Shown piece by piece: positions 1 through 64,000 of a stretch of 64,000 nucleotides of DNA. The notes under the pieces are model-generated. The model had not been told where the DNA came from, did no database searches, and saw nothing but the letters and a program-made list of their open reading frames with translations. The position numbers and the translations under genes are program-made. The first letter of the stretch is position 1, and every line of letters begins with the position of its first letter. The stretch comes from Desulfarculus baarsii DSM 2075 (GTDB taxonomy: Bacteria; Desulfobacterota; Desulfarculia; Desulfarculales; Desulfarculaceae): the NCBI RefSeq assembly GCF_000143965.1, contig NC_014365.1, positions 3,003,501 through 3,067,500 of the forward strand, read 5' to 3'.

Positions 1-117
1 CCGTCCGAGCGCCGCGACCTGTTGGAGGCGGCCCTGGACGAGCTGGACGAGTTGGACGCCCAAAACCGCCTGGACCGGCCGGGCGACGACCCGGGAGAAC
101 AAATTGAACCCGCGTGA
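1..117 (+). CDS. C-terminal end of an unidentified protein (5' partial)
   Basis: Reading from base 1, 38 codons are open and end at TGA 115-117. The visible tail is acidic and leucine-rich (contains ELDELDAQNRL) and looks helical. It overlaps the next gene, whose TTG start is at 104, by 14 nt, which suggests the two are translated together. Too little remains to identify the protein. Confidence 0.5.
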   Translation, partial: PSERRDLLEAALDELDELDAQNRLDRPGDDPGEQIEPA

Positions 118-1171
118 GCAACTGGTGCAGGTCTGCCGCCTGGCCTATCAGCGAGGCTACATGGCCGCCAGCGACGGCAACGTCTCGCTGCGCCTGGACG
201 ACGGCAACGTCTTGATCACCCCCAGCGGCCGCAGCAAGGCCTTCATCCAGCCCGAGGACATCCTCTGCGTCGACCTGGAGGGCGGGGTGATCAGCGGCCA
301 AGGCAAACCCAGCAGCGAGGGCCAACTGCACTATCTAGTATATAAAGAGCGCCCCGACGTGGCCGCCGTGGTCCACGCCCATCCGCCCACGGCCACCGCC
401 TTCAGCCTGGCCGGCCGCCATTTGGACTGCCGCGCGCTGCCCGAGTTGATGATCCACCTGGGGGCGGCGCCCACCGCGCCCTACGCCACGCCCACCACCG
501 CCGACCTGCCGGCGGCGGTCAAACCCTACGTGGCCGGCTGCAACGCCATGCTTCTGGCCCACCACGGCTCGCTGACCATGGCCGCCAACCTGGAGCGGGC
601 CTGGGCCCTGACCGAAAAGCTCGAACACGCCGCCATCACCCTTTTGGCCGCCGAACAACTGGGTGGGGCCCGGCCCCTGGCCCAGCATGATCTGGACCGG
701 CTGACCGAGTTGGGCCGAAGCTACGGCCTGCGCCGCGACGCCGCCGTTCAAGCGCCGCCGCCGCCCCTGGCCCAGCGCCTGAAGGTGGAGCATCTGCCCG
801 AGACCACGGAGTTCGCCACCGCCAAGCGTCACCCCGACGCCCGGGGCATGGCCCACCTCATCGTCGACGACAGGCCCCTGCGCCGGGTCTGCCTGTTGAC
901 GCTGGAGCCGGGCAAGGGCTTTCGCGGGGGGCATGTGCATAACCGCAAGACCGAGGGCTTTTACGTGGCCCAGGGCGCGGCCGTGCTGGAGGCCGTCTGC
1001 GCGCTCAGCGGCGAGAAAACGCGCCTGGAGTTGGGCGTGGGCGACCTGGTCTGGCTGCCGCCGGGCGTGGCCCACCGCATTTGGGCCAGCCAGCCGCTTG
1101 TGTTTGTGGAATTGACCGACAGGCCCTATGATAAAAACGACGACGCGCCCTTTAACTTCGAGGAGGCTTGA
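104..1171 (+). CDS. Class II aldolase/adducin domain fused to a C-terminal cupin
   Basis: A protein of 355 aa. Residues about 1-200 form a class II aldolase (FucA/AraD type): SSEGQLHY carries the likely catalytic Glu, HAHPP the first two zinc-binding His, and LLAHHG the third. Residues about 255-350 form a cupin with GGHVHNRKTEGFYV and LPPGVAHRIW, as in sugar isomerases and sugar-binding cupins. Members of the aldolase family cleave or epimerise sugar phosphates; stand-alone FucA enzymes are about 215 aa, so the cupin is an addition. The start is TTG at 104 with GGGAGA 6 nt upstream. Neighbours give no pathway, so the substrate is unknown. The fusion could couple isomerisation or sensing of a sugar to its cleavage (inference). 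Confidence 0.85.
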   Translation: MNPREQLVQVCRLAYQRGYMAASDGNVSLRLDDGNVLITPSGRSKAFIQPEDILCVDLEGGVISGQGKPSSEGQLHYLVYKERPDVAAVVHAHPPTATAFSLAGRHLDCRALPELMIHLGAAPTAPYATPTTADLPAAVKPYVAGCNAMLLAHHGSLTMAANLERAWALTEKLEHAAITLLAAEQLGGARPLAQHDLDRLTELGRSYGLRRDAAVQAPPPPLAQRLKVEHLPETTEFATAKRHPDARGMAHLIVDDRPLRRVCLLTLEPGKGFRGGHVHNRKTEGFYVAQGAAVLEAVCALSGEKTRLELGVGDLVWLPPGVAHRIWASQPLVFVELTDRPYDKNDDAPFNFEEA

Positions 1172-1177
1172 CAAGCC

Positions 1178-1624
1178 ATGTTGGACGAGATGCGCAAATT
1201 CATACGCAGCCGCCGAAACTGCGTCATGGCCACCGTCGATGGCGACAGCCCCCACTGCTCTTTGATGAGCTACCTGGTGGAGGACGACTGCCGCTTCATC
1301 TACGTGGTCTCCAAAATCAACACCAAGAAGTATCAGAGTATATTAAAAAACCCCAAGGTCAGCCTGCTCATCGACGACCGGGCCAGCATCGCCGGCGGCG
1401 GGCAGATCGGCTTGGGCGAAGTGAAAGCCCTGACCATCCACGGCGAGTGCTTCCCCCTGGAAGACCCCGGCCGGGCCGGCTCGATCAAGCGGTTGTTTTC
1501 CATCCGCTATCCGCACCTGGAGGGCCTGCTGGCCGAACAGGACATCGCCGTGCTCTACATCGAGGTCCACGATCTGCGGATGATGGAAGGGGCGCTGAAG
1601 GCCAACTACGTCAACATGGATTAG
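1178..1624 (+). CDS. Pyridoxamine 5'-phosphate oxidase-like flavin-binding protein
   Basis: A protein of 148 aa with the split-barrel fold of the PNPOx-like family: MATVDGDSPHCSLMSYLVEDD near the N-terminus, then FIYVVSKINTKKYQSI and NPKVSLLIDDR, the usual strand-turn-strand pattern around the FMN phosphate. The family includes FMN- or F420-binding oxidoreductases and haem-binding proteins, most of unknown substrate. True PdxH enzymes are longer (about 210 aa) and have a C-terminal PLP-binding block that is absent here, so this is not a vitamin B6 oxidase. It follows the aldolase-cupin gene by 6 nt and probably shares its transcript. Confidence 0.8.
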   Translation: MLDEMRKFIRSRRNCVMATVDGDSPHCSLMSYLVEDDCRFIYVVSKINTKKYQSILKNPKVSLLIDDRASIAGGGQIGLGEVKALTIHGECFPLEDPGRAGSIKRLFSIRYPHLEGLLAEQDIAVLYIEVHDLRMMEGALKANYVNMD

Positions 1625-1880
1625 CCACGTCCGCCGCGCCGGGGCGGGCAAAAATCGCTTCGAGCCAGCCAAGGCGCGTTGCATCCCGCCCTGAAGGACG
1701 CCTGATTGGCCGAGGTCAAGCGCGCCGTCCAGGCCATTGATCGTCGCGCGGACATCCTGGAGCCCGTGGCCAAGCTCGATGCGGAGGCCTCCGCAATGAA
1801 GCGCCTCGATCTTGCCGTGGCCGTGATTTTTTTGCCAGGCAACGGCCCGCGACGGCTGGGGCTTTTTTTTGGGAGACAAC
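1625..1880 (+). other. Intergenic region before hisC with T-runs
   Basis: There are 256 bp without a convincing gene. A short open frame from TTG 1706 has no ribosome binding site and runs into hisC. The inverted repeat GGGCGGG (1642-1648) / CCCGCCC (1685-1691) could pair. Just before the hisC ribosome binding site, GCCC and GGGC can form a weak short stem followed by a run of T at 1863-1870; this might be a terminator or attenuator, but the stem is poor. Confidence 0.3.
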
Positions 1881-2996
1881 ATGACCGACACTAGCAACCT
1901 GCCCCCCATCCCGCCCGAGATCGCGGCGCTGACGCCCTACGAGCCGGGCAAGCCCATCGAGGAGTTGGAGCGCGAGTTGGGCATCAGCGGGGCCATCAAG
2001 CTGGCCAGCAACGAAAATCCCCTGGGCCCCTCGCCCAAGGCCATGGAGGCCGTGCGCCGTGGCGCGGGCCGCCTGCACCGCTACCCCGACGGCGCCGGCT
2101 TCGAGCTGCGCCAGGCCCTGGCCGCGCGCTTTGGCCTGCAAATCGACAACGTCTGCCTGGCCAACGGCAGCAACGAGATCATCGAGTTTTTGTGCCGCGC
2201 CTTCATCCGGCCCGGCGACGACGCCGTGGCCGCTCAATACGCTTTTTCGATGTACGAAAAGCTGGTGGCCGTGGCCGGCGGCGTCTTGCGCGAGGTGGCG
2301 CTAGACGACTTTCGCATCGACCTGGAGGCCATGCTGGCGGCCGTCGGGCCGCGCACCAGGCTGGTTTTTGTCAACTCGCCCCACAACCCGGCCGGCACGG
2401 CGGTGACGCGGGCCCAGTTCGCCGCGTTTCTGGAGCGCCTGCCCGGCGGGGTGGTGGTGGTGGTCGATGAGGCCTACGTGGATTTCGCCTCCGACCCCGA
2501 GGCCCTCAATGGCCTGGAGTTTCTGGGCCACGCCAAGCCGGTGGTGGTCATGCGCACTTTTTCCAAGGCCTATGGCCTGGCCGGGCTGCGCATCGGCTAC
2601 GGCCTGGCTCCGGCCCCGATCGTGGCCGTGTTCAACCGGGTGCGCCAGGCCTTCAACACCTCGATCCCGGCCCAGGAAGGGGCCCTGGCCGCCCTGGCCG
2701 ACGAGGATTTTTTGCGGCGCTCCAAGGAAATCACCTGGCGGGGGCTCAGGGACTTCTACGCCTGCTTCGAGCGGCTGGGCCTGTGGTACGCGCCCAGCCA
2801 GGCCAACTTCGTGCTGACGCGCGTCGGCCCACGGGCCGGCGAGGTCTTTGACCTGCTGCTGCGGCGGGGGGTGATCGTGCGCAAAATGCACTCGTACCAC
2901 CTGCCCGAGTATCTGCGCATCAGCGTGGGCCTGCCCGAGGAAAACGCCCGCTTCATCGGCGAACTGAGCGACATCCTGGGCGGGGGCGCGGCGTGA
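1881..2996 (+). CDS. hisC: Histidinol-phosphate aminotransferase
   Basis: Class II PLP aminotransferase of 371 aa that converts imidazole-acetol phosphate and glutamate to histidinol phosphate in histidine synthesis. Family motifs are in order: LASNENPLGPSP, ANGSNEII, FVNSPHNPAGT, VVDEAYVDF and the PLP-lysine block FSKAYGLAGLRIGYG; the C-terminal Arg motif is YLRISVGLP. I chose ATG 1881 because GGGAGA lies 4-5 nt upstream; a TTG 12 nt earlier would bury that site. It overlaps cmk by 4 nt (GTGA), so hisC-cmk are co-translated. Some HisC enzymes of this branch also accept phenylalanine or tyrosine; the sequence does not settle that. Confidence 0.95.
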   Translation: MTDTSNLPPIPPEIAALTPYEPGKPIEELERELGISGAIKLASNENPLGPSPKAMEAVRRGAGRLHRYPDGAGFELRQALAARFGLQIDNVCLANGSNEIIEFLCRAFIRPGDDAVAAQYAFSMYEKLVAVAGGVLREVALDDFRIDLEAMLAAVGPRTRLVFVNSPHNPAGTAVTRAQFAAFLERLPGGVVVVVDEAYVDFASDPEALNGLEFLGHAKPVVVMRTFSKAYGLAGLRIGYGLAPAPIVAVFNRVRQAFNTSIPAQEGALAALADEDFLRRSKEITWRGLRDFYACFERLGLWYAPSQANFVLTRVGPRAGEVFDLLLRRGVIVRKMHSYHLPEYLRISVGLPEENARFIGELSDILGGGAA

Positions 2997-3661
2997 TCGT
3001 GACCATCGACGGCCCCTCGGGCGCGGGCAAGACCACCGTCTCCAAGGCCGTGGCCGACGAGCTGGGCTTTGCCCGGCTCGACACCGGCGCGCTCTACCGC
3101 GCGGTGGGCCTGGCCGCGCGCCTGGCCGGCGTCGACGCCGACGACCAGGCCGCCGTGGCCGCCTGGCTGCCGGGGCTGGCCATCGACGCGCGGCCCCAAG
3201 GCGGGGCCTTCGTGGTGCTGCACGACGGCCGCGACGTGGAGCCATTGATCCGCACCGAGGAAATGGGCGCGTGGGCCAGCAAGCTCTCGGCCCAGGCGGC
3301 GGTGCGGCAAAAACTCCTGGAACTGCAACGCCGCGCCGCCCTGGCCGGCGATCTGGTCTGCGAGGGCCGCGACATGGGCACGGTGGTCTTCCCGGCGGCC
3401 CAGGCCAAGTTTTTTCTGACCGCCCGGCCCGAGGTGCGGGCCGCCCGCCGCCTGGCCGAATTGCGGCCCGGCGACCCCACCCTGACCCTGGAGCGGGTGC
3501 TGGCGGAGATCACCAGCCGTGACCAGCGCGACAGCTCGCGCAGCCAAAGCCCCCTCAAGCCGGCCGCCGACGCCGTGATCATCGACGCCAGCGAGCTGAG
3601 CCCGGCCCAGGTCACGGCCCAGATGGTCGGGCGCGTGCGCCAACTGCGCAAGGGCGACTAA
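2993..3661 (+). CDS. cmk: Cytidylate kinase
   Basis: Phosphorylates CMP and dCMP to the diphosphates with ATP; 222 aa, normal length. It begins with the P-loop IDGPSGAGKTT, followed by LDTGALYRAVGLAA (nucleotide-binding helix), CEGRDMGTVVFP (conserved GRD) and ITSRDQRDSSRSQSPL (lid region with conserved Arg). GTG start overlaps the hisC stop. The neighbouring order cmk then rpsA is common in bacteria. Confidence 0.95.
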   Translation: MIVTIDGPSGAGKTTVSKAVADELGFARLDTGALYRAVGLAARLAGVDADDQAAVAAWLPGLAIDARPQGGAFVVLHDGRDVEPLIRTEEMGAWASKLSAQAAVRQKLLELQRRAALAGDLVCEGRDMGTVVFPAAQAKFFLTARPEVRAARRLAELRPGDPTLTLERVLAEITSRDQRDSSRSQSPLKPAADAVIIDASELSPAQVTAQMVGRVRQLRKGD

Positions 3662-3679
3662 TCCCCAGCGCAAAACAGG

Positions 3680-3708
3680 TTGTTGATCGCGGCCGCTTCT
3701 GGTAAAAA
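3680..3708 (+). promoter_or_regulatory. Candidate sigma-70 promoter for rpsA
   Basis: TTGTTG (3680-3685), 17-nt spacer, TAAAAA (3703-3708). It lies in the only gap of this block and would give an rpsA leader of about 95 nt. Both boxes match the consensus at four of six positions only. Confidence 0.35.
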
Positions 3709-3808
3709 TAGTATTTTGCGGGGGCCTGGGGTAACTGCGCCCTGTTGGCCGACCCGCCCAACGCCAACCTCAGCCGCCAGACAGCACTGCGATTAGGAAA
3801 CGTTAACC

Positions 3809-5557
<1,749 letters not shown>

Positions 5558-5578
5558 CAACCCTCGAGAGCATTGACG

Positions 5579-6481
5579 ATGCAAAAGCGCTCCCTGCTGG
5601 TGGCCGTGGTCATCAGCCTGGTCATGGCCGCCGGTTTGGCCGGCGCGATGTTGTTGCTGGACCGGGGAGACGGCTTCAAGCTCGTCGGCTTGAGGGGCAA
5701 AAAAGTGGGCGTGGTCGAGGTGAGCGGAACCATCACCTCGGCCGCGCCCGTCATTTTCGACCTGCAGGACTTCCGTGAGGACGACTCGATCAAGGCCATC
5801 GTGCTGCGCGTCGATTCGCCGGGCGGCGGCGTGGCCGCCAGCCAGGAGATCTTCCGCGAGGTGGCGCGCACGGCCGAGGTCAAGCCGGTGGTCTGCTCGA
5901 TGGGCGAGGTGGCGGCCAGCGGCGGCTACTACGTGGCCGCGCCCTGCACCAAGATCATGGCCAGTCCCGGCACCATCACCGGCTCCATCGGCGTGATCGC
6001 CTCGGTGCCCGATGTGACCGACCTCTTTGGCAAACTGGGCGTGCGGATGCAATACGTCCAGGCCGGCAAGCTCAAGGGGGCCGGCGCGCCGGGCCGACCA
6101 CTCAGCCCCGACGAACGCGACATGCTCCAACAGATCATCGACCTTTCCCACCGCCAGTTTATCGACGACGTGGCCAGCGCCCGCAAGCTCGACAAAGCCA
6201 AGCTGCGCGCCGTGGCCGACGGCCGGGTGATCCTGGGCGAGGCGGCGGTGGGCCTCGGCCTGGTCGACGAGACCGGCAACTTCAACGACGCCGTGGACCT
6301 GGCCGCCGAACTGGCCCATATCGACGGCCAGCCCGAGCTGATCTGGCCCGCCGACGAAGAAAGCTCGTGGCTGGGCAACCTGGTGCAGGAGCAGGTCTCG
6401 ACGGCCGTGCGGGCCATCGCCGACAACCTTCAGAAACCGCGAGTGCAATACATCTTCAATCCGGCGGCCGGCCAGCGATGA
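5579..6481 (+). CDS. sppA: Signal peptide peptidase SppA (S49 family)
   Basis: A membrane-anchored Ser-Lys protease that degrades cleaved signal peptides; 300 aa, the short one-domain form seen in many bacteria rather than the 600-aa E. coli form. Residues about 5-27 are one transmembrane segment. The nucleophile Ser is in GEVAASGGYYVAAP, and the general-base Lys is in VQAGKLKGAG. LRVDSPGGGVAASQEI is the clan's glycine-rich motif. ATG 5579 has CGAGAG 8 nt upstream; a TTG two codons earlier is less likely. The stop overlaps the next start (ATGA). Confidence 0.92.
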   Translation: MQKRSLLVAVVISLVMAAGLAGAMLLLDRGDGFKLVGLRGKKVGVVEVSGTITSAAPVIFDLQDFREDDSIKAIVLRVDSPGGGVAASQEIFREVARTAEVKPVVCSMGEVAASGGYYVAAPCTKIMASPGTITGSIGVIASVPDVTDLFGKLGVRMQYVQAGKLKGAGAPGRPLSPDERDMLQQIIDLSHRQFIDDVASARKLDKAKLRAVADGRVILGEAAVGLGLVDETGNFNDAVDLAAELAHIDGQPELIWPADEESSWLGNLVQEQVSTAVRAIADNLQKPRVQYIFNPAAGQR

Positions 6482-7236
6482 GCGTCGATCAGTGGGCCGG
6501 CCCCTCGGCCCTGTGGGCCGGGGTGTCCGCGCCGTGGCGGGCCTTCAGGTTGCTCGCGCGCCAACCGGCGCTGTGGCCGCTCTGCCTGCTTCCCACGCTG
6601 ATCAACGTTGTTTTGCTGGGGGCGTTCGTCTTCGGCCTGTTCACCCACCTGCCCGGCTGGCTCGAGGCCTGGCTGCCGCGCGGCGAAGGCTGGTGGTGGG
6701 CCTGGCTGTATTATCTGGCGCTGGTCGTGGCCGGGTTGTTGGCGCTGGGCGTGGGATTGTTGCTGCTGGCCAGCCTGGGCCGGGTGCTGGCCGCGCCGTT
6801 TCTGGACGTCCTGGCGCGGCGGGTGGAGGTCGTGGTCTCCGGCGCGCCCGCGCCGCCCGGCCCCGGCCCCCTGGCCACCGTGGCCCGCGTCCTGCGGCAA
6901 GAGGCGCTGAAGCTTTTGCTCTACGCCGCGCTGACGCTGGCGCTGACTTTTCTGGGCCTGCTCGCGCCCCTGCTGGGCGGGGCGGCCTCGGCGGCGCTGG
7001 GCTGGCTGCTGACGGCCTTTTTCCTGGCGCTGGAGTTTATGGATTACCCGCTGGAGCGCCGTGGCCTGGGCCTGGGCGGCAAGATCGCCGCCGTCTGGCG
7101 AACCACGCCGGGCTGGCTGGGCCTGGGCGGGGCGCTGATGGCGCTGGGGTTGATCCCACTGCTCAATTTGTTGTTTTTGCCCCTTGCGGCCGTGGCCGGA
7201 ACCCTGTATTACCTCGAATCCAGATCGACCAACTAA
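6478..7236 (+). CDS. EI24/CysZ-like inner-membrane protein
   Basis: A protein of 252 aa with four strong hydrophobic stretches: near residues 28-55, 75-110, 145-190 and 215-245. The motif FMDYPLERRGL in the middle is typical of the EI24 domain family, which includes the sulfate permease CysZ. In sulfate reducers a CysZ-like carrier would be of obvious use, but members of this family in deltaproteobacteria have no proven substrate. Co-translated with sppA through a 4-nt ATGA overlap. Confidence 0.75.
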   Translation: MSVDQWAGPSALWAGVSAPWRAFRLLARQPALWPLCLLPTLINVVLLGAFVFGLFTHLPGWLEAWLPRGEGWWWAWLYYLALVVAGLLALGVGLLLLASLGRVLAAPFLDVLARRVEVVVSGAPAPPGPGPLATVARVLRQEALKLLLYAALTLALTFLGLLAPLLGGAASAALGWLLTAFFLALEFMDYPLERRGLGLGGKIAAVWRTTPGWLGLGGALMALGLIPLLNLLFLPLAAVAGTLYYLESRSTN

Positions 7237-7260
7237 AGTTAACGCAACCAGAGGCCAACA

Positions 7261-7947
7261 ATGTTTTCTTTGGCTGTCTACGCCTGCGACGTGGGCTCGG
7301 CGCGCAGCGCGCGCACCGGCTTCGCCTGGGCCAGGCGAGTGAGCGACGGTTTCGCGCCGACCCATGCCAACACCAGCATCGACGATCTGGTCGAGAGCCT
7401 GGTCGACGATATCACCGAGGGCATGGCCGTGGCCCTGGGCCTGGATTGCCCGCTGTATCTACCAGTGGAAACTGACGATTTTTCGATCCAGAACCTGGTG
7501 CGCCTGGGCGAACGCGAGCGCTCCAGCCTGACCCAAAAAGGCGCGCAACTGGCCGTGCTCGGCCTTCATCAGCTTGTCTATCTGCTGCATCGCGTCTCGG
7601 ACAGCCTGGGCCGTGGCCACCCCGCCCCGCCGTTTTACCTGGACTGGCGACGTTGGCAGGAGGGCATGCGGCCGCGCGGGGCGGTGCTTTTCTGGGAGGC
7701 CCACGTCAGCGGCCCGGCCCTGGCCGATCGCCAAGACCCCGACCATCACTTCAAGGACGCGCGCCTGGCCGCCGAGACCTTTTGGGCGCGGTTGGCCGCC
7801 GGCCAGTTGCGCTCGGACCTGGGCCCACGTCAGGGCGCGGCCTGCCTGAACCTGGCCGGCGCGGCCCTGCTGTGGGCCGGCTGGAGCGACGACCCGGCGC
7901 TGTTGCGCCAAGAGCTGCTGGTGATCCAGCCGCCCGCGACAGAATAG
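7261..7947 (+). CDS. Conserved hypothetical protein, possibly RNase H-like fold
   Basis: A protein of 228 aa that I do not recognise. It opens with LAVYACDVGSARSARTGFAWAR, a strand with an Asp-Gly-Ser turn as in DUF429/RNase H-like proteins, and later has DWRRWQEGMRPRGAVLFWEAH and DARLAAETFWARL. There is no signal peptide or membrane segment. ATG 7261 has GAGG 6 nt upstream. It is followed 5 bp later by the palindromic element at 7953. The fold suggestion is a guess from the first strand only. Confidence 0.6.
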   Translation: MFSLAVYACDVGSARSARTGFAWARRVSDGFAPTHANTSIDDLVESLVDDITEGMAVALGLDCPLYLPVETDDFSIQNLVRLGERERSSLTQKGAQLAVLGLHQLVYLLHRVSDSLGRGHPAPPFYLDWRRWQEGMRPRGAVLFWEAHVSGPALADRQDPDHHFKDARLAAETFWARLAAGQLRSDLGPRQGAACLNLAGAALLWAGWSDDPALLRQELLVIQPPATE

Positions 7948-7952
7948 GAGAG

Positions 7953-8152
7953 TGCTGCACGGGGGCGTCCTACCCCGTGCAGCATCGGCTTGGCAAAAGC
8001 GCGGTTTTGCCAAGCCTCGCAAATCGCTCGCCTAATCAGGCTCGCGATTTGGCGCGCCGTCCATGGCGCGCTTCGGCCGCCGCACGGTGAAATTCATGTT
8101 TCACAGGTTACCATCTGTTTTTACAACATTTGTTATGTTTCACCGTGCAGCA
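7953..8152. repeat. 200-bp composite palindromic element with terminal inverted repeats
   Basis: The ends are TGCTGCACGG (7953-7962) and its exact inverse CCGTGCAGCA (8143-8152). Inside lie successive inverted repeats. H1: 12-bp arms 7953-7964/7973-7984. H2: GGCTTGGCAAAA 7987-7998/8005-8016. H3: CAAATCGC 8020-8027/8044-8051 with an inner GCCT/AGGC stem. H4: GCGCGCC 8052-8058/8065-8071. H5: GCACGGTGAAA 8082-8092/8138-8148. It could be a miniature inverted-repeat element, a REP-like array, or a structured RNA. No target duplication is visible. H1 could also terminate transcription of the gene ending at 7947, though no T-run follows. Confidence 0.7.
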
Positions 8153-8242
8153 GCCTCAATAGGCGATTATGATTTGAACCGGCCACGCTAAACGATCATA
8201 ATTGGGCGTGAATCAACTCTTCGCGCCCAAGCAGGAGCCGCC

Positions 8243-9481
8243 GTGGCCAATCTTTCGACATCCCCAGCAGCCAACGCCTTGCAACGCGGCCCGGCCGCCA
8301 ACCCTCCCGCGGCGATGCAGCCGGCGCCGACGATCCGCGTGGACACCGACAAGCTGGACAAGCTTGTCAACCTTGTTGGCGAGCTTGTGATCGGGGTGGC
8401 GCGGGTGATGCAGATCGCCGGCGACGACGCCATGCCCGAGCTTTCGGCGGCGGTGGACGCCCTGGAGCACATCAGCCGCGACCTGCAGGAGCAGGTCATG
8501 CGCGTGCGCATGGTGCCGGTGGAGGCCACCTTCAACCGTTTCCAGCGGGTGGTGCGCGACCTGGCCTCGGAGTTGGGCAAGCAGATCACCCTGCGCATGA
8601 GCGGCACCGAGACCGAACTGGACAAAAACGTCATCGAGCAGATCGCCGACCCGCTCAAGCATCTGGTGCGCAACAGCGCCGACCACGGCCTGGAGCAGCC
8701 CGACGAGCGGCTGCGCGCCGGCAAGCCCGAAGCGGGCCTGATCCACCTGCGGGCCTATCAGCAAGAGGGCCGCATCATCATCGAGGTCATCGACGACGGC
8801 CGGGGCATCGACCGCGAGGCCGTCTTGGCCAAGGCCATCGAGCGGGGCCTGGCCGCGCCGGGCGTGAGCCTCAGCGACGCCGAGGTCTTCGGCTTCATGT
8901 TCCAGGCCGGGTTCTCCACGGCCAAACAGGTGACGGAGGTCTCGGGCCGGGGGGTGGGCCTGGACGTGGTGCGGCAGAACATCGAGTCGTTGCGCGGCTC
9001 GGTGGAGGTGGAGTCCACGCCGGGCCGGGGCACGATCTTTCGCATCAAGCTGCCGCTGACGCTGGCGATCATCGAGGGCATGATGGTGCGGGTGGGCCAC
9101 GAGATCCTGACGCTGCCGGTGCTGAGCATTTTGGAGTCGCTGCGGCCCAAGGCCAGCGAGCTAAAGACCCTGGAGGGCCAGGGCGAGCTGGTCAGCGTGC
9201 GCGGCGAGTATCTGCCGCTGGTGCGTCTGCACCACGTGCTGGACCTGCCCACCGAACGCACCGACCCCACCAAGGCCCTGGTGGTGATCATCGAGAGCGT
9301 TTCCAGGCGCTTCGGCATCTTGGTCGACGACATTTTGGGCGAACAGCAGGCGGTGATCAAGAGCCTGGAACACAATTATCACAAGATCGAGGGCGTGGCT
9401 GGCGCCACCATCCTCGGCGACGGCAGGGTCAGCCTGATCCTCGATATCCACGGCCTCGAAAAAATCGCCTTCTCCCGCTGA
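8243..9481 (+). CDS. CheA-like histidine kinase core lacking the HPt (P1) and P2 domains
   Basis: A protein of 412 aa; normal CheA is about 650-750 aa. The P3 dimerisation helices start at IRVDTDKLDKLVNLVGELVIG (residue about 33). The P4 ATPase follows with the N box HLVRNSADHGLE, DDGRGID and GRGVGLDVV, and the P5 CheW-like coupling domain runs from residue about 270 to the end. The phosphotransfer domain with the substrate histidine is missing. GTG 8243 has GCAGGAG 5 nt upstream, and the palindromic element lies just before, so no upstream coding remnant is seen. Such a protein would need a separate HPt protein to pass phosphate to CheY. No cheY, cheW, cheB or cheR is in the window. Confidence 0.85.
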   Translation: MANLSTSPAANALQRGPAANPPAAMQPAPTIRVDTDKLDKLVNLVGELVIGVARVMQIAGDDAMPELSAAVDALEHISRDLQEQVMRVRMVPVEATFNRFQRVVRDLASELGKQITLRMSGTETELDKNVIEQIADPLKHLVRNSADHGLEQPDERLRAGKPEAGLIHLRAYQQEGRIIIEVIDDGRGIDREAVLAKAIERGLAAPGVSLSDAEVFGFMFQAGFSTAKQVTEVSGRGVGLDVVRQNIESLRGSVEVESTPGRGTIFRIKLPLTLAIIEGMMVRVGHEILTLPVLSILESLRPKASELKTLEGQGELVSVRGEYLPLVRLHHVLDLPTERTDPTKALVVIIESVSRRFGILVDDILGEQQAVIKSLEHNYHKIEGVAGATILGDGRVSLILDIHGLEKIAFSR

Positions 9482-9550
9482 ATTCAATTCAGCGCCTTAC
9501 GTTTAATCGCCCTAGATTCCATGGACTTTATTCCGATACAATGATCCCAG

Positions 9551-9577
9551 CCCGTCGCCGGTCGGCAACCCGACGGG
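9551..9577 (+). repeat. Inverted repeat in the leader of the propionyl-CoA synthetase gene
   Basis: CCCGTCG (9551-9557) and CGACGGG (9571-9577) flank a 13-nt spacer and end 35 nt before the start codon. It could be an operator or an RNA hairpin in the leader. No known riboswitch pattern is visible. Confidence 0.4.
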
Positions 9578-9612
9578 GGCGTCATGCGCATCATCGGAAA
9601 GGGGGTTGGTTC

Positions 9613-11517
9613 ATGGGGGCTTATGAGAAGGCGTTTCGGCAAAGCATCGAAGACCCGGAAGTTTTTTGGGGCCAGGCGGCCCAGGCCATCGACTGGGACC
9701 GCCGGTGGGACAAGGTGCTCGACGACTCCAACGCGCCGTTTTATCGCTGGTTCAGCGGCGGCATGCTAAACACCTGCCACAACGCCCTGGACCGCCACGT
9801 GGCCGGCGGTCGGGCCAAGCAGGCGGCGTTGATCTACGACAGCCCGGTCACCGGCGTCAAGCAGGTGTTCAGCTACGAGCAACTGCTGGAGCTGACGGCC
9901 AAATGCGCCGGGGCCCTGGTCAGGCTGGGCCTGGCCAAGGGCGACACGGCCATCATCTACATGCCCATGGCGCCCCAGGCGGTGGTGGCCATGCTGGCCT
10001 GCGCGCGCATCGGGGCGGCGCATTCGGTGGTCTTTGGCGGGTTCGCGGCCAAGGAGTTGGCCGTGCGCATCGACGACGCCAAGCCCAAGGTGGTCATCAG
10101 CGCCTCGTGCGGCATCGAGATCAACCGCGTCATCGAGTACAAGCCGCTGCTGGACAAGGCCATCGACATGGCCGTCCACAAGCCCGAAAGCTGCCTGATC
10201 CTGCAACGACCCCAGGCCACGGCGGCCCTGACGGCCGGCCGCGACCACGACTGGGATCAAGCCCTGGCCACGGCCGACCCGGCCCCTTGCGTCAGCGTGG
10301 CCGCCACCGATCCGCTTTACATTCTCTACACCTCGGGCACCACCGGCAGCCCCAAAGGCATCGTCCGCGACAACGGCGGCCACGCCGTGGCCCTGGCCTG
10401 GACGATGAAAAACATCTATGGCCTGGAGCCCGGCGAGGTCTTCTGGGCGGCCTCGGACGTGGGCTGGGTGGTGGGGCACTCCTACATCGTCTACGCGCCG
10501 CTGATCCACGGCTGCACCAGCGTGCTTTACGAGGGCAAGCCCGTGGGCACGCCCGACGCCGGGGCCTTCTGGCGGGTCATCGCCGAGCACGGCGTCAAGG
10601 CCCTGTTCACCGCGCCCACGGCCTTCCGGGCCATCAAGCGCGAAGACCCCGAGGGCCGCCTGTTCAAGGCCCACGACCTGGGCCGCTTCCAGACGCTGTT
10701 TTTGGCCGGCGAGCGCACCGACCCCGACACCCTGCACTGGGCCGGCCAGCTCTTGCAACGGCCGGTGGTGGATCACTGGTGGCAGACCGAGACCGGCTGG
10801 GCCATCGCCGCCAACTGCGTGGGCCTGGAGATGCTGCCGATCAAGCCCGGCTCGCCGACCAAGGCCGCGCCGGGCTGGGACGTGCGCATCCTGCGCGAGG
10901 ACGGCTCGGAGGCCGCGCCCCTGGAGGCCGGGGTGGTGGTGGTGCGCCTGCCCTTGCCGCCGGGCTCGCTGCCCACGCTGTGGAACGCCCCCGAGCGCTT
11001 CCGCGAGACGTATCTAACTGCTTTCCCTGGCTATTACTTCACCGGCGACGAGGGCTACGTCGATGACGACGGCTATCTGTTCATCATGGGCCGCGTCGAC
11101 GACGTGATCAACGTGGCCGGCCACCGGCTCTCCACCGGGGCCATGGAGGAGGTGGTGGCCCAGCACCCGGATGTGGCCGAATGCGCGGTGATCGGAGCGG
11201 CCGACTCTTTCAAGGGCCAGTTGCCCGTGGCCATGGTCGTGCTCAAGGCCGGGGCCAAGACCGCCCCGGAGCAAATCAAGGACGACCTGGTGCGCATGGT
11301 CCGCGAGCAGATCGGGCCGGTGGCCAGCTTCAAGGAGGCGGTGGTGGTGGCCCGCCTGCCCAAGACGCGCTCGGGCAAGATCCTGCGCGGCGTCATGCGC
11401 AAGATCGCCGACGGCCGCGCCGCCACGCCGCCATCGACCATCGAGGATCCGGCGGCCCTGGACGAGATCGGCGCGGCTCTGCGCTCCATCGGCTACGGCC
11501 AGGCCCAAGGAGCGTAA
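9613..11517 (+). CDS. prpE: Propionate-CoA ligase (acetyl-CoA synthetase family)
   Basis: AMP-forming acyl-CoA synthetase of 634 aa: makes propionyl-CoA (or acetyl-CoA) from the acid, ATP and CoA. The N-terminal ACAS domain starts at YEKAFRQSIEDPEVFW. The P-loop is YTSGTTGSPKG (about 238-248), the A5 block DHWWQTETGW, the hinge block GRVDDVINVAGHRLSTG and the catalytic Lys is in TRSGKILRG (about 587). DHWWQTETGW and the overall length fit PrpE better than Acs, but the substrate is inferred. ATG 9613 is preceded by AAAGGGGG at 7 nt; earlier in-frame codons lack a ribosome binding site. It would serve propionate or acetate activation in a fatty-acid-oxidising anaerobe. Confidence 0.85.
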   Translation: MGAYEKAFRQSIEDPEVFWGQAAQAIDWDRRWDKVLDDSNAPFYRWFSGGMLNTCHNALDRHVAGGRAKQAALIYDSPVTGVKQVFSYEQLLELTAKCAGALVRLGLAKGDTAIIYMPMAPQAVVAMLACARIGAAHSVVFGGFAAKELAVRIDDAKPKVVISASCGIEINRVIEYKPLLDKAIDMAVHKPESCLILQRPQATAALTAGRDHDWDQALATADPAPCVSVAATDPLYILYTSGTTGSPKGIVRDNGGHAVALAWTMKNIYGLEPGEVFWAASDVGWVVGHSYIVYAPLIHGCTSVLYEGKPVGTPDAGAFWRVIAEHGVKALFTAPTAFRAIKREDPEGRLFKAHDLGRFQTLFLAGERTDPDTLHWAGQLLQRPVVDHWWQTETGWAIAANCVGLEMLPIKPGSPTKAAPGWDVRILREDGSEAAPLEAGVVVVRLPLPPGSLPTLWNAPERFRETYLTAFPGYYFTGDEGYVDDDGYLFIMGRVDDVINVAGHRLSTGAMEEVVAQHPDVAECAVIGAADSFKGQLPVAMVVLKAGAKTAPEQIKDDLVRMVREQIGPVASFKEAVVVARLPKTRSGKILRGVMRKIADGRAATPPSTIEDPAALDEIGAALRSIGYGQAQGA

Positions 11518-11616
11518 GCGCGGCGCGTTTTTTGGTTGCAAACCATTCCCAGACGCTTCAGCCTATTTGGTAAGACGCACGGGCAAAACACCGACGCGTT
11601 CAGCCAAGGAGGAAAC

Positions 11617-11775
11617 ATGGAAAAATGGGAATGCCCTTGCGGCTATGTGTACGACCCGGCCGAAGGCGACTATGAGCACGGCGTGGCCCCGGGCACGCCC
11701 TTCGAGGAACTGCCCGAGGATTGGGTCTGCCCCAAGTGCGGTTCGGAAAAGCAGTTTTTCGAAAAAGTGGACTGA
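11617..11775 (+). CDS. Rubredoxin with a C-x-C first motif
   Basis: A 52-aa one-iron electron carrier. The body matches rubredoxin closely: [33 protein letters not shown]. The second metal loop CPKCG is normal. The first reads WECPCGY, that is Cys-Pro-Cys-Gly, one residue shorter than the usual C-x-x-C-G. The four cysteines needed for iron are still present. ATG 11617 has AAGGAGG at 6-7 nt. In anaerobes rubredoxin usually delivers electrons to superoxide reductase, rubrerythrin or ROO; none of these is in the window. Confidence 0.93.
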
Positions 11776-12141
11776 CCAGACAATCGGGCGCGCCCGACCG
11801 GCCACACACGCGGCCCGGGCGCGCCCGCCTCAAGTCAAGCCCGCCCCATACCCTGCCCCAAAACACGCGGCTGGCAAGGTCTTGCCCGGCTGCGGCGAAT
11901 GGATATTTGTGTTGAAATATTGCGCCGATATTTTGTAAAACCCTAATATCGGAACGACGTTTAGCGTAAGGCGTTCGATGTTTGGCGCGGCAGCCGCGAC
12001 AAAACCGGTTGCGCGCGGGCGGCCCAGGGGCGACCATTGCGCGAAAGCCGTTTCACCGGCGGGCGCGCCCAGCGACGTGGCCGCCGATGGCGTCGAATCG
12101 ATCCATTTGCCGATTGCGCAAACAACTTTGAGGGGGTCGTC
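11776..12141. other. 366-bp gap before the first chemoreceptor gene
   Basis: No gene is seen. It holds two copies of the palindrome CGGGCGCGCCCG (11785-11796 and 11816-11827), which can pair with each other or fold alone and may end rubredoxin transcription. Further on is a promoter-like pair overlapped by an inverted repeat (listed separately), and a GAGGGGG ribosome binding site before ATG 12142. Confidence 0.5.
11920..11952 (+). promoter_or_regulatory. Candidate promoter overlapped by an 8-bp inverted repeat
   Basis: TTGCGC (11920-11925), 18-nt spacer, TAATAT (11944-11949). CCGATATT (11925-11932) and AATATCGG (11945-11952) form an inverted repeat across the spacer and the -10 box, a layout expected for a repressor site. 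It lies 190 bp upstream of the chemoreceptor start. Confidence 0.35.
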
Positions 12142-14115
12142 ATGAAACTCAGCCTTAGAAACAGATTCCTCCTACCCACCGTCATCATGGTGTTGGTCGG
12201 CTTTTGCACGTCATCGCTGGTTTCCTACCTCAGCGCCAGCAGCGCCCTGGAGCGCACAGCCAGCCGCGAGATCGCCCAGATAGCCACCCTCTCGGCCAAG
12301 ATGCTCGACTGGTGGATCAAAGACCGCCAGAACGACCTGGCCAACTGGAGCGCGCAAAAGCTCTACGGCACCGCCCTGCAAGAATCCTTCATGGGCAAGG
12401 CCGCCCGCAAGGAGGCCAACGAGACCCTCCAGGCCCTGGCCCACGACTACAAATATTACGAGAGCATCAACCTCTGCAAGGCCGACGGCGTCATCGTGGC
12501 CAGTTCGCGCTACGACGACGTCAAGGACATCAACCTGGCCGACCGGCCCTATTTCAGCGAGGCCATCAAGGGGACCATCAACACCTCCGAGGTGGTGCTC
12601 AGCCGCACCACCGGCCAGCCCACCTTCATCATCGCCGCGCCGGTCAAGCAGCGCGACGAAATCATCGGCGTGCTGGCCGGCGTGGTCGACCTGGCCTATT
12701 TCAACAAAACCATGATCGAAAGCCTGGAGCTGGGCCAGACCGGCTACGCCTACATATACGACCAAAAAGGCCGCTTTATCAGCCACCCCGACAAATCATG
12801 GCTGCTCAAGGTCAATGTCAATGATTTCGACTATGGCCGCGATATGATGACCATGGGCTCGGGCGCGATCATCTACGAGCAAAACGGCGTCGAAAAGACC
12901 GTGGCCTTCCAGAAGGTCGACGGCCTGGGCTGGACGGTGGGCGTGGGCGTGGGCACCGACGAGCTGCTGACGGCGGCCAAACGAGTGGGCTGGGTCAACC
13001 TGATCGTGGCCGTGGTGTGTATCGGCGTGGTGGGGGCGATAATTTTCTTTATCGCCACGCGCATCGCCGCCAGGCTCAAGGACATCGCCGACGGCCTCAG
13101 CGACGGGGCCACGCAAGTCTCCCACGCCGCGGCCCAGATGGCCACGGCCTCGCAGCAGTTGGCCGAGGGCAGCTCCGAACAGGCCTCGTCGTTGGAGGAA
13201 AGCTCGGCCTCGCTGGAGCAGATGGCCGCCATGACCCGCCAGAACGCCGACAGCGCCCAGCAGGCCGACAGCCTCATGCGCGAAACCAACCAATACGTGG
13301 CCGGGGCCAACACCGCCATGAACGAACTGACCACGGCCATGGGCGAGATATCCGCCGCCAGTGAAAGCACGTCGAAAATCATCAAGACCATCGACGAGAT
13401 CGCCTTCCAGACAAACCTGCTGGCCTTGAACGCCGCCGTGGAGGCCGCCCGGGCCGGCGAGGCCGGAGCGGGATTTGCCGTGGTGGCCGACGAGGTGCGC
13501 AACCTGGCCATGCGCGCCGCCGAGGCGGCCAAGACCACCGCCGACCTCATCGAGGGCACGGTGCAAAAGGTCAAGGACGGCACGGCCCTGGTCGACCGCA
13601 CGGCCAAAAATTTCGGACAAGTAAGCGAAAACACCAACAAGGTCGGTGAGTTGGTTGGCGAAATCGCCGCCGCCAGCAAGGAACAATCCCAGGGCATCGA
13701 CCAGGTCAACCAGGCTATTTCGCAGATGGACAAGCTCACCCAGAGCAATGCGGCCAACGCCGAGGAATCGGCCGCCTCGTCCGAACAGATGAACGCCCAG
13801 GCCGAGAGCATGAAAGACTTCGTGGCCGAATTGGCGGCCCTGATCCTGGGCGCGGCCGAGGACCAGCCCCGCGCCCAGGCCGCCGCGCCCAAGCCGGCCC
13901 AACAGCCTTCGGCCGCCGCCAGCCGCCGGGTCGGCCCGGCGACGTTGTTGCAGCACAAGCCCCAGGCCGCCAAGCCGGCGGCCAAGTCCATCGCCGCCAA
14001 ATCCTCGGCCACGGTCAAGCCGACCAATCCGGCCACGCCCGCCAAGGCCGTCGGCCAGCCCCGGCCCGAGGACGTGATCCCCTTTGACGACGAAAAGGAC
14101 TTCCAGGACTTCTAG
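12142..14115 (+). CDS. Methyl-accepting chemotaxis protein with a Cache sensor
   Basis: A protein of 657 aa. TM1 is at about 10-32 and TM2 at about 282-305. Between them is a double-Cache-like periplasmic sensor ([62 protein letters not shown]). The cytoplasmic signalling domain has the hairpin tip around [21 protein letters not shown] Pro/Ala-rich linker leads to an acidic tail ending in DFQDF, which resembles a tether for adaptation enzymes and is shared with the receptor at 41609. Cache domains bind small metabolites; the ligand is unknown. A strong terminator follows. Confidence 0.93.
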
Positions 14116-14135
14116 CCGCCAGCGACAAAAAACCA

Positions 14136-14171
14136 GGCCGCGGGCCCGCCACGCACGGCGGGCCCGCGGCC
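14136..14171. terminator. Bidirectional terminator between the chemoreceptor and polA
   Basis: A perfect 15-bp stem (arms 14136-14150 and 14157-14171) closes a 6-nt loop. On the minus strand the stem is followed by a run of six T (plus-strand A at 14127-14132), ending polA; on the plus strand a short T stretch follows for the chemoreceptor. Confidence 0.85.
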
Positions 14172-14191
14172 TTTGGCTTGTCGGCCCCGGC

Positions 14192-16864
14192 TCAGTGGGC
14201 CTGGGCCCAGTCGCGGCCCCAGCCCACATCCACCTTCAGCTCGACGTCGAGCTTGAGCACGTCCTCCATGCAGCGGCGCACGGCCTGGGCGAATTGCTCC
14301 ACGCCGCCCTCGGGCGTCTCGAAGACCAGCTCGTCGTGCACCTGGAGGATCATCGGCGAATCGGGGTAATGGCGCGTGAGCATCTCGTCGACGCGCAGCA
14401 TGGCCAGCTTGATGATGTCGGCCGCCGAACCCTGGATGGGCGTGTTGAGAGCCACGCGTTCGGCGGCCTCGCGGGCCTGGCGGTCGCTGGAGTTGATGGC
14501 CGGCAAAAAACGCCGCCGGCCCAGGATCGTGGTGACGTAGCCCCGCTGGCGGCACTGGCTGAGGTTTTGCTGCTGGAACCGGGCCACGCCCTGGTAACGC
14601 CCCAGATAGCGGGCGATGATATCCTCGGCCTCGGCCCGGCTGACGCCCTGCTCGCGGGCCAGGCGAAAGGCGCTCATGCCGTAGAGCACGCCGAAGTTGA
14701 CCGTCTTGGCCCGGACGCGCATCTCGCGGGTGACCAGGCCGGGCATGACGTCGAAGATGCGCGCGGCCGTCTGTGTGTGCACGTCCAGGCCTTCGGCCAT
14801 GTCCTGGAGCATCAGCGGGTCTTGGGACAGGTGGGCCAGCACGCGCAGTTCGATCTGCGAATAATCGGCGCTGACCAGAAGCCGCCCCGGCGCGGGCACG
14901 AAGCAGCCCCGCATGCGCCGGCCCAGTTCACCGCGCACGGGGATGTTTTGCAGATTCGGGTCCGACGACGAAAGCCGGCCGGTGGCGGTGACGCACTGAT
15001 TGAAACTGGTGTGCACGCGGCCAGTGTCCGGGTTGATCAGCGCGGGCAAGGCGTCGACGTAAGTGCTTTTGAGCTTGGCGTTGGCGCGGTAGGCCAACAC
15101 CTCGGCCGGCAGGGGGTGCTGGGCGGCCAGGATGGCGAGCACGCTCATGTCGGTGGAATAGGCCGTGCGCTTTTTGGTCTTTTTGACCTGGCTCAGGCCC
15201 AACTCGTCAAAGAGCACCTGGCCCAGTTGCTGGGTCGAGTTGATGTTGAACTCGTGGCCGGCCAGGGCGTAAATTTTTTGTTCGCCCGCGGCCAGGGCCT
15301 GGTCCAACTCGGCTGAAAGCCGGCCCAGTTCCTCGGCGTCGATGAGCACGCCGTAGCGCTCCATCTTGGCCAGCAGGGGCGTCAGCGGCATCTCCAGTTC
15401 GTCGAACAAGCGGCGCAGATCGGCCTCATCGAGCTTTGGGCCCAGGGCCTGGGCCGCTTGCAGGGCCACGTCGGCGTCCTCGGCGGCATAGGGCACGGCC
15501 CGCTCGGGCGGGGCCTGGGCAAAGCCCTTGCCCTTGCCGCCCACGGCCTCCTCGAAGCCGATCACCCCCCGGCCCAGGTGCTCGGCGGCGATGGCCTCCA
15601 GGCCGTGGCTGGCCTTGGCCGGGTTGAGCAGATAATCGGCGACCATGGTGTCGAACAAGGGGCCGGCCACGCTCAGGCCGGCGCGCCGCAATACGTTGAG
15701 GTCGTATTTGAGGTTCTGGCCGATCTTGAGCAGCCCTGGGTCGGCCAGGGCCTGGCCCAGCAGATCCAGGGCCTGACGGCGGGGCGCCTGGGGTTCGTCG
15801 GCGGGCCAATCGTGGGCCAGGGGCGCGTAGTAGGCCAGGCCGGGGCTGACGCACAGCGAAAAGCCCACCAGATCGGCCCGGATGGGATCGAGGGAGGTCG
15901 TCTCGGTGTCGATGGCCAGTTGGCCGGCCGCCTTGGCCTGTTCCAGGACGCGGGCCAGCTCATCCAGATCGGTCAGGCGGCGATAATCGGCCTGGGGCCT
16001 GGGGCCGGCGGCGGCGAAGTCCTTGATGAGTTTGTTGAACTCCAGGCGGGTCAGCAGGGGCAGGAGCACGTCGCGGTCGGGCTCGACGACCCGAAAGGCC
16101 GCCGGCTCGAAGCGCAGCGGCGCGTCGTCGCGCAGGCGCACCAACCGCCGGCTGAGCAGGGCCATATCTTTGTTTTCGATGAGACTTTCGCGCAGCTTTG
16201 ACTTTTTCATGGCCGGCGCGGCGGCCAGCACGGCCTCCAGGCCGGGGTGCTCGGCCAGAAGCTTCACCGCCGTTTTGGGGCCCACGCCGGGCACGCCAGG
16301 CACGTTATCGGAGGCGTCGCCGGTCAGGGCCTGCATGTCCACCTGCAACTCCGGCGGCAGGCCGGTCTTTTGACGCACCTCCTCGGGGCCCAGGCGCAGG
16401 TCTTTCATGGTGTCCCAGAGGCTCACGCCGGGACCGACGAGCTGAAGCAGGTCTTTGTCGGCGCTGACCAAAACCACCTCGAAGCCCTGCTCGCGGGCCT
16501 GGCGGGCCAGGGTGGCCATCAGGTCGTCGGCCTCGAAGCCTTCCATCTCCACCGCCGGCAGGCACAGCGCCGTGACCAACTGGCGCACCAGGGGCAACTG
16601 GGCCTTGAGCGCCGGGTCCATGGGCGGGCGGTTGGCCTTGTAAGCCGGGAAGATCTGGTGGCGGAAGGTGGGGCCCTTGGCGTCGTAGACCACGGCCAGA
16701 TGGCTGGGCCTGGCCTCGGCCAGCACCTTTAGCAGCATGTTGACAAAGCCGAACACCGCGCCGGTGGGCACGCCGTCGCTGGTGGCGAGACCCTTGACGG
16801 CATGGAAGGCGCGGTGGATGTAGCCGCTGGCGTCCAGCAGAAAAATCGTCGGCTTATCCGGCAA
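14192..16864 (-). CDS. polA: DNA polymerase I
   Basis: Fills gaps and removes RNA primers in replication and repair; 890 aa with all three parts. The 5'-3' exonuclease (about 1-290) has FLLDASGYIHRAF, VEMEGFEADDLMATLA and LTGDASDNVPGVPGVGPKTA. The 3'-5' exonuclease (about 300-490) keeps its metal ligands (LAIDTETTSLDP and QNLKYDLNVL), so proofreading should be active. The polymerase domain has LVSADYSQIELRVLAH (motif A), RVRAKTVNFGVLYGMSAF (motif B) and LQVHDELVFETP (motif C). The start overlaps the end of the upstream YkgJ-family gene by 11 nt, so the two are probably co-transcribed. Confidence 0.97.
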   Translation of the reverse strand: MPDKPTIFLLDASGYIHRAFHAVKGLATSDGVPTGAVFGFVNMLLKVLAEARPSHLAVVYDAKGPTFRHQIFPAYKANRPPMDPALKAQLPLVRQLVTALCLPAVEMEGFEADDLMATLARQAREQGFEVVLVSADKDLLQLVGPGVSLWDTMKDLRLGPEEVRQKTGLPPELQVDMQALTGDASDNVPGVPGVGPKTAVKLLAEHPGLEAVLAAAPAMKKSKLRESLIENKDMALLSRRLVRLRDDAPLRFEPAAFRVVEPDRDVLLPLLTRLEFNKLIKDFAAAGPRPQADYRRLTDLDELARVLEQAKAAGQLAIDTETTSLDPIRADLVGFSLCVSPGLAYYAPLAHDWPADEPQAPRRQALDLLGQALADPGLLKIGQNLKYDLNVLRRAGLSVAGPLFDTMVADYLLNPAKASHGLEAIAAEHLGRGVIGFEEAVGGKGKGFAQAPPERAVPYAAEDADVALQAAQALGPKLDEADLRRLFDELEMPLTPLLAKMERYGVLIDAEELGRLSAELDQALAAGEQKIYALAGHEFNINSTQQLGQVLFDELGLSQVKKTKKRTAYSTDMSVLAILAAQHPLPAEVLAYRANAKLKSTYVDALPALINPDTGRVHTSFNQCVTATGRLSSSDPNLQNIPVRGELGRRMRGCFVPAPGRLLVSADYSQIELRVLAHLSQDPLMLQDMAEGLDVHTQTAARIFDVMPGLVTREMRVRAKTVNFGVLYGMSAFRLAREQGVSRAEAEDIIARYLGRYQGVARFQQQNLSQCRQRGYVTTILGRRRFLPAINSSDRQAREAAERVALNTPIQGSAADIIKLAMLRVDEMLTRHYPDSPMILQVHDELVFETPEGGVEQFAQAVRRCMEDVLKLDVELKVDVGWGRDWAQAH

Positions 16865-17522
16865 TTGACACTCCCGTGCCGGGGTTGGCGGCGTCTTGGC
16901 CCGCCAGCTCCCGCAGCCTCTGGCCGTGATTTTGGGCCAGGAGCAGCGCGCGATGCACGTCGCGCCGGGCCAGGCCCAGGGCCGGCAGATCGTTTTGGGC
17001 CTGTCGGCTCAGGCCGGCCAAGCGTTCGAGGATCTTGTCGTAGTGCACGGTGGGGTAGGTCTGGCCCGGCTGAAAACCGGCCCGGGGGCAGATGCGTCCC
17101 CGGCCCTGGGCGGCCACGGGCACGCCGTAGAGCCGGCAGGTGATGGGCCGCTGGGCGTAGAGCAGACAGCGGCCGCCTTCCAGCAGCGGGCAAGGGATGC
17201 GCGTGGCGCTGAACAGCCGGGCGCGGCCCTGGTCGTCCAGAGCCAGGCTCTGAGCCACGGCGGCGTCAAAGGCCTTGGCCGCCTTTTCGCCGCGGCGCAA
17301 CACCTCGCGGCGCTGATTGCGCGGCAAATCGGCAAAGGCCAACGCCAGGCCCACGGCCTCGATGGGCGAGACGTCGAACATGGCGTGACAACAGTCGTCG
17401 CAACCGGGCCGGCAAGCCACCTGGGCCGGGTGCTCGGCGGAAACGCGGGCGAAGGCCTGGTCGGCCAACTGGCGGGCGCGCTCCAGTTCTTGCAATAATT
17501 GGCTCAACATTATTGACATCAT
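16854..17522 (-). CDS. YkgJ-family cysteine-cluster protein
   Basis: A protein of 222 aa with the metal-binding pattern of the UPF0153/YkgJ family: CRPGCDDCCHAMFDVSPIEA, then IPCPLLEGGRCLLYAQRP and ITCRLYGVPV, then ICPRAG. These cysteines probably bind zinc or an Fe-S cluster. The biochemical role of the family is unknown. Its 3' end overlaps polA. Three candidate start codons (17522, 17519 and 17510) lie close together and none has a clear ribosome binding site; the first is given. Confidence 0.82.
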   Translation of the reverse strand: MMSIMLSQLLQELERARQLADQAFARVSAEHPAQVACRPGCDDCCHAMFDVSPIEAVGLALAFADLPRNQRREVLRRGEKAAKAFDAAVAQSLALDDQGRARLFSATRIPCPLLEGGRCLLYAQRPITCRLYGVPVAAQGRGRICPRAGFQPGQTYPTVHYDKILERLAGLSRQAQNDLPALGLARRDVHRALLLAQNHGQRLRELAGQDAANPGTGVSIAG

Positions 17523-17823
17523 ATCCGTTAATGGCGATCATGTAACGCCGCCTGGGGCGCGGCCGATCGTGCCATTATATCAGAATGACGCCGCCAGCGG
17601 TCGCGGCCGTGGAGCGCGACGCGCCAGGCCGGCTGCCGTGCGGCAAAATTGCTTGACTTGCCGCTTTTGGCGTGATAGCTAGAACCGACGGTAAGTGCCG
17701 TTTGGCACAGGCGGAACCCGGCGATTATCCTCTAGGCCAACCCATCGATCGCGCGGCGTTTTTTTGGATTGTGGCGCGATGACGCGGTTGGGCGCGGTCG
17801 TCGCTGGCCGTCGGGTGGTGAGC
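17523..17823. other. Divergent regulatory gap between the YkgJ gene and the ATP synthase genes
   Basis: About 300 bp without a gene. It contains a plus-strand promoter candidate (17653-17681), a GTGCC/GGCAC hairpin (17695-17699/17704-17708), and on the minus strand a TATAAT-like box (plus 17573-17578) that could serve the YkgJ-family gene. A T-run at 17759-17765 follows a GC-rich stretch and could be part of a leader terminator. Confidence 0.45.
17640..17681 (+). promoter_or_regulatory. Candidate promoter of the atp genes with an operator-like repeat
   Basis: TTGACT (17653-17658), 17-nt spacer, TAGCTA (17676-17681). The inverted repeat GCGGCAA (17640-17646) / TTGCCGC (17658-17664) straddles the -35 box, as a regulator site would. 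It lies about 140 bp before the first atp-type gene. Confidence 0.45.
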
Positions 17824-18063
17824 ATGGGCCGGTTCTTTAATAAAGAAAACCGCCCGGTGCTGATGCTGCTGGCCCAGGCCAGCTCCATCGGTCTGGCCAT
17901 GGTTTTGGCCATTGTCTTCGGCACGGCCTTGGGCTACTGGGTGGACAAAACCTGGGGCACCGGCCCTTGGGGCCTGCTGGTGGGCCTGCTGATGGGCATC
18001 ATCGCCGCCTTCCGCAACCTCTATATCCTGGGCAAACGCGCCCAGAAGCTGGGAGACAAGTGA
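17824..18063 (+). CDS. AtpZ/AtpI-family small membrane protein
   Basis: A protein of 79 aa with two hydrophobic helices: residues about 18-40 (SIGLAMVLAIVFGTALGYWVD) and 45-65 (GPWGLLVGLLMGIIAAFRNLY). This GYWVD...G pattern is typical of the AtpI/AtpZ proteins that precede atpB and are thought to help c-ring assembly or Mg/Ca transport. ATG 17824 is preferred; GTG 17818 is possible. The stop is followed after 1 nt by the next gene. Confidence 0.75.
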   Translation: MGRFFNKENRPVLMLLAQASSIGLAMVLAIVFGTALGYWVDKTWGTGPWGLLVGLLMGIIAAFRNLYILGKRAQKLGDK

Positions 18064-18064
18064 T

Positions 18065-18466
18065 TTGAGCCAGGATTCGGCGATCATGGGCGGCAAGGAA
18101 ACAGAGTTCGTCAAGGGGCTCTGGGTCTGCAACGGCGTGGTTTTCGCCTTGCTGCTGGCCGGCGCGTTGATCTGGGGCTCGAAATCCTCGGCGCTCGGCG
18201 TGGCCGTGGGCGGGCTCATCGCCCTGGCCAACTTCAAGCTGATGCAACGAGCCATCGTCAAAACGCTCAGGCCCCACGTCCGCAAGGGCTTGGCCATGAG
18301 CTCGATGCTACTCAAGTATTACCTCAGATTCGCGGCTACGGTCCTGGTGCTTGGCGTCTTGGTCAGCCAGAACATGGTCGAGCCGGTGGGTCTGTTGCTG
18401 GGCCTCTCGGTGGTGGTCATAACCATCACCACCTGGGGGGTCATCAGTGTCCGCAAACTCGGTTAA
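18065..18466 (+). CDS. atpI: ATP synthase subunit I
   Basis: A protein of 133 aa with four predicted membrane segments (residues about 17-37, 40-60, 80-102 and 105-128). This matches the ATP synthase I family, which assists assembly of the membrane rotor. TTG 18065 has GGGAG at about 10 nt, inside the end of the previous gene; a later ATG at 18086 has no ribosome binding site. Position directly before atpB supports the call; sequence conservation in this family is low. Confidence 0.75.
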   Translation: MSQDSAIMGGKETEFVKGLWVCNGVVFALLLAGALIWGSKSSALGVAVGGLIALANFKLMQRAIVKTLRPHVRKGLAMSSMLLKYYLRFAATVLVLGVLVSQNMVEPVGLLLGLSVVVITITTWGVISVRKLG

Positions 18467-18481
18467 GGAGGCCACCCGGGC

Positions 18482-19171
18482 ATGGAACACCCTCTTCTGC
18501 TCTTGACGGTGCTGTTGGAAAAGATCGGCCTGGGCAACTTCGCCCACGCCTATCCCCACGTGATCTATTCGTGGCTGGTGATGCTCATCCTGATCGTCGT
18601 GGCCAAGCTGGCCACTCGCACGATCAAAATGGTCCCCACCGGCGGGCAGAACTTCTTCGAGGCCGTCCTGGGCGGGTTCGAGAACTTCTCCATCGACGTC
18701 ATGGGCGAACACGGGCGGCCCTATTTCCCCATCGTCGCCACGCTGTTTTTGTACATCCTGATCATGAACTGGATCGGCCTGGTGCCGGGCATGCTCAGCC
18801 CCACCAGCAACGTCAACACCCCGCTGTCGATGGCCCTGGCGGTGTTTGTCATCACCGTCTTCGTGGGCGTCAAATCCCACGGCCTTCATTATATCAAGCA
18901 CTTCACCGGCCCCTTCTGGTGGCTGGCCCCGTTGATGCTGCCCATCGAGATCATCGGCTTCCTGGCCCGGGTCATCAGCCTGACGCTGCGTCTTTTCGGC
19001 AACGTCATGGGCGAGGATCTGGTCATGATCATCCTGTTCTTCCTGGCCGGCTCGTTCCTGGCCCCGCTGCCGATGATGATGCTGGGCCTGTTCACCTGCT
19101 TCGTGCAGGCCTTCATCTTCTCGCTGCTGACCATGCTCTACCTGGCCGGCGCGCTGGAAGAAGCCCACTAG
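18482..19171 (+). CDS. atpB: ATP synthase Fo subunit a
   Basis: The stator channel of the Fo motor; 229 aa, in the inner membrane. The essential stator arginine is in VISLTLRLFGNVMGEDLV. Other family blocks are TFLYILIMNWIGLVPG-like FLYILIMNWIGLVPGM, and a final helix pair ending in FCVQAFIF-like TCFVQAFIFSLLTMLYL. AAGGAGG precedes ATG 18482. Together with atpI and atpE this forms an Fo cluster apart from the F1 genes, as in many deltaproteobacteria. Confidence 0.95.
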   Translation: MEHPLLLLTVLLEKIGLGNFAHAYPHVIYSWLVMLILIVVAKLATRTIKMVPTGGQNFFEAVLGGFENFSIDVMGEHGRPYFPIVATLFLYILIMNWIGLVPGMLSPTSNVNTPLSMALAVFVITVFVGVKSHGLHYIKHFTGPFWWLAPLMLPIEIIGFLARVISLTLRLFGNVMGEDLVMIILFFLAGSFLAPLPMMMLGLFTCFVQAFIFSLLTMLYLAGALEEAH

Positions 19172-19228
19172 AAATAAAGCTTCCCCCAAGGAAGAAGGCG
19201 CATAACAACCAGTTTTAGGAGAAATGCA

Positions 19229-19594
19229 ATGAAAAAGTTCTCGCTGATCGCCGCCCTGACCGGCCTGTTCGTTCTGGGTCTGTCCGCCGTGGCCATGGCC
19301 GCCGATCCCACCGTGGCCGCCGAGCTGGCCAAGGTCTTCGCCGCCTCCGTCACCGCCGCCGGCTTCGGCCTGGGCATCGCCGCCTTCGGCACCGGCATCG
19401 CCCAGGGCATGGCCATCAAGGGCGCCGTCGAGGGCACCGCGCGCAACCCCGAGGCCTCCGGCAAGATCCAGGTGACCATGCTCATCGGTCTGGCCATGAT
19501 CGAGTCTCTGTGCATCTACGCCCTGGTCGTCAGCCTCATCCTGCTGTTCGCCAACGACCACGTGGCCGTGGTGAAGACCATCATCGCCGGCTAA
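19229..19594 (+). CDS. atpE: ATP synthase Fo subunit c
   Basis: The rotor-ring subunit; 121 aa, longer than the usual 75-90 because it begins with a hydrophobic signal-like leader ending AVAMAAD. Helix 1 has the glycine-rich [16 protein letters not shown]; the polar loop is ARNPEA; helix 2 carries the ion-binding Glu in [13 protein letters not shown]. The Gln before the loop, the Glu-Ser pair and the Tyr five residues on align with the sodium ligands of Ilyobacter-type c subunits, though the Thr is replaced by Leu. TTAGGAGAAATGCA gives a strong ribosome binding site. A terminator follows. Confidence 0.95.
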
Positions 19595-19607
19595 TTCCCG
19601 ACTGCCT

Positions 19608-19630
19608 GGGCCGGGCCTCGCGCCCGGCCC
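19608..19630 (+). terminator. Terminator after atpE
   Basis: GGGCCGGGC (19608-19616) and GCCCGGCCC (19622-19630) form a perfect 9-bp stem with a 5-nt loop. Only TT follows directly, so termination may be partial. Confidence 0.65.
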
Positions 19631-19645
19631 TTCAATTCAACGCCC

Positions 19646-19663
19646 ATGTGACCGACCTCACAA
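19646..19663 (+). promoter_or_regulatory. Candidate Rex operator upstream of rex
   Basis: ATGTGACCGACCTCACAA: half sites TGTGA and TCACA are exact inverses six bases apart, with the further A on the right arm. This fits the Rex consensus TTGTGAA-N4-TTCACAA at most positions. It also fits the CRP/FNR-type TGTGA-N6-TCACA. It ends 15 bp before the rex start codon, which points to autoregulation. Confidence 0.55.
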
Positions 19664-19678
19664 TGGTTTGAGCAGCCG

Positions 19679-20308
19679 ATGAAATTCATGAAGATCCCAG
19701 CCGCCACCATCACGCGCCTGTCCATCTACTCCCGGGCCCTGGAAGGGCTGATCAACGAGGGCGCGCCCGTGGTCTCCAGCAAGAGGCTCGCCGAGCTCTG
19801 CGGAGTGAACCCGGCGCAGATCAGAAAAGACTTGGCCTACTTCGGCCAGTTCGGCGTGCGCGGCGTGGGTTATTATGTCAAGGAGCTGCTCTTTGACATC
19901 AAGAAGATCCTTGGCCTGAACAAGGAATGGAGCCTGGCCATCGTCGGCATGGGCAACCTGGGCTGCGCCCTGATGGCCCACGAAAACTTCCTCAAGCAAG
20001 GCTATCGCTTCGTGGCAGCCTTCGACGCCGACCCCATGAAGATCGGCCTCAAGCTGGCCAACGGCATGCCCATCAACGCTGTCAGCGACCTGCCCCGCCT
20101 CTGTCGTGAAACCGGCGCCGAAATCGGCGTCATCTGCACCCCGGCCGCCGTGGCCCAGGAAATCGCCAACCGCTTTGTCGAGGCCGCGATCAAGGGCATT
20201 CTCAACTTCGCGCCCACCCAGATCCAGGCCCCCAAGGGCTGCAAGGTCGAAAACGTCGACTTCTCGGTCAAGCTGGACAACCTGGCCTACCACCTGACCT
20301 CGGCCTGA
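19679..20308 (+). CDS. rex: Redox-sensing transcriptional repressor Rex
   Basis: A protein of 209 aa. It senses the NADH/NAD ratio and represses energy-metabolism genes when NADH is low. Residues 1-80 form the winged helix: ATITRLSIYSRALEGL, SSKRLAELCGVNPAQIRKD, YFGQFGVRGVGYYV. The Rossmann domain follows, with IVGMGNLGCAL as the nucleotide loop and FDADPMKIG after it. The C-terminal swapped helix is VKLDNLAYHL. In sulfate reducers, Rex is known to control ATP synthase and sulfate-reduction genes, in keeping with its place after atpE. It converges with uvrA with only 10 nt between stops. Confidence 0.95.
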   Translation: MKFMKIPAATITRLSIYSRALEGLINEGAPVVSSKRLAELCGVNPAQIRKDLAYFGQFGVRGVGYYVKELLFDIKKILGLNKEWSLAIVGMGNLGCALMAHENFLKQGYRFVAAFDADPMKIGLKLANGMPINAVSDLPRLCRETGAEIGVICTPAAVAQEIANRFVEAAIKGILNFAPTQIQAPKGCKVENVDFSVKLDNLAYHLTSA

Positions 20309-20318
20309 CGCGCGAATA

Positions 20319-23150
<2,832 letters not shown>

Positions 23151-23187
23151 GCTCGCTCGTCTGAAAGATGTTGGCGCGGGCGGCGGC

Positions 23188-23721
23188 CTACCACCACATG
23201 AAAGGGCCGTCCCACCAGAAGGGGTCGCCCACGCCCAGGCCAAAGCCCGCTTCGGGCGTGGGGTAGTTGGGCACGGGGCGCGGCGGCCAGGCGTAGACCT
23301 CCTTGCCGCGCAGAATGGCGTAGGGCATCTTGACCTTGCCGTAGGGCAGCGACTCCACCGCCACGACCTGGCCAACCACGGTGACCTCGCGGCCGGCGTA
23401 ATATTCAAAAGGCTCCAGATAGCCCGTCATGGCCACGATGAACCGGCCCTGGGAGCGGCCGTCGATCAGCGGACGTTGGGACGAATCCAGCGGGAACTGG
23501 GCCACCTCCAGCAGGGTGCCGCGCTCTTGCAACACCGTGCGCACGATGCGACCGCCCCACAGCACCAGCTTGCCCGTGGCTTGCGCGGGCTCGGCCTTGA
23601 CCTGGGCCAGGGTCAGTTCGAGTGAGGCCTGCTGGGCCAGCTCGACCGGCACGACGGGTTTGGCGCAGCCGGTGGCGGCCAAGGCCAGGGCCATGATGAC
23701 AACGACGATCCAAGGGCGCAC
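23188..23721 (-). CDS. Slp-family outer-membrane lipoprotein
   Basis: A protein of 177 aa. The N-terminus is a lipoprotein signal with lipobox LAATGC, so the mature protein starts at Cys 19. The body has the Slp pattern ([42 protein letters not shown]), an outer-membrane starvation-lipoprotein family of unknown exact role. The end is rich in Trp and Pro ([10 protein letters not shown]). GTG start with GAGGAGG 6 nt upstream. It sits 20 nt after pdxA and 37 nt before uvrA, probably on one transcript. Confidence 0.85.
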
Positions 23722-23741
23722 GACGGCCTCCTCGCGGTGGG

Positions 23742-24710
23742 TTAGATGATTTGGCCTTTGGCCGTCCGGGCCTTGGCCTTGGCCATGCGCGCGGCCCAGA
23801 GGATGGCCTGCTTCATGCTGGCCGCGCTGGCCCGGCCCGTGCCGGCCAGATCGTAGGCCGTGCCGTGGTCGACGCTGGCGCGGATGATCGGCAGGCCCAA
23901 GGTCACGTTGACGCCATCGTAAAAGTGCAATAGCTTCAGCGGTATAAGCCCCTGGTCATGATACATGCAGACGACCACGTCGAACTGATCGTGCATCGCC
24001 CGCCAAAACACGGTGTCGGGCGGATGGGGCCCCGAGGCCTCCACGCCCATGGCCCGCAGGGCCTCCACCGCCGGGGCGATGACGCGGCGCTCCTCGTCGC
24101 CGAACATGCCGCCCTCGCCGGCGTGGGGGTTGAGCGCGGCCACGGCCAGGCGCGGCCGGGCCAGGCCCAGCAGTTCGCGCAGGGCCGCGTCGGTGACGAT
24201 GGCCGTCTCGACGATGGCCTGGGTCGTCAACAGCCGGGGCACGTCGGCCAGGGCGCAGTGGATGGTCACCAGCACCACGCGCAGCCGCTCGCCGGCCAAC
24301 ATCATCACCGGCCGGGGCACGCCGGTCAACCGGCCCAACAGGGTGGTGTGGCCGGTCTCGGGGTAGCCGGCCGCCTGCAGGGCCTCCTTGCTGATGGGCG
24401 CGGTGGCCATGGCCGCCGCCGCCCCGCTCTGACACATCTCGGTGGCCATCTCGATGAAAGCCCCGGCCAAACGCCCGCCGGCCGCGCTGGGTCCGCCCAA
24501 GGGCACGGCCGCGGCCGAACCGACCTCCAGCACCGTCACCGACGGCGGCTTGAGCCCGCAGGCCTCGGCCGCGCGTTCGAGGAAACGGCGCTGGCCCACC
24601 ACCACCAGTTCGGCGGCGGCCAGGACATCTTCGTCCCAACAGGCCCGGGCCACCACCTCCGGGCCCACGCCGGCCGGATCGCCCAGGGTCACGGCCACGC
24701 GAGGCTTCAT
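23742..24710 (-). CDS. pdxA: 4-hydroxythreonine-4-phosphate dehydrogenase
   Basis: NAD-dependent oxidation step of vitamin B6 synthesis; 322 aa, usual length. Motifs: TLGDPAGVGPEVV at the start, the metal His in ETGHTTLLGRL, a second metal ligand in ALNPHAGEGGMFG, VCMYHDQGLIPLKLL, and LPIIRASVDHGTAYDLAG at the end. ATG 24710 has GGAGGAGA at a good distance. It overlaps the glutaredoxin-like gene by 4 nt. PdxA2 enzymes acting on other four-carbon acid phosphates look similar, so the substrate is probable rather than certain. Confidence 0.9.
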   Translation of the reverse strand: MKPRVAVTLGDPAGVGPEVVARACWDEDVLAAAELVVVGQRRFLERAAEACGLKPPSVTVLEVGSAAAVPLGGPSAAGGRLAGAFIEMATEMCQSGAAAAMATAPISKEALQAAGYPETGHTTLLGRLTGVPRPVMMLAGERLRVVLVTIHCALADVPRLLTTQAIVETAIVTDAALRELLGLARPRLAVAALNPHAGEGGMFGDEERRVIAPAVEALRAMGVEASGPHPPDTVFWRAMHDQFDVVVCMYHDQGLIPLKLLHFYDGVNVTLGLPIIRASVDHGTAYDLAGTGRASAASMKQAILWAARMAKAKARTAKGQII

Positions 24711-24958
24711 CGATTCTCCTCCAACAGGCCGCGCCAAAACTCGGGCTGCCAGCCGATTTTGATCAGCTCGCCGAAACAGATCACCGGCACGCTTCGGTTG
24801 CCTGGGGCCTTGGCCAGCATCTCGCGCTTGGCCGCCATGGATTGGCTGACGTCATGCCAGCGCACCTCGAAGCCCCGCGTGCTGAAAAAATGGCCGGCCG
24901 CCCGGCAACTGGCGCAGCCCGGCATGTGAAATATCACCACTTCTCGTTTGGGCGTCAT
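24707..24958 (-). CDS. Glutaredoxin-like thiol-disulfide protein
   Basis: A small thioredoxin-fold protein of 83 aa: VVIFHMPGCASCRAAGHFF with a CxxC active site (CASC), then FEVRWHDVSQ, and the cis-proline motif RSVPVICFG. The glutaredoxin family reduces disulfides or mixed disulfides. ATG 24958 has GGAGC upstream; the protein ends inside the first codons of pdxA (ATGA overlap), so the two genes are coupled. The CASC motif differs from the CPYC of classical glutaredoxins, so the partner is uncertain. Confidence 0.82.
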   Translation of the reverse strand: MTPKREVVIFHMPGCASCRAAGHFFSTRGFEVRWHDVSQSMAAKREMLAKAPGNRSVPVICFGELIKIGWQPEFWRGLLEENR

Positions 24959-25244
24959 GGCTTTGCTCCGCTTGTGACCAAGGGCCGCGAACCGGGGCCG
25001 CCCGCGCGCAAATCGCAAAAACAGCCTGTAGATACAACATGTTGCCCTACCTAGCCCATCCGGGCCAGCCAATGGCCTAGTCTAGTGTAGCGCTCGTGGG
25101 GTTGGCCGTCAATCGCCGCCGGGGCCCGTGGCGGAGCCCTTTCGCCGCCGCATCTTCGCGCCGCCCAGCCCAAGACCGCCGCCGCCCGGCCCGATAAAAA
25201 TTGCCGCCAAGGTAACGGTTTTTTCACGCGGAGGTTGATTTCTC

Positions 25245-26315
25245 ATGGGCGGATGCAGGTTCATGCGGGCCAATCTGATCGCCGAGGCGACCATGCTCAC
25301 CGTCAGTTCAGCCGCGCCGGGCGTGGTGGGCATGCCGGCGGCCCAGGCCAACGGGTCGGCCCTGGCCCAGGCCGCGGGCGAACACACCGCGGCCCAGGAT
25401 CAGGCCTTTTTCGTCGAGATAGACTCGGTCAGCGCCGGCAACCGGGTGGGTCGGGCCACTTTTCGCTGGCGGCGGGCCTCCAGCGCTTCGTGGGAGGCCG
25501 CCGGCCTGGTCACCTCGACCAACTGGCGCACCCTGGCCGACGGCGTGAAGTTCAGGTGGCTGGGCAACGTCACGCCGGATTTCGAGATGGGCGACGCCTG
25601 GACGATCCTGGCCTCGGCCAATCAGGGGCCGACCAAGCTCCTGGACGGCGACCGCGACACGGCCTGGCGCGCCACCGGCTGCGCCAACGAACACCTCACC
25701 GCCGACCTGGGCGCGCCGGCCTTGGCCCAGGCGATGATCCTGGCCGACCACAACCTGACCGACCAGGCCGTGGTGACCCTGCTGGGCGACGATGGTCCCA
25801 ACTGGACCGCGCCCGCCTTCCGCCAGGCCGTCGCCGTCACCCGGCCGCACCTGACGCTGTTTTTCGAACAGACCAGGCGGCACTGGCGGCTGATCATGCA
25901 AGACCCCACCAACCCCGACGGCCATATCCGGGCCAGCATGCTCCATCTCTGCGCCGTTTTCCGGCCCGCGCGCAATTTCAGCGCCAGCCATGACCAGACC
26001 CTCAGCGCCGGTCGGGTCATCTCCTACAACGACGCCGGCCGCATGACCGGCACGACCACGTCCTTGGGCCGGGCCTTCAGCCTGCCCTTCAACGGCCTCG
26101 ACGCCGGCGACCGCGCCGGGCTGGAGGCGGTCTTCAACCAAGTTCACGACGTGGCCAGCGGCCGGCTGCGGCCGTTTTTCTTCACGCCCAGCGACGACGC
26201 GCCGGCCGAGACCTTTTATTGCCTGCCCGAGGCCGAACTGGAGTTGCGGGCGCGGGGCCTGGGCCGTTGGTCGAGCCTGCTGCGCCTGAGCGAGGTGACG
26301 CGAAGCGATGTATAG
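25245..26315 (+). CDS. Phage tail-like protein with a discoidin-like domain
   Basis: A protein of 356 aa. Residues about 125-215 read like an F5/8 type C (discoidin) module: KLLDGDRDTAWRATGCANEH, LTADLGAPALAQAMILADHN. Such modules bind sugars or surfaces. The C-terminal part (GRVISYNDAGRMTGTTTSLG, AEAELELRARGLGRWSSLL-like PEAELELRARGLGRWSSLL) has the beta-rich look of tail structural proteins. A GGAGG lies 10 nt before ATG 25245; a second ATG at 25263 is possible. First of five genes with overlapping or near-touching ends. I do not know a described family for the whole protein. Confidence 0.6.
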   Translation: MGGCRFMRANLIAEATMLTVSSAAPGVVGMPAAQANGSALAQAAGEHTAAQDQAFFVEIDSVSAGNRVGRATFRWRRASSASWEAAGLVTSTNWRTLADGVKFRWLGNVTPDFEMGDAWTILASANQGPTKLLDGDRDTAWRATGCANEHLTADLGAPALAQAMILADHNLTDQAVVTLLGDDGPNWTAPAFRQAVAVTRPHLTLFFEQTRRHWRLIMQDPTNPDGHIRASMLHLCAVFRPARNFSASHDQTLSAGRVISYNDAGRMTGTTTSLGRAFSLPFNGLDAGDRAGLEAVFNQVHDVASGRLRPFFFTPSDDAPAETFYCLPEAELELRARGLGRWSSLLRLSEVTRSDV

Positions 26316-26832
26316 CCTCAGCCAAGCCTTCAGCCGCGCCGTCAGCGAGGGACGCACGCCGATCCTGGCCCTGCGCCTGACCACGTCCTTTGGCGTGCGC
26401 TATTGGGCCGACCGCGCCCTGCCCCTGAGGCACAGCGGCCTGACCGACCCGTTGATGGCCGACGGCGCGGCCCTGGCCGACGGCTCTCAACGGGCCGGCG
26501 AGGGCTCGTTCAGCCTGTTGGAGATGGCCCCACGCGTGCTCTCCCTGGGCCGCCTGCGCGAGACCCTCGCCCCCCAGAGCGGTGACTTCCTGGCCAGCCT
26601 GGGCCAGGAGGAGCCGGCCAGCATCACCGTGACCCTGGCCAACGACGGCCCCGACGACCAGCGCCCCATGAGCCGCATCGAGGCCCGCGAAAACCTGCTG
26701 GGCGCGGTGGGCGAGTTGATCGTCGGCTTCGCGGACGCGCCCGCCCGCGAGCACATGGTGCGCTTCCATGGCCAGGTCGTTTCCTACACCCTATCGGCCA
26801 CGGCCCTGCGCCTGTGCCTGAAGGCGGCCTGA
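26308..26832 (+). CDS. Unknown protein of the tail-like module, 174 aa
   Basis: Starts inside the end of the previous gene (8-nt overlap) and stops exactly before the next. It opens with MYSLSQAFSRAVSEGRTPIL and ALRLTTSFGVRYWADRALP; the rest alternates short strands. The opening words (tail-associated proteins often begin with a statement of axis and coordinates like this) and the position between two larger tail-like proteins suggest a tail or baseplate connector. No catalytic motif is seen. Confidence 0.55.
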   Translation: MYSLSQAFSRAVSEGRTPILALRLTTSFGVRYWADRALPLRHSGLTDPLMADGAALADGSQRAGEGSFSLLEMAPRVLSLGRLRETLAPQSGDFLASLGQEEPASITVTLANDGPDDQRPMSRIEARENLLGAVGELIVGFADAPAREHMVRFHGQVVSYTLSATALRLCLKAA

Positions 26833-28011
26833 ATGTTCAGCTACGACGCCGAAATCGAGATGCTCCGCGCCTGGGACTACCCAAACCCCGAACAACCCGG
26901 CGCGGCCCTGCCCCTGGTCTACGGCGACATGAGCCTGGGCGGCGCGGGCGGCCTTTGGCCGGCGGTCTGCCTCGACGCCGCCAACCTGGTCTACGCCGTG
27001 GCCGGCCACCCCATGAAGGGCCCGGTGAGCCTCCATGACGCCGACGGCCAGGCCATTGCGCCGATCAGTTGCGGCGCCGAAAACTATCTGGGCAAGGGCG
27101 TGATCTGCCTGGCGCGCCTGAGCCAGCAGCCCGCCGGCGGCCAGGTGCTGGCGCGCGGCAAGGGCAAGATGAACGCGGACGGCGCGCTGTTGGAAAACCC
27201 GCTGGAGATCGCCGCCGACCTGTTGGCCTTTGCCGGCCAAGATCCGGCCCAAACTTTGGACCTTTCGGCCTACGGCCGGGCCAGGGCCGCCGCCCACGGC
27301 GCGGGGTTGACCGCCGCCGGGGTTATCGACCGGCCCCAGAGCCTGGCGGCCATCCTCACCGCGTTGATGGGCGAATTTCTGGGCTCGTGGTGGCTCGACG
27401 GCCGGGGCCGGCTCAAGCTGCTGATCGATATCGGCTCGGGGGCCCTGGACGAAAGCGAACTGAGTTGCGCCATCGGCCGGCCGGCCTTGCGCCAGGTGGA
27501 GGTCAGCGCCAGCCTGGCCGACGTGGTCAACCGGGCCGACGCCCTGTATTGCCTCAACCCGGCCAGTGGCGAGTATCTGGCCGCCTTTGACGGCCGCCAG
27601 ACCCAAAACCAGGCGTCGATCAGCCTCTATGGCCGGCGGGCGCTGTCGCTGGAGCTGAACTGGGTGCGCGCCCAGGCCACGGCCCGAGCCATCAGCCGGC
27701 GGCTGGTGGAGGTGTTGGGCGTGCCCCGGCGCATGATCGATTGCGAGGAAGGCGGCCTTGCGCACATTGGCCTGGAAAAGGGTGACGCGGCCCTGTTCAG
27801 CCTGCCTTGGCTCCACGACGATCAAGGCCTGCCCCTGGTCAACCAGGTGACGCGGGTGCTTTCGGTGGAGCCCCAGATGGACCGTCGCCTGACCAGGCTA
27901 TGCCTGATGGACACCGGCTATTTCAAAACACTGGCCTGCCGCGCCGACGGGTCACGCCCGGCCGACGGCGTGGTCAAAGCCGGTGGCGACCGCGACCGAC
28001 GCGCATTCTAA
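26833..28011 (+). CDS. Unknown protein of the tail-like module, possible baseplate or hub protein
   Basis: A protein of 392 aa, starting at the base after the previous stop. It contains PLVYGDMSLGGAGGLWPAVC, YLGKGVICLARLSQQP, and a central FLGSWWLDGRGRLKLLIDIG followed by SCAIGRPALRQVEVSASLAD. The pattern of a C-terminal half full of ligand-coordinate strands is seen in hub or tip proteins of contractile and flexible tails. The assignment rests on context and general look, not on a recognised domain. Confidence 0.55.
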   Translation: MFSYDAEIEMLRAWDYPNPEQPGAALPLVYGDMSLGGAGGLWPAVCLDAANLVYAVAGHPMKGPVSLHDADGQAIAPISCGAENYLGKGVICLARLSQQPAGGQVLARGKGKMNADGALLENPLEIAADLLAFAGQDPAQTLDLSAYGRARAAAHGAGLTAAGVIDRPQSLAAILTALMGEFLGSWWLDGRGRLKLLIDIGSGALDESELSCAIGRPALRQVEVSASLADVVNRADALYCLNPASGEYLAAFDGRQTQNQASISLYGRRALSLELNWVRAQATARAISRRLVEVLGVPRRMIDCEEGGLAHIGLEKGDAALFSLPWLHDDQGLPLVNQVTRVLSVEPQMDRRLTRLCLMDTGYFKTLACRADGSRPADGVVKAGGDRDRRAF

Positions 28012-28023
28012 AGGAGCCTTTTG

Positions 28024-28995
28024 ATGAGCGACCAGCGCATCCAATACACCGAGGAGATGGTCGGGGCCAACCACCCCACCAAAAGCGACACCCTCAACCG
28101 CCTGGCCTTGGTCGAAACCGACATCGACGGCCACGGCAAGGCGCGATTCCTGAAAGAGCAGACAACCATCCCCGGCCCGGCCAGCGGCGAGGGCGTGCTC
28201 TACGCCAAGGCCGACGGCGCCGACACCTGCCTGTATTATCGGGCCAACGGCTCTTCGGTGCTGGTGGCGCGGCCCTCGGCGCCGGCGTTCAAGGCCCTGG
28301 GCTTCATCAGCGGCCTGCAGGCCAGCAAGCAGGACGACGCCAGGCTGTTGGTGCGGGCCGGGGCGGTGGAGATAGGCGGCGGAATCTATTATCTGCCCGA
28401 GGACACCACGATCTCCCCCGGCTGCGTCAACGGCGTCAACCTGGTCTGGCGCGCCCTGACCGTGACCCCGCCCGCCAGCGGCGATACGCTCAGCGCCGAC
28501 AACTTCCACAACTTTTACACCACACTCGATGGCCTCGTTCGGCTGAGCTGGCGCAACGGCGGCTGGTATATCACCGACAACACGGCCCACCGTGTCATCG
28601 GCCTTTATCCTTCGGCCAACGGCGCGCTGACCAATTACGCCACGGTTGGCGGCATGTATCGCCTGGGCCTGGGCCTGACCGTCCTGGACACCACCAGCCC
28701 GCCCACATCCAACACCAACGTCAACATCTGCCTGCCGATCCTGTCCGGCAGGACATACGGCGATTTCACCGTGGGCGTCGCCGCCCCAGGCGGCAACGTG
28801 GGCTTTTGGTGCAACTACGAAACACTCTTGAGTAGCCACCACAACGGCTCGACCGCCAGCAAGGCCATCGGCCAATGCTTGATGTGGTCCTCCGACGGCA
28901 CGGCCCTGATGAGCGTGTTGGCCAGCGAAGGCACGGCCAATTGGCTGCGCATCATCTTGAAAAACATTCATATCCCGAGCGGAATGGCCCGTTAG
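28024..28995 (+). CDS. Tail fibre-like protein, 323 aa
   Basis: Starts at ATG 28024 with AAGGAG upstream, 12 nt after the previous stop. The N-terminal 50 residues (QYTEEMVGANHPTKSDTLNR) look like a tail-fibre attachment segment that states a repeat count. The body is rich in Gly, Thr, Asn and Tyr (YYRANGSSVLVARPSAPAF, SNTNVNICLPILSGRTYGD), as in beta-helical or C-type-lectin-like fibre tips. Probably the receptor-binding part of the module; this is inferred from composition and place. Confidence 0.55.
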   Translation: MSDQRIQYTEEMVGANHPTKSDTLNRLALVETDIDGHGKARFLKEQTTIPGPASGEGVLYAKADGADTCLYYRANGSSVLVARPSAPAFKALGFISGLQASKQDDARLLVRAGAVEIGGGIYYLPEDTTISPGCVNGVNLVWRALTVTPPASGDTLSADNFHNFYTTLDGLVRLSWRNGGWYITDNTAHRVIGLYPSANGALTNYATVGGMYRLGLGLTVLDTTSPPTSNTNVNICLPILSGRTYGDFTVGVAAPGGNVGFWCNYETLLSSHHNGSTASKAIGQCLMWSSDGTALMSVLASEGTANWLRIILKNIHIPSGMAR

Positions 28996-29006
28996 GAGGG
29001 TGAAGG

Positions 29007-29675
29007 ATGATCTATTTTGTCGACGCCACGGGCGCTATCGTCAGCATGATGGCCGCCGCCAGCCCCGAGCAGGAGGCCCAGGCCGCCGTTGCCGGCCTGA
29101 CCAGGGTCGAGGATCAAGCCGGCTTTGACCGCGACAGCCACTTCTACGTGGACGGCGCGTTCGCGGCCAAGCCGGCCCAAGGTCAAGCCGCCGCCATCGC
29201 CGCCGCGGCGTGCGCCAAGCGCCTGGAATTGGCCCGCCAGGCCGAGGAGTTCATCTCCAGGCTCACGCCGCCCGAGCACGCCGCCGTGCGCGCGGCCGAC
29301 CCCAGCCGCACCGACGAGCGCTATCCGCCCTTCTGGCTGCAATGGGCGCGCGGCCAGAACGACATGGCCACGCTCATCGCCGCCCACGCCGCCGCCAGCC
29401 CCGAGCAGATCGCCCGCGCCGAGCAGGTCAAGTCGCGCTATCTGGCCCTGGCCTGCTGGTGCGCCCGCCTCACCGCCGGGCCGCTGGCCGCGGCCTTCGC
29501 CAATTTGGAGTCGGCCGCCGCCAACGGCGACATCCAGGCCATCGAAAACGTCGAACTAAATCTGTCGGCCCACCAGATCGGGGCCAGCGGCGAGCACGCC
29601 GACCCCGACCCCGACATCACCCAGGCCATGCTGCAACTGCCCGCCGCCGGCCTGGCCCTGCTCGACCAGTCGTAA
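29007..29675 (+). CDS. Tail fibre assembly-like protein, 222 aa
   Basis: Opens with MIYFVDATGAIVSMMAA and has FYVDGAFAAKP at about residue 50, the pattern of small phage tail-fibre-associated proteins that begin with a statement of position and value. A long helical region follows (AKRLELARQAEEFISRLTPP, MATLIAAHAAASPEQIARAEQ), probably a coiled coil. It ends the module, 11 nt after the fibre-like gene. A tail assembly chaperone is plausible. Confidence 0.55.
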   Translation: MIYFVDATGAIVSMMAAASPEQEAQAAVAGLTRVEDQAGFDRDSHFYVDGAFAAKPAQGQAAAIAAAACAKRLELARQAEEFISRLTPPEHAAVRAADPSRTDERYPPFWLQWARGQNDMATLIAAHAAASPEQIARAEQVKSRYLALACWCARLTAGPLAAAFANLESAAANGDIQAIENVELNLSAHQIGASGEHADPDPDITQAMLQLPAAGLALLDQS

Positions 29676-29789
29676 ACGCGCGAAAACCGAGGCCTCGCGA
29701 CCCCGGTTCATCCGCCCATCACCCCGCCCGTCAGCCCGTCACCACAGGGCCGCCGGCACGCGCCATCGGCCGGCGGCCTCCTTCCAGAC

Positions 29790-30443
29790 TCAGACAAACT
29801 CCTGGCGCACGGTGTTGCGCAGGCGCAGATCCACCTCGGGCATGAATTTTTCGCGCAACCACGTCACCAGGGCCGCGCGGTCCTTCAGCGCCGGGCCGGA
29901 CTCGGCGGCGCAGTAGGCCGCGAAGGCTTCCACCGGATCGTCCGAACCGAAATCCAGGTACCAGTCGATGCGCGAAAGCACGCGCGTCAGTTGGGCCGAG
30001 GGGTGATCGTGATAACGCGCGAAACAGATCGAAAAAAGCGGCAGCAACAGCCCGCGCAGCAGGTCCAGCAGACCTGGTTGATCCAGACGATCGTCCTTTT
30101 CCAGGCCGTCGAGCACGCGCAAAAGGATCAGGATCGGCAGCTCGGCCTCCAGCACCTGGGCCAGGGCCTGCCGCTGCTTGCGCCACGTGCCGCCGGCCGC
30201 CTCGACCAGGGCCTCGACCTGCGCGGCCAGGTCTTTGGTCAACTGGCTGAAAAGGCGCACGCACAGCCGGTGCAAGCGAAAAAGTTGATTCGGCTCCGGT
30301 GGCAGCGCGCCCAAAAGCTGCCCGGAACCGTTTTCGGCTTCAGCAGACAAACCAGCTTCCTCCCACAATGCGCCGCGGCCAAGCGCCCAACGCGCGCCGT
30401 CCAACCCATCCGCGGCGCGCGGCCGCGCAACCGCAGCCTGCAA
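29790..30443 (-). CDS. Unknown helical protein downstream of hypE
   Basis: A protein of 217 aa, mostly helical, without signal peptide or clear motif. Visible segments: LLGALPPEPNQLFRLHRLCV, VLEAELPILILLRVLDGLEK and ICFARYHDHPSAQLTRVLSR. The TTG at 30443 lies 5 nt after the hypE stop with no separate ribosome binding site, so it is read as the last gene of the hyp operon, by re-initiation. A later start is possible. I do not recognise the family; a role with hydrogenase maturation rests only on position. Confidence 0.5.
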   Translation of the reverse strand: MQAAVARPRAADGLDGARWALGRGALWEEAGLSAEAENGSGQLLGALPPEPNQLFRLHRLCVRLFSQLTKDLAAQVEALVEAAGGTWRKQRQALAQVLEAELPILILLRVLDGLEKDDRLDQPGLLDLLRGLLLPLFSICFARYHDHPSAQLTRVLSRIDWYLDFGSDDPVEAFAAYCAAESGPALKDRAALVTWLREKFMPEVDLRLRNTVRQEFV

Positions 30444-30448
30444 TCAGA

Positions 30449-31462
30449 TTAGCATATCCGTGGCAATGGTTCGCCCGAAAGCATCTCCAGCAAACGACGG
30501 CCGCCCACGGCCGTGTTCAGCCACACCCGGCCGGGCTTTTCGGCCACGGCCCGGCCGATGATCGCCGCCCGGTCGCCCAACCGGTGGCCCCTCATGGCCG
30601 CCAGCGCCGCCTGGGCCTGTTCGGCCGGCGCGACGCAGATCAATTTGCCCTCGTTGGCCAGATAGAGCGGATCCAGGCCCAGCAGCTCGCAGGCCCCGGC
30701 CACCGCCCCGGCGATGGGGATGGCCGCCTCGTCCAGCTCCATCGCCACGCCGCTGGCCTCGGCGATTTCTTTCAGCGCCGTGGCCAGGCCGCCCCGCGTG
30801 GGGTCGCGGAAAAGCCGCGCGCCGGGGCAGGCCGCCAGCACGTCGGCCACCAAATCGGCCAAGGGGGCCGTGTCGCTGCGGGTTGACAGATCCAGGCCCA
30901 GGCCCTGCCGGGCGGCCATGATCGTCACGCCGTGATCGCCCAGCGTCCCCGAGACCAACACCGCATCGCCCGCCCGCGCCCGGCTCGCGCCCAGTTCCAG
31001 GCCATCGGCCAACACGCCGATGCCGGCGGTGTTGATGAATAATTTGTCGGCCTGGCCGCGACCGACGACCTTGGTGTCGCCGGCGATGACCTTGACCCCG
31101 GCCTGGGCCGCCGCCCGGCCCATCGAGGCGACCACGCGCTCCAGATCGGCCAGGGCCAGGCCTTCCTCGAGGACAAAGCCGGCCGTCAGATACAGCGGCC
31201 GGCCGCCGCGCATGGCCACGTCGTTGACCGTGCCGTGCACGGCCAGGCAGCCGATGTCGCCGCCGGGGAAAAACAGCGGATCGACCACGAAGCTGTCGGT
31301 GCTGACCACCAGCCGCCCGCCCGGGGCCGCCAACACCGCCGCGTCGTCCATCTGGGCCAGCACGTCGTTGGCCAGGTGCTTGGCGAAAACGCGCTCCAAC
31401 AACCGCCGGCTGGCCAGGCCGCCGGCCCCGTGATCGAGTTGGATGGTCTCGTTTTGGGCCAC
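30449..31462 (-). CDS. hypE: Hydrogenase maturation protein HypE
   Basis: Takes the carbamoyl group from HypF on its C-terminal cysteine and dehydrates it to the cyanide ligand of the NiFe site; 337 aa. Starts IQLDHGAGGLASRRLL; ATP-binding motifs DDAAVLAAPGGRLVVSTDSF, GTVNDVAMRGGRPLYL and GDTKVVGRG; RDPTRGGLATALKEIAEASG. It ends in PRIC, the conserved tail with the reactive Cys, so the gene is complete. GTG 31462 has GGGAGGA at 6-7 nt, 2 nt after the hypD stop. Confidence 0.95.
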   Translation of the reverse strand: MAQNETIQLDHGAGGLASRRLLERVFAKHLANDVLAQMDDAAVLAAPGGRLVVSTDSFVVDPLFFPGGDIGCLAVHGTVNDVAMRGGRPLYLTAGFVLEEGLALADLERVVASMGRAAAQAGVKVIAGDTKVVGRGQADKLFINTAGIGVLADGLELGASRARAGDAVLVSGTLGDHGVTIMAARQGLGLDLSTRSDTAPLADLVADVLAACPGARLFRDPTRGGLATALKEIAEASGVAMELDEAAIPIAGAVAGACELLGLDPLYLANEGKLICVAPAEQAQAALAAMRGHRLGDRAAIIGRAVAEKPGRVWLNTAVGGRRLLEMLSGEPLPRIC

Positions 31463-31464
31463 GG

Positions 31465-32550
31465 CTAGTCCTCCCGGCGATAACTGCGCCACGCCGCGCA
31501 AGCGCCCTCGGAGCTGACCATGCACGGTCCCACCGGGCTTTCCGGCGTGCAGGCCCGGCCAAAAAGCGCGCACTGCGGCGGCCGCGCCAGCCCGCGCAGC
31601 ACCTGGCCGCACAGGCAGCCCGGCGGCTCGGGCGGCTCGGACAAATCCAGCCCAAAGACCTTGGCCGCGTCAAAGGACGCGAACTCCGGCCGCGCGGCCA
31701 GGCCGCTGGCGGCGATCCAGCCCAGGCCCCGCCATGGCGCGTCCACGGCCGCGAAGACCTGGTTCATCACCGCTCGCGCCCGGGGATTGCCCTGGGCCTC
31801 GACCGCTCGGGCGTATTGAATTTCCACCCTTGGCCGGCCCTCGTCAAGCTGGCGCAAGAGCATCAGCGCCCCGGCCAGGATGTCCACCGGCTCGAAGCCG
31901 CAGATCACGCAGGCTAGGCCCCGCTCGGCGGCGATTTGATAGGGCGCGGCCCCGATCACCGTGCTGACGTGGCCTGGGCACAAAAAACCGTCGAGGCCCA
32001 GGTCGGGTCCGTCCAGCAGGGCGGCCAGGGCCGGCGGCATCAGCTTGTGCAGGCACAACACGCTGAAATTATCCAGCCCCAGGGCCTGGGCCCGCAAGAT
32101 CGCCGCAGCCGTGGTCGGCGCGGTGGTCTCGAAGCCGATGCCCAGAAAGGCCACCCGCCGCCCTGGCATGGCCTGGGCCAGATCCACCGCGTCCATCGCC
32201 GAATAGACCACCCGCACGTCACCCCCCCGCGAGCGGGCTTGGGCCAGCGAGCCCTGGCCGCCAGGCACGCGCAGCATATCGCCGAAGGTGGCCACGCTCA
32301 CGCCATCGAGGCCCGCCAGGGCCACGGCCTGGTCGATCTGGCCGGCGCTGGTCACGCAGACCGGGCAGCCCGGCCCCGAGACGAACTCCAGCGTCGGCGG
32401 CAGCAGCGAGGCCAAGCCATGCCGGGCGATGGCCATGGTGTGGGTGCCGCAAAGCTCCATGAAGCGCACCGGCCGCCGGCAGAGTTTGGCGATGGCCTGG
32501 GCCAGTTCGCGGCAAAGGGCCGGATCGCGGTATGGGTCGACATGTTTCAT
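31465..32550 (-). CDS. hypD: Hydrogenase maturation protein HypD
   Basis: Fe-S scaffold on which Fe(CN)2CO is built, normally with HypC; 361 aa. Conserved blocks are present: MELCGTHTMAIARHGL (cluster-near Cys), SGPGCPVCVTS (Cys pair), LGIGFETTAPTTA, and the C-terminal [4Fe-4S] region with CLCGQVLRG, QCALFGRACTPE and GPCMVSSEG. The start overlaps the hypF stop by 4 nt (ATGA). The usual small hypC gene is not between hypF and hypD. Confidence 0.95.
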   Translation of the reverse strand: MKHVDPYRDPALCRELAQAIAKLCRRPVRFMELCGTHTMAIARHGLASLLPPTLEFVSGPGCPVCVTSAGQIDQAVALAGLDGVSVATFGDMLRVPGGQGSLAQARSRGGDVRVVYSAMDAVDLAQAMPGRRVAFLGIGFETTAPTTAAAILRAQALGLDNFSVLCLHKLMPPALAALLDGPDLGLDGFLCPGHVSTVIGAAPYQIAAERGLACVICGFEPVDILAGALMLLRQLDEGRPRVEIQYARAVEAQGNPRARAVMNQVFAAVDAPWRGLGWIAASGLAARPEFASFDAAKVFGLDLSEPPEPPGCLCGQVLRGLARPPQCALFGRACTPESPVGPCMVSSEGACAAWRSYRRED

Positions 32551-34919
32551 GGCGCGCCAACCTCCACAAGGCCCAGCCGCCAGCGAGCCGCGGCGACAAC
32601 CGCCTGACCCAGGCACAGGCCGCCGTCGCCGGCGGGCATGGCTGAGGGAGTATAAACCCGGAGCCCGGCCCGCTCAAGCAAAGCCGTCAGCCCCGTCAGC
32701 AAAAAGCCGTTGGCCAGGCAGCCGCCGCCCAAAACCACCGCGCCCAGGCCGTGCTCGCCAGCGCCGGCCAGGGCCCAGGCGGCCAGGGCGCGGACCAATC
32801 CGGCGTGAAAGCGCCCCGCCAACAGCGCCGGGCCGGCCCCGGCCGCCGCATCGGCCGCCAGCGCCCGGATCATCGGCCGCCAGTCCAGCTCCCACAGGCC
32901 CTCGCGGCGGGTCAAGGCAAAGGCGTAGCCGGCCTCCGCCGAGGGTTGCCCGTCCATGGCCTGCTCCAGCTCCATGGCCGCCTGGCCCTCGTAAAGCACC
33001 TCGTCACGCAGGCCGCATATGGCGGCCACGCCATCGAAAAGCCGGCCCAGGCCGCTCGATTCCGGCGCGTTCAAGCCCCTGGCGATCATGGCCTCGATCA
33101 GGGCCAAACGCTGGCCGTGGCGGGCAATGAGCTCCAGCGGCAAGGCGACCGTGGCCAGGCGGCCCAGGCTGGCCAACAGCAACGCCAGGCCGATGCGCCA
33201 AGGCTGGCGCGCGGCCGTGTCGCCGCCGGCCAAGGCAAAGGGCCGCAGACGTCCCAGGCGTTGAAAATCGGCCAGATCGCCCAGCAGCATCTCGCCGCCC
33301 CAGATCGTCCCGTCGTCGCCCAGGCCCGCGCCGTCCAGGCACAGGGCCAGGACGGGGCCGCTCAGGCCATGCTCGGCCATGACGGCCACGGCGTGGGCGT
33401 GGTGATGCTGCACGGCGCAGACCGGCAGGCCCAGCTCGTCGGCCCAGCGGGAGCTTTGGTAGTCGGGGTGTTTGTCGCGGGCGACGATGGCCGGCGGCGC
33501 GTCGAGGATGGCCGCCAGATGCTCGGCCGTGGCCGCGAAAAAGTCCAGGCCCTCGGGGCTGGCCAGATCGCCGATGTGCTGGCTGACAAAGGCCTGGCGG
33601 CCGCGCAGCAGGCAAAGGGCGTTTTTGAGCTGAGCGCCCACGGCCAGAATCGGCGGGCAATCGGCCGGGGCCAGCGCCTCGGCCAGCAAAAGCGGCATGG
33701 GCGCGTAGCCCCGCGCCCGGCGCAGCAGCCTGGCCTGGCCGCCGGCGACCATGGTCACCGAGTCGTCCACGCGCAGGTGGATGGGCCGATCGTGCAGGAG
33801 CATCAATTGGCACAGCGGGCCCGACGCCGCACCCGCGCCCAGGCGGGCCACGGCCTGGGCCGCGTCCTGGCAGATCGGCTCGTCGCTGGGGTTGCCCGAG
33901 GTCATGACCAGGGCGCGCAGGCCGTGCTGGCTTTGGGCGCGGTCCATGATTAAATGATGCAGCGGCGTGTAGGGCAACATCAGGCCAACGCGCTTGAGGC
34001 CGGGGGCGATCCCTGGGGCCAGGTCGACGCCATCGCGGACGCGGACGAGCACGATGGGCCGCTGGCGGCTGGCCAGCAGGCGGGCTTCCTCGGCGTCGAG
34101 CCAGGCCAGGCCGTGGGCGGCCTCCAGGTCGGCGACCATCAGGGCCAAGGGCTTGGCCAGGCGGCGCTTACCGGCGCGCAGACGCGCCACGGCCCCGGCG
34201 TCGTGGGCGTTGGCCGCCAGGTGAAAGCCGCCCAGGCCTTTGACGGCCACGATCAGGCCCTCGGCCAGGGCCCGCACCGCGCGCGCCAGAGGATCGGCGA
34301 CGGCCAACTCCCGGCCGGCCGGATCGGCCAACCAGAGACGCGGCCCGCAGACCGGGCAGGCGTTGGGCTGGGCGTGAAAGCGGCGATCGGCGGGGTCGTG
34401 ATATTCGGCCAGGCAATCGGGGCACATGGCAAAGCCGGCCATGGTCGTTTGCGGCCGATCGTAGGGCAAATCCTCGATGATGCTGTAGCGGGGGCCGCAA
34501 TGGGTGCAGTTGATGAAGGCGTAGCCGTGGCGGCGGTTGGTTGGGTCGCGCATCTCGGCCAGGCAGGCCTCGCAGGTGGCCACGTCGGGGCTGATCAGAG
34601 CCCCGCGCCGGCCGCCCCGCGAGTCGGCGATGACAAAGGCCGTTTCGCCCTGGGCCAGGGGCGCGTCAAGGCGCGTGATTTCATCGATGCGCGCTAGCGG
34701 CGGCGCCTCGGCCAGCAGGCGCGCGAAAAATTCATCGACCGCGCCCGCGCCGCCCTGCACGACCAGTTCCACGCCGGCGGCGCTGTTGGCCACCATGCCG
34801 GTCAGGCCCAGGCGCAGGGCCAGGTTGTGCGCGAAGGGCCGAAAGCCCACGCCCTGCACCACGCCGCGCAGCAGGGCCCTTTGCCGCTGGCGCGCGCCGC
34901 CGCCAGGCCCTGGGCTCAA
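32547..34919 (-). CDS. hypF: Carbamoyltransferase HypF
   Basis: Makes carbamoyl-adenylate from carbamoyl phosphate and transfers it to HypE; 790 aa. Order: acylphosphatase domain (RGVVQGVGFRPFAHNLA), two zinc fingers (CEACLAEM...CTHCGPRYSI and CPDCLAEYHDP...CPVCGPRLWL), the YrdC-like adenylation domain (VKGLGGFHLAANA, KRRLAKPLALMVADL), and the Kae1-like C-terminal domain (QHHHAHAVAVMAEHG, LCLDGAGLGDDGTIWGGE). Start is TTG overlapping the hypB stop (TTGA). Confidence 0.95.
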   Translation of the reverse strand: MSPGPGGGARQRQRALLRGVVQGVGFRPFAHNLALRLGLTGMVANSAAGVELVVQGGAGAVDEFFARLLAEAPPLARIDEITRLDAPLAQGETAFVIADSRGGRRGALISPDVATCEACLAEMRDPTNRRHGYAFINCTHCGPRYSIIEDLPYDRPQTTMAGFAMCPDCLAEYHDPADRRFHAQPNACPVCGPRLWLADPAGRELAVADPLARAVRALAEGLIVAVKGLGGFHLAANAHDAGAVARLRAGKRRLAKPLALMVADLEAAHGLAWLDAEEARLLASRQRPIVLVRVRDGVDLAPGIAPGLKRVGLMLPYTPLHHLIMDRAQSQHGLRALVMTSGNPSDEPICQDAAQAVARLGAGAASGPLCQLMLLHDRPIHLRVDDSVTMVAGGQARLLRRARGYAPMPLLLAEALAPADCPPILAVGAQLKNALCLLRGRQAFVSQHIGDLASPEGLDFFAATAEHLAAILDAPPAIVARDKHPDYQSSRWADELGLPVCAVQHHHAHAVAVMAEHGLSGPVLALCLDGAGLGDDGTIWGGEMLLGDLADFQRLGRLRPFALAGGDTAARQPWRIGLALLLASLGRLATVALPLELIARHGQRLALIEAMIARGLNAPESSGLGRLFDGVAAICGLRDEVLYEGQAAMELEQAMDGQPSAEAGYAFALTRREGLWELDWRPMIRALAADAAAGAGPALLAGRFHAGLVRALAAWALAGAGEHGLGAVVLGGGCLANGFLLTGLTALLERAGLRVYTPSAMPAGDGGLCLGQAVVAAARWRLGLVEVGAP

Positions 34920-35566
34920 CTACGCACCCAGCGCTCCAGCCAGTCGGCCCAGGCGTCGAGCCCCTCGCCGCTGCGACAGGAAAGCTCGAAAACGACCTGG
35001 TCGGGGTTGAGCTGGCGGCAGGTGTGGCGGATGCGCTGGATATCGCAGTCGATGAAGGGCAGCAGGTCGATCTTGTTGATGATGAGCACCCCGGCTTGGC
35101 TGAAGAGCTGGGGATATTTGCTGGGCTTGTCGTCGCCCTCGGTGACGCTGAGCACGGCGATCTTCATGTCCTCGCCCAGATCGAACTCCACCGGGCAGAC
35201 CAGGTTGCCCACGTTTTCGACGATCAGCAGGTCCAGCTCGTTCAGGTCGAAGGCGGCCAGGGCGTCGGCCAGCATGGCCCCGTCCAGGTGACAGGCCCCG
35301 CGCGTCTCGATCTGTACGGCCTTGACCCCGCAGGCGGCCACGCGCTGGGCGTCCTCGGTGGTCTGGATGTCGCCTTCTATGACGGCCAGGCGCAGGCGGT
35401 CCTTGAGCTTGACCAGGGTTTTTTCCAGCAGCGAGGTCTTGCCCGCGCCGGGGCTGGAGATGATGTTGACCACCTTGACGCCGGCCTGGCGGAACAGGCG
35501 GCGGTTTTGCTGGGCCAATTGGTCGTTGGCCTCCAGGATGGGCCGCGATACTTCTAGTTGGGACAT
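34916..35566 (-). CDS. hypB: Hydrogenase nickel-incorporation GTPase HypB
   Basis: A SIMIBI GTPase of 216 aa that hands nickel to the hydrogenase large subunit. P-loop ISSPGAGKTSLLEKTL, IEGDIQTTEDAQRV, ETRGACHLDGAML with the metal-binding Cys and His of the G domain, IVENVGNLVCPVEFDLGE, and INKIDLLPF. There is no N-terminal Cys motif or His-rich stretch, so nickel storage is not expected and it depends on the G-domain site and HypA. Placed 19 nt after hypA. Confidence 0.95.
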   Translation of the reverse strand: MSQLEVSRPILEANDQLAQQNRRLFRQAGVKVVNIISSPGAGKTSLLEKTLVKLKDRLRLAVIEGDIQTTEDAQRVAACGVKAVQIETRGACHLDGAMLADALAAFDLNELDLLIVENVGNLVCPVEFDLGEDMKIAVLSVTEGDDKPSKYPQLFSQAGVLIINKIDLLPFIDCDIQRIRHTCRQLNPDQVVFELSCRSGEGLDAWADWLERWVRS

Positions 35567-35585
35567 GATTTTTCTCCGGGCCTGG

Positions 35586-35927
35586 TCACTGGGCCTCGAT
35601 GTATTCCACGAAAAGCTCGCGCCCGCCTTCCAGGCTGAGCTGATCGGCCTGGCACAGGGGGCAGATGATGGTCGGTTCGTCCAACAGGGACTGGCGGCCG
35701 CAGGCGGCGCAGGTGGCGGTGATCGGCGCCTGGTTGACCTCCAGCTCGGCCTCGGCGGCCGGGGTGTCTTTTTTGATCAGATCGAAACAAAAGCGCAGCG
35801 AATGGGGCACGACCCCCGAATAGGCCCCCACCCGCACGACGACCTTCTGCACCTTTTCGGCCCCGTGGCGGGCGGCTTCCTGCAACACTATGCCCAGCAT
35901 CGACTGGGCGATTGAAAGTTCATGCAC
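35586..35927 (-). CDS. hypA: Hydrogenase nickel-insertion protein HypA
   Basis: Nickel metallochaperone of 113 aa, usual length. Nickel is bound by the N-terminal MHEL (His 2); zinc by CAACGRQ and CPLCQAD. VVVRVGAYSGVVPHSLRFCFD is the family core. First gene of hypA-hypB-hypF-hypD-hypE, which faces away from the penicillin-binding protein gene across an AT-rich 142-bp gap. Confidence 0.95.
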   Translation of the reverse strand: MHELSIAQSMLGIVLQEAARHGAEKVQKVVVRVGAYSGVVPHSLRFCFDLIKKDTPAAEAELEVNQAPITATCAACGRQSLLDEPTIICPLCQADQLSLEGGRELFVEYIEAQ

Positions 35928-36069
35928 GGCGGCCTCATCTTGAGAATTATTATTTATAAAAGAAATTTAGCACCGCGCCGCCAGCCGGGTCAAGGGCGGC
36001 CGTGATTGCCTTCTGGCGTTTGACGACCGCGTCTGCTAATATTTTTGGCCGAACCAAGGAGAGCCCCAC
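35928..36069. promoter_or_regulatory. Divergent promoter region, hyp operon / PBP1A
   Basis: An AT-rich patch (35943-35970) stands out against the GC-rich flanks and lies just before hypA on the minus strand. On the plus strand TGCTAATAT (36034-36042) is an extended -10 candidate for the PBP gene. No clear -35 boxes and no clean sigma-54 or FNR site were found. Confidence 0.4.
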
Positions 36070-38493
36070 TTGATATCGCCCGTCGACTACAAAGGGCCCG
36101 ACCCCAGCCAAGCCGGGCCCAAACCCAGAAAAAAGAGCATCTGGTTGCGCTTGCTGCTGTGGCTGGTCATCGCCGCGCTTTCGGCCGGCGCCTTGGGCGC
36201 GGGGCTGCTGGTGGGGGCCTGGTTCTGGCTCAGCCGCGATCTGCCCAGCGTCGAGACGCTCAGTAATTACGCCCCGCCCACCGTGACCAAGGTGCTTAGC
36301 CACGACGGCCGGCTCATGGCCGAATTTTATCGTCAGCGGCGCTACGTCGTCTCCATCGACTCCTTGCCCGACTATGTCACCAACGCCTTCGTGGCCGCCG
36401 AGGACGGCGATTTTTATCGCCACGAGGGCGTGGACCTGGCCGGCATCATGCGCGCGGCCCTGGCCAATTTCAAGGCCGGCCGGGTGGTGCAGGGCGGCAG
36501 CACCATCACCCAGCAGGTGGCCAAGGCCATGCTGCTGACGCCCCAGCGCACCTTCGTGCGCAAGATCAAAGAAATGATCCTGGCCCGGCGCATGGAGCAC
36601 TACCTCAGCAAGCGCCAGATCCTCAATCTATATGTGAACCACATCTACCTGGGCCACGGGGCCTATGGCGTCGAGGCGGCGGCGCGGGTCTATTTTGGCA
36701 AGCCCGCCCAAAAGCTCAGCGTGGCCGAGGCGGCGCTGATCGCCGGCCTGGTCCAGGCCCCCAGCCGCTACAGCCCCATCCGCGAACCCAAACGGGCCCG
36801 CAATCGCCAGATCTACGTCATCGGCCGCCTGGAGGCCGACGGCTTCATCACCGCCGAGCAGGCCCAGCAGGCCCGGCGCGCGCAAATGGAAGTCAGCGTC
36901 CACCGTGAGGTGGAGGTCGAAGCGCCCTATTACGCCGAGGCCGTGCGCCAATGGCTCATGGAGCGTTACGGCGAGGACGCCCTCTACGACGGCGGCTTGG
37001 TCGTCGAAACGGCCTGTGACCCCGCCCTGACCGCCGCCGGCGTCCAGGCCGTCAGCGACGGCTTGCTGGAGCTGACCAAACGCCAAGGCTACGGCGGCCC
37101 CTTGGGCCGGGTCGACGCGACCAGCCTGCGCGAGGCGGCCAACCGGCCCTATCGCCCCAGCGGATTGGCCGCCGGCGACGACGTGACGGCCATCGTCACC
37201 CGGCTCGACCCCATGGGCCACTGGGCCGAGTTGCGCTTCGGCGGAGACCGCGGCCGCCTGGCCTTGGAGGACGTGACCTGGGCCCACCGCCGCGTCACCG
37301 ACCTGGAGCGCAGCGCTGGCGGCGTGGGCCGCATCGAAGACGTGCTCAGCCCCGGCGACAAGGTCAAGGTCCGACTGGATCGGCAACAGGACGGTTGGTG
37401 GCGGCTGATCCTGCGCCAGGATCCCTTCGCCCAGGCCGCCCTGCTGGCCATGGACCCCCACAACGGCCGGGTGCGCGTGGCCATCGGCGGCCGCGATTTT
37501 TCCAAGAGTCAGTTCAACCGCTCGTTGCAGGCCAGCCGCCAACCGGGCAGCGCCTTCAAACCCTTCATCTACGCCGCCGCCCTCGACAACGACAATCCCG
37601 TCTACACCCCGGTTTCGGTGATCATCGACGCGCCGGTGGTCTACGACGACGTTTCCATGCCCGGCCAAAAGTGGAAACCCAAAAACTACGAAAATCGCTT
37701 TTATGGCCCCACCACCCTGCGCCAGGCCCTGGAGCATTCGCGCAACGTCGTCACCGTCAAGCTGCTGGCCGAGGTCGGCCTGCGCAAGGTAGTCAATTTC
37801 GCCCAACGCCTGGGCATCACCAGCCGTTTGGAGCCCAATCTCTCGCTGGCCCTGGGCACCAGCGGCGTCAACCTCCTGGAGCTGACGCGGGCCTACTGCG
37901 TCTTCGCCAACGGCGGTTACCTGGTCCAGCCGGTGATGGTCGAACGCGTGCTCGACCGCAACGGCAACGTCCTGTTCCAGAACGAGTCCAGCCCCGAGCA
38001 GGTGCTCTCGCCGCAAACCGCCTTTTTGACCACCCACCTCATGCGCGGGGTCATGGAGGAAGGCACCGGCGCGGGCGTGCGCGTGCCGGGCTACGTCATG
38101 GCCGGCAAGACCGGCACCACCAACGACCTGCGCGACGCCTGGTTCATGGGTTTCACCCCCGACCTGGCCTGCGGCGTGTGGGTGGGCCAGGACGACAACA
38201 CGCCCCTGGGCCGCCGCGAAACCGGCGCGCGGGCGGCCGGGCCGATCTGGCGGCAGTTCATGACCAGGGCCCTGGAGGGCCAACCGCCCAAGGAATTCAC
38301 CGTGCCCGACGGCGTGGTCTTCTGCCGTGTCGATCGCCAGAGCGGCGCGCTCCTGCCGCCAAACGCCGCCGGCGGCTTTTTCGAGGCCTTCCGCGCCGGC
38401 ACCGAGCCCACGGTCATGCCGGCCAACCAGCCCGATGTGCTGGAAGAGCAAGTCCCCACCGAATTTTTGCAGGACGAGACCTTCGCCAACTGA
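36070..38493 (+). CDS. mrcA: Penicillin-binding protein 1A
   Basis: Bifunctional peptidoglycan synthase of 807 aa anchored by one transmembrane helix (about 24-50). The glycosyltransferase domain has AAEDGDFYRHEGVDL (catalytic Glu), GGSTITQQVAKAMLL, KIKEMILARRMEHYLSK and LNLYVNHIYLGHGAYGVEAA. An OB-like insert follows. The transpeptidase has SRQPGSAFKPF (Ser about 493 and Lys three on), EHSRNVVTV (SxN) and AGKTGTTNDLRDAWF (KTG about 679). TTG 36070 has AAGGAGAG 8 nt upstream. It shows all catalytic residues and should be active. Confidence 0.95.
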   Translation: MISPVDYKGPDPSQAGPKPRKKSIWLRLLLWLVIAALSAGALGAGLLVGAWFWLSRDLPSVETLSNYAPPTVTKVLSHDGRLMAEFYRQRRYVVSIDSLPDYVTNAFVAAEDGDFYRHEGVDLAGIMRAALANFKAGRVVQGGSTITQQVAKAMLLTPQRTFVRKIKEMILARRMEHYLSKRQILNLYVNHIYLGHGAYGVEAAARVYFGKPAQKLSVAEAALIAGLVQAPSRYSPIREPKRARNRQIYVIGRLEADGFITAEQAQQARRAQMEVSVHREVEVEAPYYAEAVRQWLMERYGEDALYDGGLVVETACDPALTAAGVQAVSDGLLELTKRQGYGGPLGRVDATSLREAANRPYRPSGLAAGDDVTAIVTRLDPMGHWAELRFGGDRGRLALEDVTWAHRRVTDLERSAGGVGRIEDVLSPGDKVKVRLDRQQDGWWRLILRQDPFAQAALLAMDPHNGRVRVAIGGRDFSKSQFNRSLQASRQPGSAFKPFIYAAALDNDNPVYTPVSVIIDAPVVYDDVSMPGQKWKPKNYENRFYGPTTLRQALEHSRNVVTVKLLAEVGLRKVVNFAQRLGITSRLEPNLSLALGTSGVNLLELTRAYCVFANGGYLVQPVMVERVLDRNGNVLFQNESSPEQVLSPQTAFLTTHLMRGVMEEGTGAGVRVPGYVMAGKTGTTNDLRDAWFMGFTPDLACGVWVGQDDNTPLGRRETGARAAGPIWRQFMTRALEGQPPKEFTVPDGVVFCRVDRQSGALLPPNAAGGFFEAFRAGTEPTVMPANQPDVLEEQVPTEFLQDETFAN

Positions 38494-38527
38494 GGGCCGC
38501 GCCAAGGCGAGGCCGCGAGGCTACCGG

Positions 38528-39196
38528 TTAGATGTCGCTGAGGTCGTCGCGGACGACGAAGAGCACGTTGAAGTGCTGGCGCAATTCGTCCACCAAGGCC
38601 TCCAGGGCCTCGGCGGGCATGTCCTCGATGCGGAAGTAGACGTTGCGGCGGCCTTCGCCGGTCATCTCGTAGGAGCTCAGCACACTGATGATCGCCGCGC
38701 CGTGGTTGCGGATGAAGTCGGTGACGTCTTGGACGGCCATGGCCTGATCGGCCAGGTTGAAGGCCATCTGAATGCCGCCACGATAGACGCCGGTGATGGT
38801 GGTCAGCAGGCGGAAAACATCGCCCTGGCTGATGACGCCCACCAGCTTGCCGCCATCCATGACCGGCAGGCCCGTGATGCGATGTTCGAGCATCTTGACG
38901 GCGGCTTTTTCGACCGTTTCGCCCACGCCGATGGTGATGACCTCGCGGGTCATGATGTCTTTGACCTTGAGTTCGGCCAGCAGATAGTAAAGTTCGTGCA
39001 CGTCGAGGGTGGTGGCCTTGGATGGGCTGGCGTCCTTGAGGTCGGTTTCGGTGATGATGCCCACCAGGCGGCCCTGGTCGTCGGTGACCGGCAGGCGGCG
39101 AATGGTGTTTTCCTTCATCATCTGCGAGGCGCGCATGACCGAGGTGTCGGGGGTGACGGTCAGGGGGTCGTGGGTCATCCACTCCTTTACCAGCAT
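38528..39196 (-). CDS. Tandem CBS-domain protein with C-terminal ACT-like domain
   Basis: A protein of 222 aa. CBS 1 starts VKEWMTHDPLTVTPDTSVM and CBS 2 VKDIMTREVITIGVGETVEK; each ends with a LPVTDDQGRLVGIIT-type strand. Residues about 145-222 form an ACT-like fold (DFIRNHGAAIISVLSSYE, RRNVYFRIEDMP). CBS pairs bind adenine nucleotides, ACT domains bind amino acids or other small ligands, so this is probably a small energy sensor. ATG 39196 is chosen as GGAGGA is 6 nt upstream. A relative with the same plan lies at 48414-49055. Confidence 0.88.
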   Translation of the reverse strand: MLVKEWMTHDPLTVTPDTSVMRASQMMKENTIRRLPVTDDQGRLVGIITETDLKDASPSKATTLDVHELYYLLAELKVKDIMTREVITIGVGETVEKAAVKMLEHRITGLPVMDGGKLVGVISQGDVFRLLTTITGVYRGGIQMAFNLADQAMAVQDVTDFIRNHGAAIISVLSSYEMTGEGRRNVYFRIEDMPAEALEALVDELRQHFNVLFVVRDDLSDI

Positions 39197-39355
39197 GCGC
39201 ATTCCTCCGGGGGCGGCCCTTCCGGGCCTTGGCTGAGGGCACTTCCGGTCGCCTTGTCCGGGCCAGGCAAGGCTTGTGCTCATTAAGTGCTCAAGATACA
39301 ATTCCCGCCAAGATTTTACAAGTCGTTTCCGCACAGCCGGCCGGGGCCTAACCCT

Positions 39356-41308
39356 GTGAATGAAGGAACAAAACCAGATCTCCAGCGGGCCAGCGCCCTT
39401 GCGTTGGGCTCCACCGGCCCCTTGGCGGCCGCCTTGGAAGACTTCGCGCCGCGCCAAGGCCAACTGATCATGGCCCAGGCCGTGGCCCAGGCCCTGACCG
39501 AGCAAACGCCTCTGATGGTCGAGGCCGGCACGGGCACGGGCAAAACCCTGGCTTATCTGACGCCGGTGGTGGCCAGCGGCCTCAAGACCGTTGTCAGCAC
39601 CGGCACCAAAACCCTGCAAGACCAGGTGGCGCAAAAGGAACTGCCCCTGCTGGGCCGCGTCGTGGCCCCTGGCCTGCGCTGGGCGGTGCTCAAGGGCCGG
39701 GGCAATTATCTCTGTCCGCGACGTTATCTGGCCTTTGCCGCCCAGCCCGACCTGGGGCTGCCCGGCGCGCTTTCGGGTCTGGCCGCCTTGGAGTCCTGGC
39801 GGCGGCGCAGCCAAAGCGGCGATCTGGATGAAGTGCGCGGCGAGGCCGTCGGCGAGGCCCTGCTGGCCGAGATAACCGCCAACGCCGAGCAATGCCTGGG
39901 TGGCCGTTGCGAGCATCGCGAAGACTGCCCGCTGATGGAAGCCCGCCGCCGCGCCGCCGAGGCCGACATCGTGGTGGTCAACCACCATCTGTTCCTGGCC
40001 GACCTGCGCCTGAAGGCCGAGGGGCGCGGCGAGGCCCTGCCCCGCTATCAGGCCGTGATCTTCGACGAGGCCCACATGCTGCCCGAGGTGGCCACGGCCA
40101 TCTTCGGGGTGGGCGTCTCCGAACGCCGCCTGAGCGTGCTGCTCAAGGACATGACCCGCGAGGTCGGCCCCGACCAGCGGATGGACCAGGCGGCCCGCGC
40201 GGTGGAGCAAGAGGGCCGGGAGTTCTTCGGCGCGCTGCGGGCTCTGGCCGGCCCCAGCGGGCACCGTGGCCTGGGGCCCGATGAACTGGCGCGCATCGCG
40301 CCGCTGGCCGGGGCCCTGGGCGCGGCGCTGGAGGAACTGGCCCAGGCCGTGAGTCGCCTGGAGGGCGAGGAGGCCAAGTCCATCGCCGCTCGGGCCGGGG
40401 CCGTGGCCATGGATCTGCAAGCGGCCGTCGCCCCCGCGCCGGGCCACACCGTGGCCTGGATCGAGCGGCGCGGCCGGGGCGTGGCCATCAATCTATCGCC
40501 GGTGGAGGTGGGCCCCCACCTGGAGCACGCCCTGTATCAGGAAATCGGCCGCCTGGTCTTCACCAGCGCCACCATGGCCGCCGGCGACGACCTGGGCCCG
40601 ATGATCCGCCGCCTGGGCCTGCCGGAGGAGACCCGGCGGCACATCGTCGGATCTCCCTTCGACCAGGCCAGGCAGTCGATCCTCTACGTGCCCCGCCGCA
40701 TGCCCATGCCGGCCGACTCGGCCTTCACCTCGGCCGTGGCCGAGCAGGTGCGCGCCATCCTGCGCCTGAGCCGGGGCCGGGCCTTCGTGCTGTTCACCAG
40801 CCACCGCAACATGGAGGCGGTCAGCGCCATGCTCACGCCCGAGTTGGAGTACGCCTGCCTGGTGCAAGGCCAGGCCCCGCGTCTGGAGCTGTTGCGGCGC
40901 TTTGTCGAGCTTTCGCCCAGCGTGCTTTTCGCCACCGCCAGCTTTTGGCAAGGGGTGGACGTGCCCGGCCCGGCCCTGAGCGCGGTGATCGTCGACAAGC
41001 TGCCCTTTGCCCCGCCCGACGACCCGCTGGTGGCCGCGCGCATGGCCCTTTTGGAGTCGCGCGGCCACAACGGCTTCGCCCACCTGATGGTGCCGGAAGC
41101 CATCCTCGGCCTCAAACAGGGCCTGGGCCGCCTGCTGCGCACGCCCCACGACCGCGGCGTGCTGGCCGTCCTGGACAACCGCCTGCTGACCAAACCCTAC
41201 GGCCGACGTTTCCTCAAGGCCCTGGCGCCGGCCCCCCTGACCAGTGACCTGGCCGACGTGGCGCGTTTTTTCGCCGGGCGTCAGGCCGAACCACCATCAC
41301 AAAACTGA
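39356..41308 (+). CDS. DinG-like (XPD family) ATP-dependent DNA helicase
   Basis: A protein of 650 aa, superfamily 2 Fe-S helicase. Walker A EAGTGTGKTLAYLTP (about 55-69). Four cysteines of the Fe-S domain: CPRRYLAF, CLGGRCEHREDC with one in CPL. NHHLFLADL, IFDEAHMLPEVA (DEAH about 236). Domain 2: VFTSATMA, VLFATASFWQGVDVPG, KLPFAPPDDP, and the final QGLGRLLRTPHDRG. The family (DinG, YoaA) unwinds damaged or R-loop DNA. Start codon is uncertain: GTG 39356 fits the family N-terminus, another GTG at 39287 is in frame; neither has a strong ribosome binding site. Confidence 0.88.
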   Translation: MNEGTKPDLQRASALALGSTGPLAAALEDFAPRQGQLIMAQAVAQALTEQTPLMVEAGTGTGKTLAYLTPVVASGLKTVVSTGTKTLQDQVAQKELPLLGRVVAPGLRWAVLKGRGNYLCPRRYLAFAAQPDLGLPGALSGLAALESWRRRSQSGDLDEVRGEAVGEALLAEITANAEQCLGGRCEHREDCPLMEARRRAAEADIVVVNHHLFLADLRLKAEGRGEALPRYQAVIFDEAHMLPEVATAIFGVGVSERRLSVLLKDMTREVGPDQRMDQAARAVEQEGREFFGALRALAGPSGHRGLGPDELARIAPLAGALGAALEELAQAVSRLEGEEAKSIAARAGAVAMDLQAAVAPAPGHTVAWIERRGRGVAINLSPVEVGPHLEHALYQEIGRLVFTSATMAAGDDLGPMIRRLGLPEETRRHIVGSPFDQARQSILYVPRRMPMPADSAFTSAVAEQVRAILRLSRGRAFVLFTSHRNMEAVSAMLTPELEYACLVQGQAPRLELLRRFVELSPSVLFATASFWQGVDVPGPALSAVIVDKLPFAPPDDPLVAARMALLESRGHNGFAHLMVPEAILGLKQGLGRLLRTPHDRGVLAVLDNRLLTKPYGRRFLKALAPAPLTSDLADVARFFAGRQAEPPSQN

Positions 41309-41432
41309 ACAAACGTTCGCAAGGCCTTTGGCGACGCCTCCGTCCTCTGCTATACTATAAATGGCGGTAGGCAGATATCGTACCCAATTGGTAACGTGTG
41401 TTCATTGTTCTGAATTTTGGCCGATTTCACGT

Positions 41433-41462
41433 TTGACTTTTCTTTCCTGCCTTAATTAGTAT
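41433..41462 (+). promoter_or_regulatory. Promoter candidate of the second chemoreceptor gene
   Basis: TTGACT (41433-41438), 18-nt spacer, TAGTAT (41457-41462). It would give a leader of about 140 nt. Confidence 0.5.
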
Positions 41463-41475
41463 AGCTAAGTTCGTT

Positions 41476-41489
41476 ATTACGCGCGTAAT
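41476..41489. promoter_or_regulatory. 14-bp perfect palindrome, possible operator
   Basis: ATTACGCGCGTAAT sits just downstream of the -10 box, near the expected transcription start, where a bound repressor would block transcription. No matching regulator is known from the sequence. Confidence 0.35.
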
Positions 41490-41608
41490 TTCGGTCAACG
41501 GACGCCTCGCCGCCCGCCAGCCGGCCGCCCCACCGCCGCGCTTGTTCGATGGCTGTCTTCATTAAATTAGAGGGCAACACAGCACTGCTTGATCGCAAGG
41601 AGAAGACA

Positions 41609-43594
41609 ATGTTCAAGCACATGAAGTTGACAGGCAAGATGTTCAGCGGCTTTGGCCTCCTGATCGCCATCTTGTGCGTGGTGGCCGTGGTTGGTTTGAC
41701 GGCCATCATCGGCGCGGGCGGCATCCTCCAAAAAACCGGCTCGATGATCTCGCTGGCCACGGGCGCGGTGGGCCTGGACTTGCATCACAAGCGCTTCATG
41801 ATCTCCGGCGATGAGGCTCAGATCGAAAAGGCCGCCCGTTATTACGAAAACATCGACCGCGGCGTCAGCCAGGGCCGCGAGGCCTTCACCGACCAGGAGA
41901 CCCTGGGCATGATCGAGTGGGCCAGCAAGGAGTTGGCCGCCATCAAGACCGATTTGCAGACCTACCTTGATCTGGCGCGCAAAAAGAAAGCCGCCCAGCG
42001 CTCCATGGACGACAAGGCGGCCCAGGCCGTTGATTTTTGCCAAAAGATCGTGGCCATGCAAAAGGAGCAGTTGCAAAAGGCCAACGACGCCGCCACCGCC
42101 GACATGGCCGACGCCATCCTGAGCATCGACATCGACCGCATGGAGCGCATCCAGAAGGAATCGGTGGAATTGCTGAACAAAAAATGGCAGACCGCCGGCC
42201 TAGCCAACGACATGATCCTGCTGCTGATGGATTCGCGCCAGCTCGAAAAAAGCTACATCCTCACGCCCACCGCCGCGCTCAAGGACGCCCACTACAACGA
42301 CTTCCAAAAGATCAAGGCCGACATCGCCAACCTGCGCCAGGCCCTCACCGCGCCCGAGGATCTGGCGGTCATCGACCAGTTCGACAGCGCCCTGCAGGGC
42401 TACGAAGACGCCTTTGTCGAGCTGACCAAATTCACCGAACGCCAGCAAGGCATTGAGCAGCACATCAGCAAGGTGGCCGCGGAAGTAGACGCCAAAGTCT
42501 ATCCCGTCCAGGCTAAGTACACTGAAGAACTATATAATTCCATGACAAGGGCCGTGGTGATGATCATCGTCACCGCCGTTGTCGGCGTGGCCGTGGGCCT
42601 GATCCTGGCCTGGCTGCTGACCCGCGGCATCGCCGGGCCCATCCGCAAGGCCATCACCGGCCTCAGCGAGGGCGCGACCCAGGTCACCGCCGCCGCCTCC
42701 GAGGTCAACAACGCCAGCCAATCCCTGGCCGAGGGCGCTTCCCATCAGGCCTCCAGCATCGAGGAAACCAGCGCGGCCATGGAGCAAATGGCCTCCATGA
42801 CCGACCAGAACGCCGAGCACGCCCAAGAGACCGACACGCTCATGGCCCAGGCCGCCCAGCTCATCAGCAACGCCAATGGCTACGTGGCCCAGCTCAAGGG
42901 GGCCATCGACCAGATCAACCAGGCCTCCGACCAGACCGTCAAGATCATCAAGACCATCGACGAGATCGCCTTCCAGACCAACCTGCTGGCCTTGAACGCC
43001 GCGGTGGAGGCCGCCCGGGCCGGCGAGGCCGGCGCCGGCTTCGCCGTGGTGGCCGAGGAAGTGCGCAACCTGGCCATGCGCGCCGCCGAGGCGGCCAAAA
43101 ACACCCAGACCCTCATCGAGGGCAACATCAACAACATCAAGAGGGGCGCCTCCCTCATGGTCGACACCGAGAGCGCCTTCGCCAGCGTGGAGGGCATCGC
43201 CCAGAAGGTGGCCCACCTGGTGGCCGAGGTGGCCGCCGCCTCCAAGGAACAATCCCAGGGCATCGGCCAGGTCAACTCGGCCATCAGCTCCATGGACCGC
43301 ATCACCCAGCACAACGCGGCCAGCGCCGAGCAGTCGGCCGCCGCCTCCGAGCAACTCGCCGCCCAATCCAACTCCATGCTCGAACTGATCGACGGACTGG
43401 CCCGCATGGTCGGCGGCGACCAGGGCCAGCGCCCGGCCCAAGCCCAACGGCGCATCCAGGCCGCCGCGCCGTCCGCGCCGTCCGCCCCCGCCGCCCTGCC
43501 GGTCAGCGACGCGCCCCGCTTGCCCACGCCGGCCCAGCCGGCCCAGCCGGCCAAGCCGGCCAAGGACGACGAGGACGATTTCGCCGACTTCTAA
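41609..43594 (+). CDS. Methyl-accepting chemotaxis protein with a helical periplasmic sensor
   Basis: A protein of 661 aa. TM1 at about 11-35 and TM2 at about 313-337 enclose a long all-helical sensor with no Cache fold, in the style of the HBM (helical bimodular) domain ([30 protein letters not shown]-like [20 protein letters not shown]). HAMP follows ([17 protein letters not shown]), then the signalling domain with [20 protein letters not shown] at the tip. A Pro/Ala-rich linker and acidic tail end in DFADF, like the other receptor. AAGGAG precedes ATG 41609. HBM sensors bind organic acids or other small metabolites; the ligand here is unknown. Confidence 0.93.
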
Positions 43595-43601
43595 CCGCCC
43601 A

Positions 43602-43654
43602 GCGCGCCCAAAAAAATCCGGGCCCTTGGTGGGCCCGGATTTTTTTGGGCGCGC
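43602..43654. terminator. Perfect 24-bp bidirectional terminator
   Basis: Arms 43602-43625 and 43631-43654 are exact inverses around a 5-nt loop. The inner GC-rich part (ATCCGGGCCC and its inverse) is flanked by A7 and T7, so it works in both directions for the converging chemoreceptor and ligase genes. Confidence 0.95.
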
Positions 43655-43662
43655 GGCCTCGT

Positions 43663-45345
43663 TCAAACGTTGCGTTGGCGGCCGGACTTGGCCCATTCGC
43701 GGTCGCGCAGCTCGCGGCGCAGGATCTTACCCACGGCGCTCTTGGGCAGGCTCTCGACGAACTCGTAGAGCTTGGGCGCCTTGTAGGGCGTCAGGCGCTG
43801 GCGACACCACTGGTCCAGTTCCTCGGGCGTGGCCTTCATGCCGCGGTTGAGCACCACGAAGGCCTTGACCGTTTCGCCGCGATAGTCGTCGGGCACGCCC
43901 ACCGCACAGGCCTCCAGCACCGCCGGATGCTCGAAAAGCACCTCGTCGATCTCGCGGGGATAGATGTTGAAGCCCGAGGCCACGATCATGTCCTTGGTGC
44001 GATCGACGATGAAAAGGAAGCCGTCCTCGTCCATCTTGGCCACGTCGCCGGTGTGGAACCAGCCGTCGCGGATGGCGTGGGCCGTCTCGGCGGGCATGTT
44101 GTAGTAGCCGGCGCACATCTGGGGCCCCCGGAAGGCGATCTCGCCCGGTTCGCCCACGGGCACGATGGTCTTGCCGTCTTCCATGTCCACCAGTTTGACG
44201 TCGGTGTTGGGCAGCGGCACGCCCACGCTGCCGGGCTTGAGCTTGCCGCGCCAGGGCGTGGCGGTGATCAGGGCGCACGACTCGGTCATGCCGTAGACCT
44301 CCATGATGTCGCCGCCGGTGGCTGCCTTGAGGTCGTGGATGGTGTCGACGGCCAGCGGCGCGGCCCCCGAGAAAAAGCCCTTGACGAACGACAGATCGGC
44401 CTTGGCGAACTCGGGCTGGGCCATGATGCCCACGTAGAGGGTGGGCACGGCCGGCACCAGGTCCGGGCGATATTTGATGATCATTTGCAGGGCCGTGGCC
44501 GGCTCGGGCTTGGGCACCAGGATGTTGCTCCAGCCGTTGATCACGCAGGTGTTCAAGACCCCCGTGAAGCCCGAGATGTGAAAGATCGGAAAAACGCCGA
44601 GTTCGCTGCCCGGCTGGGAGGCCAGGTCGAAAAACCAGGCCCGCAGGATCTGCACGATGGACGAGGCGTTGGCGTGGGTGATCATCACGCCCTTGGAGAC
44701 GCCGGTGGTGCCGCCGGTGAAGGGGATCAAGGCCAGGTCGTCCCATTTGGGCGGCGGGCCGGTGTGCGCGCCGGGCGCGTTGGCGATGACTTCCATGAAG
44801 GGCCAATAGCCGGCCTGGCGCTCGTAGCGGCGATACATCTGGCGCTTGAGCAGCGGGTAGAGCTGGCGCAGCGGAAAGGGCAGATAGTCGTTGATGTGGC
44901 AACAGACCAGCAGGCGCAGGTCGGTTTTGGCCCGCAGGGCCAGCAGGCGCGGGCATAGCAGATCCAGGGCCACCGCCGCGCCGACCCCGGCCAACTTGAA
45001 CTGGTGTTCCATCTCGGCGTCGGTGTAGAGCGGGTTGCAGGCCACCGGCACCGCCCCCAAGCGCCACAGGCCGAAGTGGGCGATGACCGTCTGGGGCGTA
45101 TTGGGCAGGGCGACGGCCACCCTGTCGCCCCGGCCGACGCCCAGGGCGGCCATGCCGGCGGCGAAGCGCCCGGCCAGATAATCCAATTCTTCATAAGTGA
45201 TATGCTTGCCCATGTAGAGCATGGCGTCGCTTTTGGGGATCCGTTTGGCCTGCCGGGCGAGCAATTCGGGCATGGTCACCGGCTCCAGGTCGAGCTCCGC
45301 TGGCGTCTCGGGCCGATACTGTTTGTGCCAAATGCGTTGTTCCAC
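43663..45345 (-). CDS. fadD: Long-chain fatty acid-CoA ligase
   Basis: AMP-forming acyl-CoA synthetase of 560 aa. P-loop PFTGGTTGVSKGVMITH (about 208-224), EVYGMTESCAL (A5), DGWFHTGDVAKMDEDGFLFI and DRTKDMIVASGFNIYPREID (fatty-acyl signature), and the catalytic Lys in PKSAVGKILRRELR near the end. Length and the signature match FadD rather than short-chain ligases. It feeds long-chain acids into beta-oxidation or lipid synthesis. GTG start with GGAGGA 7 nt upstream. Confidence 0.88.
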   Translation of the reverse strand: MEQRIWHKQYRPETPAELDLEPVTMPELLARQAKRIPKSDAMLYMGKHITYEELDYLAGRFAAGMAALGVGRGDRVAVALPNTPQTVIAHFGLWRLGAVPVACNPLYTDAEMEHQFKLAGVGAAVALDLLCPRLLALRAKTDLRLLVCCHINDYLPFPLRQLYPLLKRQMYRRYERQAGYWPFMEVIANAPGAHTGPPPKWDDLALIPFTGGTTGVSKGVMITHANASSIVQILRAWFFDLASQPGSELGVFPIFHISGFTGVLNTCVINGWSNILVPKPEPATALQMIIKYRPDLVPAVPTLYVGIMAQPEFAKADLSFVKGFFSGAAPLAVDTIHDLKAATGGDIMEVYGMTESCALITATPWRGKLKPGSVGVPLPNTDVKLVDMEDGKTIVPVGEPGEIAFRGPQMCAGYYNMPAETAHAIRDGWFHTGDVAKMDEDGFLFIVDRTKDMIVASGFNIYPREIDEVLFEHPAVLEACAVGVPDDYRGETVKAFVVLNRGMKATPEELDQWCRQRLTPYKAPKLYEFVESLPKSAVGKILRRELRDREWAKSGRQRNV

Positions 45346-45595
45346 CTAACTGTCCTCCGCTGGTGGTGAAGTCTCACTTCGCCGGAGAGGCTGCCAAGGC
45401 AAGGGTGGATGAACAGCCGGCGTTGGGCAGCGCCGATCACGATTGCACCATTGTGCCTGAACGCCACCGCGATATGCAACCAAGCTTATTAATATTTATG
45501 ATTATTAGGGCAATGATGGCAAGCCAACGCGACCAGGACAAATAGCAAATGATTTCGGCATATTAACTGACAGATAGCGCGGAGAGGCGGCCCGA

Positions 45596-46378
45596 TCAGA
45601 AGCGCGGTCCGGTCATCTGGCCCAGCTTGAGCGCCGAAAGGCCGGCGACGACGACGCCGGCCAACGCGCCAAGCAGGCACATGATCACCAGCAGCGCCGA
45701 AAAGACCTGGCGCTTGGCGATATCGTGAGCCCGGGCCAGGCCCACCAGCAAGATCACCAACGACCACGCCCCGCCAAGCAGTGGGCCGATCAGCGGCAGC
45801 AGGTAAAAGACGCCCGAGGCCTGGCTGTAGGCGCAGTAGCGGAAGGTGGCGGCCAGGCCTCGACGATCGCCGCCGACCATCCACAGGCCAAAGTGCAAAA
45901 TCCACGCGCCCACGAACAAAGCGGCCAAAACCACCAGCGGCGCCAAGGCCAGCAGCCACAGCCCCGCCGTCGAGGCCCACAGGGCCTCGCCTTGCAGCCG
46001 GCCCCACAGGCCTTGCATGGCCATGCCAAAGGTGCCCAGGATCAGGCCATAGCCCAGGGGCCCGGCGTAGCCCGGCGGCGGCGGCGTGGCCAGGGTCTGG
46101 CCGGGATGAAAAAGCATCTGGCTGGTGGTGCGCGCCAAACGCCGCCACAACGGACCTTGGCCCTCCCAGGCCGGGGCCGGCCCCTGGCAAGGGCCTGGGC
46201 CGGACGGCCCGGTGGCGGGAGCGGCCAGCGGCGAAGACGGCGGCGGGGCCGTCGTGGGCCCTTGGCCCGGCGCGTCGATCTCGCGGCCGCAGACGTGGCA
46301 GACGATCGTGCCCGGCAAAGAGCCCGGCGCGGCCGTGGGGTCGACCTGGGCCCCGCAAAAGGCGCAGCACCCGGCCAT
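45596..46378 (-). CDS. Zinc-ribbon Yip1-like membrane protein
   Basis: A protein of 260 aa. The N-terminus has two CxxC pairs (CAFCGAQ and CHVCGRE), a zinc ribbon. A Pro/Ala-rich linker follows, then a Yip1-type domain with about five membrane helices (YGLILGTFGMAMQGLWG, LWLLALAPLVVLAALFVGAW, FYLLPLIGPLLGGAWSLVIL, FSALLVIMCLLGALAGVVVA). Bacterial Yip1 proteins have no established role. Its start overlaps the stop of the upstream gene by 1 nt (TGATG). Confidence 0.75.
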   Translation of the reverse strand: MAGCCAFCGAQVDPTAAPGSLPGTIVCHVCGREIDAPGQGPTTAPPPSSPLAAPATGPSGPGPCQGPAPAWEGQGPLWRRLARTTSQMLFHPGQTLATPPPPGYAGPLGYGLILGTFGMAMQGLWGRLQGEALWASTAGLWLLALAPLVVLAALFVGAWILHFGLWMVGGDRRGLAATFRYCAYSQASGVFYLLPLIGPLLGGAWSLVILLVGLARAHDIAKRQVFSALLVIMCLLGALAGVVVAGLSALKLGQMTGPRF

Positions 46379-46668
46379 CAGCCGCGCTCCCGCGTTGCGG
46401 CCTGGCTTTTCAGCCGCGACCAGCGCCGCAAAAAACCGCCCACTCCGGCTTGTTCATTGTTTTCGCTGGCTTGCCCGGCCGGCGTCAGGCGATCGGGCCG
46501 GCCCTGGTCGCGGTCGGCGGCCACGGCCAAGCGCAAGCAGTCCACGCGGCTCTGGCAATCCCAACAACCGGCCGCCACCTCGCGCAGGCCATCGGCCCCC
46601 ACGGGAAAGACCACATCCAACCGGCCATGGCATTCCGGCCGGCCTTGCATGCGTTGTCCGTCGCCCAA
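46378..46668 (-). CDS. Small Cys-rich hypothetical protein
   Basis: A protein of 96 aa. The conserved-looking core is CHGRLDVVFPVGADGLREVA followed by GCWDCQSRVDCLRLAV, four cysteines that could bind a metal. TTG 46668 has GGGAG at 8 nt; ATG 46650 is the alternative. Translationally coupled to the zinc-ribbon Yip1 gene. No family is recognised. Confidence 0.55.
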   Translation of the reverse strand: MGDGQRMQGRPECHGRLDVVFPVGADGLREVAAGCWDCQSRVDCLRLAVAADRDQGRPDRLTPAGQASENNEQAGVGGFLRRWSRLKSQAATRERG

Positions 46669-46776
46669 TTCGCCCGCTCCCGGCGCGCCTCCACGCCAAG
46701 CAAAATCGACTCGCTCGCCGCTTCAAGCATAAAGGCGCGGCGCGGCGCGGTCAAGGGCCGTGGGCCGGGTCGACGC

Positions 46777-47388
46777 TCAATCGCCCCGGCCAGCCAGCTT
46801 GTCGTTCAACTGCAAAATCTTGTTGGCCACATCGACCATGCGCTGGTTGGTGTTGCGGCTGTGCAGGCGGATCATGGCGTAGGCCTGTTCCTCGTCGACG
46901 CCGCGGGCGACCATCAGGGCGTACTTGGCCCGCTCGATGACGCGGCGGTCTTGCAACTCCTGGCGCAGGCGCTCTATCTCGGCCTCTTTTTCGCGCAGCA
47001 GCGCCAGATGGTCCAGCGACGGGCGCAGCAGGGTGGTCAAATCGGCCCAGTTTTCCGGCGCGTGGACCAGGCCGATGATCCGGGGCTCGTCCGGGGTCGG
47101 CTCGCGCAGGGTCGCCAGCAGCTCGCAGGCGGCCTGATCGACCTTGGCGCACAACAGGATCACCGGCGTTTGGGCCTGGGCCAGGGCCGGGGCCAGGTCG
47201 CGGGCGTCGTCGGGGCCATAGCCGCTGATATCCCACAGGGCCCATGATTGCTGTTCGGCCGCCTTGGGCAGCGGCGGCTGGCTGACCTGCCAGACCACCA
47301 GGCCCAGGTCGTTGTGCAGGGTTTGATCGATGGCTCGGCCCAGCGGAGAGCCGGGCTTGTTGATGAGCACCACGTGTTGCTTGGCCAT
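46777..47388 (-). CDS. ANTAR-domain RNA-binding regulator with degenerate receiver
   Basis: A protein of 203 aa. The C-terminal 55 residues are an ANTAR domain (ELQDRRVIERAKYALMVARG, EEQAYAMIRLHSRNTNQRMV, then VANKIL), which binds paired hairpins in mRNA leaders and prevents termination. The N-terminal 125 residues have the size of a response-regulator receiver (VVLINKPGSPLGRAIDQTL, WALWDISGYG) but lack the acidic pair after strand 1, so phosphorylation is unlikely; a coiled coil (REKEAEIERLRQELQDR) links the two. AAGGAGG precedes ATG 47388. Targets are unknown. Confidence 0.85.
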   Translation of the reverse strand: MAKQHVVLINKPGSPLGRAIDQTLHNDLGLVVWQVSQPPLPKAAEQQSWALWDISGYGPDDARDLAPALAQAQTPVILLCAKVDQAACELLATLREPTPDEPRIIGLVHAPENWADLTTLLRPSLDHLALLREKEAEIERLRQELQDRRVIERAKYALMVARGVDEEQAYAMIRLHSRNTNQRMVDVANKILQLNDKLAGRGD

Positions 47389-47545
47389 GCGCCGCCTCCT
47401 TTTGGCGGCAAGGGCATGGCAAGTTGCGAGCCACGGGGGCCTTTGGCGTTTTATCCTTTGATTGCAGCGTGATAGACAATAGAACGGCCAACCGGCGGCG
47501 GCCGGTTTCGGTTAATCGGCGAAAGCTAACCGATATGCGCCCGCT

Positions 47546-48403
47546 TCAGAGCGCAAAGCCGGCGTCTTGGGCGGCGTCGCGGGCGTGATCGATAAAGAGC
47601 CGGGCAAAGGCGTCGACCTCGCCCAGGCCACGGCTCAGGCAACGCACCGTCAGGCCATCGGCGGCCAGGGCCCCGGCCCACGAATCCACGCCCTGGCCAC
47701 AGATGTCGCGCACCGCGTGTCCGCCGGCCACCAGCAGCAGCGGGACGAGCAACACCTTGCCCGCGCCCAGCCCGGCCAGGCCACGCCGCACGTGATCCAG
47801 GCCCAGCAGGCCATCCAGCGCGCCCACCAGGCACGGCGTTTCGGGGTAGAGCCGGCCCATCAGCGCTTGCAGCTCTTGGTAGACGCCGGTGGAGAAGCGT
47901 TTGTTGCCGTGGCCGGCGTAGCACAGCGCCGCGCCCTCGGCGCGGGCCATCTCCACGTCGCCGGCCAGGGCCTGGGCCGCCCGTTCGATGTCTTCCAGGT
48001 AGGGATGACGCGGACCGGGCTGGCCCAAGGCGGGCCGGCCCACGACCAGGAGGTCAAAGGGACGATGGGCCGGGTCCAGGGTTTGCACGCCGGCCAGGCC
48101 CTGGCACAAGGCCGTCAGGTCCATGAACTCCGAGCCGGCGAAGATGTGCAGCGGCTGGACGACCACCTCGCGGAAGCCTTCCTCGCGCAGTTGGGCCAGG
48201 GCCAGCAGCGGCCCCGGCGGCGGTTCGGCGCCCGTGCTTTTGGCCAAGGCCCGTCGCACGGCCTCGGCGGTCAGGCACAGGCGCGCCTCGGCGTGGGGAA
48301 AGGCGGCGCGGGCCAGGGCCACGACGTTGTCGACGCCGGCCATGGCCTGGGGCCGGCCGGCCCCGTGGGCGGCCAACAACAAGGCTGGTCTGTCTTGGAT
48401 CAT
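47546..48403 (-). CDS. cbiK: Sirohydrochlorin cobaltochelatase
   Basis: Inserts cobalt (or nickel or iron) into sirohydrochlorin, the first committed step of anaerobic B12 synthesis; 285 aa. The N-terminus is ALLLAAHGAG. The metal-binding histidines are in CYAGHGNKRFS and LVAGGHAVRDICG; VVQPLHIFAGSEFMDL is conserved. No signal peptide, so it is the cytoplasmic form. It lies 10 nt after the CBS protein gene. NrdJ, 5 kb away, needs the end product. Confidence 0.9.
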   Translation of the reverse strand: MIQDRPALLLAAHGAGRPQAMAGVDNVVALARAAFPHAEARLCLTAEAVRRALAKSTGAEPPPGPLLALAQLREEGFREVVVQPLHIFAGSEFMDLTALCQGLAGVQTLDPAHRPFDLLVVGRPALGQPGPRHPYLEDIERAAQALAGDVEMARAEGAALCYAGHGNKRFSTGVYQELQALMGRLYPETPCLVGALDGLLGLDHVRRGLAGLGAGKVLLVPLLLVAGGHAVRDICGQGVDSWAGALAADGLTVRCLSRGLGEVDAFARLFIDHARDAAQDAGFAL

Positions 48404-48413
48404 GCTGATTGGC

Positions 48414-49055
48414 TCACTGCTCCACCTTGTAGCCGGCGGCGGCCAGGTCGCGCTTCAGGCCTTGGGCCTGCTCGGTCTTGGCCCTGATATAGACCCTGTG
48501 CCCCTGGCTGGCCCGGTGGGGCAGGCTGAAGATGGCCTCCACCGGCGCGCCGTGGCTTTCCACGATGCGCGCTATCCGGCTCATGGCCCCCAGGTCGTTT
48601 TGGATGTCGACGCCCTCCAGCACCACCACCGACTGGCCGGCCCGCGCGCCGATGACATGCATGGTGGCGTTGAAGATCTCGGTCTCGGTGGCGATGCCCA
48701 CCAAACGGCCGTTGTCCACCACCGGAAAGGCCCCGATGCCCCGCTCCTGGCCCAGGCGGATGACATCCATGACGAAATCCTCGGGCGAGACGAACACCGG
48801 GTCTTTTTGCATGATGTCGCCCACGCGCAGGCGCGAGAGCAGATAGTTGCGTTCCTGGACGCTCAGCGAGGTGGCCTCGGAGGGCATGGCCTCCAGGATG
48901 CGCCGCAAGGTGACCATGCCCACCAGCCGGCCTTTTTTGTCCACCACCGGCAGGCGGCGGATGCGGTTGTCGTCCATCAGCTCCCGCGCTTCCATCAGAA
49001 GCGTTTCCGGGCCGACCGTGATCGGGTCCGGGGTCATCCAGTTTCTGACCTTCAT
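48414..49055 (-). CDS. Second tandem CBS-domain protein with ACT-like C-terminus
   Basis: A protein of 213 aa with the same plan as the one at 38528-39196: CBS 1 (VRNWMTPDPITVGPETLLM, RRLPVVDKKGRLVGMVT), CBS 2 (VGDIMQKDPVFVSPEDFVMD, AFPVVDNGRLVGIAT) and an ACT-like end (IARIVESHGAPVEAIFSLPH, HRVYIRAKT). Presumably an adenine-nucleotide sensor. ATG start with a GGCGGA-type ribosome binding site; it heads the transcript to cbiK. Confidence 0.88.
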   Translation of the reverse strand: MKVRNWMTPDPITVGPETLLMEARELMDDNRIRRLPVVDKKGRLVGMVTLRRILEAMPSEATSLSVQERNYLLSRLRVGDIMQKDPVFVSPEDFVMDVIRLGQERGIGAFPVVDNGRLVGIATETEIFNATMHVIGARAGQSVVVLEGVDIQNDLGAMSRIARIVESHGAPVEAIFSLPHRASQGHRVYIRAKTEQAQGLKRDLAAAGYKVEQ

Positions 49056-49220
49056 GATTTTCCGCCTCCCAGCGTCGGCCGCCGCGCGAAAGCCCAGTTT
49101 TTGCCCCTTATTTATTAACTACCTTTTCCATGCGCCGCCTGGCAAGGGCCTTGGCGTATTGCGCGGGCGGCAATTGACTTATACGATTGCCCACGACGGC
49201 TACAATCGACGGAGACGCGC

Positions 49221-50054
49221 ATGAAAAAAATCGGTTTGGCTCTGGGCGGCGGCGGGGCCAAGGGCCTGGCCCACCTGCTGATGCTGGAAGCCCTGGATGA
49301 AATGGGCCTCAAGCCGGCCTGCATTGCCGGGGCCAGCATCGGCGCGGTCTTCGGCGCGGCCTACGCCTCGGGCGTGGGCGTGGGCCGCATCCGCGAGGCG
49401 GTCGACGAACTGCTCTCCAAGGACGGCGTGCGCCTGCGCGAGCTGATCTTCACCCGCGACGGCCGCCGGTTGCTGGAGTTTTTCGAGCCGGCCCTCAAGG
49501 GCGGCGGCGTGTTGCGCGGCGAAAATTTCATGGCCTATCTCATGGAAAACATCCCCGCCGATTATTTCGAGGACCTGGAACTGCCGCTGAAGGTCGTCGC
49601 CGCCGATTTCTGGAGCCGCGAGGAGGTCGTCTTCGGGTCCGGCCCGCTGGGCCCGGCCATCAGGGCCAGCATGGCCATACCCTGGCTGTTCCAGCCGGTG
49701 CGCATGGGCGAGTTGCTGCTCATCGACGGCGGAGCGGTCAACCCCCTGCCCTACGACCTGTTGCAGGGCGAGTGCGACATCACCATCGCCATCGACGTCA
49801 TGGGCAGCCGGCCCCACCCCGGCAAGGAAAAGCCGGGCATGCTCGACTATCTGTTCAACACCTACCAGATCATGCAAAAGAGCATCGTGCGCCAGAAAAT
49901 GCGCGTGCGCCGGCCCGACGTCTACATCGACGTGGACGTGGCCGGCGTGCGGGTGATGGAATTTTTCAAGGCCGGCGAGATCTACCGCCAGGCCATGCCG
50001 GCCAAGGAGCGCCTCAAACGCCAACTCGGCCGCCTGCTGGACACCGACCGCTAA
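49221..50054 (+). CDS. Patatin-like phospholipase (RssA type)
   Basis: A Ser-Asp dyad lipid hydrolase of 277 aa. Oxyanion loop LALGGGGAKGLAHL, nucleophile in AGASIGAVFG (Ser about 38), catalytic Asp in LLIDGGAVNPLP (about 170), and WLFQPVRMG before it. No signal peptide. These cytoplasmic or membrane-bound proteins hydrolyse phospholipids or thioesters; the physiological substrate is not known. GACGGAGACG precedes ATG 49221. The TAA overlaps the stop of the selenoprotein gene on the other strand. Confidence 0.9.
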   Translation: MKKIGLALGGGGAKGLAHLLMLEALDEMGLKPACIAGASIGAVFGAAYASGVGVGRIREAVDELLSKDGVRLRELIFTRDGRRLLEFFEPALKGGGVLRGENFMAYLMENIPADYFEDLELPLKVVAADFWSREEVVFGSGPLGPAIRASMAIPWLFQPVRMGELLLIDGGAVNPLPYDLLQGECDITIAIDVMGSRPHPGKEKPGMLDYLFNTYQIMQKSIVRQKMRVRRPDVYIDVDVAGVRVMEFFKAGEIYRQAMPAKERLKRQLGRLLDTDR

Positions 50055-50353
50055 AGCGCGCAGGCCGAATGGCCGGACACGCCATGGACCTTCAGCCAGC
50101 GCAGCCGCCAAAAGCCGCCCAACGAAACGCGCGCCGCCGGCCCCACTTGCAGCAGGCCCATGTGGGCGTAGATCTCCAACCCGTCCTCAACGGATTTCAA
50201 ATAACGGCTTTTCCAGTCGGCCGGCGGCGGTCCGGGCGCAGCCTGCGCCCCGGGATTGCGGCCTCAGCCGCCGCCCCGCGTGGGGTCGACGATCAGGCTG
50301 CCGCCACGCTCGATGATCCATTGCCGGGCCTCGGGGTCGATCTGAAAGTTCAT
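50051..50353 (-). CDS. Candidate selenoprotein (UGA read as selenocysteine), 100 aa
   Basis: ATG 50353 has two GGAG motifs upstream (best at 6 nt) and a TATACT -10 candidate (plus 50386-50391). The frame runs 29 codons, meets TGA at 50264-50266, and stays open for 70 more codons to TAG 50051-50053. The N-terminus reads FQIDPEARQWIIERGG and SLIVDPTRGGG, then the UGA; the rest has YLKSVEDGLEIYAHMGLLQ and VSLGGFWRLRWLKVHGV. The two halves together resemble the small HesB-like or CC/Se-motif selenoproteins (helix with A..I...GG, a Cys/Sec-Gly motif, then a VY strand and a final L.V.G strand). A SECIS-like hairpin follows the UGA. A pseudogene with a nonsense codon is the alternative. Converges with the patatin gene with 4 nt of overlap. 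Confidence 0.7.
50232..50253 (-). promoter_or_regulatory. Candidate bacterial SECIS hairpin
   Basis: On the minus strand, 11 to 32 nt after the UGA, a 9-bp GC-rich stem with one bulged G closes a 3-nt loop GGC. Two G residues start the apical loop, 20 nt from the UGA. This meets the bSECIS rules of a G in the first loop positions and 16-37 nt spacing. The high local GC makes chance stems possible. Confidence 0.55.
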
Positions 50354-50440
50354 GCTCCGCTCCGCGAAGGTGTATCTTTAAACAGAGTATAACCCCGGAT
50401 TATCGGCCGCGCCCATGCCGGCGCGCCAAAAGGCGGCAAA

Positions 50441-50635
50441 ATGACGATGGATCGACAAACGCTGCTGGCCCGGCGCGAACAATGCGCCCAGGAGCTGGCC
50501 GAGGCCCGGGCGGCCATGCCCTTTCATTCGGCCCGGCCCTGGCAGCTCGAACGCCTGGAGCGGGCCGAGGAAGAGCTGGCCGAGGCCGAGCGCCTCCTGG
50601 CCCAGTGCGCGCAAGAGGCCTCGGACGCCAAATGA
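50441..50635 (+). CDS. Small coiled-coil hypothetical protein
   Basis: A protein of 64 aa, almost all one charged helix (LLARREQCAQELAEARAAMP, LERLERAEEELAEAERLLAQ), probably a coiled coil. AAGGCGG lies before ATG 50441; a second ATG follows two codons later. No family is recognised. It could be spurious, but start signals and composition are plausible. Confidence 0.5.
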   Translation: MTMDRQTLLARREQCAQELAEARAAMPFHSARPWQLERLERAEEELAEAERLLAQCAQEASDAK

Positions 50636-50637
50636 AA

Positions 50638-50668
50638 CGCCCGGCGGAAGGCGCGCTCCCGCCGGGCG
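50638..50668. terminator. Terminator between the small gene and the acyl-CoA synthetase
   Basis: CGCCCGGCGG (50638-50647) and CCGCCGGGCG (50659-50668) form a perfect 10-bp stem. On the minus strand TTTCATTT follows, so it mainly ends the synthetase transcript. Confidence 0.75.
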
Positions 50669-50689
50669 TGAACGTCGAGCCTGGCCGGC

Positions 50690-52819
50690 CTAGTTCCGGC
50701 CGGCCTTGACGATCAGGGCGTCGACGATCCTGGGCTGGCCGTCAACGAACAAGATCGGGTTCAAGTCCATCTCGGCGATCTCGGGGTGGTTGAGGGCCAC
50801 CTGGCCCAGCCGGACCAGCAGATCGGCCACCGCCGCCAGGTCCACCGCGCCCATGCCCCGGAAATCACCCAAAATGGCCCGGCCACGCAGGCTCTCCAGC
50901 ATGGCCAGGCCGTCAACGGCCGCCAGGGGGGCCAGGCGCAGGGCCGTGTCGCGCAGGGCCTCGGCCAAGACGCCGCCCAGGCCGCAGAGCACCAGCGGCG
51001 GGAAACTGGGGAAGCGCGTCACGCCGGCGATCAGCTCGCGGCCGGTCGGCAGCATCTCGGCCACCAGCAAGCCGGCGGCGGGCGCGGCCTGGCGAATTTT
51101 CCGGCAGGCCTGGGCCACGGCGTCGGCGTCGGCCAGATTCAGATGCACCAGGCCCAGCTCGGTCTTGTGCTGGACGCTGGCCAGGCAGCCCTTGACCGCC
51201 ACCGGCCAGCCCAGCCGCCGGGCCGCCGCCACGGCCTGGTCCACGTCGGCGCAGAACTCCTCGCGGCAGACCGGCAGGCCATAGGCCGCCAGCACCTGTT
51301 TAGCCTGGTGTTCGTCGAGGGTCGGCGCGGCCAGCAATTCGCTGGCCCGGGCGGCCACCGGCGGCGTGGGCGGCGCTTCGGCGGCGGGCCGCGTGGCGAT
51401 CTGGTGGGCGCGGTGCATCAGGGCCATGGTCCGCGCCGCCCGTTCGGGCGAATCGAACACCGGGATCTGGGCCGCCAGCAGGCTGTCCACGGCGTGGTCG
51501 GCGCGATCGAAAAACGACGAGGTCAACAGCGGCTTGCCGTGGGCCCAGGGCATGGGCGTCAGCTCGCTCAGGTCGGCCAGCATCATCTGGTCCAGTTCCT
51601 GGCGCGAGATGTCGATGAACTTGCTGAACACCTGGTGGGCCATGGCCGCCCAGCCGGTGTCCATGATGCCGTGCAGCAAGACGCCGTCGATCTGCGGGTC
51701 TTCGAACAAAATGCGCGGCAAGGTCTTGGTCATCGTGCTCATGTCCACGTGGAAGGTCAGGTCCACGGGGTTGCCCACCGGCGCGTGGGGCGGCATGTGC
51801 TGACGCAGCTTGGCCTGGGTCTCGGGCGAAAGCGACGGCATTTCCATGCCTTCGGCTTGCAGGGTGGTGGCCATGCCCGAGCCCGGCCCGCCGCTGTTGG
51901 TCAGCACCGCCACGCGGCGGCCCTTCATGGCCGGCTGATGGGCCAGGGCGTCGCCCAGGCGATAGACATCCTCGATGGTCGGCACGCGGATGACGCCGGC
52001 CTGGGCGAACAGGCCGTCGTAGATGAAGTCCGGCCCGGCCAGGGCCCCGGTGTGGCTGGAGCCGCTGCGCGCGCCAAACTCGTTGCCGCCCACGTATTGG
52101 GCCACGATGGGCTTATCGCGGCTGATCCGGCTGGCCACGGCCAGAAACTCCTTGGGCCGGCGGATGCACTCGATGTAGAGCCCGATGGCCGTGGTCTGGG
52201 GGTCGTCGCCCAGATATTCCAGGCAATCGACCAAATCGATGCTGGCCTCGTTGCCCACGCTGACGCCTTTGCTGATGCGCACGCCGCGCTGGCCCAGATA
52301 ATAGTTGGTCTGGGTGACGTATGTCCCGCTCTGGCTGACCAGCGACAGCCCGCCCGGCGGGGCGCACAGCGGCGAAACGGCGGTGTTGAGCGGCAGGTGG
52401 GCGTTGACCACGCCCATGCAGTTGGGCCCCACGAAGCGCAGGCCGTGTTTGTTGGCTATATCAACAACCTGCCACTCCAGATCCTGGCCGTCGGGGCCGG
52501 TCTCCTTGAAGCCGGCGGTGACGACCACCGCGTGGCGCGTGCCCAGCTTGCCCAGATCGTCGATCATTTGCGGCACCAGCTTGGTGGGCACCACCAGCAG
52601 GGCCAGGTCCGGGGCAAAGGGCAGATCGGCAATGGTCGGGTAGACCTTGTGGCCGAAGATTTCCTTCTCGGTGGGGTGGACGGGCAGCACCTGGCCGGGA
52701 AAGCCGCTGGCCACGATATTGAGCATCTGCATGGTGCCCATCTTGGTGGGATGGCTGCTGGCGCCCAAGACGGCGATGGACTTGGGGGCCAGGATGGTTT
52801 CCAAGGGATTGGCTGGCAT
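50690..52819 (-). CDS. ADP-forming acyl-CoA synthetase (fused alpha-beta subunits)
   Basis: NDP-forming acetate/acyl-CoA ligase of 709 aa. Order: CoA-binding Rossmann domain (IAVLGASSHPTKMG, VGPNCMGVVN, LVSQSGTYV), the succinyl-CoA ligase-like domain with the phospho-His in SGSSHTGALAGPD (about 255), then after about 480 the ATP-grasp beta part (LDEHQAKQVLAAYGLPV, WPVAVKGCLASVQHKTELG, VLCGLGGVLAEALRD, MDLNPILFV). It interconverts acyl-CoA and acid with ATP formation. The acyl chain accepted is unknown. ATG start with AAGGTGA upstream. Confidence 0.88.
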   Translation of the reverse strand: MPANPLETILAPKSIAVLGASSHPTKMGTMQMLNIVASGFPGQVLPVHPTEKEIFGHKVYPTIADLPFAPDLALLVVPTKLVPQMIDDLGKLGTRHAVVVTAGFKETGPDGQDLEWQVVDIANKHGLRFVGPNCMGVVNAHLPLNTAVSPLCAPPGGLSLVSQSGTYVTQTNYYLGQRGVRISKGVSVGNEASIDLVDCLEYLGDDPQTTAIGLYIECIRRPKEFLAVASRISRDKPIVAQYVGGNEFGARSGSSHTGALAGPDFIYDGLFAQAGVIRVPTIEDVYRLGDALAHQPAMKGRRVAVLTNSGGPGSGMATTLQAEGMEMPSLSPETQAKLRQHMPPHAPVGNPVDLTFHVDMSTMTKTLPRILFEDPQIDGVLLHGIMDTGWAAMAHQVFSKFIDISRQELDQMMLADLSELTPMPWAHGKPLLTSSFFDRADHAVDSLLAAQIPVFDSPERAARTMALMHRAHQIATRPAAEAPPTPPVAARASELLAAPTLDEHQAKQVLAAYGLPVCREEFCADVDQAVAAARRLGWPVAVKGCLASVQHKTELGLVHLNLADADAVAQACRKIRQAAPAAGLLVAEMLPTGRELIAGVTRFPSFPPLVLCGLGGVLAEALRDTALRLAPLAAVDGLAMLESLRGRAILGDFRGMGAVDLAAVADLLVRLGQVALNHPEIAEMDLNPILFVDGQPRIVDALIVKAGRN

Positions 52820-53187
52820 GTGGTCGTCACCTTTCGGAAGGCGCGCGGCCGGGGTGGCGGCGCGGTTGGCTGCGGGTGGTTGACGCCGTGGTCGAGGCCT
52901 GGCCAGGCATGGCTCGACCCGATCCTTTCCGAATGATACTCAATGTAAACGTTGTTTTTCAATCGATAAGCGTGTAATGCGGCGCGTTTTGATTATCTTG
53001 GTAAGTTTTTGCGACGGAATTTGTCGTGGATATAAACTTCGGCGCGCGAGCGCTGGTGGCGCGCGCTGGCCACGAAAATCAAAAGCACGCCCAACCGCCT
53101 AGGCGGCGGCGCGTGCTCGCGGAGCATGAAAATCCATAACCAGCCGGGCGCGGGGCCGGCCGGCGCTTTTTTGCGGCCTTGGCCGGC
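52820..53187. other. 368-bp gap with several strong stem-loops
   Basis: No gene is seen. From about 52937 to 53010 the DNA is unusually AT-rich. It is followed by a stem with GCGCGC arms (near 53043-53075), a compound hairpin at about 53082-53117 (outer AGCACGC/GCGTGCT, inner palindrome CCGCCTAGGCGG), and at 53150-53173 a GC-rich palindrome followed by T6 on the plus strand. That T-run would suit a plus-strand RNA, although both flanking genes are on the minus strand. A small RNA or a leader of the synthetase gene is possible. Confidence 0.4.
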
Positions 53188-53397
53188 CTAGCCGGCGGCG
53201 GCCATCTGCATCATGGCCTCTTGGCAGTCGTCGCGGAAAAGGCAGTCGCCTTGGCCGCAATCGCCGATGGTGGCGAAACAGGGCGCGTTGCCTTCGGCCA
53301 CCTGGATGGCCCGGATCAGCTCTGTTTTGCGCAGCTTGGCAAAGTTTTCCATACCCAGGGTCTTGGCCATCAGGCGCAGGCTCTTAACCGTTGGCAT
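53188..53397 (-). CDS. SAP/Rho-N-like small protein with a Cys motif
   Basis: A protein of 69 aa. Residues 1-36 (VKSLRLMAKTLGMENFAKLR, KTELIRAIQ) are a SAP or Rho N-terminal helix-hairpin that binds nucleic acid. The rest carries four cysteines (CFATIGDCGQGDCLFRDDC) in a metal-binding pattern. Proteins with the same two parts occur in deltaproteobacteria with no known role. A GGAGAC-type site precedes ATG 53397; nrdJ ends 29 nt upstream. Confidence 0.75.
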   Translation of the reverse strand: MPTVKSLRLMAKTLGMENFAKLRKTELIRAIQVAEGNAPCFATIGDCGQGDCLFRDDCQEAMMQMAAAG

Positions 53398-53426
53398 TTT
53401 GGTCTCCGTTCAAGTGTCGCCGGCCA

Positions 53427-55241
53427 TCAGTCGCAGCAACCGCCGCCGCAGGCGCGGCTGGCCGGGCTGAAGCCGCATGACGGCGGCGTTTCGCAACCCC
53501 CACTTGCTTCCACTCTAGCGCCCTCGGCCGCCGGGCTCAACCGCAAAACCTGCTCCATTCGGCAGCCGTGGCGAAAAACCGTCACGCCCTTGAGGTTCAG
53601 CGCGTGGGCTTGCAGAAATATCTCGCGCACCTGCCCGACCGTGGCCGCGCTCGGCAGGTTAATCGTCTTGCTGACGCCGTTGTCCACGTGTCGCTGGCAG
53701 GCCGCCTGCATGGCCAGATGATCATGGGGGGCGATCTGGTGGGCGGTGGCGAACAAGCGTGCTTCGGCGGCGGGCAGGCCCTGCACGGCGCTGGCCCGGC
53801 CCTGGGCGCGCAGGGCGGCCAGGTTGGCCGGACTGTCCAGGCCAAGGGCGCGCAGCCGCTGCAAGAACGGCCGGCAGGTCAGCTCCAGCACCTGGCCGTC
53901 TTGCATATGGCGGTGATAATGCAGGGCAAACAGTGGCTCGATGCCCGATGACCAGCCCAGCAGCAACGAGAGCGCGCCGGTGGGGGCGATGGTGCTGACG
54001 GTGGCGTTGCGCATGTTTTTGGCGCCGGCGGCGCGCGGGGCGCTATTGGCAAAGGCTGGAAAATCGCCGCGTCGCCGGGCCAGGGCGGCGCTCTGCTCCC
54101 TGGCGGCGGCCGTGACGCGGGCCATGACTCGGCCGGCCAGATCGCGGGCGGGCTGGCTGTCGTAGGCCAGGCCCAGCATGATCAGGGCGTCGGCCAGGCC
54201 CAGCAGACCCAGGCCGATCTTGCGCGTGCGCAGGCTGGCCTCCGCCACCTGGGGCAGGGGCTGGCGGTTTATCTCCAAAACGTCATCGAGAAAGCGCGTG
54301 GCCAGGGCGGCGGCCTCTTCCAGGGCCGGCCAGTCCATATCGCCGCCGCGCACGAAGCGCGGCAGGGCCAAAGAGCCCAGCACGCACGATTCATAAGGCA
54401 GAAGGGGTTGTTCGCCGCAGGGGTTGACCGCCTCGATGGCCCCCAGGGCCGGCGTGGGGTTGGCCCGGTTGATGGCCCCGCCAAAGAGCATCCCCGGCTC
54501 ACCCGAGGCGTGGGCGGCTCGGGCCACGACCTCCAGCAGCTCGGCCGCCTCCAAGGTGGCCACGGTCCGACCGTGGCGGGGGTTGCGCAGCGCCCAACCC
54601 CGGCCCTGGGCCGCCGCGTCCATGAAGGCGTCGTCGGCCCACAGCGAAAGGTTGAAGTTCTCCAGCCTGCCCGGCGTCTGTTTGGCCGTCACGAACTCCA
54701 GGATATCGGGGTGCCAGGCCGCCAGCGAGGCCATGTTGGCCCCCCGCCGCACCCCGCCCTGGCGCACGGCCTCGGTGGCCACGTCAAATACGTGCATGAA
54801 GCTCAGCGGCCCGGAGCTGACGCCCCTGGTCGAGGCCACGTCATCGCCCCTGGGCCGCAGTCGCGAAAAGTCAAAGCCCGTGCCACCGCCGGATTTGTGG
54901 ATCAACGCCGCCTGCTTGAGCGCCTCGAAGATCGACTCCAGCGAGTCTTCCACCGGCAGCACGAAGCAGGCCGACAACTGGCCCAGCCGCCGGCCGGCGT
55001 TGATCAGCGTGGGCGAGTTGGGCAAAAACAGCCCCCCCGCCATCAGCTCGAAAAAACGCCCGGCCATGGCCGCGGCCGAGGCCGCGCCGTCCCAACGCTC
55101 CTCGGCCGCGGCCACGGCCCGGGCCACCCGCCAGAGCATCCGTTCGGGGCTCTCGTGGCGTCCGTCGGGCCCCACGGCCAGATAGCGCCGCCGCAGCAGT
55201 TCGGCCGCCTCGGGCGCGAATGGCGAAACTTCACCGTTCAT
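53427..55241 (-). CDS. nrdJ: Vitamin B12-dependent (class II) ribonucleotide reductase
   Basis: Makes deoxynucleotides with or without oxygen using adenosylcobalamin; 604 aa, the short monomeric or dimeric form. SGGGTGFDFSRLRPRGDDV, RRGANMASLAAWHPDI, the radical and catalytic Cys-Glu in VNPCGEQPLLPYESC, TVSTIAPTGALSLLLG, and the redox tail RACGGGCC. An active-site Cys lies in LSACFVLPVEDSLESIF. No second subunit is required. ATG 55241. No cobalamin riboswitch or NrdR box is visible upstream. Confidence 0.95.
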   Translation of the reverse strand: MNGEVSPFAPEAAELLRRRYLAVGPDGRHESPERMLWRVARAVAAAEERWDGAASAAAMAGRFFELMAGGLFLPNSPTLINAGRRLGQLSACFVLPVEDSLESIFEALKQAALIHKSGGGTGFDFSRLRPRGDDVASTRGVSSGPLSFMHVFDVATEAVRQGGVRRGANMASLAAWHPDILEFVTAKQTPGRLENFNLSLWADDAFMDAAAQGRGWALRNPRHGRTVATLEAAELLEVVARAAHASGEPGMLFGGAINRANPTPALGAIEAVNPCGEQPLLPYESCVLGSLALPRFVRGGDMDWPALEEAAALATRFLDDVLEINRQPLPQVAEASLRTRKIGLGLLGLADALIMLGLAYDSQPARDLAGRVMARVTAAAREQSAALARRRGDFPAFANSAPRAAGAKNMRNATVSTIAPTGALSLLLGWSSGIEPLFALHYHRHMQDGQVLELTCRPFLQRLRALGLDSPANLAALRAQGRASAVQGLPAAEARLFATAHQIAPHDHLAMQAACQRHVDNGVSKTINLPSAATVGQVREIFLQAHALNLKGVTVFRHGCRMEQVLRLSPAAEGARVEASGGCETPPSCGFSPASRACGGGCCD

Positions 55242-55274
55242 GCCTGAATTATAGCGCCGTGGCGGCGCGGGTGG

Positions 55275-56288
55275 TCAGTTTTTGCCGACGCGGGGCCGCC
55301 CGTCAAACAGGCCGGCCGTGGCCGCGCACTGCCGGGCGATCTTGCCGCGCCAATGGTCCAGGCTGTGGTAGGTGAACTCGAAGACGACCCAATCGGGCTC
55401 GATCAGCTCAAAAAGGCGGCCGATCTCGGCGGTCTCGAAGGCCTCGTGCTGATCGATGCGGCCCACGTGGATCTGGGCGGCGGCCATGCGGTCCCAGAAA
55501 TCGCCCTCGGCCGGCGGCGGGGCGACCTGGCCGCTCTGGCACTGGCGCACGTAGTGGCCCGAGAGGCTGCGCGTCAGGTGCACCGCCCGGATGCGCCGAG
55601 CCAGGGGGCCCAGATCGCGCACCACCTTGACGATGTAGTCCACGCCCTGGGCCTCGTCGGCCAAGTCCGGATTGGTGTTTAGCAGGTGGCCGGTGTCCAG
55701 CGCCAGGCCCCAGTCGTCGATGGTCAGCCGCTCGGCCAGGCGCTCGACCTCGGCCCGCTCCAACAGACGCAGGCCGCCCGGCCACCAGAGGTTCTCGAAC
55801 AGAATCGGCATGCCCGGCGCGCGCCCGGCGCAAGCTTGATTGACGATCTCGGCCGACATATCGATGGTCTCTTGCCACGTCCAGGGAAAGCGCCAGTCCA
55901 TCAGGCCCCGCAAGTCAGCCTGGGCGGCGTGGAACACGGCGTACTCGGCCCCGACCTGGCGGCCCCAGGCCAATTGGCCGGCGTAGCAGTCCACCACCGC
56001 CTGGCGCTCCAGCCCGCCGTAAAACAGCCGCGCCGTCTCCAGGTCGCCGAAAGTGGCCCGTAGGCCCTCCAGGTCGCCGCGCCACAAGTCCCACAGCATC
56101 ACGAAAAAGCGCAAGTGCAGGCCCCGCGCCAGGTCGGGCGGGATCGTCTCCAGCGGGTAGCCCGGCGTGGGGTAGATCTCGAAGCCGTCAAAGCCGAACT
56201 GGTCCATCAGCCGGCGGCCGACGGACCAGTCCTGGCCCACGATATCCATGTCGCTGCGCCACGTGGTGGCGTTAAGCAGCAGTTTCAA
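55275..56288 (-). CDS. TIM-barrel protein of the sugar isomerase/AP endonuclease 2 family
   Basis: A protein of 337 aa. The N-terminus is LKLLLNATTWRSDMDIV with FDGFEIYPTPGYP; later metal-type residues are in YAVFHAAQADL, PILFENLWWPGG (Glu), WGLALDTGHLLNTNPD (Asp and His), and IRAVHLTRSLSGHYV. These are the positions used by xylose isomerase-like TIM barrels. The substrate is unknown. TTG 56288 has GGGGGGA at about 7 nt; upstream codons of the open frame lack one. It lies between pspC and nrdJ. Confidence 0.78.
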   Translation of the reverse strand: MKLLLNATTWRSDMDIVGQDWSVGRRLMDQFGFDGFEIYPTPGYPLETIPPDLARGLHLRFFVMLWDLWRGDLEGLRATFGDLETARLFYGGLERQAVVDCYAGQLAWGRQVGAEYAVFHAAQADLRGLMDWRFPWTWQETIDMSAEIVNQACAGRAPGMPILFENLWWPGGLRLLERAEVERLAERLTIDDWGLALDTGHLLNTNPDLADEAQGVDYIVKVVRDLGPLARRIRAVHLTRSLSGHYVRQCQSGQVAPPPAEGDFWDRMAAAQIHVGRIDQHEAFETAEIGRLFELIEPDWVVFEFTYHSLDHWRGKIARQCAATAGLFDGRPRVGKN

Positions 56289-56313
56289 ATGATTGTCCCC
56301 CCAATCGCGGCGT

Positions 56314-56703
56314 TCAGTCACCCTCGTTGAAGCGGCGTTGCCAGTCGTATTCGCGGGCGGTGACGCTGTCTTCCAGACGGCGCAAACGGCGCTCCAGGCC
56401 ATCGAAGGTGCGCTTGAGCCGGCCCACGGCCGCCGTGCGGCCGGCCGAATAGGAATTGTAGAACTCTTGTTCGGCGTCGTTTTCCAGGGGGATCACCGGC
56501 GCGGGCTTCATCAGCAGGGCCGCGGCCACGTAGAGCAGGGCCACCGGCCAGACGCCGGTGAACAGCGCGACCAGCACCGTCAGGAAGCGCACCCAGAAAA
56601 GCGAAAAATCGTAGTGCCTGGCCAGGCCCTTGCACACGCCGAAGATCAAGCCCTGACGCGAACGATACAACCCGGAAAATCGCATGTTTTCAAAGGCGCG
56701 CAT
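56314..56703 (-). CDS. pspC: Phage shock protein C
   Basis: A protein of 129 aa. PspC domain: YRSRQGLIFGVCKGLARHYD, WVRFLTVLVALFTGVWPVAL with the membrane helix, and YVAAALLMKP. A coiled coil follows (RLKRTFDGLERRLRRLEDSV) that ends the protein. It senses membrane or secretin stress and regulates PspA. Starts on the last base of the pspB stop (TGATG). Confidence 0.92.
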   Translation of the reverse strand: MRAFENMRFSGLYRSRQGLIFGVCKGLARHYDFSLFWVRFLTVLVALFTGVWPVALLYVAAALLMKPAPVIPLENDAEQEFYNSYSAGRTAAVGRLKRTFDGLERRLRRLEDSVTAREYDWQRRFNEGD

Positions 56704-56945
56704 CAGCTTTTTCCTTTGCTCTCCTGATCGAAAACCAAAGTCTCCAAAGCCTCGATGCGTTTTTCCATGCGCTCCAAACCCTGATAGATCTCCTGGATCA
56801 GGGCCGTCTCCTCGGAATCGCGCCGCTCGTGCTCGGCGCCGGCCTGCCCGGCGCGAATCTTCAGGGCCCAGATCACGAAAAACCCGATCACCGCCATCAG
56901 CGGAATGGCCAAGGCCAGAGTCACGGCCGTGAACATCATATGCAT
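56703..56945 (-). CDS. pspB: Phage shock protein B
   Basis: A protein of 80 aa. One N-terminal membrane helix (MFTAVTLALAIPLMAVIGFF) followed by a charged coiled coil (RDSEETALIQEIYQGLERME) is the PspB plan. It is an inner-membrane partner of PspC in stress sensing. GGGGGAA precedes ATG 56945. Confidence 0.88.
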   Translation of the reverse strand: MHMMFTAVTLALAIPLMAVIGFFVIWALKIRAGQAGAEHERRDSEETALIQEIYQGLERMEKRIEALETLVFDQESKGKS

Positions 56946-57000
56946 GCTTCCCCCAGCACCTGCTCCGGCGCATGATTATGCGACGTTTCGTCCACAAGGG

Positions 57001-57669
57001 TCACTCCTTTTCCGCCGCGGCCTTGGCCTTGAGCTCGGCCAGCTCGCGCTCGACGCCCTCGTCGTAGGCCAGGCGCTCAAACTGCTGTTCCAGGGTGGGC
57101 TTGCGGCCGTAGTCGACCAGCTCGGCGTCGGCCTCCATGCGCTCGATGCGCCCCTCCAGCTTGTCAAAGCGTAGCATGGCGTCGGCGGTTTCGAAACGAC
57201 GGATTTCCTTGCGCACCCTGATCTTGTCCTGGGCGGCCAGGTGGCGCTGCAAGAGCAGGCGGCGCTTTTCGCGGGCGGAGGCAAGCTTCTCCTCCAACTG
57301 GCGGATCTCGGCCTGGTATTGGCCGACCAACTCGGCGGTCTGGCCGGCCTCGCGCTCCAGGGCGACGGCCTGGTCGAGCAGATCGCGCTTTTCGGCCAGG
57401 GCCTCGCGGGCCAAATCCTCGCGCTCCTTGGCCACGGCCATTTCGGCGCGCTGGGCCCAGAGGCCGGCCTTGTCGCGGCACATCTCAAAGGCGCGGCGGG
57501 CGCGCTTTTCGGCGGCCATGGCCCCGGCGCACGAGGCCTTGATCTCCACCAGGGTGTCCTCCATCTCCTGGATCATCAATTTTATCAGCTTTTCCGGGTC
57601 TTCGGCCCGGTCGAGCATGGCGTTGAGGTTGGCGCTGACGATATCTCTGGCTCTGCTAAAGACGCCCAT
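57001..57669 (-). CDS. pspA: Phage shock protein A
   Basis: A protein of 222 aa, PspA/IM30 family. It is nearly all coiled coil (VFSRARDIVSANLNAMLDRA, PEKLIKLMIQEMEDTLVEIK), the usual length. PspA stabilises the inner membrane and holds PspF inactive when there is no stress. ATG 57669 has AAGGAGAG upstream. First gene of pspA-pspB-pspC; driven by the sigma-54 site at 57707-57722. Confidence 0.95.
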   Translation of the reverse strand: MGVFSRARDIVSANLNAMLDRAEDPEKLIKLMIQEMEDTLVEIKASCAGAMAAEKRARRAFEMCRDKAGLWAQRAEMAVAKEREDLAREALAEKRDLLDQAVALEREAGQTAELVGQYQAEIRQLEEKLASAREKRRLLLQRHLAAQDKIRVRKEIRRFETADAMLRFDKLEGRIERMEADAELVDYGRKPTLEQQFERLAYDEGVERELAELKAKAAAEKE

Positions 57670-57706
57670 GAGTCTCTCCTTGGCTTGGGTTGCTGCCGTG
57701 GTTATT

Positions 57707-57722
57707 GGCAAAAGTCGGGCCA
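57707..57722 (-). promoter_or_regulatory. Sigma-54 (-24/-12) promoter of pspABC
   Basis: On the minus strand TGGCCCGACTTTTGCC: the -24 GG and -12 GC are separated by the required ten bases. It fits TGGCACG-N4-TTGC except one position. It lies about 38 nt before the pspA start, and pspF, an activator of sigma-54, starts on the other side of the gap. Confidence 0.8.
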
Positions 57723-57853
57723 AAAAGGCACGAGGCGCGATTTGGACGTGATTGCGCCGAGATAGCCGTGGCGATGGTCAGCGGTGGCCCGTGGCGTCGT
57801 GATGTTTATTAATAAATGTTGGTAAAATTTGCCATTATTTGTAAAATATAGCC

Positions 57854-58861
57854 ATGAACGCGCGCCGCCAAAACGACAAAGTGCCCGAGGCCATCGGCCA
57901 GTCCGAGGCCTTTGTCGCCTTCCAGGAGGCCCTCTCCCGCGTCGCGCCGGTGGAGCGGCCCGTGCTGCTTTTGGGCGAGCGCGGCACGGGCAAGGAGCTG
58001 GCCGCCGCCCGCCTGCATTATCTCTCCGGTCGCTGGCAGGGGCCCATGATCACCCTCAACTGCGCGGCCATGGCCCCCACGCTCATCGAGGCCGAGTTGT
58101 TCGGCCACGAGGCCGGGGCCTTCACCGGCGCCACCCGCCGCCGGGCCGGCCGCTTCGAGGCCGCCGACGGCGGCACGCTCTTTCTCGACGAAATCGGGGC
58201 CATGCCCCTGGAGGCCCAGGAAAAACTGCTGCGCGTGGTGGAGTACGGCCTGTTCGAGCGCGTGGGCGGCAGCGAGCCCATCGCCGCGGACGTGCGCATC
58301 GTCGGGGCCACCAACGCCGATCTGCCCGGGCTGGTCCGCGCCGGCCGCTTCAAGGCCGACCTGCTCGACCGGCTGTCCTTCGAGGCGCTGGTTCTGCCCC
58401 CGCTACGTCAACGGCGCGGCGACGTCATGCTTTTGGCCAACCACTTCGCCGCGCGCATGGCCTTCGAGCTGGGCCGCCACGAGATCGCCCAGTTCAGCGA
58501 CTCCGCCGCCGCCGCCCTGGAGGCCCACCCTTGGCCCGGCAACGTGCGACAGCTAAAAAACGTCGTCGAACGGGCAGTTTATCGCAGCGACCAAAGCCTG
58601 ATCGAGCGCGTGGAGTTGGACCCTTTCGCCGGCCTGGCCACCGCGCCACCGACGCCATCGCCCCAGTCGGCGCGGCCAGAGCCGCCAGCCGCCCCGGCCC
58701 TGGGCCCAAGTCTGCCCGAACAAGTCCGCCGCCTGGAACTGGCCTTGCTGGGCCAGGCCCTGGCCCAAGCCCGGCACAACCAGCGCCGCGCGGCCGAGCT
58801 TTTGGGCCTGGGCTACAACCAGTTTCGCGGCCTGTATCGCAAGTACAGGCATCTGCTTTGA
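57854..58861 (+). CDS. pspF: Sigma-54-dependent activator PspF
   Basis: A protein of 335 aa with no receiver domain, as in PspF. AAA+ domain: Walker A LLGERGTGKELAA (about 41-48), the sigma-54 contact loop GAFTGATRRRAG (about 89-94), Walker B GGTLFLDEIGAMP, and R-finger region HPWPGNVRQLKNVVERAV. A linker leads to a Fis-type helix-turn-helix (QARHNQRRAAELLGLGYNQF). It should activate pspABC from the divergent promoter. ATG 57854, with a TAAAAT-type -10 just upstream. Confidence 0.93.
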   Translation: MNARRQNDKVPEAIGQSEAFVAFQEALSRVAPVERPVLLLGERGTGKELAAARLHYLSGRWQGPMITLNCAAMAPTLIEAELFGHEAGAFTGATRRRAGRFEAADGGTLFLDEIGAMPLEAQEKLLRVVEYGLFERVGGSEPIAADVRIVGATNADLPGLVRAGRFKADLLDRLSFEALVLPPLRQRRGDVMLLANHFAARMAFELGRHEIAQFSDSAAAALEAHPWPGNVRQLKNVVERAVYRSDQSLIERVELDPFAGLATAPPTPSPQSARPEPPAAPALGPSLPEQVRRLELALLGQALAQARHNQRRAAELLGLGYNQFRGLYRKYRHLL

Positions 58862-58939
58862 TTTTTGCCAACGGCGGGCTTGTGCTGGGCCGGTTGGATT
58901 GTTTACCATCGGGTCATGTCGTTTCCGGGGAGGATGGAC

Positions 58940-59761
58940 ATGCCACGCGCCAGCAAAATCGTCTCGCTGATGGCCTCTTTGATCATCCTGACCGCCTGCG
59001 CGGCCCAAGCCGCCGCCGCGCGCCCCTTGGAGGTGGGCGTGGGCGAGCCCGGCGGCGCGTCGTTCGTCATGGGTCGGGCCGTGGTGGAGGCCGCGAGCCG
59101 GGCCGGGCTGGCACTGCGCCTGGCCGAAGGATTCAACGACGAAACGGCCATCGAGATGCTGGCCGAGGGCAACCTGGATTTCGCCGTGGTCGGCTCGGAC
59201 AAGCTGTGTCAGGCCGTGGCCGGCCAGGGCTATTGGCGCGGCGAGCCCCAAACCGGCCTGCGGGCCGTCTGCGGCCTGGCCGCCCAGGAATATTTCATCG
59301 ACCGCGCCCAGGCCGATCTGCTGGGCCCCGACGACAAAGGCCTGCGCCTGCGGCGGGCCGTGGCCTTTCCGGCCATTTCGGCCGGCGCGGGGCCCAACGA
59401 ACCACCGCCGCCCCGGCCGGCCGCCCTCATCGAGCGCGCCGCCGACGGCCGCCTGCTGGCCCGTTTCGTGGTGCTGGAGCCCGGCCAGATGGCCAGGGTC
59501 GTGGGCTATGAGCCCTGCCTGGCCCGCATGACCATCCCGCCGGCTTTTTGCCGCGCCCCGGCCGGCCGGGCCTGGGCCGTGCGGGCCACCCTGGTGACCA
59601 GGGCCGACGCGCCAGCAACGCTGGTCGAACGCCTGGCCAAGGCCCTCGCCGCCGCTGGCCCGCGCCTGGCCAAGGCCTGCCCCGGCTTGGAGCCGGCGGC
59701 CCTTTTCAGCGGTCTGGCCGCGCCGGCCCATGCGGCGCTCGAAGCGCTGCCGGCCCGCTAG
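58940..59761 (+). CDS. TAXI-family solute-binding protein
   Basis: A protein of 273 aa. The N-terminus is a signal peptide (KIVSLMASLIILTACAAQA) with an LTAC lipobox-like end, so lipoprotein or secreted. The body shows the TAXI-TRAP pattern: VGVGEPGGASFVMGRAVVEA, RLAEGFNDETAIEMLAEGN, LDFAVVGSDKLC, TLVERLAKAL-like TLVERLAKALAAAG. No TRAP membrane proteins are nearby. GGGGAGG lies before ATG 58940; an ATG two codons earlier is too close to it. Confidence 0.72.
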   Translation: MPRASKIVSLMASLIILTACAAQAAAARPLEVGVGEPGGASFVMGRAVVEAASRAGLALRLAEGFNDETAIEMLAEGNLDFAVVGSDKLCQAVAGQGYWRGEPQTGLRAVCGLAAQEYFIDRAQADLLGPDDKGLRLRRAVAFPAISAGAGPNEPPPPRPAALIERAADGRLLARFVVLEPGQMARVVGYEPCLARMTIPPAFCRAPAGRAWAVRATLVTRADAPATLVERLAKALAAAGPRLAKACPGLEPAALFSGLAAPAHAALEALPAR

Positions 59762-59783
59762 CCGCGCGCCCCCCCAAAAAAAC

Positions 59784-59811
59784 GGCCCGGGCGCGTTGGT
59801 GCTCCCGGGCC
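59784..59811 (-). terminator. Terminator for the flavoprotein gene
   Basis: GGCCCGGG (59784-59791) and CCCGGGCC (59804-59811) form an 8-bp stem. On the minus strand it is followed by T7 (plus-strand A 59776-59782), so it ends the minus-strand transcript, and may also stop the converging plus-strand one. Confidence 0.75.
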
Positions 59812-59840
59812 ATCCCCACGATGTAGCTTGCTTTTTCTAT

Positions 59841-60638
59841 CTAACCTCCCTTGACGGTTGCGCGTTTATGCTCGGCGATCACGGCCGACATCCACTGGCG
59901 GCGCGTCTTGGCGTCGGCCAGCGGTGGGGCCGCGCTCTGCTTGACGTAAGATTCGAAGCCCTCGTAAAGGCCCAGCTTGTTCCAATGTTCGAAGTCGTCG
60001 TTCATCACCTCGCGGCTTTCGCGCACCAGCCGGCCCATGAACTGCCAGAAAAACAGGTCGCGGTCGGTGGCCGGATAGCGCTGTCCCCGTTCGATGGCCT
60101 GGGCCAGGTCGCGGGCCAGGTCGTCGGCCCGCTGGGTCACGGCGTCCTTGCCCATGAACGCCCCCGGCGTCACGGCGATGGCCGTGAAGGCCCCCACCGG
60201 AAAGGCCCCGAAGATGCGCAGACAGCGCGAGAGATAGTCGGCCACCTCGGTCTCGGCCATGCCCGCCGAGACGCTCAGCGTAAGCCCCGGCTTCCAGGAA
60301 TCGCGGGGCTTGTGGCCATAGGGCAGCGAACGGTCGAGGAAGGTCTTCATCTGGCCGGTGACCTGCATCACGTACACCGGGCTGGCCAGGATCACGCCGT
60401 CGGCGGCCAGGATCTTTTCGATGATCGGGTTGTAGTCGTCGTTTTGCCAGCACTTGCCCTTGTCCAGGCACAGGGCGCAGCCGATGCAATAACCGATGTT
60501 CTTGCCGGCCAGATGGATCTGCTCCAGATCGACGCCCCTGGCCTCCAGGCCGGCGGCCAGCATCTGGATCATCTGATCGGTGTTGCCGATGCCCACGTGG
60601 GGCGAACCATTGATGGCCACCACTTTTTTTCGCGCCAT
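59841..60638 (-). CDS. Iron-sulfur flavoprotein (NADPH-dependent FMN reductase family)
   Basis: A flavodoxin-like protein of 265 aa. FMN phosphate loop VVAINGSPHVGIGNTDQM; Cys motif NIGYCIGCALCLDKGKCW (a CxxCxxC...C pattern for a [4Fe-4S] cluster); ASPVYVMQVTGQMKTFLDRS (flavin loop) and SVSAGMAETE. The C-terminal extension (about 180-265) is helical. Electron transfer in the anaerobic cytoplasm is likely; the partner is unknown. It is 21 nt after the MerR gene and presumably controlled by it. Confidence 0.88.
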   Translation of the reverse strand: MARKKVVAINGSPHVGIGNTDQMIQMLAAGLEARGVDLEQIHLAGKNIGYCIGCALCLDKGKCWQNDDYNPIIEKILAADGVILASPVYVMQVTGQMKTFLDRSLPYGHKPRDSWKPGLTLSVSAGMAETEVADYLSRCLRIFGAFPVGAFTAIAVTPGAFMGKDAVTQRADDLARDLAQAIERGQRYPATDRDLFFWQFMGRLVRESREVMNDDFEHWNKLGLYEGFESYVKQSAAPPLADAKTRRQWMSAVIAEHKRATVKGG

Positions 60639-60659
60639 GATCGTCCTCTCCGCTTGCGT

Positions 60660-61355
60660 TCATTCCACTTCCAGATGCTTGAGCCCCCGCGCCCGGGCGA
60701 TGCGCAACTGGAAGTGGCGGTCGATGACATAGCCCCGCAACAGCCGGGCCTGCAAAACCATTTCTTTTGTGAGCTCCACGTCCTGGTCAAAGGGCAGATC
60801 GTGGGTGAGCTTTTGCCGCAAGCGCACCTCGTGGTTGACGATCTGGCGGCCCAACTCGGCGTAAAACGTCAGGTCGGCGATCTCCAGGCCCTGGCCCAGG
60901 GCGCGGGCGATGGCCGCGCCCAGCATCAGGTCGCGGCCATCAAAGCGGCCCTCGCGCAGGGGCAACAGCAGCCCGGCCTCCCGCAGGGCCGCTACCCGCT
61001 CGGCGCTCAGGCCGGTGCGCCGGCAAAACTCCTTGAGCCCGACCACTTCCTCGTCCAGCGGGCCGAAGACGGTCTTGTTGAGCTCCACCAGCGGCGTGAT
61101 GTCCTGGCCCCGGTCCCAGGCGGCCAGAATCTTGCCGATGTGCTCCAGGCTCAGACCGTGCTCCATCTGCAACGATTTGATCAGGCGCAGACGCTCCACG
61201 CATTGCGGGTCGTAATAGGCCACGTTGGGGCTGGTCTTGACGGGCCGGGGCAGCAGGCCCTTGTCCACGTAATGCAGGATCGTCGACTTGGGCGCGCCGC
61301 TGGCCAGCACCAGTTGGCGCATGGCCAGGCCGGGTTTTGCGGTTTTCTCTGGCAT
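60660..61355 (-). CDS. MerR-family transcriptional regulator
   Basis: A protein of 231 aa. The N-terminal helix-turn-helix and wing are MRQLVLASGAPKSTILHYVD and VAYYDPQCVERLRLIKSLQ. A second helix-turn-helix-like segment FCRRTGLSAERVAALREAGL follows at about residue 110, unusual for the family. The C-terminal part is helical with no clustered Cys or His, so a metal is unlikely as inducer. Forms an operon with the flavoprotein gene; the promoter is at 61383-61412. Confidence 0.85.
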   Translation of the reverse strand: MPEKTAKPGLAMRQLVLASGAPKSTILHYVDKGLLPRPVKTSPNVAYYDPQCVERLRLIKSLQMEHGLSLEHIGKILAAWDRGQDITPLVELNKTVFGPLDEEVVGLKEFCRRTGLSAERVAALREAGLLLPLREGRFDGRDLMLGAAIARALGQGLEIADLTFYAELGRQIVNHEVRLRQKLTHDLPFDQDVELTKEMVLQARLLRGYVIDRHFQLRIARARGLKHLEVE

Positions 61356-61382
61356 GGTCTCGCCGCCTTGGGGTACGGGTTC

Positions 61383-61412
61383 AGGTTAGTCGACCAAACG
61401 CAAAATTGTCAA
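61383..61412 (-). promoter_or_regulatory. Promoter candidate of the MerR-flavoprotein operon
   Basis: On the minus strand TTGACA (61407-61412), 18-nt spacer, TAACCT (61383-61388). MerR proteins often act at promoters with long (19-20 nt) spacers; this one is near that. CGCAAA/TTTGCG repeats flank the -35 region (near 61399-61436) and could be the operator. Confidence 0.4.
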
Positions 61413-61577
61413 GCGTCAACTTTACACTTTGCGCTTTTCGCCGGCCGCGCGCGGCCCATAATCGTTCTACCATCGGCGCGCGAACAATGTATACTTGCTC
61501 CCATCGGACAAACGACCAAAGCGGCTTGACGCGGCGCGCGGCAAGCCGTTCATCCTGATAGGCGACGAGGCGAACCG

Positions 61578-62357
61578 GTGCGCATCCTCTACATGGCCAA
61601 CAACTGGCTGGGTTGGCAGAGCCTGCTGCTGCTCAAATCATGGGGCGTGGAGTTGGCCGGGCTGGTGATTCACCCGCCCGAACGGCGCGGCTACGGCGAG
61701 GAGATCATCGCCGCCGCCGACTTGGCGCCCGAGCGCGTTTTTCTGGCCGACACCCTCGAAGACCCGGCGGTGCTGAAACGCATCGCCGCGCTAAAGGCCG
61801 ACATGGCCTTGTCGGTGCTTTTCGCCTACGTGCTGCGTCCGGCCTTTTTGGGCCTGTTCCCCCGCGAGAGCGTCAACATCCATCCGGCCTATCTGCCGCA
61901 CAACCGGGGCGTCTACGCCAACGTCTGGTCCATCGTCGAGCGCACCCCGGCCGGCGTGACCATCCACTACATCGACCGCGGCCTGGACACCGGCGACATC
62001 ATCGCCCGCCGCCAGGTGGACGTCGAGCCCATCGACACAGGCAAGAGCCTCTACCACAAACTGGAGTTGGCGGCCCTGGCCCTTTTGGCCGAGACCTGGC
62101 CGCTCATCGCCGCCGGCCAGGCCCCTCGCCTGCCCCAGGACAAAAGCCAAGGCTCTTGCCACCGCGCCCGCGATGTGAAAAAAATAGACCACATCGACCT
62201 GGACAAATCATACAACGCGCGCGAGCTGATCGACATCCTGCGCGCCCGCACCTTCCCGCCCCACGCCGGGGCCTATTTCGTGGAAAACGGGCGCAGAGTC
62301 TACGTCAGCCTGCAACTGAGCCATCAACCCGGCGAGACCACCGAGCCCGCCGATTGA
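61578..62357 (+). CDS. Formyltransferase-family protein (sugar N-formyltransferase-like)
   Basis: A protein of 259 aa. It has the formyltransferase core with the catalytic Asn-x-His in SVNIHPAYLPHNRGVYANVW (Asn about 99-100, His two on) and the Asp in YIDRGLDTGDIIARR. It lacks the tRNA-binding C-terminal part of methionyl-tRNA formyltransferase. With polysaccharide genes after it, transfer of formyl from 10-formyl-THF to an amino sugar nucleotide (as ArnA or VioF) is likely, though the exact sugar is unknown. GTG 61578 has GAGG at 7 nt. Confidence 0.78.
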   Translation: MRILYMANNWLGWQSLLLLKSWGVELAGLVIHPPERRGYGEEIIAAADLAPERVFLADTLEDPAVLKRIAALKADMALSVLFAYVLRPAFLGLFPRESVNIHPAYLPHNRGVYANVWSIVERTPAGVTIHYIDRGLDTGDIIARRQVDVEPIDTGKSLYHKLELAALALLAETWPLIAAGQAPRLPQDKSQGSCHRARDVKKIDHIDLDKSYNARELIDILRARTFPPHAGAYFVENGRRVYVSLQLSHQPGETTEPAD

Positions 62358-62475
62358 CCCAATAAAAACAGACCAACCAGACTGCGTGAGTTATGAGCAG
62401 TTGCGCGGCCACGCCCAGCCAGAAAACATGCCCAGCGCCATCGCCCGGCCGTCATGGCCGTCGGAGACGCCAGTC

Positions 62476-63630
62476 ATGACGGTGCTGAACACGGCCGGCA
62501 AGCGGCCCAAACTGCTGTTTTTCGTCTCGGAAGGCTGGTATTTCCTCTCGCATCGCCTGCCGCTGGCCCTGGCCGCCATGGAGCTTGGCTTCGAGGTGGC
62601 GCTGATCACCCGGCCCGATCGTTCGGGCCAGATTCTGGCCGACAAGGGCGTGCGGGTCATCCCGCTGGACTTTTTCCGCGCCGGCGAAAACCCCCGCCAC
62701 GAATTGTCCATCATCCGCCGGCTGATCGAAATCTACCGCCAGGAAGCCCCGGACATCGCCCACCACGTGGCGGTCAAACCGGTGATCTACGGCTCGTTGG
62801 CCGCCAAGCTCACCGGCGTGCCGGCGGTGGTCAACGCCCTGGCCGGGCTGGGCTACATCTTTGTTTCGCACAGCCTGGAGGCCCGCCTGCTGCGGCCGCC
62901 GATCAAGCTGGCCATGCGCTATCTGCTCTCGGGCAAAAACTACCGCCTGATCCTGCAAAATACCGACGACATCCAGTTGGTGCGCGACTCCATGGGCGTG
63001 CGGCGCGAAAACATTCGCATCATTCGCGGCTCGGGCGTCGACCTGCAAGCCTTTCGTCCCAGCCCCGAGCCCGAGGGCCGGGTGGCGGTGCTTCTGGCCT
63101 CGCGGCTGCTCAAGGACAAGGGCGTGGCCGAATACGTCGCGGCCTCGCGCATGTTGCGCGGCCAGGGCCTGGATATCGAATTCCTGTTGGCCGGCGATGT
63201 CGATCTGGCCAATCCGGCGTCTTTTCCCCGCAGCCAAGTCGAGCGCTGGCACAAGGAAGGCGCGGTCAACTGGCTGGGCTGGCAGGCCGACATGCCCGCG
63301 GCGATCGCCAAGGCGCACATCGCCTGTTTGCCATCCTACCGCGAAGGCCTGCCCAAGGCCCTGTTGGAGGCCGCCGCCTGCGGCCGGCCCATGGTCGCCG
63401 CCGACGTGCCCGGTTGCCGCGATGTCGTCCGCCACGGCGAGACCGGCCTGCTGGCCCCGCCCCGCGACGCCAAGGCCCTGGCCAAGGCCATCGCCAGCCT
63501 GGCCCAGGACCGCCAGATGCGCCTGCGCATGGGCCAACGGGCCCGCCAGGTCGCCGAGGCCGAGTTCGGCCAGGAGCTTATCGCCCGCCAGACCATGGAG
63601 ATCTATCAGAGCATGCTGCCATGGCCCTAG
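62476..63630 (+). CDS. Glycosyltransferase family 4
   Basis: A GT-B enzyme of 384 aa. N-terminal domain KRPKLLFFVSEGWYFLSHRL, APDIAHHVAVKPVIYGSLAA, VNALAGLGYIF; C-terminal donor-binding block VAVLLASRLLKDKGVAEYV, FLLAGD, VNWLGWQADMP, and the signature EGLPKALLEAAACGRPM. The pattern is close to pglA/capsule transferases of short lipid-linked oligosaccharides. ATG 62476 is chosen because CGGAGA precedes it; ATG 62428 and GTG 62386 are in frame and would add 16 or 30 residues. Overlaps the next start by 10 nt. Confidence 0.88.
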   Translation: MTVLNTAGKRPKLLFFVSEGWYFLSHRLPLALAAMELGFEVALITRPDRSGQILADKGVRVIPLDFFRAGENPRHELSIIRRLIEIYRQEAPDIAHHVAVKPVIYGSLAAKLTGVPAVVNALAGLGYIFVSHSLEARLLRPPIKLAMRYLLSGKNYRLILQNTDDIQLVRDSMGVRRENIRIIRGSGVDLQAFRPSPEPEGRVAVLLASRLLKDKGVAEYVAASRMLRGQGLDIEFLLAGDVDLANPASFPRSQVERWHKEGAVNWLGWQADMPAAIAKAHIACLPSYREGLPKALLEAAACGRPMVAADVPGCRDVVRHGETGLLAPPRDAKALAKAIASLAQDRQMRLRMGQRARQVAEAEFGQELIARQTMEIYQSMLPWP

Positions 63631-64000
63631 TGCTGGTCAGCGGCGCGGCCGGCTTCGTGGGCGTGGCCCTGTGCCAGGCGCTGTTGGCGGCCGGCCACGA
63701 CGTGCGGCCCCTGGTGCGTCGGCCCGAACAGGCGGCCCGCCTGGCGGCCATGGGCGCGGGACCGGCGGTGATCGGCGACCTTGGCCAGGCCATCGATTGG
63801 CCCAAGGCCCTGGCCGGGGTGGAAGCCATCGTCCATTTGGCGGCGGTGGTCCACCAGATGGGCCGCCACGCCGCCGGGGCCGCCGAGCACATGCGCGTCA
63901 ACCTGAAGGCCACCGAGGCCTTGGCCCTGGCCGCCGCCGGTCGGGTGGCGCGCCTGGTTTTCCTCAGCACCGTCAAGGTCCACGGCGAGAGCACGCCGCC
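63621..64000 (+). CDS. NAD-dependent sugar epimerase/dehydratase (3' partial)
   Basis: Open from ATG 63621 to the window end, 126 codons seen. It is an extended SDR: dinucleotide loop LVSGAAGFVGVALCQALLAA, then LVRRPE, GDLGQ and IVHLAAVVHQM, and FLSTVKVHGES with the Ser of the active site. Together with the two genes before, it supports a surface-polysaccharide locus that goes on beyond the window. UDP-hexose 4-epimerases and related dehydratases share this pattern. Confidence 0.88.
   Translation, partial: MALVLVSGAAGFVGVALCQALLAAGHDVRPLVRRPEQAARLAAMGAGPAVIGDLGQAIDWPKALAGVEAIVHLAAVVHQMGRHAAGAAEHMRVNLKATEALALAAAGRVARLVFLSTVKVHGESTP

Follow-up and report, generated by a model that had tools for sequence, protein, structure and literature searches.

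A predicted selenoprotein gene of the CC/Se motif family with an A-type carrier-like fold in Desulfarculus baarsii

To our knowledge, the CC/Se motif family of selenoproteins (NF041239) has no known function. It was first predicted in Moorella thermoacetica and is included in a 2026 review (PMC13188914). The A-type carriers IscA, SufA and HesB have the ligand motif C-Xn-CGCG (PMC5471300) and are represented below by E. coli IscA (1r94/1s98), SufA (2d2a) and holo IscA (1x0g). The HesB-like selenoproteins (TIGR01911; NF038090) are small UGA-containing proteins with a UxGP motif and a Cys-rich tail.

We analyzed a stretch of 64,000 nucleotides from Desulfarculus baarsii DSM 2075 (NC_014365.1, positions 3,003,501 to 3,067,500), here called the window, and found in it a gene that compares with all three. 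Like the NF041239 family, its product is about 100 residues long, gives a full-length match above the curated cut-off and has its predicted selenocysteine (Sec) at the first-Cys position of the CC motif; unlike that motif, it has Gly rather than Cys after Sec and carries a Cys three residues from the C-terminus. It resembles IscA, SufA and HesB in its predicted fold, in the placing of Sec30 at the first-cysteine loop position and in having a Cys in the C-terminal tail. However, its sequence identity to IscA is about 8-19%, it does not match Pfam PF01521, and it has a single C-terminal Cys in place of the CGCG tail. With the HesB-like selenoproteins it shares the small size, the UGA, the same predicted fold and the alignment of Sec to Sec, whereas their UxGP motif and Cys-rich tail are both missing. 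The selenoprotein family is one already catalogued, and the window gene is an added member of it. The features discussed below are as follows (window positions).

50051..50353, minus strand: predicted selenoprotein gene of the CC/Se motif family (NF041239), 100 residues with Sec30; ATG start, TAG stop, profile match
50354..50366, minus strand: purine stretch GGAGCGGAGC 5′ of the ATG, resembling a ribosome-binding site, read directly
50264..50266, minus strand: predicted Sec-UGA codon (codon 30); 20 relatives have Sec-UGA at the aligned position and 4 have Cys
50228..50244, minus strand: bacterial SECIS hairpin GGGCGCA-GGC-UGCGCCC, apical loop starting with G, 20 nt after the UGA
50060..50062, minus strand: codon of Cys98, which lies third from the C-terminus and may be the partner of Sec30; present in 19/19 Sec copies of the bacterial family

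An earlier note on this DNA had proposed an overlooked selenoprotein gene on the minus strand, and its ATG, TGA and TAG are all where it had placed them. The frame opens at ATG 50353, meets TGA at 50266-50264 and continues for 70 sense codons to TAG 50053-50051. A ribosome-binding-like GGAG lies 5′ of the ATG (gcggagcggagcATG). With the UGA read as Sec (U), the translation is MNFQIDPEARQWIIERGGSLIVDPTRGGGUGRNPGAQAAPGPPPADWKSRYLKSVEDGLEIYAHMGLLQVGPAARVSLGGFWRLRWLKVHGVSGHSACAL. The convergent neighbor on the plus strand is a patatin-like gene (PF01734, 49221-50054), and the two genes share four bases at their stop codons (50051-50054). The gap from the end of the patatin ORF at 50054 to the start of the next ORF at 50441 is 386 bp, the length given in the earlier note. 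Naive ORF calling, which takes TGA only as a stop, loses genes such as this one. Current annotation pipelines may well annotate it, because NCBI has a curated model of the family. Among the 484 window TGAs that have an upstream in-frame start, 91 are flanked by 29 or more codons before and 70 or more after. The length of the frame is therefore no evidence on its own in such GC-rich DNA, and the case must rest on conservation.

With the UGA read as Cys or Sec, the protein matched NF041239 at 45.5 bits (cut-off 40; E 6.2e-12), and residues 1-92 aligned with positions 1-91 of the 91-position model. The homology thus spans the UGA, in agreement with the proposal that both halves form one protein. 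Searched from the DNA with the stop read through, the score was 40.0, equal to the cut-off of 40. The window locus was the only NF041239 match in the whole genome. In our search of the window's class, the family was found in 17 of 63 genomes at 20 places, 19 of which have exactly one in-frame TGA; the exception (L022) has Cys-Cys. The family is rare in a phylum sample of 394 genomes (14 genomes), and the motif of its distant members reads Cys-Cys, Cys-Ser, Sec-Cys (L033) or Sec-Sec (L038). When 26 members are aligned, the Sec30 column holds 21 TGA codons (in 19 copies, which come from the window's genome and 16 others, and in two distant copies), four Cys codons and one gap, with no other residue. 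Synonymous change exceeds non-synonymous change downstream of the UGA, as it does upstream. For the part after the UGA, for example, dN was 0.063 and dS 0.439 in the pair L014/L017, and 0.417 and 0.749 in the pair L005/L020. Pfam has no family for the protein, the one match from a profile search against PDB sequences was a chance one, and no relative was present in plasmid records.

The hairpin proposed by the earlier note, 20 nt past the UGA and with a G opening its apical loop, is present (GGGCGCA-GGC-TGCGCCC in the DNA). The published limits for bacterial SECIS elements are a loop of 3-9 nt, a stem of 4-16 bp, a G in the first two loop positions, a distance of 16-37 nt from the UGA to the loop and an energy of at most -7.5 kcal/mol (PMC13188914). 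The window hairpin, with a loop of 3 nt (GGC), a stem of 7 bp, a distance of 20 nt and an energy of -12.0 kcal/mol, lies within all of them. By itself, it sets this TGA only mildly apart: of all TGAs in the window, 8.9% come with a hairpin that obeys these rules at an energy of -7.5 kcal/mol or lower, and 2.3% with one at -12.0. The general folding z-score of the region, taken as a single sequence, was -1.4, little above background. An Rfam scan of 50000-50450 found nothing, which is no surprise, since coverage of short bacterial SECIS elements is poor there.

The relatives are more informative. In 17 of the 19 copies, the hairpin lies within the published limits and its loop is 17-20 nt past the UGA; in L012 and L018, a gap-free stem does not reach the required energy. 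Across the 19 copies, 88.7% of the stem cells are paired and double changes occur at five of the seven pairs. None of 500 shuffles was as high, and slid partners were only 35-56% paired. In the outer stem, GG stands opposite wherever the 5′ side reads CC (CCG, Pro), and CC stands opposite wherever it reads GG (GGG, Gly). The change on the 3′ side sits partly in the wobble base of a conserved Pro codon. These matched swaps, together with the wobble-base change, argue that the RNA pairing is maintained, and not just the protein. Relatives conserve the protein on both sides of the UGA, the UGA codon and the hairpin, and this puts the case far above chance.

The genes selA, selB, selC and selD, which the earlier note had suggested looking for, are all present in the genome. 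SelB was identified by its PF09106 winged-helix domain, SelA by a match of 607 bits and SelD by one of 376 bits; the tRNA-Sec (selC) has the anticodon UCA. SelD seems to be a selenoprotein itself (L040, C1:3511511-3512437, minus strand), with a UGA near its N-terminus (ARAAGUAAKI). Outside the window, a second UGA-containing gene with the HesB fold (L059:1426-1758; C1:3107876-3108130, minus strand) belongs to IscA_HesB_Se (NF038090, 125 bits, motif SGGUGGP). It adjoins a Cys-Cys paralogue, L060, so that Sec and Cys versions lie side by side. The in-frame UGAs of SelD and L059 indicate that this genome recodes UGA at other loci too. A lack of homology across the UGA, homologues with neither Cys nor Sec at its place, and a genome without selB and tRNA-Sec had been named as grounds for rejecting the idea; none of these was found.

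We therefore consider the locus a genuine gene for a 100-residue selenoprotein of the CC/Se motif family with an A-type carrier fold, whose UGA at codon 30 is read as Sec, and put the probability of this reading at about 0.93. In the cell, SelB with Sec-tRNA-Sec would be held at the SECIS hairpin just downstream of the UGA, and for that reason the ribosome would then read codon 30 as selenocysteine. If instead a former Cys codon had turned into TGA by mutation or sequencing error, the product would end at residue 29. In favor of this, TGA is one base from both TGC and TGT, and a product of 29 residues would be useless. However, 19 copies, spread over the window's genome and 16 others, share this TGA with two distant ones, the part after it is under purifying selection, the hairpin covaries and the Sec machinery is complete. 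This conservation refutes a pseudogene or error as a general account, and we regard it as very improbable here. Long frames around a TGA are common in this GC-rich window, as counted above, so the frame might also be a chance ORF antisense to the plus-strand ORF 49772-50392 (206 aa). That ORF starts with GTG, overlaps the patatin gene out of frame and has no support. A chance frame would also not explain a full-length match to a curated family, conservation in 17 genomes of the class search or the synonymous-biased change in relatives. The homology refutes a chance ORF, which we hold to be even more improbable than a pseudogene.

The fold was predicted with AlphaFold2 from 26 sequences of our own loci (mean pLDDT 85.6, pTM 0.75). 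In a Foldseek search of solved structures with this model, ranks 1-10 were taken entirely by A-type carriers and related proteins (SufA, IscA, HI1723, AQ_1857, DsrR and YneR). The best match had a modest E of 2.5e-3 and a probability of 1.00; below rank 10, all probabilities were under 0.05. VIA-align superposed the model on E. coli IscA with a Z of 8.5 over 84 residues at 2.9 A. In hhalign, Sec30 fell on the Sec or Cys of the genome's two HesB-like proteins (L059 and L060; E 1.7e-4, probability 49%). The model thus places the protein in the IscA/SufA/HesB (A-type carrier) fold. In it, Sec30 is predicted in the loop after the second strand, at the first-cysteine site of A-type carriers, and Cys98 in the C-terminal tail, at the site of their cysteine pair. 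The position of Sec30 corresponds to the first cysteine of the ligand motif in IscA (PMC5471300). By sequence, the models TIGR01911 and NF038090 gave no match, and NF041239 was the only one to match, even at E up to 10. The earlier note had likened the protein to CC/Se or HesB-like selenoproteins. The first is right by sequence; since the top ten structures are all A-type, the second holds at the level of the predicted fold, but not as membership of the HesB-like sequence families.

The predicted active site departs from both the CC pair and the C-Xn-CGCG motif. The second Cys of the CC pair is absent, and Gly31 follows Sec30. This Cys is missing in 18 of the 19 Sec copies of the bacterial family, most of which still pass the NF041239 cut-off, so the model does not require it. 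All 19 have a Cys near the C-terminus (ACAL, ACSF, SCAF and alike), which is mostly missing from the distant Cys-type members. Without the full C-Xn-CGCG motif, Sec30 and Cys98 alone are left as candidate ligands. They probably act together, either as a redox pair or, like the cysteines of A-type carriers, as ligands of a metal or cluster. The most likely job, at somewhat less than even odds, would be that of a selenolate/thiolate metal or iron-sulfur carrier, or of a redox variant with a Sec30-Cys98 selenenylsulfide. We know of no experimental demonstration of selenium use in cluster or metal handling.

Alternatively, the protein might be no carrier but a small thiol/selenol oxidoreductase or peroxidase, with the A-type fold as a scaffold, Sec30 attacking and Cys98 resolving. 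Sec usually serves in redox catalysis (PMC13188914). The loss of the second Cys together with the constant C-terminal Cys would fit such a pair, as would the two potential ligands that are left, against three in A-type carriers. However, the known members of the A-type fold carry Fe or [2Fe-2S], a dimer could make two ligands per chain enough, and no gene for a catalytic partner or substrate was found nearby. We take the oxidoreductase as a serious contender that falls a little short of an even chance. As for how the site arose, a lineage-specific remodelling of the CC/Se site is conceivable but rather doubtful; it would have replaced a vicinal Cys pair by Sec and a distant C-terminal Cys, giving a relative of the A-type carriers that is ligated through Sec and Cys or forms a selenenylsulfide. 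The neighborhood was also searched for clues to function; shared neighbors were found only in small subgroups (3-6 loci), none of them family-wide.

With this locus, the CC/Se motif family gains a well-supported member whose SECIS element covaries, and the fold match ties this family to IscA/HesB, which leads to the testable idea of a bound ligand. Two further observations concern its relatives. The distant phylum member L038 (L038:1471-1788, minus strand), which comes from another taxonomic family of the phylum, carries two in-frame TGAs side by side, precisely where the CC motif lies (TGUUVK), which might encode a Sec-Sec pair. At 26 bits, this member scores under the family cut-off, and a search for a SECIS element at this locus gave no clear hairpin. 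Two genomes, G042 (L006/L023) and G054 (L007/L024), have two Sec copies each, and the copies of each genome lie on different branches of the tree.
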